From the NCBI GenBank assembly GCA_031288225.1, contig JAITRU010000010.1, positions 1-49,554 of the forward strand: a DNA stretch of 49,554 nt, given 5' to 3'. A program made the translations under genes and the position numbers. Below the pieces are notes generated by a model, which was given only the letters and a program-made list of their open reading frames with translations, searched no databases and was not told the DNA's origin. Source of the DNA: Holosporaceae bacterium. GTDB taxonomy: Bacteria > Pseudomonadota > Alphaproteobacteria > UBA3830. Of the stretch, positions 1-49,554 are shown in pieces; positions within the stretch are counted from its first letter, which is position 1, and each line of letters begins with the position of its first letter.

Positions 1-48
1 GTTTTTCGTGCATAAAAATCCAATTTCCTACGGTGATCGAGTATACAT

Positions 49-942
49 CTAGTTAACGTCAATTTTTTCAGAGCAATAGGCAGATATGACCCGAAGGCAT
101 TCGCTGTGATTTTTGCGATAGATGACAAGAATGGTATCGAGACACATTGATCCACAGCCTTTTGCAGCAATAACCCCATCGATTTGCATGATTTTTTTTG
201 CTAAATCCAACGACCTGGCATCCACAAAACCCATTTCGTTGAGGAAAGAAAAGAACTCGTTTATACAATGAGCCAACATCTCTCCGCTGCCTTTTTTGAA
301 ACAATCCAGTGCATCAGAAACAATCTGTCGCAGTTGACGTTTTGCAGAATCTGCTATGGTTTCATTTGCAATGTTTCGCAAGTGCTCGTGGGTAAAAATC
401 TTAAATCCTGTCTTAAAAATGACCATACCAATATCGGAAAAATTGCATTCGATGGGTTCCAGATAATTGCTGGTACTGTCGAAGTATATGTGATGATTGC
501 AATACTGGGCTAGACAATCGGCCCCACTGGGTTGAATTTGGTGGGCTATTCGATTTTCATAGTACAATTGTCTGTATTCTTCCAAAAAATCGAGGATATT
601 GAATTTATTATTGGTTCTCCGGAGAAACAATTTGTACAACAAAGAGAATTGAGCGCTAGATGTTCCAAATCCACCATATTTTCGAAACGAATTTGTGAAT
701 GTTATCGATAATCCTTCAAAAACTTCGCGGTATTGGTGGTAAAACTTGATGACAGGCAAATTTTTGCCTGCTCCGATTAATTGAGTGATGCCGTTTGGAA
801 TAATCTCAAGACTAAATTGTGGATCCGTGATTAGCAAAATAGCACTGCCACCAAAAATAGCAGAATACTCTCCAATCAAAAAAGTCTTGCTACCACAAGA
901 AAAAACTTCCACCACATTAGGAGTTGTCATGTCTTCCAGCAC
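49..942 (-). CDS. GHMP-family kinase, mevalonate/phosphomevalonate kinase-like
   Basis: Probably phosphorylates an isoprenoid precursor such as mevalonate or phosphomevalonate with ATP. The three GHMP motifs are visible: an N-terminal KTFLIGEYSAIFGG stretch (substrate side, near residue 20), the glycine/serine phosphate loop GFGTSSAQF (near 92-100), and a C-terminal AAKGCGSMC motif (near 260-268). An Asp in QPSGADCLAQ is the likely catalytic base. At 297 aa it is near normal size. It lies 15 bp after dnaQ on the same strand, so the two are probably co-transcribed. The start is uncertain: GTG at 942 or ATG at 930; neither has a strong ribosome site. Whether the substrate is mevalonate, phosphomevalonate or another GHMP substrate cannot be decided from sequence alone. 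Any pathway partners would lie left of the window. Confidence 0.72.
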   Translation of the reverse strand: MLEDMTTPNVVEVFSCGSKTFLIGEYSAIFGGSAILLITDPQFSLEIIPNGITQLIGAGKNLPVIKFYHQYREVFEGLSITFTNSFRKYGGFGTSSAQFSLLYKLFLRRTNNKFNILDFLEEYRQLYYENRIAHQIQPSGADCLAQYCNHHIYFDSTSNYLEPIECNFSDIGMVIFKTGFKIFTHEHLRNIANETIADSAKRQLRQIVSDALDCFKKGSGEMLAHCINEFFSFLNEMGFVDARSLDLAKKIMQIDGVIAAKGCGSMCLDTILVIYRKNHSECLRVISAYCSEKIDVN

Positions 943-957
943 ACAAACATTGCACCA

Positions 958-1674
958 TTAATTACCGAACCACAGCGATGATTTTATGAGTTTTAAAAAT
1001 TCAGCATGCAGAGTCAACTCTTCCGCACTGGGAGAAAAATCTAGATTCTCCGGTCGCTGCTGTGGATTCCTTTTGAAAAATTCCGCTGTTGCCTCCGCAA
1101 CGGGCGTATTAGATTGATCTTGCAACTCAAAAGACAATCCACCCTGACGTCCACCAAGCAAATGCAGATACACATCTGCCAGCAAAAAACAATCAATCAA
1201 AGCCCCATGTTTAGTACGCTGAGAAGCGTCTATGCCGAACTTTTTGCATAGAGCATTGAGATTCACCTGAGATTTTGGCAGCATTTTCTTTGCCATTTCC
1301 AGCGTATCAACGACTCTCTCCGCGGAAAAAAGTGGCTTATTTATGCGCGCCAATTCGCAATTCAAAAAATTTATATCAAATTGTGCGTTGTGGATTATCA
1401 GTACTGAGTTGCCAACAAAATTCAAGAAATCATCAGCGATTTCGTGAAACGATGGCTTATCCGCTAGAAAATCATCGGTTATGCCGGTTATGTCGACGGC
1501 TTCCGCGCTCATGCTTTTCTGGGGATTGATATAGGTTTGGTATGTATTGCCGGTAGCAATATGATTAACTAATTCAACGCAGGCAAGATCTACGATACGA
1601 TCACCATCATTACAATTGAGTCCCGTCGTTTCTGTATCAAGCACTACTTCTCTCAAACTATCCATAACGGTCAT
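958..1674 (-). CDS. dnaQ: DNA polymerase III epsilon subunit (3'-5' proofreading exonuclease)
   Basis: Proofreading exonuclease of the replicative DNA polymerase. It is a DEDDh exonuclease with all metal ligands in place counted from the ATG at 1674: Asp13 and Glu15 (VLDTETTG), Asp100 (HNAQFD), His156 and Asp161 (KHGALIDC). The protein is 238 aa, close to the family length. I chose 1674 rather than an upstream in-frame codon because the family begins just before the DTET motif and an AAAAGG sequence lies about 10 bp upstream. The tail after about residue 175 is Gln/Asn-rich and probably corresponds to the region that binds the polymerase alpha subunit. It is transcribed divergently from the response-regulator gene, with 74 bp between the starts, and the GHMP kinase follows. 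Confidence 0.93.
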   Translation of the reverse strand: MTVMDSLREVVLDTETTGLNCNDGDRIVDLACVELVNHIATGNTYQTYINPQKSMSAEAVDITGITDDFLADKPSFHEIADDFLNFVGNSVLIIHNAQFDINFLNCELARINKPLFSAERVVDTLEMAKKMLPKSQVNLNALCKKFGIDASQRTKHGALIDCFLLADVYLHLLGGRQGGLSFELQDQSNTPVAEATAEFFKRNPQQRPENLDFSPSAEELTLHAEFLKLIKSSLWFGN

Positions 1675-1713
1675 AATTGATAAACCTTTTTCGTGTAACA
1701 TGTATATGTGCAA

Positions 1714-1727
1714 GCTACATTAGTAGC
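1714..1727. promoter_or_regulatory. Short dyad between divergent dnaQ and partner-switching genes
   Basis: GCTAC and GTAGC flank a 4-bp ATTA centre inside the 74-bp gap between two divergent starts. It could be an operator or chance; no clear -35/-10 pair was found next to it. Confidence 0.25.
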
Positions 1728-1748
1728 ATTTTCCGGAGAAATATTTAA

Positions 1749-2924
1749 GTGGCAACCTTGACTAAGATACTTGTGTTGGATGATGAAAAAGATACAGAGG
1801 ATCTTTTTTTGCAAAAATTTCGTCACAAAATTGCGGATGGAATCTACGAATTCGCTTTTGCCTCCTGCCAAGATGAGGTGCAAAAGCACTTCGAGAACGG
1901 AACATTTGATATTTTTATATCCGACATTAACGTTGCCGGTATGGATGGTATAAGCTTCATCAGCCAATTGAGAAAAGAATATCCACTCATGAGGGCGATT
2001 GTTGTATCCGCCTATGGAGACATTAATACTTTGCGAGCGGTTATGCGTTGTGGAGCGCACGACTTCGTCATAAAACCCATCGATTTTAATGATCTATTGG
2101 ATACGGTACAAAAAACTGCAAAGGTTGTGGCATCCATGAAACAAATGGAGGCGACTACCAAAAAATTATCGGCAATTTCTGATGAACTTGATGTATCAGC
2201 AAAATTACAGAGAAGTATCCTGCCAGGAAATGTTATAAAGAGTGGTAGCATCGAGCTTTTTGCCGATACAATTCCAGCGGCGGAGGTAGGTGGAGATTTT
2301 TATGATTATTTTTGGTTAAGTGAGGGGAAATTAGGTATAGTTATGGCTGATGTTTCCGGGAAAAATGTTTCGGCAGCCATGTTTGCTACAATAGCGAAAA
2401 CACTGATCAAATCCTTCTCGAGAATATATGCTTCACCGGCTGAATGTTTTAGAAATGTAAACATAACTCTATGCGCAGAAAATGTTACTACAATGTTTGT
2501 TACTGCCATGTATGGCATAATAGATACGGAAAAAAACGAAATAACCTACACAAATGCTGGGCATTTACCCATAGCAGTTATAGTCCCAGGGCAAGATCCT
2601 TGTTTTCTGGAATGCGATTCCGGTATGGCATTAGGAATCTTTGAAGAGGTGGAGTTCGTTGATCATACTCATCATTTTTCTCCGGGAGAAACAATTTTAA
2701 TGTACACAGATGGCGTGCCAGAAGCAGCAGACCCAAATGGCGCAGAGTATGATTTTGAACGCTTTGCAGAGGTATTGGCTAAAAACGCAAAAGCATCTCC
2801 CAACACATTAACCAAAGAACTCATAAAGTCCATTCGTGAATTTGCCAACGGAGCACCACAATCGGATGATATCACCACGTTATGTGTCAAGTATAGAATG
2901 AGGATAATCCCAAATGTTATTTGA
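1749..2924 (+). CDS. Response regulator with PP2C (SpoIIE/RsbU-type) phosphatase output
   Basis: A phosphorylation-controlled serine phosphatase, expected to dephosphorylate the STAS protein encoded two genes downstream. Residues about 5-120 are a receiver domain: acidic pair Asp11/Asp12, phospho-acceptor Asp59 (FISDIN) and Lys109 (VIKP). A short helical linker around 125-155 leads into a PP2C domain at about 160-385 with metal-binding aspartates in GGDFYD (Asp183), ADVSGK (Asp201), YTDG (Asp321) and SDDITT (Asp373/374). The start is GTG with CGGAGAA upstream. The next gene overlaps it by 11 bp, so the pair is translationally coupled. No histidine kinase is adjacent, so the input signal is unknown. 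Confidence 0.9.
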   Translation: MATLTKILVLDDEKDTEDLFLQKFRHKIADGIYEFAFASCQDEVQKHFENGTFDIFISDINVAGMDGISFISQLRKEYPLMRAIVVSAYGDINTLRAVMRCGAHDFVIKPIDFNDLLDTVQKTAKVVASMKQMEATTKKLSAISDELDVSAKLQRSILPGNVIKSGSIELFADTIPAAEVGGDFYDYFWLSEGKLGIVMADVSGKNVSAAMFATIAKTLIKSFSRIYASPAECFRNVNITLCAENVTTMFVTAMYGIIDTEKNEITYTNAGHLPIAVIVPGQDPCFLECDSGMALGIFEEVEFVDHTHHFSPGETILMYTDGVPEAADPNGAEYDFERFAEVLAKNAKASPNTLTKELIKSIREFANGAPQSDDITTLCVKYRMRIIPNVI

Positions 2925-3345
2925 AATAAAAAATAAAATAGACGAAATCGGATACTTATGCGATGAGGTGAAAACATTCTGTAATGCCAACCACATCTCC
3001 AATGAAAAATACCACGACATTGTGCTAATACTGGATGAAATGGTAACAAATATCATTATGTATGCCTACCCAGATGGAGGAGAGTATATATTTTCTGTGG
3101 AAATTGAAAAGACAAATGACAATTTTGTTAATATCACCATCGTAGACAACGGCATTGCCTTCGATCCCTTGGCCAAGGATGATCCAAATACCAGTTCCGG
3201 CATAGAGGAAAGAGAAATAGGTGGGCTTGGCATATTTCTTGTGAAGCAACTATCTGAATGCATTGAATATTCTAGAATTGACGAGCATAACAAATTAAAT
3301 ATAAAGGTGGCAATTGTTAAAAAGGAGGAAAACAATGGAAGTTAA
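2914..3345 (+). CDS. RsbW-like anti-sigma factor / serine-protein kinase
   Basis: A GHKL ATPase of the HATPase_c_2 type, the kinase of partner-switching systems: it phosphorylates a STAS antagonist and usually sequesters a sigma factor or another partner. The ATP site is visible: N-box Glu42 and Asn46 (DEMVTNIIMYAY), G1 box Asp78 (VDNGIAFDP) and a G2 box GGLGIFLVKQL near 103-113. At 143 aa it is the usual length for a stand-alone kinase of this class. It starts inside the phosphatase gene (11-bp overlap) and its end overlaps the STAS gene start, so all three are one unit. No sigma factor gene is visible in the window, so the sequestered partner is unknown. Confidence 0.87.
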   Translation: MLFEIKNKIDEIGYLCDEVKTFCNANHISNEKYHDIVLILDEMVTNIIMYAYPDGGEYIFSVEIEKTNDNFVNITIVDNGIAFDPLAKDDPNTSSGIEEREIGGLGIFLVKQLSECIEYSRIDEHNKLNIKVAIVKKEENNGS

Positions 3346-3667
3346 AACTGAGGATAATTCTGGTGTAATTATTTTAACACCGATGGGACGAGTTGACACA
3401 TCAACCGCTAAAATATTTGAAGATTCTGTTATGGCTGCGGCAGATACAAATGGGAAAATCGCCGTTAGCTTTGATAGCATAGACTACATATCCAGTGCCG
3501 GTTTAAGAGTGGTTCTGATGTTAGGGAAAAAACTTAAGGCCTCCAACGGCACTCTTGTGCTCATTAATATGCCAGATAAAATTTATTCTGTCTTCAAAAT
3601 GAGTGGCTTTGACAAAATATTAAAAATATGCGCAACCTTTGACGAAGCTAAGCCACTGTTTGGATAA
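3335..3667 (+). CDS. STAS-domain anti-sigma factor antagonist
   Basis: Single STAS domain, 110 aa, RsbV/SpoIIAA type. In its dephosphorylated form it is expected to bind the upstream kinase and release the kinase's partner. The conserved loop IDYISSAGLRV carries the probable phospho-acceptor, Ser54 by analogy (Ser53 adjacent). The ATG at 3335 is favoured because a strong ribosome site, AAAGGAGGAA, ends 4 bp before it; an upstream TTG at 3314 has no such support. The gene overlaps the kinase gene by 11 bp and closes the three-gene module of phosphatase, kinase and antagonist. Confidence 0.9.
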   Translation: MEVKTEDNSGVIILTPMGRVDTSTAKIFEDSVMAAADTNGKIAVSFDSIDYISSAGLRVVLMLGKKLKASNGTLVLINMPDKIYSVFKMSGFDKILKICATFDEAKPLFG

Positions 3668-4055
3668 TCGATACCACTGGTATGCTAACCCAGGTTTGAA
3701 AGTGCTTCTTTTTTTCAAGCGGTCATGTGGGATTATATGCGCGATCTGGAACAGTGTATTGCAGTATTCCGGTTGAAAACACCATGGCCATACAGTCAAT
3801 GTGCATTAAATCAATCCGCATGAACTTCTCAGTGTGAGAGAGCATTGCCCGATGATGGATTCATAAAAATATGTAAAAAGTTTCATTCTTTTGTCACAAC
3901 CGCAAGCTGATATTGCCAAACGCAATTTTACACGTTAATTTGGATGGACCTAGGCATAGTTTTGTGGTACAAGATAGCATCTGGTCCATTGCTTCTGGAG
4001 CTTCGTGGGCTTTGGTTATGTTTTAAAGCTCCTTAATTTAGTACGTTGGTGAATT
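3668..4055. other. Intergenic region between STAS and RRM genes
   Basis: 388 bp without a convincing gene. It contains a 13-bp palindrome ATACCA-C-TGGTAT just after the STAS stop (3671-3683), a poly-T run near 3709-3716 that may mark transcript end, and a hairpin close to the RRM start (listed separately). I see no tRNA, small-RNA or transposon signature in the rest. Confidence 0.5.
3997..4032 (+). promoter_or_regulatory. Hairpin in the leader of the RRM gene
   Basis: GGAGCTT (3997-4003) and AAGCTCC (4026-4032) form a 7-bp stem with a 22-nt loop, ending 23 bp before the RRM protein start. A structured leader would fit autoregulation by an RNA-binding protein, but this is inference. Confidence 0.35.
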
Positions 4056-4400
4056 ATGGTAAAAAAATTGCACGTTGGAAATTTAGCCTATTCTGTGACA
4101 GATGACTCCTTGAAAAATGCGTTTTCGCAGTTTGGATTGGTGGAATCTGCCACAATTGTCAGAGATAGGATTAGTGGTAGAAGCAAAGGATTTGGGTTCG
4201 TTGAAATGTCAACGGAAGAAGAAGCATCCCATGCTATAGAAAAATTGAACAAGAGCGCTTTTGAGGGAAGGACAATGTTCGTATCTGAATCTCGTCTTGC
4301 CTCTCCCAGCGGAACTCATCGCAGTTTCGATGGCAACAGAGGGCATGATCGGGACAATCGTGACCGAGATAATCGCGATGGACGAAGGTCACGTTATTAA
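4056..4400 (+). CDS. RRM-domain RNA-binding protein
   Basis: Small single-stranded RNA-binding protein, 114 aa. One RNA recognition motif fills residues about 3-82, with RNP2 LHVGNL at the start and RNP1 SKGFGFVEM near 48-56. The C-terminal tail (about 88-114) is low-complexity, rich in Arg, Asp, Asn and Gly (RDNRDRDNRD), like the disordered tails of bacterial Rbp proteins often linked to cold response. The start has GGTG about 6 bp upstream, a weak ribosome site. It stands alone with long non-coding stretches on both sides. The specific RNA targets are unknown. Confidence 0.92.
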   Translation: MVKKLHVGNLAYSVTDDSLKNAFSQFGLVESATIVRDRISGRSKGFGFVEMSTEEEASHAIEKLNKSAFEGRTMFVSESRLASPSGTHRSFDGNRGHDRDNRDRDNRDGRRSRY

Positions 4401-4754
4401 TTTTCCGAAGAAGTTTGTTAGAATTTTGCAGGGAAAAGTAGTAAGTTCGTTCAAAATGGAGAAGATAGCGCATACACGCAAGGTACGGGCTTTATCAGGA
4501 GATTAGTAATCATAGGACCTTCCCCAAAAATGTTAGGGAATGAGTTTTATAGGGTGATGAATTGACGGAAAGCCTGTAAACTTTCGAGAATCATTAAGAG
4601 GGTGTGTCTGGGCTGTCGTGGGGTTGCTGCGAGAGAAGAAAACTTTTGGAGGAAATTTTCGCAAAAAATGTCGAAAAATACGCTCACTAGGACAAGGTGT
4701 TATTACCGATTGCCGACGGACTCCAAAGTTTGGAGATGCAAGATTAAGTAGGCG
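4401..4754. other. Intergenic region between RRM gene and mnmA
   Basis: 354 bp with no convincing open frame. I looked for SRP RNA, RNase P RNA, tmRNA and tRNA hallmarks and saw none. The only clear structure is the 15-bp palindrome just before mnmA (listed separately). Confidence 0.5.
4721..4735. promoter_or_regulatory. 15-bp perfect palindrome upstream of mnmA
   Basis: CTCCAAA and TTTGGAG flank a single G, 19 bp before the mnmA start. The one-base centre suits a protein-bound DNA operator better than an RNA hairpin. Function is inferred only from position. Confidence 0.35.
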
Positions 4755-5873
4755 ATGAAAATAATGAAGTGTGTTGTTGGGCTATCCGGTGGGGTTGATA
4801 GTTCGTCAGTGGCAGCTGTGCTGAAATCCAAGGGGTATGAAGTTGTCGGCTGTACTTTAAAAATGTTCGAATCTTCCAAAAGCCAGGCAGCTGTGGCAAA
4901 TGCCAAAAAGGTTGCTGATTTCCTCGGCATACAGCACGAAGTTATAGATTGTGTGACGGATTTCAAAAAGTACGTTACGGATTATTTTGTTAATTCATAT
5001 CTGAATGGTTTAACTCCAAATCCCTGCATAATGTGCAATACTCATGTAAAATTTCAGTTCATTAATGAATTCAGGAAACAGCATGGTGCTGATTTTTTGG
5101 CTACGGGACATTATGTGCGACTTAGGCTGGATGGATCGCATCTGGAACTACGTCAAGCGGTGGATATCAGGAAAGATCAGAGCTATTTTCTCTATGCAGT
5201 CAATAAAGACATTTTGTCGCATGCTATTTTCCCACTGGGGGAGTACAAAAAAACCGAAACCAGAGCAATGGCCAGAGAATTTGGTCTGCATGTGGCTGAA
5301 TCATCTGAAAGTCAGGATATATGCTTCGTGATCAACAATGATTACGTATCGTACATTAAAAATTATGGAACAGAGTCGCCAAAATGTTACGAAAATTGCC
5401 CCAACAATGGGAATTGCAATTGTTCTTGCAGTGTTGGGACCACGGGTCACATTGTTGATAAAAACGGAAAAATTCTCGGCAAACACAATGGCATATTTAA
5501 TTATACCATAGGCCAGAGAAAGGGGCTAGGCCTGTCCGGCGGTCCGTTCTTTGTTTGTGGGCTTGATACTAAAAAAAACGAAGTTATTGTGACAGATAAA
5601 AATGGTGTAAAGGCTGACTTCATTAGGCTCAAAAGGGTAAAATTCATTAATCAAGAATTTTTTGGCAATTGCTTTGTGCAAGTCAGATCAACAAATTCAA
5701 AAATAAAGGCAAAACTACTGGAACATGGAGCTATGAATGATAATAATATCCAAGACACAGCAGATCAGTACTTCGTAGAACTTCGTGAACCGGAATATGG
5801 GGTAGCAAAAGGACAGCACTGCGTTTTCTACGACGCCGACAATGTTGTGCTTGGCGGGGGCGTAATTTCCTAA
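4755..5873 (+). CDS. mnmA: tRNA-specific 2-thiouridylase
   Basis: Installs sulfur at U34 of Lys, Glu and Gln tRNAs, using ATP and sulfur from a sulfurtransferase relay. The PP-loop VGLSGGVDSS lies at residues 8-17. The catalytic cysteines are Cys91 (NPCIMC) and Cys190 (SQDICF), and the GHY and DQSYFL signatures are present. It has 372 aa, about the family length. An unusual feature is a cysteine-rich segment at about 211-226 (Cys211, 215, 221, 223, 225) between the catalytic Cys loop and the TIGQRKGLG motif, where relatives normally have a short cysteine-free loop. The start could be ATG 4755 or ATG 4764; ribosome sites are weak for both. Confidence 0.95.
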   Translation: MKIMKCVVGLSGGVDSSSVAAVLKSKGYEVVGCTLKMFESSKSQAAVANAKKVADFLGIQHEVIDCVTDFKKYVTDYFVNSYLNGLTPNPCIMCNTHVKFQFINEFRKQHGADFLATGHYVRLRLDGSHLELRQAVDIRKDQSYFLYAVNKDILSHAIFPLGEYKKTETRAMAREFGLHVAESSESQDICFVINNDYVSYIKNYGTESPKCYENCPNNGNCNCSCSVGTTGHIVDKNGKILGKHNGIFNYTIGQRKGLGLSGGPFFVCGLDTKKNEVIVTDKNGVKADFIRLKRVKFINQEFFGNCFVQVRSTNSKIKAKLLEHGAMNDNNIQDTADQYFVELREPEYGVAKGQHCVFYDADNVVLGGGVIS

Positions 5874-5963
5874 GAGGAACAGCAAAGAGCACAACGCTAA
5901 TCAATAACCGGCGCATTAATGTGGTGCCTGGTGAGTTGTAAGTTTATTTTTTATGCCGTTTAA

Positions 5964-6431
5964 ATGGGAATAGTTTTTCCAATTTTAGTTGCCCTGTATT
6001 TTCTGCTGGTGGCGTTTATTTCCGTAGACTTGTCCATCGCTTATTTTTATGTGTTCATTTTCGTTCGAACAATGTCGAAATCAATATGGCAAGGAAAAAT
6101 TGCCACGATTTTTTTCACTTCGGTGTTTATGGACATTTATATGCTCGCAGAGACAGGAATCTCGTTTCTAAGATTTTTTCTTTTCCATATGTTGGTGAAT
6201 CGTTTCCGCGCAACCCTGATGCATGCCTCTGCTATTTTCTGTGCCTACTGCTTTCTGTTGCTGCTATGTGTAGCAGAGCTGGTGTGTCATGGAGTTGCCT
6301 TCATCTGCAATGGAGCATTTTTTGATCTAAAGCGGTACATTAATCAAATAATGCTCACATTAATTTTATGGATGATTTGCAACTTTATGGAATACGCTGC
6401 CGGAAAACTTAGGGAACGGCACAGTGCTTAG
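5964..6431 (+). CDS. mreD: MreD-like rod-shape membrane protein
   Basis: Small integral membrane protein of 155 aa with about four to five hydrophobic segments, matching the size and topology of MreD, which links the MreB cytoskeleton to the wall elongation machinery. The call rests mainly on position: it overlaps mrdA (PBP2) by 8 bp, the usual alphaproteobacterial order being mreD-mrdA. MreD proteins have little conserved sequence, so similarity alone is weak. mreB and mreC are not next to it and no rodA follows mrdA, so the usual cluster has been split. Confidence 0.65.
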   Translation: MGIVFPILVALYFLLVAFISVDLSIAYFYVFIFVRTMSKSIWQGKIATIFFTSVFMDIYMLAETGISFLRFFLFHMLVNRFRATLMHASAIFCAYCFLLLLCVAELVCHGVAFICNGAFFDLKRYINQIMLTLILWMICNFMEYAAGKLRERHSA

Positions 6432-8298
6432 TGGCAACGATTTTAGACGCAATTATCAGTTGCGCATCAGGATAGTGCTAGCACTATGCCTGATATTCAG
6501 CGTAATTCTAGTACGACGATTGTATGTACTCCAGATTCTGGAATCTCCGAAATATTTGTTGTTGTCACACAAAAATAGGATCCGGCTTTCTCCAATTCTA
6601 CCAAAACGCGGTAGGATTATATCTGCTGATGGCAAGATAATTGCCTGTAACCGCATGAGGTGTAAATTAATAATAGAAGCCTGCGATAAGAAAAATTTCA
6701 TAAAAAACCTGGAATTGTTGAAAAAATACCTAAATCTCACTGAAACGGAAAAAACAACTCTGGATGATATCCGCTCCCACGTTCCGAAATATACGGCCAT
6801 CACAATTCGCGATGATTTATCCTGGGACGAGTATGCAAAAATTTCGATGATATTTTTTAAACTCAATTACGTTGCGCTAGAAAACACATTCACGAGGAAA
6901 TACCAGTTCCCGCTGGAATGTAGTCATGTACTCGGCTACACAGGCAAAAATTCCGATGATATCCAGATGATAGCCGGCAAAACAGGGCTGGAATTATCGC
7001 TGAATCGTGAATTAATAGGGAAGTTTGGAACCGCCCAAATGGAAATTAATGCCCTTGGGAAAAAAATGAGGATGCTCAATGTTTCCAATCCAGTTAATGG
7101 CCGAGATATAACCATAACCATCGATAGCAGATTGCAGAGATACATTTTTGATTTAATTAATGCCGAAAAGGCTGGTGCCTGCGTTGTGGTGGACATAACT
7201 GATGGCAGCGTTTTGGCAATGGTGTCAGCACCGGCCTTTGATGCCAATCGCATATCATCCAAAATATCCAAAAATCAATGGCAGGACCTAATCAATGATC
7301 CTCTTGCTCCACTCATGAATAGAACCATCAGCTGCGTTTATCCTCCTGGATCCATATTTAAAATTGTGGTTGCCATGGCGGCTCTCTGTGAAGGAGTGGT
7401 TTCTGAAACGGAAAGAATACCATGTGCTGGTTACATAAGTGTTAATAGTCATAAATTTCACTGCTGGAACAGATCTGGGCATGGAGCAGTTAATTTGGCC
7501 GAAGCCATGGCTATGTCCTGCGATTGTTATTTTTTTGAAATAGCTCAGCGGCTTGGCATCGATAACATAATAAAACACGCCAAAAAGTTCGGGTTAGGTG
7601 AAAAAACCGGCATTGAATTGCCACATGAAAATTGCGGGCTACTGCCGACGCGGGAATGGAAATTTTTGAGATACAGACAGCCCTGGACATACTCCGAAAC
7701 TGTTATTACCGCCATAGGGCAAGGAGCGCTACTGTCAAACCTGCTGCAGACTGCAATGATAATTTGTAAACTATACGCTAACAATTATGCACTAACTCCG
7801 ACATTAATAAAAAAATCCAAATCAATATCCGAAAATTCGCCCCCAATAATAGATGAAATTTTCAATAAAAATTCACACAAAAGTGATCAAACCCAAGATC
7901 CAATTCCTAAAAAATATGCAGAAATTATCAAAAATGCTTTATACCAAGTGTGCAATGCCCAATACGGAACTGCTTTCGTGTGCTGCAAGAGTGACTACGG
8001 AATTTCCGGCAAAACCGGATCATCTCAGGTGAGGCGTCTAAAAGATCACGAAATAGGTATGCACAACAAAAACATTCCGTGGAAATTTCGAGACCATGCT
8101 TTTTTTGCTGGCTGTGCTCCGCAGCCCAATCCACGCTATGTGGTGGCGGTGCTAATAGAACACGGAGGTGGAGGAGCTAGTGTTGCAGCTCCCATTGCCC
8201 GCAAGATTTTTGACAAATTGTTTGAGCTTTACGCAGATGAAAGGAACACTTCCGGAAATCTCAACATAATGGATAAAAGAAATATCAATGCTCTATGA
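6424..8298 (+). CDS. mrdA: Penicillin-binding protein 2 (peptidoglycan transpeptidase)
   Basis: Class B transpeptidase that cross-links peptidoglycan during cell elongation. The N-terminus has a cytoplasmic tail and one membrane anchor (about residues 14-31), then the PBP dimerisation domain and the transpeptidase domain. Active-site motifs: Ser310-x-x-Lys313 (PGSIFK), Ser365-Cys-Asp (SCD, the SxD form typical of PBP2), and Lys530-Thr-Gly (SGKTGSSQV). The length, 624 aa, is normal. It starts with GTG inside the mreD-like gene (8-bp overlap). Keeping this gene together with ddl and dapF implies a real peptidoglycan wall. Confidence 0.95.
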   Translation: MLSGNDFRRNYQLRIRIVLALCLIFSVILVRRLYVLQILESPKYLLLSHKNRIRLSPILPKRGRIISADGKIIACNRMRCKLIIEACDKKNFIKNLELLKKYLNLTETEKTTLDDIRSHVPKYTAITIRDDLSWDEYAKISMIFFKLNYVALENTFTRKYQFPLECSHVLGYTGKNSDDIQMIAGKTGLELSLNRELIGKFGTAQMEINALGKKMRMLNVSNPVNGRDITITIDSRLQRYIFDLINAEKAGACVVVDITDGSVLAMVSAPAFDANRISSKISKNQWQDLINDPLAPLMNRTISCVYPPGSIFKIVVAMAALCEGVVSETERIPCAGYISVNSHKFHCWNRSGHGAVNLAEAMAMSCDCYFFEIAQRLGIDNIIKHAKKFGLGEKTGIELPHENCGLLPTREWKFLRYRQPWTYSETVITAIGQGALLSNLLQTAMIICKLYANNYALTPTLIKKSKSISENSPPIIDEIFNKNSHKSDQTQDPIPKKYAEIIKNALYQVCNAQYGTAFVCCKSDYGISGKTGSSQVRRLKDHEIGMHNKNIPWKFRDHAFFAGCAPQPNPRYVVAVLIEHGGGGASVAAPIARKIFDKLFELYADERNTSGNLNIMDKRNINAL

Positions 8299-8448
8299 TT
8301 TTTTGGAAACCTAATGTTGTGTCTCAGCAAATTAGTCTTGCATATTACGGTTGGCAATGTCATGCTGTTTGCGTAATCGCTATTGCTATGGCGCTATGGT
8401 GTTTTTTTGTAATTATCACGAGTGTATGTTTTTGCAAAACGGATTTGC

Positions 8449-9741
8449 ATGAGTTATATTTTTTTTGCGTTGGGAGTTTTGGTGTTAATAGCCATTGCTG
8501 GGTTCGTTTCCGGATCAGAGACTGCGATCACTGGTTCATCTCGTGCTCATATCTATCACCTGGCAAAAAAGGGGGACGCACGCGCCAAAAAAGTTATCGC
8601 TCTCCAGAAAAATATGACCACGACCATAGGCACGATTTTGGTAATCAATCAGATTGTGGTGTATTTGATTCCCATCGTGAGTACATTGTTCGCAGTTCAT
8701 CATTTTAGTCCTGCCACAACAGCGTTGGTGCAGATGGTAATCGCTGTTCTGTTGATGGTCTACGCAGAGATTTTTCCAAAAATGCTGGCCATACAATTTG
8801 CTTCCCGCTATGCGCTGTTCATCGGCCCCTTTCTGAAGGTGGTGGTGAGATTTTTGCGGCCGGTAATATCGCTGATGGAAGCATGCGCTAAATTATCACT
8901 GCAACTCATGGGCATAACCATAACCAATTCCAGCTACGAGACCCAATCGGACGAGGAGTTGCGTGGTGCCATAGAAATGCACTCTGCAGATGCCAACGAT
9001 GAAGAAGCAGTACAGAAAAAAAGCATGCTCAAAAGCATTCTAGATCTCGAAAACGTAACCGTTGGCCACATTATGGTCCACAGAAAAAATCTCCGCACCA
9101 TCGATGTTTCTTTATCCATAGATAAAATTTCCACTGAACTGATGCATTGTCCCTTTTCTCGCATCCCAGCCTGGAAAGATAATCCGGAAAATATTGTAGG
9201 CATACTAAAAGTAAAGACTTTTTTCCGCGAGCTACGGGTAAACTGTAACAGGCTCGAAAAAATAAAAATATCCAACATAATGACGCCTCCTTGGTTTATT
9301 CCTGAAACTATTCACCTGATCGATCAGCTGCAGAATTTTCAGAAAAAGCGGGAACACTTTGCACTGGTGGTTGATGAGTACGGAGGACTGCAGGGATGCA
9401 TCACCCTGGAGGATATTTTGGAAGAAATAGTTGGAGAGATTACCGACGAAGAGGACGCCATTGTTAGCGGTACTCGTCCCCAATCCGACGGCAGTGTAAT
9501 AGTGGACGGATCTACTCCAATTCGAGATTTAAATCGTGAATTTAGCTGGAATATTCCGGAAGAAGACGCTGCCACCATCGCCGGCTATATCATGCACGAA
9601 CTGCGCAAAATACCGGACGCAGGGCAGGTGTACGTTTTGTTGAATTTTAAGATCGAGATTCTTCGCAGGCAGCGCAATCAAATAGGCTCTGTCAAAATTA
9701 CTCCACTATCGATTCAGGCTAGTGAAGATGGTCTAAATTAG
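8449..9741 (+). CDS. CNNM/CorC (HlyC) family membrane protein with CBS pair
   Basis: Likely divalent-cation (Mg/Co) transport or homeostasis protein. An N-terminal CNNM (DUF21) transmembrane domain covers about residues 1-170, starting with the typical SGSETAITG. Two CBS domains follow at about 200-325 (VDEYGGLQGCITLEDILEEIVGEI is the classic second CBS end), then a CorC/HlyC C-terminal domain at about 345-420. I chose ATG 8449 because the first membrane segment begins right there; a GTG at 8422 would add nine residues. It follows mrdA after a 150-bp gap. Homologues are sometimes annotated as hemolysins; nothing here supports a toxin role. Confidence 0.9.
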   Translation: MSYIFFALGVLVLIAIAGFVSGSETAITGSSRAHIYHLAKKGDARAKKVIALQKNMTTTIGTILVINQIVVYLIPIVSTLFAVHHFSPATTALVQMVIAVLLMVYAEIFPKMLAIQFASRYALFIGPFLKVVVRFLRPVISLMEACAKLSLQLMGITITNSSYETQSDEELRGAIEMHSADANDEEAVQKKSMLKSILDLENVTVGHIMVHRKNLRTIDVSLSIDKISTELMHCPFSRIPAWKDNPENIVGILKVKTFFRELRVNCNRLEKIKISNIMTPPWFIPETIHLIDQLQNFQKKREHFALVVDEYGGLQGCITLEDILEEIVGEITDEEDAIVSGTRPQSDGSVIVDGSTPIRDLNREFSWNIPEEDAATIAGYIMHELRKIPDAGQVYVLLNFKIEILRRQRNQIGSVKITPLSIQASEDGLN

Positions 9742-9835
9742 ACTTGCACAGTGGAGTAAATAGTGAATAATGTATAATTGGCACTTTTTGAAAATATTGC
9801 GGAAGTAGCACAAACGGAATTGACTGGAAAAACAC

Positions 9836-10378
9836 ATGGAATGGATGGGCACAACAATTATTTCGATTCGCAAAGGAAATCAGGTTGTTGTGGCAGGTGA
9901 TGGTCAGGTTACCATGGGCAGTACCGTTGTAAAATCAAATGCCAGGAAGGTAAGATTTCTGGCATCCGGCACTGTGCTGGTTGGATTTGCCGGCGCGACG
10001 GCAGATGCCTTCACACTATTTGAGCGACTGGAATCCAAGCTGGATCAGTATCCTGGGCAACTCCAGAGGGCATGTGTGGAATTGGCTAAGGATTGGAGAA
10101 CTGATAAATATCTACGAAAATTAGAGGCAATGATTGCCGTGGTGGATCAGCGCTATTCGTTTATTTTAACTGGCAATGGCGATGTATTGGAACCCCAGGA
10201 TGGCATCATCGGCATCGGCTCCGGCGGTAGTTTTGCCATTGCCGCAGCTAGAGCTCTCCTGGATCAGGATTTATCAGCAACGGATATTGCTCTAAAAGCT
10301 ATGAAAATTGCTGGAGATTTATGTATATATACAAACGATTCTATAATTTTGGAGAAAATTGATATAAATGAAAATTGA
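9836..10378 (+). CDS. hslV: ATP-dependent protease HslUV, peptidase subunit
   Basis: Proteasome-like peptidase forming a double hexameric ring capped by HslU. The catalytic N-terminal threonine is visible as the first Thr of GTTI: Thr6 here, exposed after removal of a five-residue propeptide (MEWMG). This short propeptide ending in Gly is the alphaproteobacterial form. The motif [20 protein letters not shown] and the GSGGSFA segment are conserved. Length is 180 aa, normal. A TATAAT hexamer at 9773-9778 may be part of a promoter, but no good -35 was found. It overlaps the first possible hslU start. Confidence 0.96.
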
Positions 10379-10421
10379 TAAAAATAATAGCTCCCAAAAT
10401 CAGTGTAAAGATAGGCGCACC

Positions 10422-11732
10422 ATGACTTCTCTAACTCCGAGCCAAATAGTTGCGGAGTTGGATAGGTTCATCATAGGTCACAGCGAGGCCAAAAAAGCAG
10501 TGGCCATTGCGCTGCGCAATCGCTGGAGACGACAGCAGGTGCCAAGCCCGCTGCGGGAGGAAATATTACCGAAAAACATCCTCATGATTGGCCCTACTGG
10601 AGTGGGAAAAACGGAAATAGCTCGTCGACTATCTCGCCTTGCGGATGCTCCATTCATAAAAGTCGAGGCAACGAAATTTACCGAAGTTGGCTATGTGGGA
10701 CGAGACGTAGAGCAGATCATTCGCGATCTGATGGAGATAGCTGTTTCCGAAACCAAGGAACGCAACAAGCTGCTATTCCGGAAACAAGCACAGTCCAGAG
10801 CCGAGGCGAAGATCCTTGATATTCTGGTTGGGGAAAACGCTAGCGTTGAGACTCGAGAAAAATTCAAAAAAATGATGGAATCCAATCAATTGGAAGACAA
10901 AGAAATTGAAATCGAAGTTACCGAACATGCGGCCAGCCAATCCTTTGATATTCCTGGTATGCCAGGATCCCAAATAGGAATGCTGAGCCTCTCGGATGTC
11001 ATGAACAATGCTCTCGGCATAAACAAAACCAAAAAACGTACTGTAACCATAAGTGAGGCTCGTCAACTAGTAGCAAAGGAAGAAAGCGAAAAGCTTATAG
11101 ACAAGGACAAAACCGTGCGTGACGCAATCTACGCCGTCGAACAAAATGGCATAGTTTTCATCGACGAAATCGACAAGATCTGCGCGAAGAATGCCTCAAG
11201 GAGCGGTGCTGACATAAGTCGTGAGGGAGTGCAGCGGGATTTACTTCCCCTCATAGAAGGATGTTCCGTTACAACGAAATATGGAACTATCAAGACCGAC
11301 TACATCCTCTTCATTGCTTCCGGCGCGTTCCACGTTTCGAAGCCATCGGACTTGCTGCCGGAGTTGCAGGGCCGCCTTCCCATAAGGGTGGAGCTGGGAA
11401 ACCTAAGTGAGGATGATTTCTTCAGAATTTTGATGGAAACTGAGAGTAGCCTTACGAAGCAATATGATGCTCTCCTAAAAATTGAGGGTGTTAATCTTGA
11501 TTTCACCGAAGATGGCATAAAAAAAATTGCAGAAATGGCTGCCATCGTAAACCAAAATGTGGAAAACATAGGCGCCCGTCGTCTGCATACGATTGTGGAA
11601 AAACTTCTGGAGGAGATCAGCTTCACGGCTGATCAAAGATCCGGAGAATCCGTTGCCATTAACGCCAAATATGTTGAAGATAAGGTGGGCCATTTGGCAA
11701 TTCACAAAGATTTGTCGAAATTCATACTCTGA
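10422..11732 (+). CDS. hslU: ATP-dependent protease HslUV, ATPase subunit
   Basis: AAA+ unfoldase that feeds substrates to HslV. Starting at ATG 10422 the protein has 436 aa and aligns with the family start ([17 protein letters not shown]); an earlier in-frame ATG at 10368 would add 18 residues and overlap hslV. Walker A GPTGVGKT is at 57-64, Walker B is in [10 protein letters not shown], the intermediate domain lies between them, and the C-terminus ends in Leu as needed to dock into HslV. It is co-transcribed with hslV. A long inverted repeat follows the stop. Confidence 0.96.
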
Positions 11733-11744
11733 TCCCATTTTGGT

Positions 11745-11839
11745 TATAGACAAATTACTTTGAAAATGCGAGTTTCGAGTAAACAGGTATAGAAACTGCA
11801 ATGATTAATAGAACGAACTTTCAAAGTAATTTATCTATA
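11745..11839. repeat. 21-bp inverted repeat between convergent hslU and rnhA
   Basis: Arm 11745-11765 and arm 11819-11839 are reverse complements at 20 of 21 positions, separated by 53 bp. The single mismatch would be a G-U pair in minus-strand RNA. The loop holds a nested dyad, AGTTTC (11771-11776) with GAAACT (11792-11797). The right arm runs into the last five bases of rnhA. It may end both converging transcripts, though it has no long U tract after the stem, or it may be a small mobile-element remnant. Confidence 0.7.
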
Positions 11840-12311
11840 TCTTTCGACACCAGTTACAGTTATCACGAGCCAACTTGTCAACGCGATCGTTAAGTTCATC
11901 GCCGGAATGTCCTTTTACCCAATGCCATGATATTTGATGTAGCTCGGATGCTGCCAGTAATCGCCGCCAAAGATCTTGGTTTTTCACCGGTTGTTTTGCT
12001 GAATTCCGCCAGCCGTTTTTTATCCATTCATTTATCCACTGGGTGATGCCGTTTCTCACATATGTGCTATCTGTGTGTATTTCGACGTAGCAGGGTTGCT
12101 GCAGTGCTTCCAAAGCGCCTATGGCGGCCATCAACTCCATGCGATTATTGGTGGTGTTTTCTTCGGTTCCCGAAAGTTCTTTCTCCGTGCCATTACAGAA
12201 CATAATTGCACCCCATCCACCAGGACCAGGATTGCCACTGCAGGCGCCATCGGTGTATATAACTACTTTTTTTAGATGATCTAATGAATTTAACCCTCTA
12301 AATTTGCTCAT
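11835..12311 (-). CDS. rnhA: Ribonuclease HI
   Basis: Cleaves RNA in RNA-DNA hybrids, removing primers and R-loops. All four acidic active-site residues are present: Asp21 ([11 protein letters not shown]), Glu59 (NRMEL), Asp81 (HTDSTYV) and Asp145 (RVDKLA). The 158-aa length is normal. Its ATG overlaps the dapF stop as ATGA, so it is the last gene of the minus-strand run beginning at ileS. Confidence 0.96.
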
Positions 12312-13258
12312 AAATCAATGTTTCCCGAAAACACATGAACGGCAGCGCCGGTGTGAGCATAGCTACCATCCTGATTATTGATATCTATCCGCAGTGAGCC
12401 GCCCCTTTGATGCACCAAGACTAGAGAGGATTGTATCATACGACACTGCTGGGCCAAAATAGCTACGGCAGATGCTCCACTGCCGCAGGCCATGGTTAAT
12501 CCAACTCCTCTCTCATAGGTAATGGACTCGATTACAGCAGGTGCAGCTGGAATTGGTAAATTTTTTTCCAATGTTGTTGTAGTTAACTCATCGATAATAT
12601 GAGCAAAAGAAACATTTACACCATTTTTGAATAATGGATTTGCCATGAGCTGTTCACCTATGGTTTTTGCTTGCTTGGTTGATGGGAGCTTTTTTAGAAA
12701 AAAAACCAGATGCGGGTTGCCAACGGAAATGCAAGCTACTTTCAGGCAATCCTGCAAAACTGTAGGAACAAGAGCATTGTCGATTAATTGCAGATCACAG
12801 ATAACATCCAATTGCAGAGGATTTTTTACTGATTTTGTAAGCCCTATATCCCCGGCACTGAAACTGGGTTTTTCGCCTGTTACAGTGATATTATCTGCAT
12901 CATTTACCGTCAATAGATGGCGTTGCTTACAATTCCTTGTCAACGCAGTGCATTGGGAAACACCGTGGCGTATATGCACCAGCAATCCGAGACATCTAAG
13001 CGCATTGCCGCAAATTTCAGCCATACTACCATCTGCATTAAAAAACCGCACATCGACCAGCGTCAATGGCATTGAAGATAAATCCTTGCACTGCGATTTT
13101 TTATACAACACGACGCCATCGCAGCCGATGCCAAAAATTCTATGGCTGATTCTGGCGATGATATCCCTAGAAACAACATACGATGAGCAAAACTGCCGAA
13201 GGTCTAGCAACACAAAATCATTACCATGAGACTGCATTTTATCAAATGCAGTAGTCAT
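12308..13258 (-). CDS. dapF: Diaminopimelate epimerase
   Basis: Converts LL- to meso-diaminopimelate for lysine and peptidoglycan. The two catalytic cysteines are Cys83 ([11 protein letters not shown]) and Cys258 ([11 protein letters not shown]), each in its conserved context, and the start matches the family ([10 protein letters not shown]). I start it at ATG 13258, which overlaps the pgi stop as ATGA; a longer frame upstream runs inside pgi. At 316 aa it is about 40 residues longer than usual, the extra length being in the N-terminal half around residues 53-65 and 100-120 and in mid-protein. Cytosolic. Confidence 0.94.
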
Positions 13259-14505
13259 TTCGTCTGATCCAGCATCCGTCTCACAAAAACCTTTCCCTGC
13301 TCTACAGCCGGTTGTCCAAATGGGCTTATTCCCATAAGGTGGCACACACTAACCGTTTCTAGCATAAAATGCATAAACAACTCTCCCAATATGACTGGGG
13401 TACAATCTGGAATTTCTATGGTCCTGATTCGTCGCCTATGAGCTTTCATGGAAGCAAGGGTTGCATCATGTTGGGCTTGAAAAATTTCAGCAACGGTTTT
13501 GCTGCGAATGTAAGATAAAGACTCCGGAATAGATTCATCGCGAATTGCAGTATCATTGCTTTGTTTTTCCAGAAAAAAGGAAAAACATTTATCGGCATAG
13601 CCGTCCAAATACAACTGCAATTGATTATGCTGATCAGCGGACCCCATTGCAGTAAGTGGTGTAACTCCGACGCCTGATTTTCCGCTGCTTTCCGCATACA
13701 TCTGCGCCAGCCAAACACCAAAATCATACAATTTATCTGCATATATGAAAGATACATGCTGTAAATTTTTTGCACAGCCGATTTCACGCCAATTCTGGAT
13801 CATGAAACGAGCTCCTTCCTGCACCTGCAGCAGAGCATCGTTGTTTTCCAGCAGCATGCGACCACCGCTGCGCAGCGCCGCTGGATTTATCCCACACAAC
13901 AGAGCCGGCAGCATGCCAACAATCGAAAAAACCGAAAATCTGCCGCCAATATTTGAAGGGTGCGGGAGACATAAAAAACTAAACTGCTCGGCAATCTTTC
14001 TCAGGGAAGACGGTTTGTCTTCCGTGATTACCACGAACTTTCCAGAAATATCCTTTCCACAAAAAGATTCGCATCGCTCGATGGCTAGCAACGTTTGGCA
14101 TATTGTCTCCAACGTTTCGCCGGACTTCGATATACACAGAAAATGTGTATTGTTCCAATCAAGTGCAGAAAACATCTTTTCCAGAGAAGATGGATCAAGG
14201 TTGGTGGAAAATCTCAAATTCTTTTTGCTGAAATTTCTTTGGAAATTTTGAGTATTAGCCACAACATTAGCAGACATGCCCTGCACTGCAGCATGAATAC
14301 ATTTACCACCTAAAACTGAACCACCGGCTCCAAATATCACGAAATTTTTCACCGACATCCACTGCTGAAAATCCGGAGATTCAAAACACTCAAGGTCACT
14401 GGATTTCTTTACAATATCAAAGCAATCTAAATCCTGCAGATTAGCAAAAAAACCAAAATCCTGCGGGGCAATGTGCTCTGGATGTATTATATTTTGCAAA
14501 ATCAT
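13255..14505 (-). CDS. pgi: Glucose-6-phosphate isomerase
   Basis: Interconverts glucose-6-phosphate and fructose-6-phosphate. Family marks in order: FGAGGSVLGG (near 58-67), phosphate loop SKSGETLET, GGRFSVFS, SADQHNQLQLYLDG, and the C-terminal QPAVEQGKVF carrying the catalytic Lys. The protein has 416 aa, shorter than most Pgi (about 440-550), with the shortening spread over the N-terminal part. It sits 15 bp after the M16-like gene and overlaps dapF. Having Pgi suggests that hexose phosphates are used here, unlike in Rickettsia, which lacks glycolysis. Confidence 0.92.
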   Translation of the reverse strand: MILQNIIHPEHIAPQDFGFFANLQDLDCFDIVKKSSDLECFESPDFQQWMSVKNFVIFGAGGSVLGGKCIHAAVQGMSANVVANTQNFQRNFSKKNLRFSTNLDPSSLEKMFSALDWNNTHFLCISKSGETLETICQTLLAIERCESFCGKDISGKFVVITEDKPSSLRKIAEQFSFLCLPHPSNIGGRFSVFSIVGMLPALLCGINPAALRSGGRMLLENNDALLQVQEGARFMIQNWREIGCAKNLQHVSFIYADKLYDFGVWLAQMYAESSGKSGVGVTPLTAMGSADQHNQLQLYLDGYADKCFSFFLEKQSNDTAIRDESIPESLSYIRSKTVAEIFQAQHDATLASMKAHRRRIRTIEIPDCTPVILGELFMHFMLETVSVCHLMGISPFGQPAVEQGKVFVRRMLDQTK

Positions 14506-14520
14506 AAAAATTAAACTCCA

Positions 14521-15897
14521 TCATCTAGTAGTCGTATTTGTTTTTTTCGATTTACCGAAAGCAGTGATCTTATTCGGCTGCATGATGGAAATGACGGCCG
14601 GATCACTCCCAAATATTTTTCTGGCGCACTCATTTATCTCATCAAGATCATATTTGTTGATAAATTTTTTATATTCCTTCAAAAAATCGAAAGCGTAGCC
14701 AGCTGCAATTTTCTTTGATAGCCAATCGATCATACCAAAAGCATCCTCCCTGGCAGGCGGCGTCGTATCCAGTAATTTTTTTACAGCTTTCGCAGTTTGT
14801 GCCTTTGTCATGCCATTGGTGGCAGTATATTTAATTTCGGCCAAAACTGCGGTCTCCAACATTTCCAGCTGATCTGCATTTTTAGGGACAACAGCTATGC
14901 AAAAATCTCCGGAATCGTAATTCCAGAATGAATAGCAAAAAGATATAGAAGTTGCTATTTTTTTCTCTACTACCAAGCTATTTTGTAATACATCATCCAG
15001 ATGATTTACAAAAATCTCCAGGGACCTTGCTTTGTTTTTATCGTTTTTGTAGCTAGGAATCACCCAGTAAAACTTTATTATCGGAACATTAATTTGGTCG
15101 CTATTTTTCACAATCTTGACGGTAGATCCACGATGATCTGGTTCCTGCAGCCTCAGAGTTTGAGGAGCTTTGTCGTTATCCTTTTTGAAATACTTATTTA
15201 TGTACCCACAGACTTTATCTTTTTTTACATTTTTCCCGGCCCCGGCGATCACAATCGTTGCTTTTGCATTTCTATAACAATTGTGGTGAAACTCCTGTAG
15301 ATCATTCATTGAGATCGATCTTATGTCATCAATATCACCGGCCACGGTAAACATACTTCGACTATGCCAGGACATCGCCTTTTGCACTTCACTCTTGAGC
15401 AGATTAACATCCATTCGAAGCTCATCGGCAATGCTTTGCTCAACTGCCTTCTTGCAGGAATCGATGTCGGCATTATCACATTGAAAATTGTTGTAGACAC
15501 TGCCAAAAATCTCCATAACATTTTCCAATTGCTCTGGCTTTCCGTAGAAGTAGTATATGCTCTGATCGCAGCCAGCATAGGAATTAATTTCTGATCCATA
15601 TATTGGGGAAGATGTGTTGGCGTTTGCATAATCACGTAATTTTTTCGCAAATACCTTGGAAAGTAAATTAGCAACACCTTTTTTTTCAAAATCGTCTGCC
15701 CCACCAGCTGATATGCAGAGCATGACTAATACTCCGCTAGAAGTAGTGTCAATGAAAACCACAGAAATACCGTTATCTAGTTTTTGTATGGAACTTTCTA
15801 TGTATTCATCATCACCAAAACAGCAGTTATTTCTTACTAAAAAAAACGAGAAAAACACTGCCAAAACGATAAGTTTTAAAACATTTCTCCTTGACAT
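14521..15897 (-). CDS. M16-family protein lacking the zinc site (exported)
   Basis: Secreted protein of 458 aa with an M16 (pitrilysin/processing peptidase) fold but no catalytic zinc motif: where active members have HxxEH this one reads GVANLLSKVF, so both His and the Glu are gone. An N-terminal signal peptide is clear (Arg-Arg then a hydrophobic stretch to about residue 22). ATG 15897 is chosen for its AGAGGG ribosome site and the signal peptide. Alphaproteobacteria often have an active/inactive M16 pair after lspA; here only the inactive-type member is present. It may act as a subunit for an active M16 encoded elsewhere, for example at 28.4 kb. Confidence 0.8.
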   Translation of the reverse strand: MSRRNVLKLIVLAVFFSFFLVRNNCCFGDDEYIESSIQKLDNGISVVFIDTTSSGVLVMLCISAGGADDFEKKGVANLLSKVFAKKLRDYANANTSSPIYGSEINSYAGCDQSIYYFYGKPEQLENVMEIFGSVYNNFQCDNADIDSCKKAVEQSIADELRMDVNLLKSEVQKAMSWHSRSMFTVAGDIDDIRSISMNDLQEFHHNCYRNAKATIVIAGAGKNVKKDKVCGYINKYFKKDNDKAPQTLRLQEPDHRGSTVKIVKNSDQINVPIIKFYWVIPSYKNDKNKARSLEIFVNHLDDVLQNSLVVEKKIATSISFCYSFWNYDSGDFCIAVVPKNADQLEMLETAVLAEIKYTATNGMTKAQTAKAVKKLLDTTPPAREDAFGMIDWLSKKIAAGYAFDFLKEYKKFINKYDLDEINECARKIFGSDPAVISIMQPNKITAFGKSKKTNTTTR

Positions 15898-15963
15898 TAC
15901 AAGCCACCCTCTAGCTAAACAAATGCAAACAAAACCCAATTTCAGACTTCTTCCATCACTAAA

Positions 15964-16209
15964 TCAATGGCGCTTCCCGACGCGTGTCGTTGTGTGGTTT
16001 ACTAGCTTATTTTTTTCTTTTTTTAAAGGATCAGGAAGGACACTTTTTTCGTTAGTTGCAGCGGTAGACGGAATGACAATGGGCGGTTTCAGTAGCGGAT
16101 TATTCTGAGCAGCTGTTTTGTCTACTCCGCTATTCTCATAACCATTGCAGCCGGACAACAACACCTGCAACATCATAATGGCACAACTTGGTAATTTCGC
16201 TTTCGCCAT
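15964..16209 (-). CDS. Small lipoprotein, possibly BamF/DUF3035-like
   Basis: 81-aa lipoprotein: a short hydrophobic start and the lipobox LLSGC with lipidated Cys21. A GGAAGGAG ribosome site lies 10 bp before the ATG. The mature part is hydrophilic and contains PLLKPPIVIP, which resembles the Pro-rich core of DUF3035 proteins (BamF, an accessory outer-membrane assembly lipoprotein). The position directly after lspA and before an M16 gene is also where alphaproteobacteria usually carry DUF3035. It is much shorter than known BamF, so it may be a reduced form. The lipoprotein call is firm; the BamF link is inference. Confidence 0.7.
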   Translation of the reverse strand: MAKAKLPSCAIMMLQVLLSGCNGYENSGVDKTAAQNNPLLKPPIVIPSTAATNEKSVLPDPLKKEKNKLVNHTTTRVGKRH

Positions 16210-16230
16210 CTATTTTGCTCCTTCCAATTC

Positions 16231-16728
16231 CTATGAACGCAACTCCTGCGACCCTTTGCGCTTTTCTAAGCAACGGGAAAAGCAAACCATGGCAGTAGCT
16301 GCAACAACTATGACACTGTCAGCTACGTTAAACGCAGGCCAGTGGTACGCACCAATATGGAAATCGAGGAAATCAATGACTGCTCCGTGAAATATGCGAT
16401 CCAAAGCATTCCCAACGGCCCCTGCGATAATCCCAGAAGCAGGCAATTGATAGATCATTTCCCTTCTCACCCACATTACCAATAGTAGCACAATTGCAAG
16501 TGAAAGCAATATCAACACCAAGGCACTGGTGGAAGCGCCATTGAATATTCCAAATGTAATGCCGCGATTTTCCACTCTAACAATGTTGAAAAATGATAAA
16601 ACCTGATAACAATCTCCGCGAGAAAGAAAATGCAACACCGTAAATTTGGACAACTGATCGCAAAGCAACACAAACGTTGCTAGGAGCACTAGTTTCCATT
16701 TGCCAATACCATCCGACACCTCTCGCAT
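16231..16728 (-). CDS. lspA: Lipoprotein signal peptidase (signal peptidase II)
   Basis: Inner-membrane aspartic protease that removes signal peptides from diacylglyceryl prolipoproteins. Four membrane segments are visible. Catalytic aspartates are in GNALDRI (first Asp) and FNVADS (second Asp); conserved DQLSK and VENRGITFG segments are present. Length is 165 aa. The ATG with GAGGGA upstream lies inside the end of ileS (40-bp overlap), so translation is coupled. Its immediate neighbour downstream encodes a lipoprotein, a natural substrate. Confidence 0.95.
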   Translation of the reverse strand: MREVSDGIGKWKLVLLATFVLLCDQLSKFTVLHFLSRGDCYQVLSFFNIVRVENRGITFGIFNGASTSALVLILLSLAIVLLLVMWVRREMIYQLPASGIIAGAVGNALDRIFHGAVIDFLDFHIGAYHWPAFNVADSVIVVAATAMVCFSRCLEKRKGSQELRS

Positions 16729-19451
16729 ATTTTTCCCTCATTTAGAACCGTTGATATTTTCCAACATCTTTCGCATTTTTCTCCTTTTGCAACTTCCACG
16801 ACAACACCAACGTCTGCAATGTCACTGCTGATGAATGCTGTGGAAGGAATTGAAATGTTTTGCAATATTTTTGCGGCAGAAGTTATGGAAATTTCAGACC
16901 AAAAATCTTCGTCAATTATTGGTATAATGGAACATGGATCGAAGATTGTCACACTAGCCTGCAAGCTCGATCCCAGGCGTTTCTCCTGCCTTGCAATTTC
17001 CAACGCAGTTGTGACTAATTTTCTGATTTCCCGAATTTTATTGATTTTCTCGCCCAAATCTGCATTGCGCCATTGTGGATTAATGGGCAAAAATCTTTCC
17101 AAATGTATGCTCTGCGCTGCGGACGGTTGAATTCTACTCAACCACGCCTCCTCGGCAGTAAAAACGACGATCGGAGCCAGGCGTCTTATGAGGTATTGAA
17201 ATAATATGTTTAATACTGTACGATAGGACCTACGTTTGTGACTACTTGGTGAATCACAGTAGAGACAATCTTTGCGAATGTCGAAGAAAAACGAGGATAA
17301 ATCACCGGAACAAAAAGTATGCAAGACGGTGAAATATCGATTGATATCGTATCTATCAACACATTCCGTCAGCTCAGCATCGATTTCCGTTAGACGATGC
17401 AGTGCCCATTTTTCAAGATCTGGCAAGCTGCTATGGTCAACGTATTCGGTCTCTTCACAGCCATCCAATGCCCCAAGCATATATCTGATGGAATTACGCA
17501 GTTTTCTATAAACATCTTCCAACTGCTTCAGGATATTCAGCCCCAGCTTAAGGTCTTGTGTAAAATCGCTACTTGCAACCCACATTCTAAAAATGTCTGC
17601 ACCACAATTGTCCACCACCTGATCCAATGTGACGGTGTTTCCCAGTGACTTTGACATTTTTCTACCGTGTTCATCAACGATGAATCCGTGAGTGAGCACC
17701 GTCTTGAACGGAGAGTTGTTGTAAATTCCGCAGGAATTCAATAGAGAATGCTGAAACCAGCCCCGGTGTTGATCTGAACCTTCCAGGTACAAATCCGACT
17801 GCAGAGATTTATTTCCCTTCCTAATGACATAGGAATGAGTTGAAGCGCTTTCAAACCATACATCCATGGTATCCATGATTTGTTCATAGTCCTCTGCTCT
17901 ATACTTATTCCCAAGAAAAAATTGTGAACCTCGAGAAAACCATGCATTGGCGCCTTCTTTCGCAAATACATCGGCAACGCCGTAAATAATATCCGGATCC
18001 CGTAGCGGCTCTCCGGTTTCTTTGTGCACAAACAGTGGCATTGGTACTCCCCAAATTCTTTGGCGTGATAGGCACCAATCGCCTCGATTTTCTATGAAAG
18101 AACGAATGCGATTGTAACCCTGTTTTGGTATCCAATTCACTTTTTCTACTTCTTCAAGAGCTTTTTTGCGTAGTCCAGTATCGTCCATGCTGATGAACCA
18201 CTGGGGTGTGGTTCTGTATATGAGAGGAGCCTTTGATCTCCAGGAATGAGGATAGCTGTGCGTGATGACACTACTGTGGAGCAAAGCACCGGCATTTCTG
18301 AGATATTGCAACAATTCTTCTTCCACCATGAACACATGTTTTCCGGCGAATAGTGGAACATGCGGATAATACAGCCCATCACCACCGACTGTTTGTGGTA
18401 CGGCGATACCAAATTTTTTACAGATGTAGAAATCATCGGCACCATGTTCCGGAGCCGTATGCACTAGTCCAGTTCCAGTTTCAATGTCTACATGCTTGCC
18501 ATCTAACAGTGATACAGCAAAATCATAGCCATGCTCATATAAAGGATGATGACAGACGGCATCGTCTAGAAGTTTTCCTTCAAACTCCTTGATTACCTTT
18601 GAGACTACGTTGGTTTCCGATGAAAATTTTCCCACCAGATCCTTGCCAACGATTATTTTCCCATGCTCCGCTGTCTCCAACAAACAGTATACAATATCGC
18701 TGCGATAGGAAATTGCTCGGTTCCCAGGCAAAGACCAGGGAGTTGTCGTCCATATCACGCAGCTTGCATTTTCCAGAAAATCGGCTCCAGTACTTTTTAT
18801 TTTGAACGCCACATATATGCTGGTGGATTTTTTATCCATGTACTCTATTTCGGCATCTGCAAGTGCTGTTTGCTCCACTACAGACCAAAACACCGGGCGC
18901 TCTCCCCGATATAAAGTTCCATCAACGATGAATTTTCCGGCTATCCTCACCACATCTGATTCGGCTTCTCGACTCATGGTTAAATATGGATTGCGCCAAT
19001 CTCCACTTATCCCAAGCCGTTTAAAACCATTGCGTTGTACATCAATCCAGTATTCGGCAAATTCTTTACACATATTTCTAAAGTCAGCAACGGGAATGGC
19101 ATTTTTGTCAACGCCCTTTTCCCGCAGTTGTTCCTCTACCTTCCATTCAATGGGTAGGCCATGGCAATCCCAGCCGGGCACAAAGGGAGCATCGAACCCC
19201 TGCATTTGTTTCATGCGAACAGTGATGTCCTTCAGTACTTTGTTCATGGCTGTCCCGGCGTGGGGAGTACCATTTGAAAAGGGGGGACCATCGTGCAATA
19301 TAAATTTCGCACATTCATTTGAAGCAGCGCGCAGCTTTGTATAAATATCAATATCTTCCCAAAATTTTAGCAACTCCGACTCTTTCTGCAACAAATTTGC
19401 ACGCATCTGAAAGGTTGTTTTTGGCAAAAATATCGTGCTTTTAAAATCCAT
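16689..19451 (-). CDS. ileS: Isoleucyl-tRNA synthetase
   Basis: Class I synthetase charging tRNA-Ile, 920 aa from ATG 19451, which has GAGGTGG just upstream. The HIGH-type motif is GPPFSNGTPHAG (Pro63-His-Ala-Gly66), and KMSKS is at about 598-602. The CP1 editing domain lies between them (GTGLVHTAPEHGADD is its signature). The C-terminus ends in a cysteine zinc knuckle (CERCW...CERC), the bacterial IleS1 type. It leads the minus-strand run into lspA. A 113-bp gap separates it from rplS. Confidence 0.97.
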   Translation of the reverse strand: MDFKSTIFLPKTTFQMRANLLQKESELLKFWEDIDIYTKLRAASNECAKFILHDGPPFSNGTPHAGTAMNKVLKDITVRMKQMQGFDAPFVPGWDCHGLPIEWKVEEQLREKGVDKNAIPVADFRNMCKEFAEYWIDVQRNGFKRLGISGDWRNPYLTMSREAESDVVRIAGKFIVDGTLYRGERPVFWSVVEQTALADAEIEYMDKKSTSIYVAFKIKSTGADFLENASCVIWTTTPWSLPGNRAISYRSDIVYCLLETAEHGKIIVGKDLVGKFSSETNVVSKVIKEFEGKLLDDAVCHHPLYEHGYDFAVSLLDGKHVDIETGTGLVHTAPEHGADDFYICKKFGIAVPQTVGGDGLYYPHVPLFAGKHVFMVEEELLQYLRNAGALLHSSVITHSYPHSWRSKAPLIYRTTPQWFISMDDTGLRKKALEEVEKVNWIPKQGYNRIRSFIENRGDWCLSRQRIWGVPMPLFVHKETGEPLRDPDIIYGVADVFAKEGANAWFSRGSQFFLGNKYRAEDYEQIMDTMDVWFESASTHSYVIRKGNKSLQSDLYLEGSDQHRGWFQHSLLNSCGIYNNSPFKTVLTHGFIVDEHGRKMSKSLGNTVTLDQVVDNCGADIFRMWVASSDFTQDLKLGLNILKQLEDVYRKLRNSIRYMLGALDGCEETEYVDHSSLPDLEKWALHRLTEIDAELTECVDRYDINRYFTVLHTFCSGDLSSFFFDIRKDCLYCDSPSSHKRRSYRTVLNILFQYLIRRLAPIVVFTAEEAWLSRIQPSAAQSIHLERFLPINPQWRNADLGEKINKIREIRKLVTTALEIARQEKRLGSSLQASVTIFDPCSIIPIIDEDFWSEISITSAAKILQNISIPSTAFISSDIADVGVVVEVAKGEKCERCWKISTVLNEGKICERCRMVLANGN

Positions 19452-19564
19452 GACCCACCTCAATTTTTAGGCGCTAATTTTTCCTGAAAATAAAACACCG
19501 ATCACCTGTCCAGTGAAATCCTTCCACCACACACAGCACATTAAGTTTATGCTGCAGAAAACAG

Positions 19565-19945
19565 CTATTTGGCAGTTTTAGAGGAAGTATATGTATTTTT
19601 TTCGCTAATGCGAGCTGCCTTACCGACTCGACTGCGTAGATAATACAGCTTCGCGCGGCGCACAGCACCTTGCCGCATGACTTCTATAACTATGTTGGGA
19701 GAATACAGCGGGAACACTCTCTCAACACCCTCACCAAAGGAAATTTTTCGGACAGTAACGGACGACCCCATTCCACGATTGCGGCGAGCTATGCACACAC
19801 CTTCAAAGGATTGCATTCTTTCCTTTTCGCCATCAAGGACTTTGATGCGCACATTCAGAGTATCTCCGGGGGCGAAACGTGGAATAGATTTGTTTGCCAA
19901 CAATTTTTCCTGCTCTTTTTTTTCAAAATTCTGCAATATATTCAT
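19565..19945 (-). CDS. rplS: 50S ribosomal protein L19
   Basis: Ribosomal protein at the 30S-50S interface. 126 aa; the family signatures [29 protein letters not shown] and [11 protein letters not shown] are all present, followed by the basic RRAKLYYLR segment. The usual partners rpsP, rimM and trmD are not adjacent on either side, so the common rpsP-rimM-trmD-rplS operon has been broken up here. Confidence 0.97.
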
Positions 19946-20298
19946 GTTTTAAATTCCCAACCAATACGGAAACTTGCAATGCCACGTTCCCAGCCTTTTC
20001 ATTAACCACAAAACCCTCACCCCGCATGCAGCATTTTTTTGCCTGCACCAGGCTACAAACCTGGTCATCATAGCAGAAATGCCACGATGAATTCAACTGT
20101 AATTCTGAATTTATAGGTCAAGTTGACGGAAAAATATAGGATTCATATCTTAAAAAATTGTTTTGTATTTCATGCCAAGCTATTGCTTTAAAATGTTATA
20201 GGCATTAACCTTGTTGAAGTTTGTGGAGTTAATTCCGTTTAGAGATATAGCAAGTAAGGCCATTCATCCTAGTAGCTAGGGTAATTCTGGAGTTTTTT
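19946..20298. other. Divergent intergenic region between rplS and gatA
   Basis: 353 bp between two divergent starts, expected to hold a promoter in each direction. The gatA-side promoter is listed separately. A 6-bp dyad ACCAGG/CCTGGT with a 7-bp loop lies at 20047-20065, on the rplS leader side. No gene or RNA was recognised. Confidence 0.5.
20123..20151 (+). promoter_or_regulatory. Candidate sigma-70 promoter of gatA-gatB
   Basis: TTGACG (20123-20128), 17-bp spacer, TATCTT (20146-20151): a 5/6 match at -35 and 4/6 at -10. It lies about 150 bp before gatA, with no other gene between. Confidence 0.5.
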
Positions 20299-21759
20299 AT
20301 GCATAGACTTTCCCTCTTTGATACGAAGAAAGCGCTTTTGGAGAGGAAATTTTCCAGCGTCGAGTTGACGCAATGTTTTCTGGAACGGATGGAGAAGCAC
20401 AGGGATCTGAATGCTTTTATAACCGTGTGCGCCGATGAAGCGCTGGAAGCAGCTCGGCAATCTGATATAAAAATATCCGCAGGTTCTGCCGGTGAATTGG
20501 AAGGCATTCCTTTGGCCATCAAGGATCTGTTCCTGACGAAGGGCATAAGGACCACGGCAGGTTCAAAAATGCTGCATAATTTCGTTCCACCCTATGAATC
20601 GACTGTTACCCGGAAATTATTGGATGCTGGAGCTGTATTCCTCGGTAAAGCAAACATGGATGAATTTGCCATGGGTTCTGCTAACATCACCAGTTATTAT
20701 GGTCGTGTAATAAATCCATGGAGTTGCGGCAACAAAAAGCTCGTGCCTGGCGGATCGTCCGGCGGTTCTGCCGCTGCCGTTGCTGGGCACCTCTGCGTAG
20801 CTGCAACGGCTTCGGATACCGGCGGATCCATTCGGCAGCCAGCGGCTTTTTGCGGATTGGTAGGACTGAAACCAACCTACGGAAGATGTTCTAGATACGG
20901 CATGGTTGCCTTTGCATCATCGCTGGATCAGGCTGGTCCAATTGCAAAAACCGTGAAAGACGCAGCAATATTCCTTAGGGTAATTTCTGGCTATGATCCG
21001 AAAGATTCCACCTCAGCGCCGGAACCTATCGCGGACTTTGAATCCTTTGCCGGGAAATCAATTGCTGGAATGAAGATCGGTATTCCCAGGGAATATTCTA
21101 TAGATGGGATGTCCAATGATGTGAGCGATGCATGGCAGTTTGGCATTGATATAATGCGCAATGCCGGAGCAGAAATCGTTGATGTATCACTTCCTCACAC
21201 GAAACATGCTCTGCCTACCTATTACATCATAAGTCCGGCCGAAGCATCTGCAAATTTGGCGCGCTACGATGGAGTCAGGTACGGATTTCGAGCCGAGGGC
21301 GCGAAATCGTTGAATGAAATGTATAAAAAAACTCGCCAAGAAGGATTTGGAGCTGAAGTAAAAAGAAGAATACTAGTGGGAACCTACGTATTATCAGCCG
21401 GCTATTATGATGCCTATTATCTGAAGGCACTAAAGGTTCGGGAACTTATAAAGAAGGATTTTGCAGATGCTTTTGGGCGCGTAGATATGCTGTTAATGCC
21501 CACAACTCCCCACGGCGCATTCGCCTTTGGCGAAGAACCCGACGATCCTGTCAGCATGTATCTGAATGACATATTTACAGTTACAGCCAATATGGCGGAG
21601 CTTCCTGGTATATCCGTTCCAATTTGCCTCGACAATCTCCATCGACCGTTGGGATTACAGCTGATGGCTCCGAAATTTCGGGAAGATTTGCTAATTCAGG
21701 GAGGATATATCCTTGAGCAAAGCGCCAATTTCCCAATTCTGGACGAAATAGAGGGATAA
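20299..21759 (+). CDS. gatA: Asp-tRNA(Asn)/Glu-tRNA(Gln) amidotransferase subunit A
   Basis: Amidase subunit of the GatCAB complex, which turns Glu-tRNA(Gln) into Gln-tRNA(Gln), and often also Asp-tRNA(Asn). The amidase-signature triad is intact: Lys75 (AIKDLF), Ser153 ([10 protein letters not shown]) and Ser177 ([11 protein letters not shown]). Length is 486 aa. A TGGAG ribosome site precedes the ATG. gatB follows 4 bp after the stop. gatC, which usually comes first, is not in this window, so it must lie elsewhere in the genome. Confidence 0.97.
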
Positions 21760-21763
21760 CTTT

Positions 21764-23236
21764 ATGCAGTATGTACAAACATCTAGCGGAGTCTGGGAAG
21801 TTGTAATAGGACTTGAAGTCCACGCCCAGGTCATATCAGAATCAAAATTATTTTCTAGCGCATCAACGAAATTTGGAGTCGGTCCCAATGAAAATGTATC
21901 ATTCGTAGATGCAGCTCTGCCAGGAGTGCTGCCGGTTGCAAATTCTTTTTGCATTGATCAGGCCATTAAAACTGGACTCGGGCTCAATGGAAATATAAAT
22001 TTGGTTTCGCGTTTCGACAGAAAAAACTATTTTTACGCTGATTTGCCGCAGGGATATCAGATATCCCAATATGATCACCCCATCATCAGCGGTGGCTATG
22101 TGGAAATTGAAACCAAAGACGGTCTTAAAAAAATAAACCTTGAGCGTATTCACCTGGAGCAGGATGCGGGGAAAAGCATGCATGATCAGCACCCAACTCA
22201 ATCCTATATCGATTTAAATAGGTCCGGCATTGCGCTCATGGAAATTGTGACAAAGCCTGACATGAGAAATGCGGCGGAAGTTTCAGCATTTTTGCATCAA
22301 TTGCGTTCCATTTTGAGATATCTCAAGACCTGCGATGGTAACATGGATGAAGGAAGTATGCGGGCAGACGTCAATGTTTCGCTTCATCGTCCGGAGGATC
22401 CTTTCGGAACTCGGGTAGAAATTAAAAATGTAAATTCCATAAAATTCATGATGTCAGCCATAGATTTCGAAGTAAATCGTCAGGTTGAAATCCTGGAATC
22501 CGGAGGGATCATCGATCAGGAAACGAGATTATTCGATGCTGCTTCGGGCAAAACCTTTGTAATGAGATCCAAGGAAGATGCCCAGGATTACCGATACTTT
22601 CCGGAACCGGACTTGCCTCCGCTTGTGCTGCAACAGTCCAGGGTTGATGCAATTCGCGCCACTATTCCGGAATTGCCAATGGCAAAAGTGCGAAGATTTC
22701 AGCAGAATTTTGGACTTTCCCACTACGATGCCAGCACGATTGCATCGGAAGCGGAAATCGCTAATTTTTACGAAGAAGCACTGGCTGTTGGCTCCATGAA
22801 CGTCGATAGGGATTTTGCAAAATTGTTGGCCAATTGGCTGGTGGTGGAGTTGTTTTCACTGCTAAATAAGGAAGGTTTGAGTATCTGCAGTGGCAAGGTA
22901 TCTGCAGAAAACTTTGGAAAATTGGTGATGCTCATAAAAACCAATGTCATATCCGGCAAAATTGCCAAAGAAGTGCTGGCTATGATGTGGGAAACTGGGA
23001 AATTGCCGGCAGACATAGTCAAGGAACAGGGATTAAAACAAATCACATCTACGGATACCATAGAATCTGCTTTGCGGGAAGTGCTTGCGGAAAATGCGGA
23101 TAAGGTTGCAGAGTACAAAAGTGGAAAAGATAAATTGTTTGGTTTTTTTGTGGGACAGGCCATGAAAAAAATGCAAGGAAAAGCAAATCCACAGGTATTA
23201 AACGATGTTTTGAAAAGGTTATTATTATCCGAATAA
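21764..23236 (+). CDS. gatB: Asp-tRNA(Asn)/Glu-tRNA(Gln) amidotransferase subunit B
   Basis: Kinase and tRNA-binding subunit of GatCAB: activates the misacylated tRNA with ATP before amidation. The N-terminal cradle carries the signatures [10 protein letters not shown] (near 13-22), [19 protein letters not shown] and EDAGKS-type [10 protein letters not shown]. The C-terminal helical and YqeY domains are complete to residue 490. It is coupled to gatA by a 4-bp gap and uses a GAGGGA ribosome site in the end of gatA. A membrane coiled-coil gene follows after 10 bp. Confidence 0.97.
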
Positions 23237-23246
23237 GGAAGCCTTC

Positions 23247-23966
23247 GTGAGCAACAATGATCCTGAATCTGGAACCGATGGTAATTGTAGTGACGATATT
23301 ACCAAAGAGCGCAGCTGTGCTTCCAAAGGCTGCAATGCTGGTTCAAAAAGTCATGATGCCGGTTCCAAAAATCGCTCGATGAGTAAGTGGAAAATAATAG
23401 CCATCATTGGTGTAATCACCATAATAATTTTGGTCTGCGCCGTTATCGAGCATTTCTGCAGCGCAAATTATTGTGCAGAATTGAACGGACACAGTGGAAA
23501 AGAAATGCAACGGGCTATGGTCACCAGCCAAAAAGACCACAACAACCAGCAAGAATCATTTTTAGCAAAGCTAAATGAATTACATGCAAAGCTAGATGAG
23601 CTGCAAAGGAAATTGAATGAATTGGCAGATAAAAGCAAAGCGCTCCGTTGTGAACATTGCCACGGCAAAGCAATGCGGAAAAAATGGAAAGTATGGGTAG
23701 CACTGCGCAGCAAACTTGAAGCGGAAGAACCGCTGAAGGAGGAGTTAAAAGCATTTAATGCAGTATTTGCCAGGGACGATGAATTGATAAAATTAGTAGC
23801 GAATTTGGCAAAAAACGCAGACACAGTCGCCGACGAGGAAACCAAAAAAGAAAAAATATTGGATACTTGTAGACAATATTTCAGCAGGATCATACGCCTA
23901 AAGAAGGTAGATAACAATGAGCTGTCAAAAATCTCGGGATATGTTTTGTCATCCACGGAGGATTAA
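23247..23966 (+). CDS. Single-pass membrane coiled-coil protein, mitofilin (Mic60)-like
   Basis: 239 aa. Layout: a hydrophilic Ser/Asn/Gly-rich N-terminal stretch (1-44), one membrane segment (about 48-67), a predicted coiled coil (about 100-133, Leu heptads), and a helical C-terminal domain from about 145. The C-terminal pattern LRSKLEAEEPLKEELKAF and the later Phe-Ser-Arg-Ile-Ile-Arg segment resemble the C-terminal domain of alphaproteobacterial mitofilin-like proteins, which help shape the inner membrane. Those are longer, so this would be a reduced member. It starts with GTG, 10 bp after gatB, with GGAAG upstream. The architecture is clear; the Mic60 link is an eye-level match only. Confidence 0.6.
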   Translation: MSNNDPESGTDGNCSDDITKERSCASKGCNAGSKSHDAGSKNRSMSKWKIIAIIGVITIIILVCAVIEHFCSANYCAELNGHSGKEMQRAMVTSQKDHNNQQESFLAKLNELHAKLDELQRKLNELADKSKALRCEHCHGKAMRKKWKVWVALRSKLEAEEPLKEELKAFNAVFARDDELIKLVANLAKNADTVADEETKKEKILDTCRQYFSRIIRLKKVDNNELSKISGYVLSSTED

Positions 23967-24363
23967 AAAGAAACATGACAAACATGACTTTTGGTACTTT
24001 TGTCTTAGTCCTATAAATGGTGCTGAGTTGTGCGCCGTGGTATGTTGTTTACACATTTTTGGATGGTCCCAAAACGACTAAAAACTTCAAAAGGGTTTAG
24101 TCCATGCGAGTTCATTATAAATTCTTGGAAAAATTCTATGGAACTTTTTAATATTTCACAAGTACCGCACATGTGTTATGCTGTCTCTCAGTGAGCGTCG
24201 GGGTGACATGGGCGCACCATCGCCATGTTGAACAGACAGGAATATGCGAAATTTTTGCGGTGTCTATTAGGAATGCTGTAACATGTGTGTAAAATTTTGC
24301 TAAAAATGTGGATTGTGTTTAGTTAATGAAAAGCGTGATATAGTCGGAAACCGGGAGTTTTTA
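23967..24363. other. Intergenic region before ftsE
   Basis: 397 bp with no convincing gene. Apart from the extended -10 element near its right end (listed separately) I see no strong terminator, repeat or RNA gene. Confidence 0.5.
24336..24344 (+). promoter_or_regulatory. Extended -10 promoter element of ftsE-ftsX
   Basis: TGATATAGT is a TGn plus 5/6 -10 hexamer, 19 bp before the ftsE ATG, which leaves a leader of about 12-13 nt containing the GGGAG ribosome site. No clear -35 box, as is usual for extended -10 promoters. Confidence 0.45.
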
Positions 24364-25074
24364 ATGCATCAGAATGACCCTATTATTTCTTTGCATAAGG
24401 TCATGTTACATTACGGTGATGGTACACCGGTATTCGAGAATGTATCTCTAGCATTGCACAAGCATTCCTTCCATTTTTTAACTGGTCCCAGTGGTTCTGG
24501 AAAAACATCTCTGATGAGATTGTTGTATATGGGAATAAAGCCTTCAGCGGGAACTCTCAGGATTTTTAATCGTGACGTCTCTGAAATTTCTAAAGAAGAG
24601 CTATATCAATTCCGCCAGAAGATAGGTGTGGTATTCCAGGACTACAATCTACTAAATCATTTAAATGTGATTGAGAATGTTGCTCTTCCATTAAAAGTCC
24701 GAGGTGAAAGTGAAAAAAATCGCGAGCAGCAGGCAAAGGAAATCTTGGATTGGGTTGGTCTAGGTAATTGTTTCAATGCTTACCCTGACTCTCTTTCCGG
24801 AGGGCAAAAACAGAGAGTGGCCATAGCTCGTGCCGTCATTTGTCGTCCGGCAATATTGTTGGCCGATGAGCCGACTGGAAATGTTGATGTACAAATTGCC
24901 GATAAGCTCATGAATCTATTCTATGGTATGCATAAAATAGGTACCTGCGTCATTGTTGCAACTCACTATAGGCAGTTTGTTGATACATTTCATTATAACG
25001 AATTAAGCATAGAATCACACAATGTTGTAGCACATAAACACAGCAAAAATGTCATAAAAGAGAGCCTATCTTAG
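24364..25074 (+). CDS. ftsE: Cell-division ABC transporter ATP-binding protein FtsE
   Basis: ATPase of the FtsEX complex, which controls peptidoglycan hydrolases at the division site. Walker A GPSGSGKTS is at 41-49, the ABC signature LSGGQKQRVAIARA and Walker B ILLADEP follow, and the switch His is in VATHYR. From ATG 24364 the protein has 236 aa, a normal length; GGGAG sits 7 bp upstream. An earlier in-frame start would overlap the promoter element and is less likely. ftsX follows after 13 bp. Confidence 0.93.
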   Translation: MHQNDPIISLHKVMLHYGDGTPVFENVSLALHKHSFHFLTGPSGSGKTSLMRLLYMGIKPSAGTLRIFNRDVSEISKEELYQFRQKIGVVFQDYNLLNHLNVIENVALPLKVRGESEKNREQQAKEILDWVGLGNCFNAYPDSLSGGQKQRVAIARAVICRPAILLADEPTGNVDVQIADKLMNLFYGMHKIGTCVIVATHYRQFVDTFHYNELSIESHNVVAHKHSKNVIKESLS

Positions 25075-25087
25075 GGAGGCGTGAACA

Positions 25088-25975
25088 GTGAATTTATCGT
25101 TCGACTTCGATTTTGATTTTAAAGGCGATAAAACAAATGGAATTGTGCCATTTATTATTGGTTTTCTAATGTATTCCGTGACCATTGCGGCCATGAGCTG
25201 TTTTTTTACCAATAGTCTAACATCCGAATGGAGCAGATCCCTCAATGGACGCATGACCATTGAGTTTCAATCAAATGTAGACGGTGTAGACGAAAATCTT
25301 ACCGAAAAACAGAAAGAAGATGTCATCAAAGTCCTTAGGGAAACTCCGGGGATAAAATCTGTAAAACACCTGAAAGAATCCGATATACTAAAGGTGCTGG
25401 AACCCTGGCTGAGCGGTACATCGATCCCGGACGATTTTCCATTTCCGGCAATTTTCGACGTGGAAGTGGATGAAAGTGTGCGCCTTGATCTTTTGCAATT
25501 ATCTGAAAAATTAGCAAAAATATCGCATAGTGTAAAAATACACGACCATGCTAAATGGTATGCTCCCATTATGAAAATTAGTAATGGATTATTTACATTT
25601 GCAATTTTGCTCTCAATTTTGATTTTTGCGACGGTATGCGCCACAATTGTTTTCATAACTAGAAAAACCCTAGGAATGCACGAAAATGTCGTAAGAATTT
25701 TACAACTCATTGGTGCCAACAATGGCTATATAGCCGCGCAATTTAAGCAACATTATCTGCAGATATGCTATAAGTCATCGCTGTTATCATTTATGTTCAG
25801 CTTGCTGACAATCATGGCAACAACCTACGTAACATCTTCCGTTATTTTTAATGTTAATTCGATTGGCTATCTGCTAATATCTCTGGCTGTGACTGTCATT
25901 TCTGTTGGTTTAATAATTATTACTGCCCAGAAGTCCGTCTTGTTTTTCCTTAACAATGATAGATGGGTAGCCTGA
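25088..25975 (+). CDS. ftsX: Cell-division protein FtsX
   Basis: Membrane subunit of FtsEX, 295 aa. One membrane segment near residues 20-40, a periplasmic domain (about 45-155), then three more segments (about 160-185, 225-250 and 260-285): the four-helix FtsX topology. Sequence identity in this family is low, so the call combines topology with the position just after ftsE. The start is GTG with a strong GGGAGG ribosome site 8 bp upstream. The FtsX/MacB-type core (VRILQLIGANNGYIAAQF) is recognisable. Confidence 0.9.
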   Translation: MNLSFDFDFDFKGDKTNGIVPFIIGFLMYSVTIAAMSCFFTNSLTSEWSRSLNGRMTIEFQSNVDGVDENLTEKQKEDVIKVLRETPGIKSVKHLKESDILKVLEPWLSGTSIPDDFPFPAIFDVEVDESVRLDLLQLSEKLAKISHSVKIHDHAKWYAPIMKISNGLFTFAILLSILIFATVCATIVFITRKTLGMHENVVRILQLIGANNGYIAAQFKQHYLQICYKSSLLSFMFSLLTIMATTYVTSSVIFNVNSIGYLLISLAVTVISVGLIIITAQKSVLFFLNNDRWVA

Positions 25976-26033
25976 TGATGTAAGCAATGCTGGTACTGTG
26001 TTCCTGTGTACTTTGTCTTTTACGGTGAATTGA

Positions 26034-27614
26034 ATGTTAAAAAAATGTTTTGATAAAAATGTGTACGAAGGTGCAAAATCATGGCCTTTTGAGGAGGCCA
26101 GGAAGCTGTTAACCCGCAAAAATGTTTTGGAAAAAGGGTATGCCATGCTGGAAACGGGCTATGGCCCTTCCGGATTGCCGCACATCGGTACGTTTGGTGA
26201 AGTTGCCCGTACCACCTATGTACGTCACGCTTTTGAGTGCTTGTCTAGCATAAAAACGAAATTGTTCGCATTTTCGGACGATCTTGATGGGCTGCGCAAA
26301 GTTCCGGACAATATTCCAAACCAGGATATGGTGTCCAAGTACATTGGATATCCGCTAACCAAGGTGCCGGACCCTTTTGGCTGCCACGAAAGTTTTGGCC
26401 ATCACAACAATAGTCGATTGCGAGAATTTCTCGATTCATTTGAGTTTGAGTATGAATTCCAAAGCTCAACCGACTGGTATAGCAGTGGCCGTTTCAACGA
26501 AGTTTTACTAAGCGTGCTGAAACATCACCGGGAAATATTGGAGGTTATGCTGGCAAGCTTACGAGAAGAAAGAGCAGCAACCTACAGTCCATTTCTGCCA
26601 ATTTCTCCGAAAACCGGAAAAGTTTTGCAGGTCAGCATCGAAAAGTACAATGTTGATGCAGGTACAATTTTGTTCAAGGATGAGGATGGTACCTGGATAG
26701 AGCTACCGGTGACGGATGGTAACTGTAAAATGCAATGGAAGGTGGATTGGGCGGCCAGATGGGTAGCCATCGGTGTAGACTACGAGATGTCTGGCAAGGA
26801 TCTCATCGATTCCGTAAAGCTTTCATCGAAAATATGCGAAATTTTGGGAGCAACTCCGCCGGCTGGATTTAGTTACGAACTTTTTTTGGATGAAGAAGGA
26901 AGAAAAATCTCCAAATCCAAAGGCAATGGCATTGGAATGGATGAATGGCTGCGCTATGCTCCACAGGAAAGTTTGGCGAATTTTATGTTTGCATCTCCTC
27001 GGAGCGCAAAAAAGCTGCATTTTGAGGCGATTCCAAGACAAGTTGATGATTATCTATCACATTTGAGGAATTTTGCAACGCAGGAACCTCCAAAGCAGAT
27101 TGATAATCCCGCATGGCACATAAACAACGGTAATCCCCCTGAATGCGAATCGGAGATATCGTTTTCGGTACTGCTTAATTTGGTCAGTGTTTGCAATAGC
27201 GAAGATAGTGATGTTTTGTGGGGATTCATAAAGAAATACAATCCAGAAGCGAGCGCAGAAACCATGCCATTCCTGGATAAATTGGTGCACCACGCCATCA
27301 ATTACTATGAAGATTTTGTTAAAATCCGCAAGGTATTCCACGCACCGTCTGAAAGCGAAAAAACCGCCCTCGCTGATCTTTTGGATAAGCTTCAAGCCCT
27401 GGAATTGGAAGGAACAAGTGTCGATGCAGCAACTATTCAGAGCCTGGTATTTGAAGTGGGGAAATCCCATAATTTTACAGATCTGAAATCATGGTTTGTG
27501 GTCCTCTATCGTCATTTGTTCGGCCAGGAGGACGGTCCGCGCATGGGATCCTTCATTGCTCTATATGGCATCGGAAATACCATTCAATTAATTCGGGAAG
27601 CACTGGCCAGATGA
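26034..27614 (+). CDS. lysS: Lysyl-tRNA synthetase, class I
   Basis: Charges tRNA-Lys. This is the class I enzyme found in archaea, alphaproteobacteria and a few other bacteria, not the class II LysRS of most bacteria. The HIGH motif is GPSGLPHIGTF (near 44-54) and the KMSKS equivalent is GRKISKSKGNG. The C-terminal helical anticodon-binding region is complete. Length is 526 aa, normal for this class. No strong ribosome site is visible before ATG 26034. The next gene overlaps its stop as ATGA. Confidence 0.96.
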   Translation: MLKKCFDKNVYEGAKSWPFEEARKLLTRKNVLEKGYAMLETGYGPSGLPHIGTFGEVARTTYVRHAFECLSSIKTKLFAFSDDLDGLRKVPDNIPNQDMVSKYIGYPLTKVPDPFGCHESFGHHNNSRLREFLDSFEFEYEFQSSTDWYSSGRFNEVLLSVLKHHREILEVMLASLREERAATYSPFLPISPKTGKVLQVSIEKYNVDAGTILFKDEDGTWIELPVTDGNCKMQWKVDWAARWVAIGVDYEMSGKDLIDSVKLSSKICEILGATPPAGFSYELFLDEEGRKISKSKGNGIGMDEWLRYAPQESLANFMFASPRSAKKLHFEAIPRQVDDYLSHLRNFATQEPPKQIDNPAWHINNGNPPECESEISFSVLLNLVSVCNSEDSDVLWGFIKKYNPEASAETMPFLDKLVHHAINYYEDFVKIRKVFHAPSESEKTALADLLDKLQALELEGTSVDAATIQSLVFEVGKSHNFTDLKSWFVVLYRHLFGQEDGPRMGSFIALYGIGNTIQLIREALAR

Positions 27615-28294
27615 ACTTGGATTATGCGCAGCGATTGCTTTTTCTAGAATGGTTAGCGGGATTGGGCATAGCGGACATAATCACCGAACTTCCTGCTAAA
27701 CCTTCGGCTAGCAATATTGCTGATATTACAACTTTAGAGGATCTCAAAAAAATTGTTGCCGATGTCGATATTTCGTTTCGCGATTGCGCTCTAAACATGG
27801 TTTTCGGGGTTGGCAATACCAAGGCCGATGTTCTTCTGCTGGGAGAAGCCCCCGGAGCAGAGGAAGATCGGCAGGGAGTTCCCTTTGTGGGCCAGAGTGG
27901 TCAGCTATTGGACAAAATGTTGGCTGCAATTGGTCTTGACCGTTCAATCGTTTACATTACCAACATTATTCCCTGGCGCCCACCGGGCAACAGAACACCA
28001 ACGCCGCAGGAAGTTGCTATGTTTCGTCCCTATGTGCTGAAGCATATAGCCATTGTGAATCCAAAGATTGTAGTTTGCCTAGGCAGTACTGCCACCAAAG
28101 CTCTGACCCAGAGCAACCAAAGCCTGACCCAATCGCGGGGAAAATGGCTGAGAATTAGTGAACTGGATGCCGACATCATTGCAACTTTTCATCCGGCCTA
28201 TCTACTACGATCTCCATCCCAGAAGAAGGAAGCATGGCATGATTTTCTCAGTATCAACGCAAAAATCAGGGAGAAACATATATCTGTAAAATAG
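27611..28294 (+). CDS. Uracil-DNA glycosylase, family-4-like
   Basis: Removes uracil from DNA. Motif [12 protein letters not shown] (78-89) and the HPAYLL motif (His204) mark the UDG superfamily, family 4 branch. The protein has 227 aa from the ATG that overlaps the lysS stop. Classic family 4 enzymes hold a 4Fe-4S cluster with four cysteines; here only Cys59 and Cys156 exist, and the position before RPPGNR is Trp (PWRPPGNR) instead of Cys. This cluster-less form is also known in other alphaproteobacteria. It appears translationally coupled to lysS. Confidence 0.88.
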
Positions 28295-28391
28295 ATTTTC
28301 AATCAATAATAATTTGGATTGATGTTGTCCCAGACCTCCAAAGGGCTAGGAGAGCTATTCGGGGAATTACTAGAGGAGATGACGTGCTGTT

Positions 28392-29705
28392 ATGGTGAAA
28401 CTATTATCTATTATTTGTTGTTTTATAATTGCCTTCACCATCAACGGAAAGCATGATTTTTCGTATTTTACACTGAAAAATGGTCTCAAAGTAGTGTGCA
28501 TAAAAAAGAGAGTAATACCGATTGTTGCTGTATCTGTTTGGTATAACTGTGGGTCAAAGTGCGATGCTACGGGAAAGTCAGGCGTTGCTCATTTTCTAGA
28601 ACACATGGCTTTTCATTCCAACAGTATGACTTTTAATAATTTTCTCGAGGAAATTGGAGCAGAAAATAATGCTAGCACCTCTCTGGGATACATTTGCTTT
28701 TACGAAATAGTACCCAAGGAAAGTATGGAAGAAATCTTAAAATATGAATCTGCGCGCATGCGTTCATTGGGTATAGATAGCCAAGTGTTTACGTCTGAGA
28801 AAAAAGCAATTTTGGAAGAACGTAGTATTGTGTACGATGCAAACCCCATAATGTCCGCCAAAGAATCTGTCAATGCCAATATTTTTAACGGGATGCCTGG
28901 CGGCATAAGTATCGTTGGTTGGAAACATGAAATTGAATCAATCCAACAACAAGATTTATTTGATTTTCATAATAAATGGTTTGCTCCCAACAATGCAGTG
29001 CTACTGTTGGTTGGAGACGTTGATCCACACCATGTTAAGCCGCTGGTGGAAAAATATTTTGGTGGCCTAAAAGAAAAAAATCTACCAACAATGCGAACGC
29101 AAAACAATGTTCATCCATCAGTTATAAAAACTATTACTCACAAATTTTCCGAAGCAAATTGCTTCATAACGCGCTACATATACAAAGTACCATTTTTTGC
29201 CAAGGACAATTTCCGAAAATACATTAGCCTATCCCTGGCCATCCAGGCCATGAATCAGCCTGAATTTTTCATGGCGAAAGTCATAAAATCAGCAACAAAT
29301 TCACTAAATGATATCTGGTTCTCTTACGCTAGCGGAGCTGCATATGATATTGTCATGGTCAACTTGATTGGCATTAGCAGGGATGAAATGGATGATATGG
29401 AAAAATTGTGGCACTGTTTTAAGCAAAAACTACTGTCAGATTCCATCCTAACAAACGATGAAATTAATGCGATAAAACGCCAAAATTTCATATCTATGGC
29501 ATATGAGGATGATGATATCATGGTTACGGCGCAATATGTTGGATCATCACTGATGGCAGGGCATCCCCTGGAAAAAATTATGGCTACGGATGAAATTATC
29601 CAGGCAATTACGCTGCAGGAATGCAACAGTACAATCAGTGAAATCTTTCAGCGGGAACCCATAGCAGTATCGAGGTTGGAAAAACAAGAGCATGATAATG
29701 AGTAG
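28392..29705 (+). CDS. M16 zinc peptidase, catalytically intact
   Basis: Exported metallopeptidase of 437 aa. The inverted zinc motif HxxEH is intact (His67-Phe-Leu-Glu70-His71 in GVAHFLEHMAF), and the third metal ligand is a Glu in AILEERS (142/143). The N-terminus looks like a signal peptide (Lys then about 14 hydrophobic residues). It contains the two-domain half-size M16B layout, so it needs a partner for a closed chamber. Two degenerate M16 genes follow with 14- and 25-bp overlaps and are the obvious partner candidates. Substrate unknown; periplasmic or membrane location inferred. Confidence 0.9.
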   Translation: MVKLLSIICCFIIAFTINGKHDFSYFTLKNGLKVVCIKKRVIPIVAVSVWYNCGSKCDATGKSGVAHFLEHMAFHSNSMTFNNFLEEIGAENNASTSLGYICFYEIVPKESMEEILKYESARMRSLGIDSQVFTSEKKAILEERSIVYDANPIMSAKESVNANIFNGMPGGISIVGWKHEIESIQQQDLFDFHNKWFAPNNAVLLLVGDVDPHHVKPLVEKYFGGLKEKNLPTMRTQNNVHPSVIKTITHKFSEANCFITRYIYKVPFFAKDNFRKYISLSLAIQAMNQPEFFMAKVIKSATNSLNDIWFSYASGAAYDIVMVNLIGISRDEMDDMEKLWHCFKQKLLSDSILTNDEINAIKRQNFISMAYEDDDIMVTAQYVGSSLMAGHPLEKIMATDEIIQAITLQECNSTISEIFQREPIAVSRLEKQEHDNE

Positions 29706-31104
29706 AGCATATGTTCGTATTTTTTCCACGATCGCGGTGGCGTTGGTCGCCGTTCAACGGCTTAATTCCACATCGTCATCAGATAATGCAATTTCCGGAA
29801 CAACCAAAACCTTCATCCAGAATGAAAATGGACAAGTGATAAAAGCAAAGCAGCTAAAGACCAATCGTAGAACAAGGTTATTTTTTGTGAAAAATGACAA
29901 TGCTCCATTGATTCATGTTATGATAAATTTTAAAAATTCTGGACCAGCGCATTTGGAAAGGATTAAGGCTGGTATTCCCTATCTCTACGAACACATATTT
30001 TGTTGTGGTTGTGGGAAGTATTCCAAAAGTCAAATACTGAAGGCACTCAAAGACATATCGTGTGATATGACCTGTAATGTAACCCAAGACAGCTTGTCGT
30101 TTTCTGTTACAATACCTAAGATTGTTATGCAAGAGGCGCTTTTCCTGATTTACTGCATCATAAATGAACCTCGTTTTGAAGAGAATGCTGTCAAAAACAT
30201 ACAGCTGAGCCTGCCCGGTCCGGGTAGGAGCATGGAAAATTTAATGCATTTCGCCATACACACTATCATCCCGTCTTTAATTTTTAGATCACACACATAT
30301 GAAAATGGAATCTATGGAAGGGATGAGGATTTTATTAATTTAACCATTGATGACATGAGAAAATATAGGAATAAATATCTAACCGCCGCCAATGCAGAAG
30401 TTTGTATTTGCGGAAATTTAACCGAAAATGAAGCAATCCAGCTGGTTAATCAAATTTTTGCTAGTACTAATAAAAATGTGGAAAAGACCAACGACATCGT
30501 CGCTGATGTGGTTCCGAAAATCAAACCTGATGTGAAACACTACTATGTTAATGGCACTTTAAGCACAGTGATATTTGTGCAGAAGGGAGTATTGAAAAAA
30601 TCTTCCAAAAGATATGCTGCCATGTTGCTTTATCATATAATTGGTGCTCCTGGCGTGTTCAAATCCAGGATACTGTCCACATTACGAACACAGCTAGGCC
30701 TGATATATAGGGGAAACGTGTGTTCGCGGAGCCTAGTGCATGCCGATCTGTACCTTGGGATGCTTCAGACGGACAATTCAAATGTAGAAAGAGTAATGAA
30801 TGCTGTAAAAAACATATTGAAGCAAATCAAAACTGGATCGATCACCAAATCTGATCTGGATTTTGCCAAACGCAATATGAAAGGAAAAATTCTCATCAAT
30901 ATGAGAACCACTGCGAGCATTTGTAATTTTTTCTATGATGCCATGATCCATAATCTTGGAGAAAATGCGCTGGAAGATTTCATAAAAGGAATTAATTCAG
31001 TCACTCTGGATGATATACATATGGTGGCACGGGAGCTTTTGGATGAAGAGAACATGTTATTTGTTGTAATTGGTGGAAAATGCAAAAAAAAGAAAAATTC
31101 GTGA
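29692..31104 (+). CDS. M16-family protein with altered zinc motif (inactive partner)
   Basis: 470 aa. M16 fold with the zinc motif changed to Tyr97-Leu-Tyr-Glu100-His101 (GIPYLYEHIF): the first His is lost, so peptidase activity is unlikely. A hydrophobic N-terminal segment (about 8-21) suggests export. The Arg-Leu-like C-terminal domain region (FAKRNMKGKILINM) is retained, as in the non-catalytic subunits of M16B heterodimers, which help bind substrate. It overlaps the active gene by 14 bp; ATG 29692 or 29698 could serve as start. Compared with the active gene it has many more Lys and Asn residues. Confidence 0.85.
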   Translation: MIMSRAYVRIFSTIAVALVAVQRLNSTSSSDNAISGTTKTFIQNENGQVIKAKQLKTNRRTRLFFVKNDNAPLIHVMINFKNSGPAHLERIKAGIPYLYEHIFCCGCGKYSKSQILKALKDISCDMTCNVTQDSLSFSVTIPKIVMQEALFLIYCIINEPRFEENAVKNIQLSLPGPGRSMENLMHFAIHTIIPSLIFRSHTYENGIYGRDEDFINLTIDDMRKYRNKYLTAANAEVCICGNLTENEAIQLVNQIFASTNKNVEKTNDIVADVVPKIKPDVKHYYVNGTLSTVIFVQKGVLKKSSKRYAAMLLYHIIGAPGVFKSRILSTLRTQLGLIYRGNVCSRSLVHADLYLGMLQTDNSNVERVMNAVKNILKQIKTGSITKSDLDFAKRNMKGKILINMRTTASICNFFYDAMIHNLGENALEDFIKGINSVTLDDIHMVARELLDEENMLFVVIGGKCKKKKNS

Positions 31105-32495
31105 AAATAAGTCAGAAAATGAATAATCGACACTTTTGCCTCACGCGTTTTTTAGGAGTGGCAGCGCTTATTATCTTTGGATTTTTTGTTAATTGCACAC
31201 CAGATCTCTCCATTCCTTCTGATTTACCGAGTGAGAATGAACAAAAATGTCATGAATATACTCTGAACAATGGCATAAAAATTTTGTTACATGAAGATTT
31301 TTCCATGCCTATAGTAGTGGTCAGCATCATTTTTCATGTGGGATTACGTGACTGTAAGGTTCATCAGTGTGGCATTCCGCCAATGATTGCCCATAATCTT
31401 GTAAATACAAAATTGCATGAACGCTTTTTTGAGTTAGGAATTACATATTTTTACGACAGTTTGTACGGATATACATTTCTCATGGCCGAGATGCATCCGA
31501 AGCACATAAAAAATTTTTTCGACCTGGTGAGTGAATCTATTTGCGGTATATTCATTGAAGACTTCGAGATTTGCAAAAAACATTTAATCATTTCCAATAA
31601 GCTAAACTCAACCGATCCCACATGGAATGTTAGCAGCAACATTACCTCCTCCATTGCCTTGGCGAATGGAATTCCAAACTGCTTACCAAATAATGGTGCC
31701 ATAGACGCCATGACAGAGGCAGATGTACTGGAGTTTTTTTCGGAAAAATATAAGGATTGTCCATTGTCCATTGTTGTGAGTGGGGCAGTCAGCAGCAAAA
31801 TTTTAATGAAAGCGCTGCAATCTTCCATCAGTAAATTAGCTACTAGAAAAACGTTAACTTTCTGGAAAAACGATAATATTTTAGCAGAAAAATCGCTATC
31901 TAGGGATAATTCCGATGATTTTTTTATGGAAAACCATAGCCTAAGCCTCATTGAAACTGTTATTAGAGGACGGCAATTGCCAACAGTTGTTGGTTATTGT
32001 TACAACATTCCGACAAATCACGAAGATGATGATTCAGGGTTCGCCGACGTATTTTCCCGTGTTCTCTTCTATGAAGCTTTTCTTGCCTTGGTAAAAACAC
32101 GTGTTGTACGTGTTGTACATGAGTTACACTGCAAACATTGTCAGGCAAATGTTATGGCGGTTTATATTTCACCAAAAATCAGTGATAGTATCAAAGACCT
32201 CGAAAGGAATTATGAGCATTTTCTATTTACAATGTGTCGCAAAAAATTTTCACGCGAATTCTTAGCGAAAATTGCTGATATATATAGAGTCAATAGACTA
32301 AGGATGTTCTGTGACTTAATTGAGGCAAACAAACAACTAACAACCGATTATACACATAGAAAAGACGTGCAGAGTACATATACACTGGAAAAAAGGATAA
32401 GGTACGCTGATCCGAAATCCATTAATTCCTTCGCCACACGACATTTATTCCAAAAACATATCCTAAAAGTAAAAATTAAAACAGATCATCACTAA
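31080..32495 (+). CDS. Third, strongly diverged M16-like protein (possible lipoprotein)
   Basis: 471 aa. The N-terminal part (EYTLNNGIKILLHEDFSMPIVVVSI) is a clear M16 beginning, but the zinc motif is gone: Pro101-Met-Ile-Ala104-His105 replaces HxxEH. The membrane segment near 22-38 ends in FFVNC, a poor but possible lipobox at Cys39. The start is either ATG 31080 (25-bp overlap, GGTGG upstream) or ATG 31119. It is unusually rich in Cys and His (such as HELHCKHCQ near residue 347). Its place after an active and an inactive M16 gene suggests a three-part complex. Confidence 0.75.
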   Translation: MQKKEKFVKISQKMNNRHFCLTRFLGVAALIIFGFFVNCTPDLSIPSDLPSENEQKCHEYTLNNGIKILLHEDFSMPIVVVSIIFHVGLRDCKVHQCGIPPMIAHNLVNTKLHERFFELGITYFYDSLYGYTFLMAEMHPKHIKNFFDLVSESICGIFIEDFEICKKHLIISNKLNSTDPTWNVSSNITSSIALANGIPNCLPNNGAIDAMTEADVLEFFSEKYKDCPLSIVVSGAVSSKILMKALQSSISKLATRKTLTFWKNDNILAEKSLSRDNSDDFFMENHSLSLIETVIRGRQLPTVVGYCYNIPTNHEDDDSGFADVFSRVLFYEAFLALVKTRVVRVVHELHCKHCQANVMAVYISPKISDSIKDLERNYEHFLFTMCRKKFSREFLAKIADIYRVNRLRMFCDLIEANKQLTTDYTHRKDVQSTYTLEKRIRYADPKSINSFATRHLFQKHILKVKIKTDHH

Positions 32496-32609
32496 TGCCA
32501 GCAAAAATTCAAGTGTAGTTCATATGCTACCGGCATACGTTCCACGCACTGGCACATGCTGCTGTGTTGGTTATAGCAAAGCAAATGCCAGGGGTTTGTA
32601 GGTAGGTTA

Positions 32610-33317
32610 TTAATTCATGTTGATACTAGCGAGATCACTGCTAAGTTTTATTGCTTCTGGTTGCAATGTGGTAGGTAAAAATCCAACAATGGAGTTTAAT
32701 GCACTAGGAATTACCATCCACAATCTGTTGCGATACCCGTTATAACAACCAGCGCCTCTGGTCGCTGGTTGTTCATTTTCGCTTATTTTATACAAAAGCA
32801 GACCCATCATATCGCCATTGTCATTATTACATTGCGCTAACATCAAAGCAGCGCGAGCTAATATCATCAAGTTGTTATTGCTTTTACAATGTTGTTGTAA
32901 TTTATTAATGCCAATCTTTGTGAATGCATCTTCTCCATTCTCTGCATTAAATGCACGTAGTTTCTCAAATATCCCATCATCACTTGGATAAGCACAAAAC
33001 TCACTCAGTTGTTTCATAATATTTTGTAGGATCTGCAGTCCTCCAGCTTGTTCTATTGCATTAATGCGCACATCATAATCGTGCACGTTTCGCTCTCTCT
33101 GCGGTTGTCGGATTCGATTTTTCGGAAGAATTTGTAGTTGTGGCACCTTTAAAAGTGTTACAGTTTTTGGGTTGCTTTTTGGGTTGCTTTTTAAGGTAAA
33201 TTTCCTCTCCAAAGAATAGAACCTTGGTAAGGCCATTGTCTCTGTTGCAGATAGTGAACAGACTATACATCCAGCCCACAAACGCATCATATAATATCTC
33301 AACTTTTTTTCGTTCAT
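32610..33317 (-). CDS. Unknown exported protein
   Basis: 235 aa, family not recognised. A signal peptide is likely (basic start, hydrophobic to about residue 29, ending METMALP-like with Ala-Leu-Pro). A basic linker (about 36-75) follows, containing an in-frame tandem KSNPKSNPK; then a mostly helical domain with scattered Cys (about 80-235). A GGAG ribosome site 9-10 bp before the ATG supports expression. It converges on the third M16 gene and lies apart from prmC by 186 bp. Base composition is AT-rich like the M16 block. No function can be assigned. Confidence 0.6.
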   Translation of the reverse strand: MNEKKLRYYMMRLWAGCIVCSLSATETMALPRFYSLERKFTLKSNPKSNPKTVTLLKVPQLQILPKNRIRQPQRERNVHDYDVRINAIEQAGGLQILQNIMKQLSEFCAYPSDDGIFEKLRAFNAENGEDAFTKIGINKLQQHCKSNNNLMILARAALMLAQCNNDNGDMMGLLLYKISENEQPATRGAGCYNGYRNRLWMVIPSALNSIVGFLPTTLQPEAIKLSSDLASINMN

Positions 33318-33503
33318 AATCTTTTCTCCATAAATGTTAATACTGACAATCTAATTGCTAGGAATTGCAATTTTCTAGCTGTTTATAACAGGATCCTTTG
33401 CTTGCCATAAAGAATATACAGCATTTCCACATAAAAAAGCAAGTACTTTCTTCGATTATAGAACAAAAAAGCGCAAACTGTGCCGATAAAAAATATGTGC
33501 ATC

Positions 33504-34418
33504 TTACTTAAAGGAATACATTTCACCAACAATTACGCGATCAATTCCATTTAAATCTTGGCGAATATCCAGGCAGAAAAACCCATTACTTTGCAATAGT
33601 CGTTTTACAACATTGCTTTGCCAAATCCCTGTTTCTAAAAAAATTTTGCCGCTAGCATTTAGCATTTTTTTTGCGATACCGATTATTTCCCTAAAAGATT
33701 CCGTACCATATGGACCGCCATCCAAAGCCACAATGGGATCATAGTTTTTTACATTTACAGGCAATAATTCAATATCTGCCGATCGTATATACGGAGGATT
33801 TCCAACTACCACATCAAAAGAAGCATTAAACCTGTCTTTCTTTCCAAAAGATTGTGCTTTCCCTAAATCATTCCAGTTCATGGGCAAAAAATTGGCTCGC
33901 TCAGCAATGCTTTTCGAAAACATTTCCCTATTTCGTTCCGCTACCTCAATGGCTTCTTTGCTTAGGTCGATACCTACGCCGACGGAATTTTCGTATTCCT
34001 GTAGCAAGCTCAGCAGAATACATCCACTACCGGTGCCCAGATCTAAAAAACGCAGCGGAAGATGAGGATCGAAATGTTCCAGCACCGATTCAATAATTAA
34101 TTCTGTTTCGGGCCGAGGATCCAGTACATTTCCGTTCACGTAAAATGCATGTTTCCAAAAAAAACGCCGATGAATAATTTTTGAAATTGGTTCCTCGTTA
34201 TTGTAGCGGATGAGCATTTCATTGAGGATCTGAAGTTCTTTCAGCGTTAGATATAAATCTTCCGGAGAAAATTGCACTTGTTCAGGAGACACCTGCTTGA
34301 GGCTAGCCACCATTAGCCGCACATCCCGCAGTATCCGATTTTTTTCGTGACCACTGGATGCTGCGGCACCATTGATAAATTTGGGCAAAAAATCAGCGAC
34401 GGATATTTTTGTACTCAT
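33504..34418 (-). CDS. prmC: Peptide-release-factor glutamine methyltransferase
   Basis: Methylates the GGQ glutamine of release factors RF1 and RF2. The SAM-binding motif DLGTGSGCILLSL and the catalytic NPPY motif (VVGNPPYIR) are intact, and the N-terminal helical domain is present. From ATG 34418 it has 304 aa; a GTG two codons upstream is also possible. prfA is not adjacent. It is the second gene after ddl on the minus strand (27-bp gap). Confidence 0.93.
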   Translation of the reverse strand: MSTKISVADFLPKFINGAAASSGHEKNRILRDVRLMVASLKQVSPEQVQFSPEDLYLTLKELQILNEMLIRYNNEEPISKIIHRRFFWKHAFYVNGNVLDPRPETELIIESVLEHFDPHLPLRFLDLGTGSGCILLSLLQEYENSVGVGIDLSKEAIEVAERNREMFSKSIAERANFLPMNWNDLGKAQSFGKKDRFNASFDVVVGNPPYIRSADIELLPVNVKNYDPIVALDGGPYGTESFREIIGIAKKMLNASGKIFLETGIWQSNVVKRLLQSNGFFCLDIRQDLNGIDRVIVGEMYSFK

Positions 34419-34445
34419 GTTCACAACATTTCTATGGTCTGGTTA

Positions 34446-35525
34446 TCAAGCAGTGATTTTAGGAATAGCGCGCAATTTAGCGTTCCTCGTATGTCGAGCC
34501 ATGGCTAGTTCCAATAGGTTATCCAGTAGCTTCTCATAGGAAAGGCCAGACGCTTCCCATAGTTTCGGATACATGCTGGATTCATCCGTAAATCCGGGAA
34601 TGGTATTGATTTCATTGACGAATACTCGAAAATCGTCCGTAATAAAAAAATCGACTCTGGCCATTCCTTCACAACATAATGTTCGAAAAATTTTTATGGC
34701 CAGTTGCCTAATGTTATCTGAAACATCTGCCGGAAGTTGTGCTGGTATGATCATTTTAGCTCCATCTTTATCGCAATATTTTGCAGAATAGGAGTAAAAG
34801 CTGCTGTTTACCATGATTTCCCCAAGCATCGATGCTTTCGGATCCTCATTGCCAAGCACTGCACACTCAATCTCTCTAGCTTTTATAAATTCTTCCACTA
34901 ATATTTTGTTATCATACAAAAATGCCTCCTCCAAAGCCGATACAAAATCCTCCGGAGATTTTACTTTGCTTATGCCCACGGATGATCCAAGATTTGCCGG
35001 TTTTACAAACAAAATAGGTCCTAATTCCAAGCACAATCTTTCGTAATCAATGAGAGCACGCTCATGCCGATAAAACACCGCGTTTCTGGCGGTGGGAATT
35101 CCTGCAGATACCAGCAAGCGCTTAGCTATATCTTTGTCCATAGCAACAGCAGATCCCAGCACATCAGGTCCTGAAAAGGGGACATTGAAATAGCGAAATA
35201 TTCCCTGAATGCAGCCATCTTCTCCAAAAGGACCGTGCAAAACAGGAAACGCCACATCAATTTGCTTACATATGTTAACTATGTTGACGCTGTCGGCCTC
35301 AGCAATTTCCGCAGTTTCTACCAGCATATCACCCGCCACCGGCATATGCTTCAGAATGGCAGATTTATTTGTGTAGAATCTACCTTCCCGATCCACAGCA
35401 ATTGCCACAACATTATATTTATCACGATTAAGGTTTTTTATGATGCTTCTGGCCGAATTAATTGAAATTTCGTGTTCTGCTGATTTACCACCAAAGAAGA
35501 CACCAACTTTCAGTTTTTTTCCCAT
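34446..35525 (-). CDS. ddl: D-alanine--D-alanine ligase
   Basis: ATP-grasp enzyme that makes D-Ala-D-Ala for peptidoglycan precursors. The start GGKSAEHEISINSARSI, the substrate loop HGPFGEDG, the ATP-grasp core (FVKPANLGSSVGISKV) and the metal site NEINTIPGFT are all present. Length is 359 aa, matching the DdlA-type subgroup. AAAGGAAA precedes the ATG. Together with mrdA and dapF it shows that a cell wall is built. Confidence 0.96.
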   Translation of the reverse strand: MGKKLKVGVFFGGKSAEHEISINSARSIIKNLNRDKYNVVAIAVDREGRFYTNKSAILKHMPVAGDMLVETAEIAEADSVNIVNICKQIDVAFPVLHGPFGEDGCIQGIFRYFNVPFSGPDVLGSAVAMDKDIAKRLLVSAGIPTARNAVFYRHERALIDYERLCLELGPILFVKPANLGSSVGISKVKSPEDFVSALEEAFLYDNKILVEEFIKAREIECAVLGNEDPKASMLGEIMVNSSFYSYSAKYCDKDGAKMIIPAQLPADVSDNIRQLAIKIFRTLCCEGMARVDFFITDDFRVFVNEINTIPGFTDESSMYPKLWEASGLSYEKLLDNLLELAMARHTRNAKLRAIPKITA

Positions 35526-35870
35526 AATCGTTTCCTTTCACCGAACTAACCACGAATGCCACGCCTAATGTGCGAAAAATCAATGCAGTTTTGGCCTACT
35601 AACCAATACTCGCAGAATTTTTCGTTGATACACATTTTATAATGGTGTAGGCTGGTTATCAATGGAATGTGTTAGCGAGGAAATCTTAGCAAAAAGTTGG
35701 TGGTGTTAAAGTTGGTGGTATACTTCGTAGCGTTTGTGTGTTCCCGAAGGTTCTGTGTGAATTTTTGCCGGGGTTCCTTGGGAAGTTTAAAAAAACAGAA
35801 TGTCGTGTGGCTTATGCCAAGCCGTTGCGTGGCTTCATTCAGAACTGCTTCCTGAGATACATAATTAAAG
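35526..35870. other. Divergent intergenic region between ddl and MATE gene
   Basis: 345 bp. Holds an isolated TATAAT (35638-35643) without a matching -35 box and the 12-bp direct repeat listed separately. No gene or RNA recognised. Confidence 0.45.
35693..35719 (+). repeat. 12-bp direct repeat upstream of the MATE gene
   Basis: AAAGTTGGTGGT occurs at 35693-35704 and again at 35708-35719, a 15-bp period. The spacing is not an exact helical turn. It could be a paired regulator site or a slippage product. Confidence 0.4.
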
Positions 35871-37247
35871 ATGAATAACGATGGACAATTTATACAGAGT
35901 GAAAATTACAGCGTAATAGGCTATTCTCCCAAAAACATACTATCAATAACGATACCTGTGTTGCTGACAATGCTTTCGACCAACCTAATGTTCATGGTTG
36001 ATCGTTTCATGTTGGCTGGTTATTCTCTCAATGCCATGAACGCATCGGCCATATCAGGTAATTTCGTCTACATATTTACCTATATGCTAATAGGCATAGC
36101 ATCCTCGGCGGAAATTTACGTTGGCCAGCATAATGGCGCACGGCAGTACGATCGATTGGCAACTCCGGTTTGGCAAATGATTTACATGTCGCTATTATCT
36201 GTGATTTTTCTCATTCCTCTGGGTTATTTTTCCGATTATGTGCATACACTTCCTCATTATTGCGTGGATGATGGCATAGCCTACCAAAGACCTCTACTCT
36301 ACTTTGGTTTTTTGCCCAGCGTAATATCTGCAATCTCAGCATTTTTCATTGGCCAGGGAAAAAGTAAGATTGTAACCATTGTGGTTTCACTTGGAACTTT
36401 GCTAAATATTTTGCTGGATTATCTATTAATCTACGGCTATGGCCATATTATTCCCAGCCTGGGATGTTCAGGAGCTGCATTTGCAACGGTTATTGCTGAA
36501 TTGGTACAGGTTGTAATTTTAGCTGCAGCATTTTTTAGCAAACGGAACAGAGATATCCATAGTACTTGGAAAAACCGCAAGTTCAGCGGAGAGATTTTTT
36601 CAAAATGCATAAAAGTCGGCGCTCCCATATCTGCCGGGCACGTGGTTGCATTTATTGCTTGGTATATCGTACAGGTTATTGTCAGCCATGTATCATCACA
36701 ACAGGCCACCATCTATAACATCGGACTAAACATTTATGTGTTTTTTTTATTTGTGGGAGAGGGTTTGAATAGAGCAATTGCCGCCATTACAGCCAACATG
36801 ATCGGCCGGAAAGATTTAAAATCCATTAGGGAAACCTACAAATTTTTTCTGATTATTTCTTTTGTTATTAGTGGAGTTATTTCCATTCCTCTCATGATTT
36901 TTCCGGATGTAATTCTCAATTATATAACTTCGTGGAAAAGCGACATCGCACATTTGTACAGTGAACTAAAATTTATGCTATATCTTGTCGTGGTGGACAG
37001 TACCCTAGAGACAATAATGCTGGTAATATGGGGAGTCCTTATGGCCGGCGGAGATACAAGATATCCGGCGATTTTGAGCCAGTTTTTCTATTGGACTTTA
37101 GTTCTGCTACCAACATTTATTTGCAACAAATTAGGAAAACTTACTGGAGTTAGCATATACGAATTTACCATGGTTTGGCTGGTAATTTGTCTAATATTCT
37201 TTCAGAGAAGATTCAATAGCTTGAAATGGTATACCAAGCTGGTGTGA
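35871..37247 (+). CDS. MATE-family multidrug/toxic-compound efflux transporter
   Basis: Cation-coupled antiporter of the inner membrane, 458 aa with about 12 membrane segments in two six-helix halves. Family-typical stretches: IPVLLTMLSTNLMFMVDRFM in the first helix, GQHNGARQYDRL after helix 2, GQGKSKIVTI and the GCSGAAFATVIAE region in the first half, and GEGLNRAIAAITANMIGRKD in the second. The ribosome site is weak. It is divergent from ddl and convergent with lptD. Substrate unknown. Confidence 0.9.
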   Translation: MNNDGQFIQSENYSVIGYSPKNILSITIPVLLTMLSTNLMFMVDRFMLAGYSLNAMNASAISGNFVYIFTYMLIGIASSAEIYVGQHNGARQYDRLATPVWQMIYMSLLSVIFLIPLGYFSDYVHTLPHYCVDDGIAYQRPLLYFGFLPSVISAISAFFIGQGKSKIVTIVVSLGTLLNILLDYLLIYGYGHIIPSLGCSGAAFATVIAELVQVVILAAAFFSKRNRDIHSTWKNRKFSGEIFSKCIKVGAPISAGHVVAFIAWYIVQVIVSHVSSQQATIYNIGLNIYVFFLFVGEGLNRAIAAITANMIGRKDLKSIRETYKFFLIISFVISGVISIPLMIFPDVILNYITSWKSDIAHLYSELKFMLYLVVVDSTLETIMLVIWGVLMAGGDTRYPAILSQFFYWTLVLLPTFICNKLGKLTGVSIYEFTMVWLVICLIFFQRRFNSLKWYTKLV

Positions 37248-37253
37248 TATTGG

Positions 37254-37268
37254 GCTTTCTGCGAAAGC
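37254..37268. terminator. Hairpin between convergent MATE and lptD genes
   Basis: GCTTTC and GAAAGC around a 3-nt TGC loop. It lies between two converging genes. No U tract follows in either direction, so it is only a weak terminator candidate. Confidence 0.3.
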
Positions 37269-37306
37269 TAAAAAAGTCGTCTCAATATGGAAGATCAGTA
37301 AAGTTT

Positions 37307-39478
37307 TTATCCTAAATTTTTAAGACTTACGACAAGTTTTATGGATGCCTCCGGCTCTAAATCACCGCGTTGGTAATTTTTCCTTTCCATCACAAGATCA
37401 ATGGATGAACACTCGTTGTTATACTCCACACCGGCACTATATCTGATTAACTTACGTTGTTCGTCCCCAAGCACTATCTTTGCCTTTAGAGCGATATTCG
37501 GAGTAATTTTCCAACTCGTATCTAACATGATTCCCTTATATTTTTCGTCCATCCTTGCCATTGCCGCTGATTGGGCATCTTCACTGACCAATCTGTTGAA
37601 GGGATCATAAAAACTATGTTGACCATTGAATACAAATAAGTCGATCCCTACTTTGTTTGCGACATACTTTAGGCCAGATTCAAATCTGAGAAAATTCCGA
37701 CTCTGAGTTGCGTAGCTACAGTTGGCCACGAATGCCAAGGTATCTGATAACTGCACATTGAGAGCAGCAACGATATTGGAGTGCTTATGCTTCATGCCCG
37801 TTGTTTCATTTTTCTCGGCAACGGCGGAAAGTTCCACCGATCGTCCCAGCACAAAATCGCAGATACCATCGCCATCTTTCGTGTAGAAGGATGCTTTGAG
37901 GCCATAGCAAATTCTACTGCCGGGATCGATGCCATATTGGGAGATGGATCTGCTGCCATCGGCGAAATTAATGCTATTTATGTCGCAGAATTGATCTTCA
38001 AAAATGTCAAAATATTTTTTGTTGGCGGATATTATGAGGCCAATTATGGGGGTAAATATTGTATTGAACCGACTGCCGTTCAGCATCAATGGCCATTTCC
38101 ATATGCAGCTTAACTGAGGTGTAAGGCTGAATTTTGAATCATAGTCCGAATGTTCTTTTTCTGAAACTCGCAATATGCGCAGAGATAGTAAACCCTTCAG
38201 GTCTATGATATGCCCTTTGGGCAGTAGTAAACATTTACTAATGGAAACATTGGATATGAGCTTTTGGGATGATCTATGATCATTAAAATCGAAGTTTACA
38301 AAAATTGTGTCCACATCCAATGTACCAAAAGCAAATGGTATGGAAAAATTTTTCTCCATCACTGGAAGAATGCGCGGCACAACACCGCCGTGCAAATCCT
38401 GAAAAAACATAAATCCTAGCAAGCTATAATTTCTGCCTTCCAATTTTTCGAGCTTTATGTTTGTTTCCAAAAGATTTTCGGGTTCTTGAAAAAATGGAAA
38501 CCTTCTAAGATAAAAATGATCAGATACGAGGTTTATGTCAGCTCCACATTTCCACATTTCATCTATTTCATAGCGAAATTTTGCAAAAATATGGCCCCGA
38601 TATCCGGATTTGATGATCTTTTCCACTTCATTTGGAGTGGCTACGTAACGATCCTGAACATTGGCACTTTCATGACTATGTTTTTTTACGGAATTGGTGT
38701 TGGTGATACTGGCATCAATGCACAACTCTCCGTGTTTTAGCCTATAGCCGTAATACGCCCACAGTACTACACCAATTTCGGATGTAATAATTGGCTTGAA
38801 TAACAATTCCTGTGAATCTGAAATAGAGAATAGATAAATTGGCATCAAAGCTATTCCAACGTGGTTCGATGTAGAATATTGCGGCGCCAAAAATCCACTT
38901 TTACGCTTTATTTTAGGGTTTGGATGAGACAAAAACGGTAGAGTGAAAATTGGTTGTCCAAATACTTCAAAGCTGGCATTTTCATACTCCATATCCCGTT
39001 CTTCTTGAATCTTTACGTGGGTAGATTTAATCTGCCAAGTAATCTCCCCCGCTTCATTGCATTCGTAGCAAGGACTATAAACGACGTCATAGACCTCGAA
39101 TATACCGTTCCTTATGGATGCCCAATTGGCTGCGAGCCGCGATTTATCGTTGCTAATAATTTTGACATTTTTGGCATAGCCATCACTGAAATCTCTACGC
39201 ACCATCAGCCTATCAAGGAAATATGTATTCTGTTTCTCATCTTTGATGATAATATTACCGTCGGCTTCTATGGTTTCGGTTTTTTTGTCATAGGAAATAT
39301 TATCAGCGGCAATAATTCTACCATAGTACACAATCACCACATTGCCGGAACATAATATGCGATTTTTTGTGTATTTCGTTGTATCAGAATTGATAAATGA
39401 CACTTCACCAGCAAATACCTGAAAAGTGATACAACCCAGTACTAGGGCCAATTGTTGTGCCCTATGGCATCTAAACAT
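37307..39478 (-). CDS. lptD: LPS-assembly outer-membrane protein LptD
   Basis: Inserts lipopolysaccharide into the outer leaflet of the outer membrane. Signal peptide to about residue 23; an N-terminal OstA beta-jellyroll (about 30-140: CSGNVVIVYYGRIIAADNISYDK is typical); then the beta-barrel domain. The YSPCYEC pair followed by EITWQIKSTHVKI and PIFTLPFLSHPNPKIKRKSGFL matches alphaproteobacterial LptD. Length is 723 aa. It begins 1 bp after the lptG stop, last in the infA-lptF-lptG-lptD run. It lacks the adjacent C-terminal Cys pair known from E. coli. Confidence 0.93.
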   Translation of the reverse strand: MFRCHRAQQLALVLGCITFQVFAGEVSFINSDTTKYTKNRILCSGNVVIVYYGRIIAADNISYDKKTETIEADGNIIIKDEKQNTYFLDRLMVRRDFSDGYAKNVKIISNDKSRLAANWASIRNGIFEVYDVVYSPCYECNEAGEITWQIKSTHVKIQEERDMEYENASFEVFGQPIFTLPFLSHPNPKIKRKSGFLAPQYSTSNHVGIALMPIYLFSISDSQELLFKPIITSEIGVVLWAYYGYRLKHGELCIDASITNTNSVKKHSHESANVQDRYVATPNEVEKIIKSGYRGHIFAKFRYEIDEMWKCGADINLVSDHFYLRRFPFFQEPENLLETNIKLEKLEGRNYSLLGFMFFQDLHGGVVPRILPVMEKNFSIPFAFGTLDVDTIFVNFDFNDHRSSQKLISNVSISKCLLLPKGHIIDLKGLLSLRILRVSEKEHSDYDSKFSLTPQLSCIWKWPLMLNGSRFNTIFTPIIGLIISANKKYFDIFEDQFCDINSINFADGSRSISQYGIDPGSRICYGLKASFYTKDGDGICDFVLGRSVELSAVAEKNETTGMKHKHSNIVAALNVQLSDTLAFVANCSYATQSRNFLRFESGLKYVANKVGIDLFVFNGQHSFYDPFNRLVSEDAQSAAMARMDEKYKGIMLDTSWKITPNIALKAKIVLGDEQRKLIRYSAGVEYNNECSSIDLVMERKNYQRGDLEPEASIKLVVSLKNLG

Positions 39479-39479
39479 G

Positions 39480-40592
39480 CTAGGCCTCTCTCCAGACTAG
39501 CATAGCAATAGCTATGCACAAAGCTATCAGAACCACTGCCCAGCTGGCCAAATGAATGGGTACGACTCCACTATAAGCCAAAGATTCTAAAATATTATCC
39601 ACAAAACGCATTGTGATGGAAATTATGATAATTTTTATGGATACACTGGTTTTTGTTTTATAGCGATTAATGGGAAAACAAATAATTGCGGCTATCAGTG
39701 CGAATAGAATGAACTGCATACAGTTTGCAAGCAATCGCTGCAGTTCCATTTCGTATAGTTTAAGCTCTATTCGGCAATATTTTTGTATTTCATATAATTT
39801 ATATAGCTGATATATGCTGTGTTTTTTTGGCGGCTTTGATAGCATCCGGATCAAATCATCAGAAACATTGTGGTGCAGAAGGCTAGCGCAGCGATCAATG
39901 CATCGGTAGTGCACAGATGATTGCCCATCAACTAATTTTTCATCGAAATTTATTAATAACCTTGGTATGTTTTCTATCTTTCCTTCACTAATAACATTAA
40001 CATCCTGCAGATCCCAGGCAGATTCTTTGATATGGATTTCCTGGGCAAAAAGACGGTCATTGTTCTGCATATCAAAGGCATACAATCCTTGCAAATGAGA
40101 GTTGGCAAAATTTTTCACAAAAACCAACATTGCGTCCGCTGGAAAATTCATCCAGATATTTTTGCTGGTCTCATCATAGCTGCGCCGAACGCTGGAGCTG
40201 TAATTTTTGGCTGAAATTTGCCCCAGAGGATGTAATCCCAATAGCCAAACCGATGCCGTACAAACTGCAAACCACACAAATGGATATAAAATCTGCAGTG
40301 GAGATCTTCCGCTGGCTTTCAGTATGGTTATTTGGTTGGATCTGGTAAGGTTCAGCAAACTAAATGTAATTGCTACAAAATACACATAGTGCAGAATTTC
40401 ACAAAATGTATGAGGACTTCTCAGAAGCGCCAATTTTGTGCAGTTCAATGCAGTGTCCAATGAATCTGGGGGAAACATTCTAATTACTTCCGCAAAATCG
40501 AATAGTGCAATTAGGGAAAATATTATGCAAGACAGGAATATTGTGGCCTTGAATTGCATAACAAACATATAGTTGAATAGCATAGTATTCAT
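39480..40592 (-). CDS. lptG: LPS export ABC transporter permease LptG
   Basis: YjgP/YjgQ-family permease of the LptB2FG transporter, which pulls LPS from the inner membrane. Three N-terminal and three C-terminal membrane segments surround a periplasmic beta-jellyroll (about 140-265). The conserved coupling-helix segment ILKASGRSPLQIL is present. I start it at ATG 40592, 10 bp after the lptF stop (370 aa); an upstream TTG would overlap lptF. It is called LptG rather than LptF from its second position in the run. Confidence 0.87.
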   Translation of the reverse strand: MNTMLFNYMFVMQFKATIFLSCIIFSLIALFDFAEVIRMFPPDSLDTALNCTKLALLRSPHTFCEILHYVYFVAITFSLLNLTRSNQITILKASGRSPLQILYPFVWFAVCTASVWLLGLHPLGQISAKNYSSSVRRSYDETSKNIWMNFPADAMLVFVKNFANSHLQGLYAFDMQNNDRLFAQEIHIKESAWDLQDVNVISEGKIENIPRLLINFDEKLVDGQSSVHYRCIDRCASLLHHNVSDDLIRMLSKPPKKHSIYQLYKLYEIQKYCRIELKLYEMELQRLLANCMQFILFALIAAIICFPINRYKTKTSVSIKIIIISITMRFVDNILESLAYSGVVPIHLASWAVVLIALCIAIAMLVWREA

Positions 40593-40602
40593 GGAATTTT
40601 GC

Positions 40603-41664
40603 TCACAATCTGTGCTGTTTGACAAAAATTAACAGCGAAAGTACTCCAATGGCTGCAGCAATCATGACATAATTTATACTGGCGAATACCATGTTGTTGT
40701 ATGATGCATTGGCGAACCAAAAAAACAATCCCTGCAATATAATTATGCCAGCCAGTAATGCCAGCATTAGCATGGACGAAAACTTTCTCCTATGGGGAGC
40801 AAAGATGATCATAAGGAAGGCTAGCAGTGCAAAAACAATAGTCAGCAGTGGCGATGCAATTTTTTGATGGAGGAGAGATTTTAATTCTCTGTCGTTCTGT
40901 ATAGAATCCGGATTCCCTTGCCACAGTTCATGCATAAATTTTTCGTTTGGCTGGGTTTTTTTCCGGGAAGCATTGATAATTTCAGCAAGGTTGTATCTAT
41001 AGGATTTGAATTTCGTCAAGGAATTTCTGGCAAGATTATTATCAATTTCAATGCGTTCTCCGTCTTCCAATATGAGGATATTATTTCTGATGGTGCCAAT
41101 ACTTGCGAAATAACTGTACGTTTTTCCTGGATTTCTACCATCGATGATGAATATATTTCCGAAGAAAAGACTACCCAGGTAAGACTGGGCGTAGACGGAA
41201 AATCCGTCGCTGGAAAACAGCGTTCCGGCGCTTTCCGGAGGATTTATGTTGTTTTTTATTTTGAATTCCGCATCGCGAAAATTTTTCCATGCATTTGGGG
41301 AAATATAGGCATTGCTGATATATAGGTATCCAACTACCACAGACACGATCAAAAACAATGGCTTTAATAAAACTGCCGGAGATTCGCCGGCCGCCTTCAG
41401 CGCCGTCAGTTGATTCGACTCAACGAATCGCTGGAGAACGAACGCAACACCTATAGCAACGGCTATTGGCAACACCATCGCGATTATATCTATGCTGAGA
41501 TACGACGTGAATCGTATAAATTGTAGCAGGCTAACATTGTTGACACTAAGTATCCCGATGAACCTAGAGGACTGCACTACCCAAGCACAAAAAGTGATGG
41601 AAACGCTAACGCTAAGAGTTGCCCTAAAAATTTTCGAAAATATCACATTGGCTAAACTATGCAC
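40603..41664 (-). CDS. lptF: LPS export ABC transporter permease LptF
   Basis: Partner permease of LptG, 353 aa, same fold: membrane segments at about 12-30, 50-78 and 100-115, periplasmic jellyroll (about 120-250), and three C-terminal segments. The coupling motif is LTALKAAGESPAVLLKP. The start is GTG 41664. It lies 22 bp after infA and before lptG. The cytoplasmic ATPase lptB and the bridge genes lptA and lptC are not in the window. Confidence 0.87.
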   Translation of the reverse strand: MHSLANVIFSKIFRATLSVSVSITFCAWVVQSSRFIGILSVNNVSLLQFIRFTSYLSIDIIAMVLPIAVAIGVAFVLQRFVESNQLTALKAAGESPAVLLKPLFLIVSVVVGYLYISNAYISPNAWKNFRDAEFKIKNNINPPESAGTLFSSDGFSVYAQSYLGSLFFGNIFIIDGRNPGKTYSYFASIGTIRNNILILEDGERIEIDNNLARNSLTKFKSYRYNLAEIINASRKKTQPNEKFMHELWQGNPDSIQNDRELKSLLHQKIASPLLTIVFALLAFLMIIFAPHRRKFSSMLMLALLAGIIILQGLFFWFANASYNNMVFASINYVMIAAAIGVLSLLIFVKQHRL

Positions 41665-41686
41665 GTAACACTATCTTCTGCAACAA

Positions 41687-41905
41687 CTACTTTGATCTGA
41701 AAGTGATGCGTCCCTTGGTGAAATCATACGTCGTCATTTCAACATTTACCTTATCTCCCACCAAGACCTTGATACGATTCTTTTTCATGCGCCCGGACGT
41801 ATGAGCCAAAATAACATGATCATTCTCTAGCTTTACCCGAAACATAGCGTTTGGCAACACTTCTAAAACCTCACCGGAAAACTCAACTAGATCTTCTTTC
41901 GGCAT
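41687..41905 (-). CDS. infA: Translation initiation factor IF-1
   Basis: Binds the ribosomal A site during initiation. 72 aa, one S1-type OB fold: [19 protein letters not shown] start, [19 protein letters not shown] core, and a GRITFR end. ATG 41905 is the family start; a longer in-frame extension upstream is not part of IF-1. It is the first gene of a co-directional run with the lptF-lptG-lptD genes, an unusual pairing. Confidence 0.96.
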
Positions 41906-42223
41906 ACGAAAAACCCCACACAACGCGGTTCCCATTCTAGACGTAGCATAAGCATTTTTCAATAGCATTCTTTAGGGCCTAGCTCATTTCAGAATCTTCT
42001 TGCTACGTTTGTTTTTCAATAGTTATCTTCATGCGTAGGATGCCTTCCGGATATTTTTTCGGCGAATTTAAGCGTAAACAATGTTGCAATTAAAGTTGCT
42101 AACACAAAAGTACCGACGGCAAATTCCCGTCAATCATATTTGCGTACGTACCGGTAAAACTGTTTCTTTTTTGCAACACCTGGCACACTAATTAATTACT
42201 AATATTGCGTGGTTGTAGAATGG

Positions 42224-42252
42224 TTGTTATCATGCATTTGTAATTTTATTAC
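42224..42252 (+). promoter_or_regulatory. Candidate promoter of the outer-membrane protein gene
   Basis: TTGTTA (42224-42229), 17-bp spacer, TATTAC (42247-42252), giving a leader of roughly 40 nt. An alternative -10 (TATAAA, 42279-42284) lies too close to the start codon and has no -35. Confidence 0.35.
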
Positions 42253-42263
42253 GATATTATCGT
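42251..42263. promoter_or_regulatory. 13-bp dyad at the OMP promoter
   Basis: ACGATA and TATCGT around one T, overlapping the predicted -10 and start of transcription. A repressor operator is plausible; chance cannot be excluded. Confidence 0.35.
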
Positions 42264-42297
42264 GTTGGTAATTTTAGCTATAAAGGGGTACTGTAAA

Positions 42298-43176
42298 ATG
42301 AAGAAAGTGATTTTGTCTAGCTTCGCTGCGTTGGTTGGGTTTTCTGCTGTCGTAGCCGATAATGTATCTTCCACTTCGTCTGCGGATTATACACCAGCGG
42401 TGGAGGCGCCGCAGGCATCGGATGAAGCTCCAGCAGAGGCAGGCACCGAGGCCGGCCCGAAGAGTGGGGTTGTGTTAAGCTTCGGTGTAGGAGGTGATAT
42501 ATCTTCCAAATTTGATACAGATGCGAGGAATGAGAATCTTGCTGCTTTTGTGGTGGGTGGTGGAAATGCTATTCTAGTGCGTGCTGATGGAAAATTGAGA
42601 CGGTTCTATGCATCCGTTGGGCTGGGCTACCGGAAATATTTTGCTAATTCCTATTTTCTTGAGGGCGCGCTTGAGCTAGAGGTCACAAAAAACAAGAGTT
42701 CGCAGGTCCAGTGGTATGATGCTAATGGTACTCGAGCTACTCCAGTGTCAACACAAGAGCTAATGGCTAGTATTGAGCCAGCTGTTCTTCTTGGCGCCAT
42801 GGTGTTGACTACTGATGAGCGCTCAAAAGTAGTAAGAAATGGCCTGACCCCGTCTGTGGTGGTCCGTTTTGGTCTCCAGCGTGGGCGTTTCATGCCTTAT
42901 GTGCTAGCTGGCTTGTCTCGCGTAAGTGGAAGCATTGCCTCTAGTGCCGTTACCACGGAGGATGGATTGCAGTTTTTAACACAGTTTGTGGCTAACAAGT
43001 ATGCCAAGATTGTCCCAATGGTTGGTGGAGGAGTTGGTGTGGCACTGACTCCTTCCGGCACAAGCCTTGGTGCTGAATTGTTCTACAGGTTCTCGGTGAA
43101 GGACGGTGTAAATACTGTTAACAAGAGTGATTTAAATGCACGCCTTCGTGTTGAGGTCCCTGTGTTTAACCACTGA
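42298..43176 (+). CDS. Outer-membrane beta-barrel protein (surface antigen type)
   Basis: 292 aa. A signal peptide (MKKVILSS to Ala-Val-Val-Ala, about residue 20) is followed by a Ser/Ala/Glu/Pro-rich linker (about 21-58) and alternating amphipathic beta strands with aromatic ends (LSFGVGGDIS, RRFYASVGLGYRKYF, MPYVLAGLSRVSG, GAELFYRFSV) to a C-terminal strand. This pattern fits opacity-like porins and the surface antigens of intracellular alphaproteobacteria. AAGGGG precedes the ATG by about 10 bp. G-rich codons (GGT, GTG) are more frequent than in its neighbours, which suggests high expression. Its own terminator follows, so it is monocistronic. Confidence 0.78.
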   Translation: MKKVILSSFAALVGFSAVVADNVSSTSSADYTPAVEAPQASDEAPAEAGTEAGPKSGVVLSFGVGGDISSKFDTDARNENLAAFVVGGGNAILVRADGKLRRFYASVGLGYRKYFANSYFLEGALELEVTKNKSSQVQWYDANGTRATPVSTQELMASIEPAVLLGAMVLTTDERSKVVRNGLTPSVVVRFGLQRGRFMPYVLAGLSRVSGSIASSAVTTEDGLQFLTQFVANKYAKIVPMVGGGVGVALTPSGTSLGAELFYRFSVKDGVNTVNKSDLNARLRVEVPVFNH

Positions 43177-43203
43177 CCGTAGTTTTTTGGGAGAAATTCC
43201 TAT

Positions 43204-43234
43204 CTCCGCTGTCTTTCTCGGCAGCGGAGTTTTT
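43204..43234 (+). terminator. Rho-independent terminator after the OMP gene
   Basis: CTCCGCTG (43204-43211) pairs with CAGCGGAG (43222-43229) around a 10-nt loop, followed by TTTTT. It lies 27 bp after the OMP stop, and is the clearest intrinsic terminator in the window. Confidence 0.9.
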
Positions 43235-43274
43235 GTGGTAGTGGTGGCTAACTTTGTTTTTTAGATGAGGCTCG

Positions 43275-44192
43275 GTGACGCAATTCGAAGGCAATGCATG
43301 CTCCGTTGTCGATGGGAGAGTTTGTTTGTCCGTAGAGAGAAAATGTGGCGTTGTTGCACTTATGGGAGAAACCAATGCCGGCAAGTCTACTTTGATCAAT
43401 GCCTTGGTTGGGCAGAAGGTGTCAATCGTTTCCCGCAAGATCCAGACGACCCTAGGAAAAACGGTGGGGATCGTCGTCCGTGGTGGCAGTCAGGTTGTAC
43501 TTCTAGATACGCCGGGTTTCATTGTCAGCGGGAACCGCAACTTAGAGTTATCAGAAAAAATCATCTGGAGTGCCTGCAGGGAATCGGATGAGGTATTGCT
43601 TTTGGTTGATGTATCAAGGGTGGATTTTGCGACAAGTATTACCTTACTCAGAAAAATTGATGCTGCCAAGAAAATATCTCTGGTATTGAATAAAATAGAT
43701 CTTATCCCAAAACCAAAATTGCTGGAAATAGCGTCTATGTTTGGTGCCGTAAGAGATCTTGAGAATGTGTTTATGACCTCAAGTCTTTACAACAGTGGTG
43801 TAAGCGACATAGTGGAGTATCTGGCAGTTGCTCTGCCTTCCCGCAACTGGATGTATGAAGAAGATCAAGTTACAGATGCGACCTTCGAGCAGTATGTATC
43901 TGAAATAACGAGAGAACATATATATAATTATCTGCATCAGGAAATACCATATAACTGCAAGGTTGAGGTGGAAAGCTGCAAGAATCAAGCGGACGGGAGC
44001 CTAAGGCTTGTGCAGAATATCTATGTGAATACTCAGGCGCACAGAAAAATTTTTTTGGGACGCGGTGGCCGGAAGATAAGAACCATAGGCACCGCCGCCA
44101 GAAAAGAACTAAGCCAACTACTGAATAAACCTGTACATCTCTTTTTACACGTCTACGAAAAACGTCCGGACAGCGCAGAAAAGCCACAATAG
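43275..44192 (+). CDS. era: GTPase Era
   Basis: Essential GTPase that binds the 3' end of 16S rRNA in 30S assembly. G1 GETNAGKS is at 31-38, G3 DTPG at 78-81, G4 NKID, and a C-terminal KH domain carries the IGRGG-like [13 protein letters not shown] loop. 305 aa with GTG 43275 (TGAGG upstream); a TTG at 43326 with GGGAG upstream would give the shorter N-terminus more usual in the family. It comes after the OMP terminator and is not next to rnc. Confidence 0.95.
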
Positions 44193-44301
44193 TCTGGTAT
44201 TTCAGAAAAATATGACGCCATCGAAAAGCAATTCAAGCTCTTTCAATTTTATTTGTTTTGTGCTAGTTTTCACCTTGTGTTTGATAATAAAGGGAAACAA
44301 A

Positions 44302-44544
44302 ATGAGTGATAATCTTTCTGATAAAGTAAAAGCTATTATCGCAAACAAGTTATCCGTTGATGTCGCGAAAGTAACTGACAATGCGCGTTTCATCGACGAT
44401 TTTGGTGCAGACAGTTTGGATACGGTCGATCTCATTATGGCCCTGGAAGAGGATTTCGACATTGAAATTCCCAACAAAGAAGGGCAAGATATTCAATCAG
44501 TAAAAGACGCAATTGACTTTATTCGAGCGAAAGTTGATAAATAA
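44302..44544 (+). CDS. acpP: Acyl carrier protein
   Basis: Carries growing acyl chains in fatty acid and lipid A synthesis. 80 aa, acidic, with the phosphopantetheine attachment motif GADSLD (Ser38). An AAGGGA ribosome site lies 8 bp before ATG 44302; an upstream extension in frame is not conserved. fabF starts one base after its stop, the classic acpP-fabF pair. Confidence 0.97.
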
Positions 44545-44545
44545 A

Positions 44546-45823
44546 GTGAGCAATGTTCAGACGAACAGAGTCGTTGTGACGGGATGTGGCATGGTCTCGC
44601 CGTTGGGGGTTGGTGTACAGGAATCATGGCGACGCTTGGTCAGTGGAAAATCTGGCATAGAGAGGATCCGCTCCTTCGATGTAGAAGGCCTAGCGTGCAA
44701 AATAGCTGGCCAAGTACCAGCTAGAGGTAGAGATCAGCAGGGAGCGCCATTTGATGCGATGAAGTATGTCTCTGCGAGAGACGCAAATAAGATGGACACC
44801 TTCATAGTCTATGCCATTGCTGCAGCTACCGAGGCCATCTCCGATGCCGGCGTCGATCAATTGGGCGATGAAACTAAGGAGAGAATTGGCGTAATCATAG
44901 GGTCCGGCATTGGTGGATTGCCGGCCATATACGATACCTCGGTTACCATGTATAAAAATGGTGCCCATAGGGTGTCACCTTTTTTTATTCCTTCGGCCTT
45001 AATTAACCTTGCCGCCGGCCATGTTTCAATCAAGTTCGGCCTAAAGGGACCCAATCATTCGGTGGTAACAGCTTGTGCCAGCGGCACTCATGCTATAGGA
45101 GATGCATATCGCATTATTCAGCTTGGAGCTGCCGATATCATGGTTGCCGGAGGAACTGAAGCCGCAGTGTGTCCGTTGGGAATAGCAGGATTTTCAGCCG
45201 CTCGCGCACTTTCTACATCCAGAAATGACACTCCGCAGGAAGCATCCAGGCCCTGGGATAAATCCAGGGATGGATTTGTGATGGGGGAAGGTGCCGGCGT
45301 AATAGTGCTAGAAAATCTCGACCACGCCAAAGTTCGCAACGCAAAAATTTATGCCGAGATTATAGGTTACGGAATGTCCGGTGATGCTTACCACATGACA
45401 TCTCCATCACCGAACGGAGACGGGGCGTTTCGGTCCATGCGAGAAGCCCTAAGATCGGCAAAAATTGCTCCGGATCAGATCGACTACATCAACGCTCACG
45501 GAACTTCCACCAACGCTGGAGATCTTGCAGAATTGCGTGCGGTTGAGCAGTTATTGGGATCGACGTCAAAAGTTTCAATGTCATCCACCAAATCTGCCAT
45601 TGGGCATTTATTGGGAGCAGCAGGAGCAATAGAGGCAATTTTTTCCATACTGGCCATAGTGCACAATGTGGCTCCTCCAACGCTCAATCTTCATGATCCG
45701 GAAGAAACTTTTTTGGATCTAACACCACTGCAATCACGGGAAAGAAAAATAGATGTAGCTCTTTCCAACTCATTTGGATTTGGCGGCACCAATGTCACTC
45801 TGCTGCTACGATCGTTGATCTGA
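44546..45823 (+). CDS. fabF: 3-oxoacyl-ACP synthase II (KAS II)
   Basis: Elongates acyl-ACP by condensation with malonyl-ACP. The Cys-His-His triad is intact: Cys177 (TACASGTHA), His318 (NAHGTST) and His354 (SAIGHLLGAAGA). It has 425 aa from GTG 44546, placed one base after the acpP stop; the ribosome site is weak, so it is probably translated by coupling with acpP. Thiolase-fold signature GFGGTN is near the C-terminus. Confidence 0.96.
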   Translation: MSNVQTNRVVVTGCGMVSPLGVGVQESWRRLVSGKSGIERIRSFDVEGLACKIAGQVPARGRDQQGAPFDAMKYVSARDANKMDTFIVYAIAAATEAISDAGVDQLGDETKERIGVIIGSGIGGLPAIYDTSVTMYKNGAHRVSPFFIPSALINLAAGHVSIKFGLKGPNHSVVTACASGTHAIGDAYRIIQLGAADIMVAGGTEAAVCPLGIAGFSAARALSTSRNDTPQEASRPWDKSRDGFVMGEGAGVIVLENLDHAKVRNAKIYAEIIGYGMSGDAYHMTSPSPNGDGAFRSMREALRSAKIAPDQIDYINAHGTSTNAGDLAELRAVEQLLGSTSKVSMSSTKSAIGHLLGAAGAIEAIFSILAIVHNVAPPTLNLHDPEETFLDLTPLQSRERKIDVALSNSFGFGGTNVTLLLRSLI

Positions 45824-45919
45824 TAGCAATAAGCAAAGTAAAGTTTCTAAGATTTACACCAAGTTACGTTCATGTATAGCAAATAATGAAAACCAATTTT
45901 TTAGAAAACATCGAAACCA

Positions 45920-45973
45920 GACCTAATGAACTGGGTCCAGCGTAAAAAAAAGGACCCAGATGCTGTCTAGGTC
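45920..45973. terminator. Nested hairpin between convergent fabF and groL
   Basis: Inner stem CTGGGTCC (45931-45938) with GGACCCAG (45952-45959), and an outer stem GACCTA (45920-45925) with TAGGTC (45968-45973). The loop holds eight A, hence a T tract in the minus strand. It lies between two converging genes and likely stops or separates both transcripts, though no U tract follows the stem. Confidence 0.55.
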
Positions 45974-46017
45974 CATATTCCATATATTTTTCCACTTTTC
46001 GTTTTAGGGTTTTCTTC

Positions 46018-47667
<1,650 letters not shown>

Positions 47668-47751
47668 TTACTCCTATGCATTTAAACTAGAAATCACACT
47701 AAAACCATTTAGAATCATCAACCCAAAAAATTATCCCGGGGTTTTGAAATA

Positions 47752-48051
47752 TCATTTTAGAATTCCAAGAATGTCAGACTCCTTAAGTATGATGTATTCC
47801 TCACCACCTATTTTGACCTCGTTGCCACCCCATTTGGCAAAGAGCACCCGATCTCCTACTTTTACATCCAGAGCATGGACAGCACCGCTGTCATCACGAG
47901 TGCCTGGCCCAACGGCAAGAACCTCACCTTCAACCGGCTTTTCCTTGGCAGTATCTGGAATGATTATACCACCGGGAGATGTTTCTTCCTGATCCAATCT
48001 TTTGATTAAAACCTTATCCTTTAATGGCGTAAAATTCACTGTTTTACTCAT
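47752..48051 (-). CDS. groS: Co-chaperonin GroES (10-kDa)
   Basis: Lid of the GroEL chamber. 99 aa with the mobile loop [18 protein letters not shown] and the GDRVLFAKW core. A strong GGAGGAG ribosome site precedes the ATG. It heads the groS-groL operon. No CIRCE (TTAGCACTC type) repeat is visible upstream; a heat-shock sigma-32 -35-like CTTGAA lies on the minus strand near 48151 without a clear -10. Confidence 0.97.
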
Positions 48052-48427
48052 TGTTTCTCCTCCAACATTTCTTAACTTTCACTCTAAGTGCAAGACAACG
48101 CGTACAAAGATTCCAAATTTGCCGGCGGGTTGATTTGACCTAAACGTTCCTTCAAGCAGGTTGTGCAAAAGACGCGCACCACGTGCAACAACGCACAAGA
48201 CCGGATAGATCAAAAACAGCTACACCGCATTTTTGAAATACACCGCACGCAAAAGCCATGAACATATTACAAAAACCATCAAAACTGCCTCATAACACAA
48301 AGGCGAGCCACATTCTAGCACCATGTTCGGAATTTTTCAATTCAAAAAAATTGCAATCAGCACAAATTTTAACTTTATGTTAGTATAATTATTGGATACT
48401 ATGACTTGCCGTAATTTGGAGGTAAAA
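48052..48427. other. Divergent intergenic region between groS and the K/E/P-rich gene
   Basis: 376 bp. Contains nested dyads at 48161-48198 (TTGTGC/GCACAA outer, GCAC/GTGC inner) on the groS side, and a TATAAT at 48384-48389 on the plus side without a matching -35. No gene or RNA recognised. Confidence 0.45.
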
Positions 48428-48751
48428 ATGAAAGAGAAATCATTGGCTATTTTGTTGTTGTGTAGTGTTTTTTTAGTGCCTTCGGTCAGCTATGGTACGT
48501 CTGAGCCAGGCAAAGAGGATGTGAAAAAGGAAGAAGCTAAGCCTGAAGAAGCCAAACCTGGAGAGGTGAAGCCTGAGGAAGCGAAGCTAGTGGAACCAAC
48601 TAAGGATGAAGCCGAAAAGAAAGAAGATAAGGAAGCTATAGCAGGAGAACCAAAAGAAGATCCATCCAAAAAGGAAGCAGTGGCAAAGGAAGAGCCGAAG
48701 AACGGAGCGGCGGAAGATGGAAAATCAACGACTGAAGGAAAGACACCCTAA
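48428..48751 (+). CDS. Small exported Lys/Glu/Pro-rich low-complexity protein
   Basis: 107 aa. A signal peptide (MKEKSLAILLLC to about residue 24, ending SVSYG) is followed by a charged, presumably disordered tail made of KPEEAKPGEVKPEEAK-like repeats. No cysteine after the signal, so it is not a lipoprotein. A strong GGAGG ribosome site before ATG 48428 and a TATAAT 39 bp upstream support expression. Function unknown; the charged Pro/Ala tail resembles periplasmic spacer or TonB-like linker segments but lacks a membrane anchor. Confidence 0.7.
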   Translation: MKEKSLAILLLCSVFLVPSVSYGTSEPGKEDVKKEEAKPEEAKPGEVKPEEAKLVEPTKDEAEKKEDKEAIAGEPKEDPSKKEAVAKEEPKNGAAEDGKSTTEGKTP

Positions 48752-49112
48752 AAGTTAATTGAAAACCGTGTGATCATCTGTTTTACGAAAGCTGCGCGTT
48801 CTGTAGGATTGGGATTTAGCGGAGAAGCTGAGAAAAGAACTAAAAGCGTGTGGGCAGGTGAGCTCATGGATCGTCTTCGCCTTGGGTGTGTTGTGAAGTC
48901 CTGACATCGGTTTGATGTTGGACGAAAACGGTGGAGAGTCTTTCCTTCCACACGAGTGTTTCTAAAAGCTCCGGCAGGAATGACGGTAAAGGTCCGGTTT
49001 TCCGCGGGAGCTTCGTTCCTTTCGGGTGTTTTTCGGGAAAGCGTGTGGAGCATACGGAGAGTATATTCTGTTGATGGTGCCTGCTATACCCAATCACGCT
49101 GAGAAAGCGAGC
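48752..49112. other. GC-richer non-coding stretch before the repeats
   Basis: 361 bp, visibly richer in GC than the neighbouring intergenic DNA. Minus-strand frames exist but look like read-through of a non-coding repeat, with no ribosome site or domain. It includes a small dyad CATC/GATG near 48905-48917 and GTGGA/TCCAC near 48930-48953. A dispersed repeat is suspected but cannot be shown from one copy. Confidence 0.4.
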
Positions 49113-49418
49113 TTATACCATTCCTCATTATTAATTTTTCGCTGCAAGCGCCAGGTGGCCTTGTATTCAGGCTATCTAGAAAAGCTTTCAGATAATTTGT
49201 TCTGAGGAATGGTATTATACCAAATCCCATCATCGATTAGCCATTGCCCGCCTGGCAGCGGCTGCCATAGAGCGTGTTCTAGAAGTTATTTGGACAATCC
49301 AAAATGGGAAATGGCCTTATACCAAATCCCATCATCGATTAGCTATTGCCCGCCTGGCAACAGCTGCCATAGAGCGTATTCTAGAAGCCGTTTGGACAAT
49401 CTAAAATGAGATTTGGTA
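49113..49418. repeat. Three tandem 102-bp repeat units with palindromic ends
   Basis: Units 49113-49214, 49215-49316 and 49317-49418 each start TTATACCA and end TGGTA or TGGCC. The second and third differ at about 13 of 102 positions by eye; the first is much more diverged but aligns along its length (start, GCC-rich middle, TCTAGAA, end). The start and end of a unit are inverted copies: 49115-49127 with 49203-49215 (13 bp perfect), and about 49214-49230 with the right end of the third unit. Confidence 0.85.
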
Positions 49419-49546
49419 TAATTCTTAATCCAAAAAGCTAGAGTCTTGTGCGTTACGTCATAAATTTTCGCAACTTCCGTTATCCCATAGCTGCAGGCGG
49501 CTATTATCGCCTCCAACTTCCTCGCTACCAGCGCATTACCTCCCAT
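49343..49546 (-). pseudogene. Truncated HTH transposase-like fragment
   Basis: 67-codon frame starting ATG 49546 with AAGGA upstream. Residues about 9-43 form a helix-turn-helix of the type at the N-terminus of IS630-like and related transposases (KLEAIIAACSYGITEVAKIYDVTHKTLAFWIKNY). After residue 43 the frame runs into the 102-bp repeat and stops, so the catalytic DDE domain is missing. It is either a transposase broken by the repeats or the start of an element whose end was replaced. A stand-alone small HTH protein cannot be excluded. Confidence 0.6.
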
Positions 49547-49554
49547 TTTCCTTA

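Follow-up and report, generated by a model that had tools for sequence, protein, structure and literature searches.

The window analysed here, a stretch of 49,554 nucleotides, forms the whole of contig C2 in the 938,161-base, 52-contig assembly of a Holosporaceae bacterium, and carries at its end an array of three short palindromic elements. From sequence comparison, these are very probably three MITE copies belonging to two subfamilies (A and B). An IS630-family transposase very probably moved them in trans, with duplication of a 3-bp TNA target, and they landed beside earlier copies or beside a second palindromic repeat, R. Elements of this kind are known as parasites of bacterial genomes; here the 3-base target is unusual, and copies tend to land beside their own kind.

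The array at the contig end

The array starts at 49113, 49215 and 49317, with spacings of 102 and 102 bases, and TTATACCA is found at these three positions and at three other places in the window. Each 102-bp unit consists of a 99-bp palindromic body (TACCA...TGGTA) and one common 3-bp TNA target duplication. The first-pass annotation had described three copies of one unit, each bounded by inverted ends. The three starts and their spacing were confirmed, but unit 1, of subfamily A, is only 46.5% identical to unit 2 and 48.5% identical to unit 3, which are both of subfamily B and 86.9% identical to each other. The array therefore does not repeat a single unit three times. Inverted ends are present in units 1 and 3; unit 2 is without a proper right end, TGGCC standing in place of TGGTA.

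On the left, the array lies at the cut in a remnant of repeat R (49085–49116, minus strand; 97% match to R query positions 60–91), which is interrupted at an internal TTA, the junction being at R position 61. The left outer flank TTA was read at 49113–49115. Unit 1 (99 bp, TACCATTCC...GGAATGGTA) follows at 49116–49214 on the plus strand. A TTA at 49215–49217 is common to units 1 and 2, and another at 49317–49319 is common to units 2 and 3. Unit 2 (99 bp, plus strand, 49218–49316), with the decayed right end, is 97% identical to the copy at C6:5110. Unit 3 (99 bp, plus strand, 49320–49418) has two intact ends and is 99% identical to B copies in C44 and C5. The right outer flank, at 49419–49421, is TAA, unlike the left TTA. 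Beyond it, the N-terminal HTH region of an IS630-family transposase is present as a fragment at 49422–49546 on the minus strand, interrupted by unit 3, and the contig ends 8 bases further on, inside the transposase reading frame. As the first-pass annotation had reported, this HTH fragment adjoins the array and its frame runs into the repeat; it meets a stop in unit 3, at 49343–49345. An Rfam scan of the window gave no family at the gathering threshold.

The unit farthest from the fragment had been proposed as the oldest. This was not borne out, as unit 1 is identical over its 99 bases to a copy at C22:34962; it looks different because it is a member of another subfamily.

Since its outer flanks are unequal, the array is not seated in one intact target, and the point where it meets the IS630 gene probably arose either through recombination between element copies or through misassembly. 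It is possible, though rather doubtful, that the whole array is an assembly chimera in which reads were joined through near-identical copies. The last unit stops 136 bases short of the contig end, the outer flanks differ (TTA/TAA), and contigs C20 and C23 start with element copies, which all speak for a chimera; against it, nine other arrays were found in the same genome, six of them with matching outer flanks, and arrays are also present in a relative. Such repeats may help to explain the fragmented assemblies of these genomes.

Copies, boundaries and target duplications

Other copies were looked for in the genome and its relatives, as had been proposed, and were found in both. The fetched stretches of the 938-kb assembly hold 65 copies, which excludes a chance array. 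This number is a lower bound (the first look scored 40 of 101 candidates). Matches with fewer than 60 aligned bases or with E above 1e-4 were dropped, and the copies at C10:24664 and C41:51345 are outside the 65. The end test was failed by L046:3302 and L055:1804 (both weak, 64–65% identity), L048:401 and unit 2 of the window, leaving 61 two-ended copies. The body is 99 bp long in 56 of these; the others measure 98 (two copies), 101 (two) or 104 bp (one).

Flanking target duplications, another proposed check, were evident: identical 3-bp flanks border 48 of the 61 copies (TAA 24, TTA 20, TGA 2, TCA 1, TTC 1) and unequal flanks the other 13. TNA is the left flank in 58/61 and the right flank in 58/61. 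Because array members have flanks in common, the solitary two-ended copies give the cleaner count, and 33 of 40 have identical flanks. Two kinds of empty site were read. Intact R reads GAGAAAGCGAAC-TTA-TGTAGCGG, and the R copy in C41 reads TTA-element-TTA with each half of R still present. An element also lies inside an IS630 gene of genome G034, at CATTA-TAA, where the related IS copies L142 and L146 have a single TAA. The comparison of occupied and empty sites thus sets the duplication at 3 bp for the MITEs.

The consensus sequences of subfamilies A and B are 47% identical. Subfamilies D and E, from relatives, are 70–79% identical to B and to each other, and 23 of the 28 D copies and three of the four E copies scored are 99 bp long. 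A further type, Cc, is 89–90 bp long. Hairpin folding gave z values of -5.0 for unit 1 and, for unit 3, -5.1 on the minus strand and -2.7 on the plus strand. The elements are short and repeated, have inverted ends and a target site duplication, and are without a transposase gene, as is expected of MITEs. Matches at E ≤ 1e-4 were obtained in 10 of 49 genomes of the order (the own genome and nine others), in 3 of 11 genera. The head pattern was found in 25 stretches of named genome records, all of them Holosporaceae bacterium MAGs, and was absent from the viral contigs searched.

In-frame insertion into genes had also been suggested, and a repeat of this size recalls the protein-coding palindromic elements of Rickettsia, which sit in frame inside genes. 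The sum 99+3 is divisible by three, and some frames are often open: one in B (33 of 42 copies scored), one in A (10/15) and each of three others in D (18/23). However, the open frames differ between subfamilies, B's frame being closed in the E consensus and in every one of the 23 D copies scored, and substitutions are spread over the three codon positions. Gene avoidance was tested on 29 solitary copies that had good ends and no fewer than 400 bases of sequence on either side. In 5 of these 29, the empty site would be spanned by an ORF of 100 aa or longer, against 69% of random positions. The random positions came from 3000 tries in the same stretches, those falling in one short locus being skipped; as these stretches were chosen round the copies, the control is a local one. 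No clear case of an in-frame copy inside a conserved gene was seen in the fetched stretches. The copies avoid genes, and a coding role is highly improbable.

Adjacent copies and the R hot spot

Among the 65 copies, 12 adjacent pairs in 10 arrays have exactly 3 bases in common, for which random placement would give about 0.004 by our own estimate, or a few times more if only intergenic DNA were open. Ten of the 12 pairs have one orientation in both members (six are A then B, three B-B and one B-A) and two are opposed. In relatives, six more adjacent pairs with a 3-base gap were counted among 46 copies scored, all in genome Ncb351_bin22, in arrays of two to four units; one of these gaps is CAA, not TNA.

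The first-pass annotation had explained the array by tandem duplication. In that case, slippage or unequal recombination would have multiplied one 102-bp unit head to tail. The exact 102-base spacing, the head-to-tail order and the same orientation in 10/12 pairs would suit this, but unit 1 of the window is of another subfamily, orders are mixed, some pairs are opposed, and in B-B pairs all six of six units have their best match elsewhere in the genome and not in their neighbour. As the closer relatives of the units lie outside the array, the array was built by separate insertions, and we regard tandem duplication as very unlikely. Arrays with a common target site duplication record repeated insertion beside resident copies.

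The outer flanks are equal in six of the 10 arrays and unequal in four. One of the six, in C47, has TAA outside and TCA inside, a pattern that may fit a dimer moving as a unit, or mutation, rather than plain serial insertion. Among the nine A/B arrays, the correlation between A and B distances is weak (Mantel r 0.52, p 0.054), and some dimers may thus have moved as a unit. Insertion beside their own ends is a property of IS911 and IS30. At L048 180-1000 (C28), two B copies and the remnant of a Cc copy interrupt a transposase gene, presumably of an IS30-like element.

Repeat R is a second palindromic element, with a 90-bp body, TACYCAATCAC ends and TA flanks, present in the window at 1–42 and 49085–49116. 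The search, which scored 40 of 66 candidates, gave 62 matches in the genome, 16 of them covering 80 or more of the 96 query bases. Tandem pairs of R have a period of 92 in four of the five pairs listed and of 93 in one; 92 corresponds to the 90-base body plus a common TA. R is a built-in comparison in the same genome. Separate insertion at the flanking duplication of a resident element would explain both periods, 102 and 92. R is also a hot spot for the MITEs, since 7 of 52 insertion sites adjoin it at one same TTA. R is present on both sides at one of these seven sites and on one side only at four; the remaining two are at a contig start, where the other side is unreadable. At C42, the 5' end of an IS630 element follows the R hot-spot point. 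A third short repeat, with ends like TATACATAAACTGTTTTGAAAGTGC, was noted at L060 1370-1480 and in flanks at L053 and L044; it lies near the elements and inside an IS630 copy.

The IS630 link and known systems

The window fragment gave only weak Pfam HTH matches, all below cut-off, and no IS630 match of its own in NCBIfam. It was assigned through related loci: 34 of 40 residues (85%) agree with the first ORF of L146, and 31 of 40 with the corresponding ORF of L142. L146 carries two IS630 transposase ORFs with an A-rich tract between them. ORF2 scores 142 bits against the NCBIfam IS630 model NF033545 (cut-off 100) and 100 bits against Pfam DDE_3 (PF13358); ORF1 scores 65 bits against the NCBIfam model, below its cut-off. 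A full-length element with the same HTH had been proposed as a check; in the own assembly, 5' pieces of IS630 are present, but no complete IS630 of the matching kind was found, the catalytic-domain search giving no match at E ≤ 1e-6. Contigs C2 and C42 end inside an IS630 gene, so a repeated intact copy could have been lost in assembly gaps. At C36, a Cc-A array that has TGA flanks interrupts a relative of the window fragment.

The ends of these ISs are TACCA-like, and TNA adjoins 15 of 17 readable ends (9/10 at the 3' side, 6/7 at the 5' side). This count leaves aside three 3' and two 5' matches in which no end could be recognised, and a 5' end lying at a contig edge. Own-genome 5' ends were read at C51, C42 and C36, the last with GTA, not TNA, beside an IS end, and similar ends are found in relatives. 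The C51 copy, detected by an end-only match, shares a 21-base left end with subfamily A. Further in than the first 11 bases, the MITE interiors are modestly like the IS ends (best z 5.5 of several comparisons, many below 3). At the loci checked, the only IS copy found with two ends is flanked by TAA and TGA; as these are unequal, the 3-bp duplication is shown for the MITEs and not yet for the IS. At the start of L152 (G040:C33), an IS630 3' end is followed by one common TAA and then by the apparent end of another element, so that an IS and a MITE would be adjacent.

The elements might instead be moved by an IS5-family, IS1031-like transposase, the nearby IS630 pieces being merely targets. The IS1031-like group of the IS5 family gives 3-bp TNA duplications, as seen here, and the own genome holds IS5-type fragments (DUF4096 + DDE_Tnp_1, C12:7107-7574). 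However, the TACCA ends are carried by IS630 copies, and no inverted-end pair with equal TNA flanks was found, by the criteria applied, at 34 loci round PF01609/PF13359 genes or fragments (16 of the 34 were also examined for general inverted repeats), nor was a complete IS5-type element with TACCA ends seen at these loci. This origin is unlikely. Separately, the C12 fragment (L074 1495-1962) encodes the N-terminus of an IS5-type transposase. An A element is inserted there, and its TGA duplication overlaps the start codon of the fragment; the sequence immediately preceding the insertion, GAGATTTGGTA, is similar to an element end.

The idea of a non-autonomous, MITE-like palindromic element, put forward in the first-pass annotation, holds, since the window fragment shares 85% of 40 residues with an IS630-family transposase and the ISs of this group have similar ends beside TNA; the inverted ends, the many copies and the target duplications agree with it. 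In the mechanism that we propose, an IS630-family transposase would recognise TACCA-type ends and move the 99-bp MITEs in trans. It would excise the element and insert it at a TNA that is cut with a 3-bp stagger, giving the 3-bp TNA duplication. Favoured targets would be a TNA beside a resident element or the fixed TTA inside R, and later copies landing beside earlier ones with one TNA in common would give the 102-base period (99+3). In the window, the copies would have landed at the R hot spot, and recombination between element copies, or misassembly, would have made the junction to the IS630 gene. We infer the acting transposase, its stagger, its targeting preference and the recombination step.

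Integration at TA with a stagger of 2 bp counts as a hallmark of the IS630/Tc1/mariner group. We somewhat favour the view that a branch of IS630 elements in Holosporaceae switched from a 2-bp TA to a 3-bp TNA duplication, with a transpososome that prefers a TNA beside its own ends, so that MITE arrays grow. If this is true, such a bacterial branch, duplicating a 3-bp TNA, would mean that the stagger can change within the IS630 family, and would supply natural sequences to compare. The parts of the literature retrieved, with ISfinder outside the search, described no TNA duplications for bacterial IS630 and no such MITE arrays, which is weak evidence.

The nearest described system found, RUP/IS630-Spn1 of the pneumococcus, was compared by its available description. 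RUP is a 107-bp palindromic element with 108–110 copies, IS630-like ends and a proposed insertion in or near IS elements (PMC2229807, PMC3049150). The elements described here are likewise short and palindromic, with ends in common with IS630-family ISs of their own or a related genome. Arrays with a common target site duplication are prominent here, and no mention of them was found in the portions of the RUP reports seen. Unlike RUP, whose insertion sites contain TA according to those descriptions, the present elements duplicate a 3-bp TNA. The palindromic elements of Rickettsia are likewise short repeats of intracellular alphaproteobacteria (PMC2229807, PMC10969869). They lie in frame inside genes, whereas the present elements avoid genes and are without a coding signal. 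The L146 transposase conforms to the IS630 family in its DDE_3 domain, its match to the NCBIfam IS630 model and its two ORFs. In the excerpts consulted, Mariner/Tc1/IS630 transposases are given a strict TA integration with a 2-bp stagger (PMC5481204), a rule from which the MITEs depart by their 3-bp TNA. Fot elements (pogo superfamily, IS630-Tc1-mariner group) are described there as having mostly 3-bp TAA duplications instead of TA (PMC7386202); they are eukaryotic and use TAA, whereas the elements of this genome use TNA.
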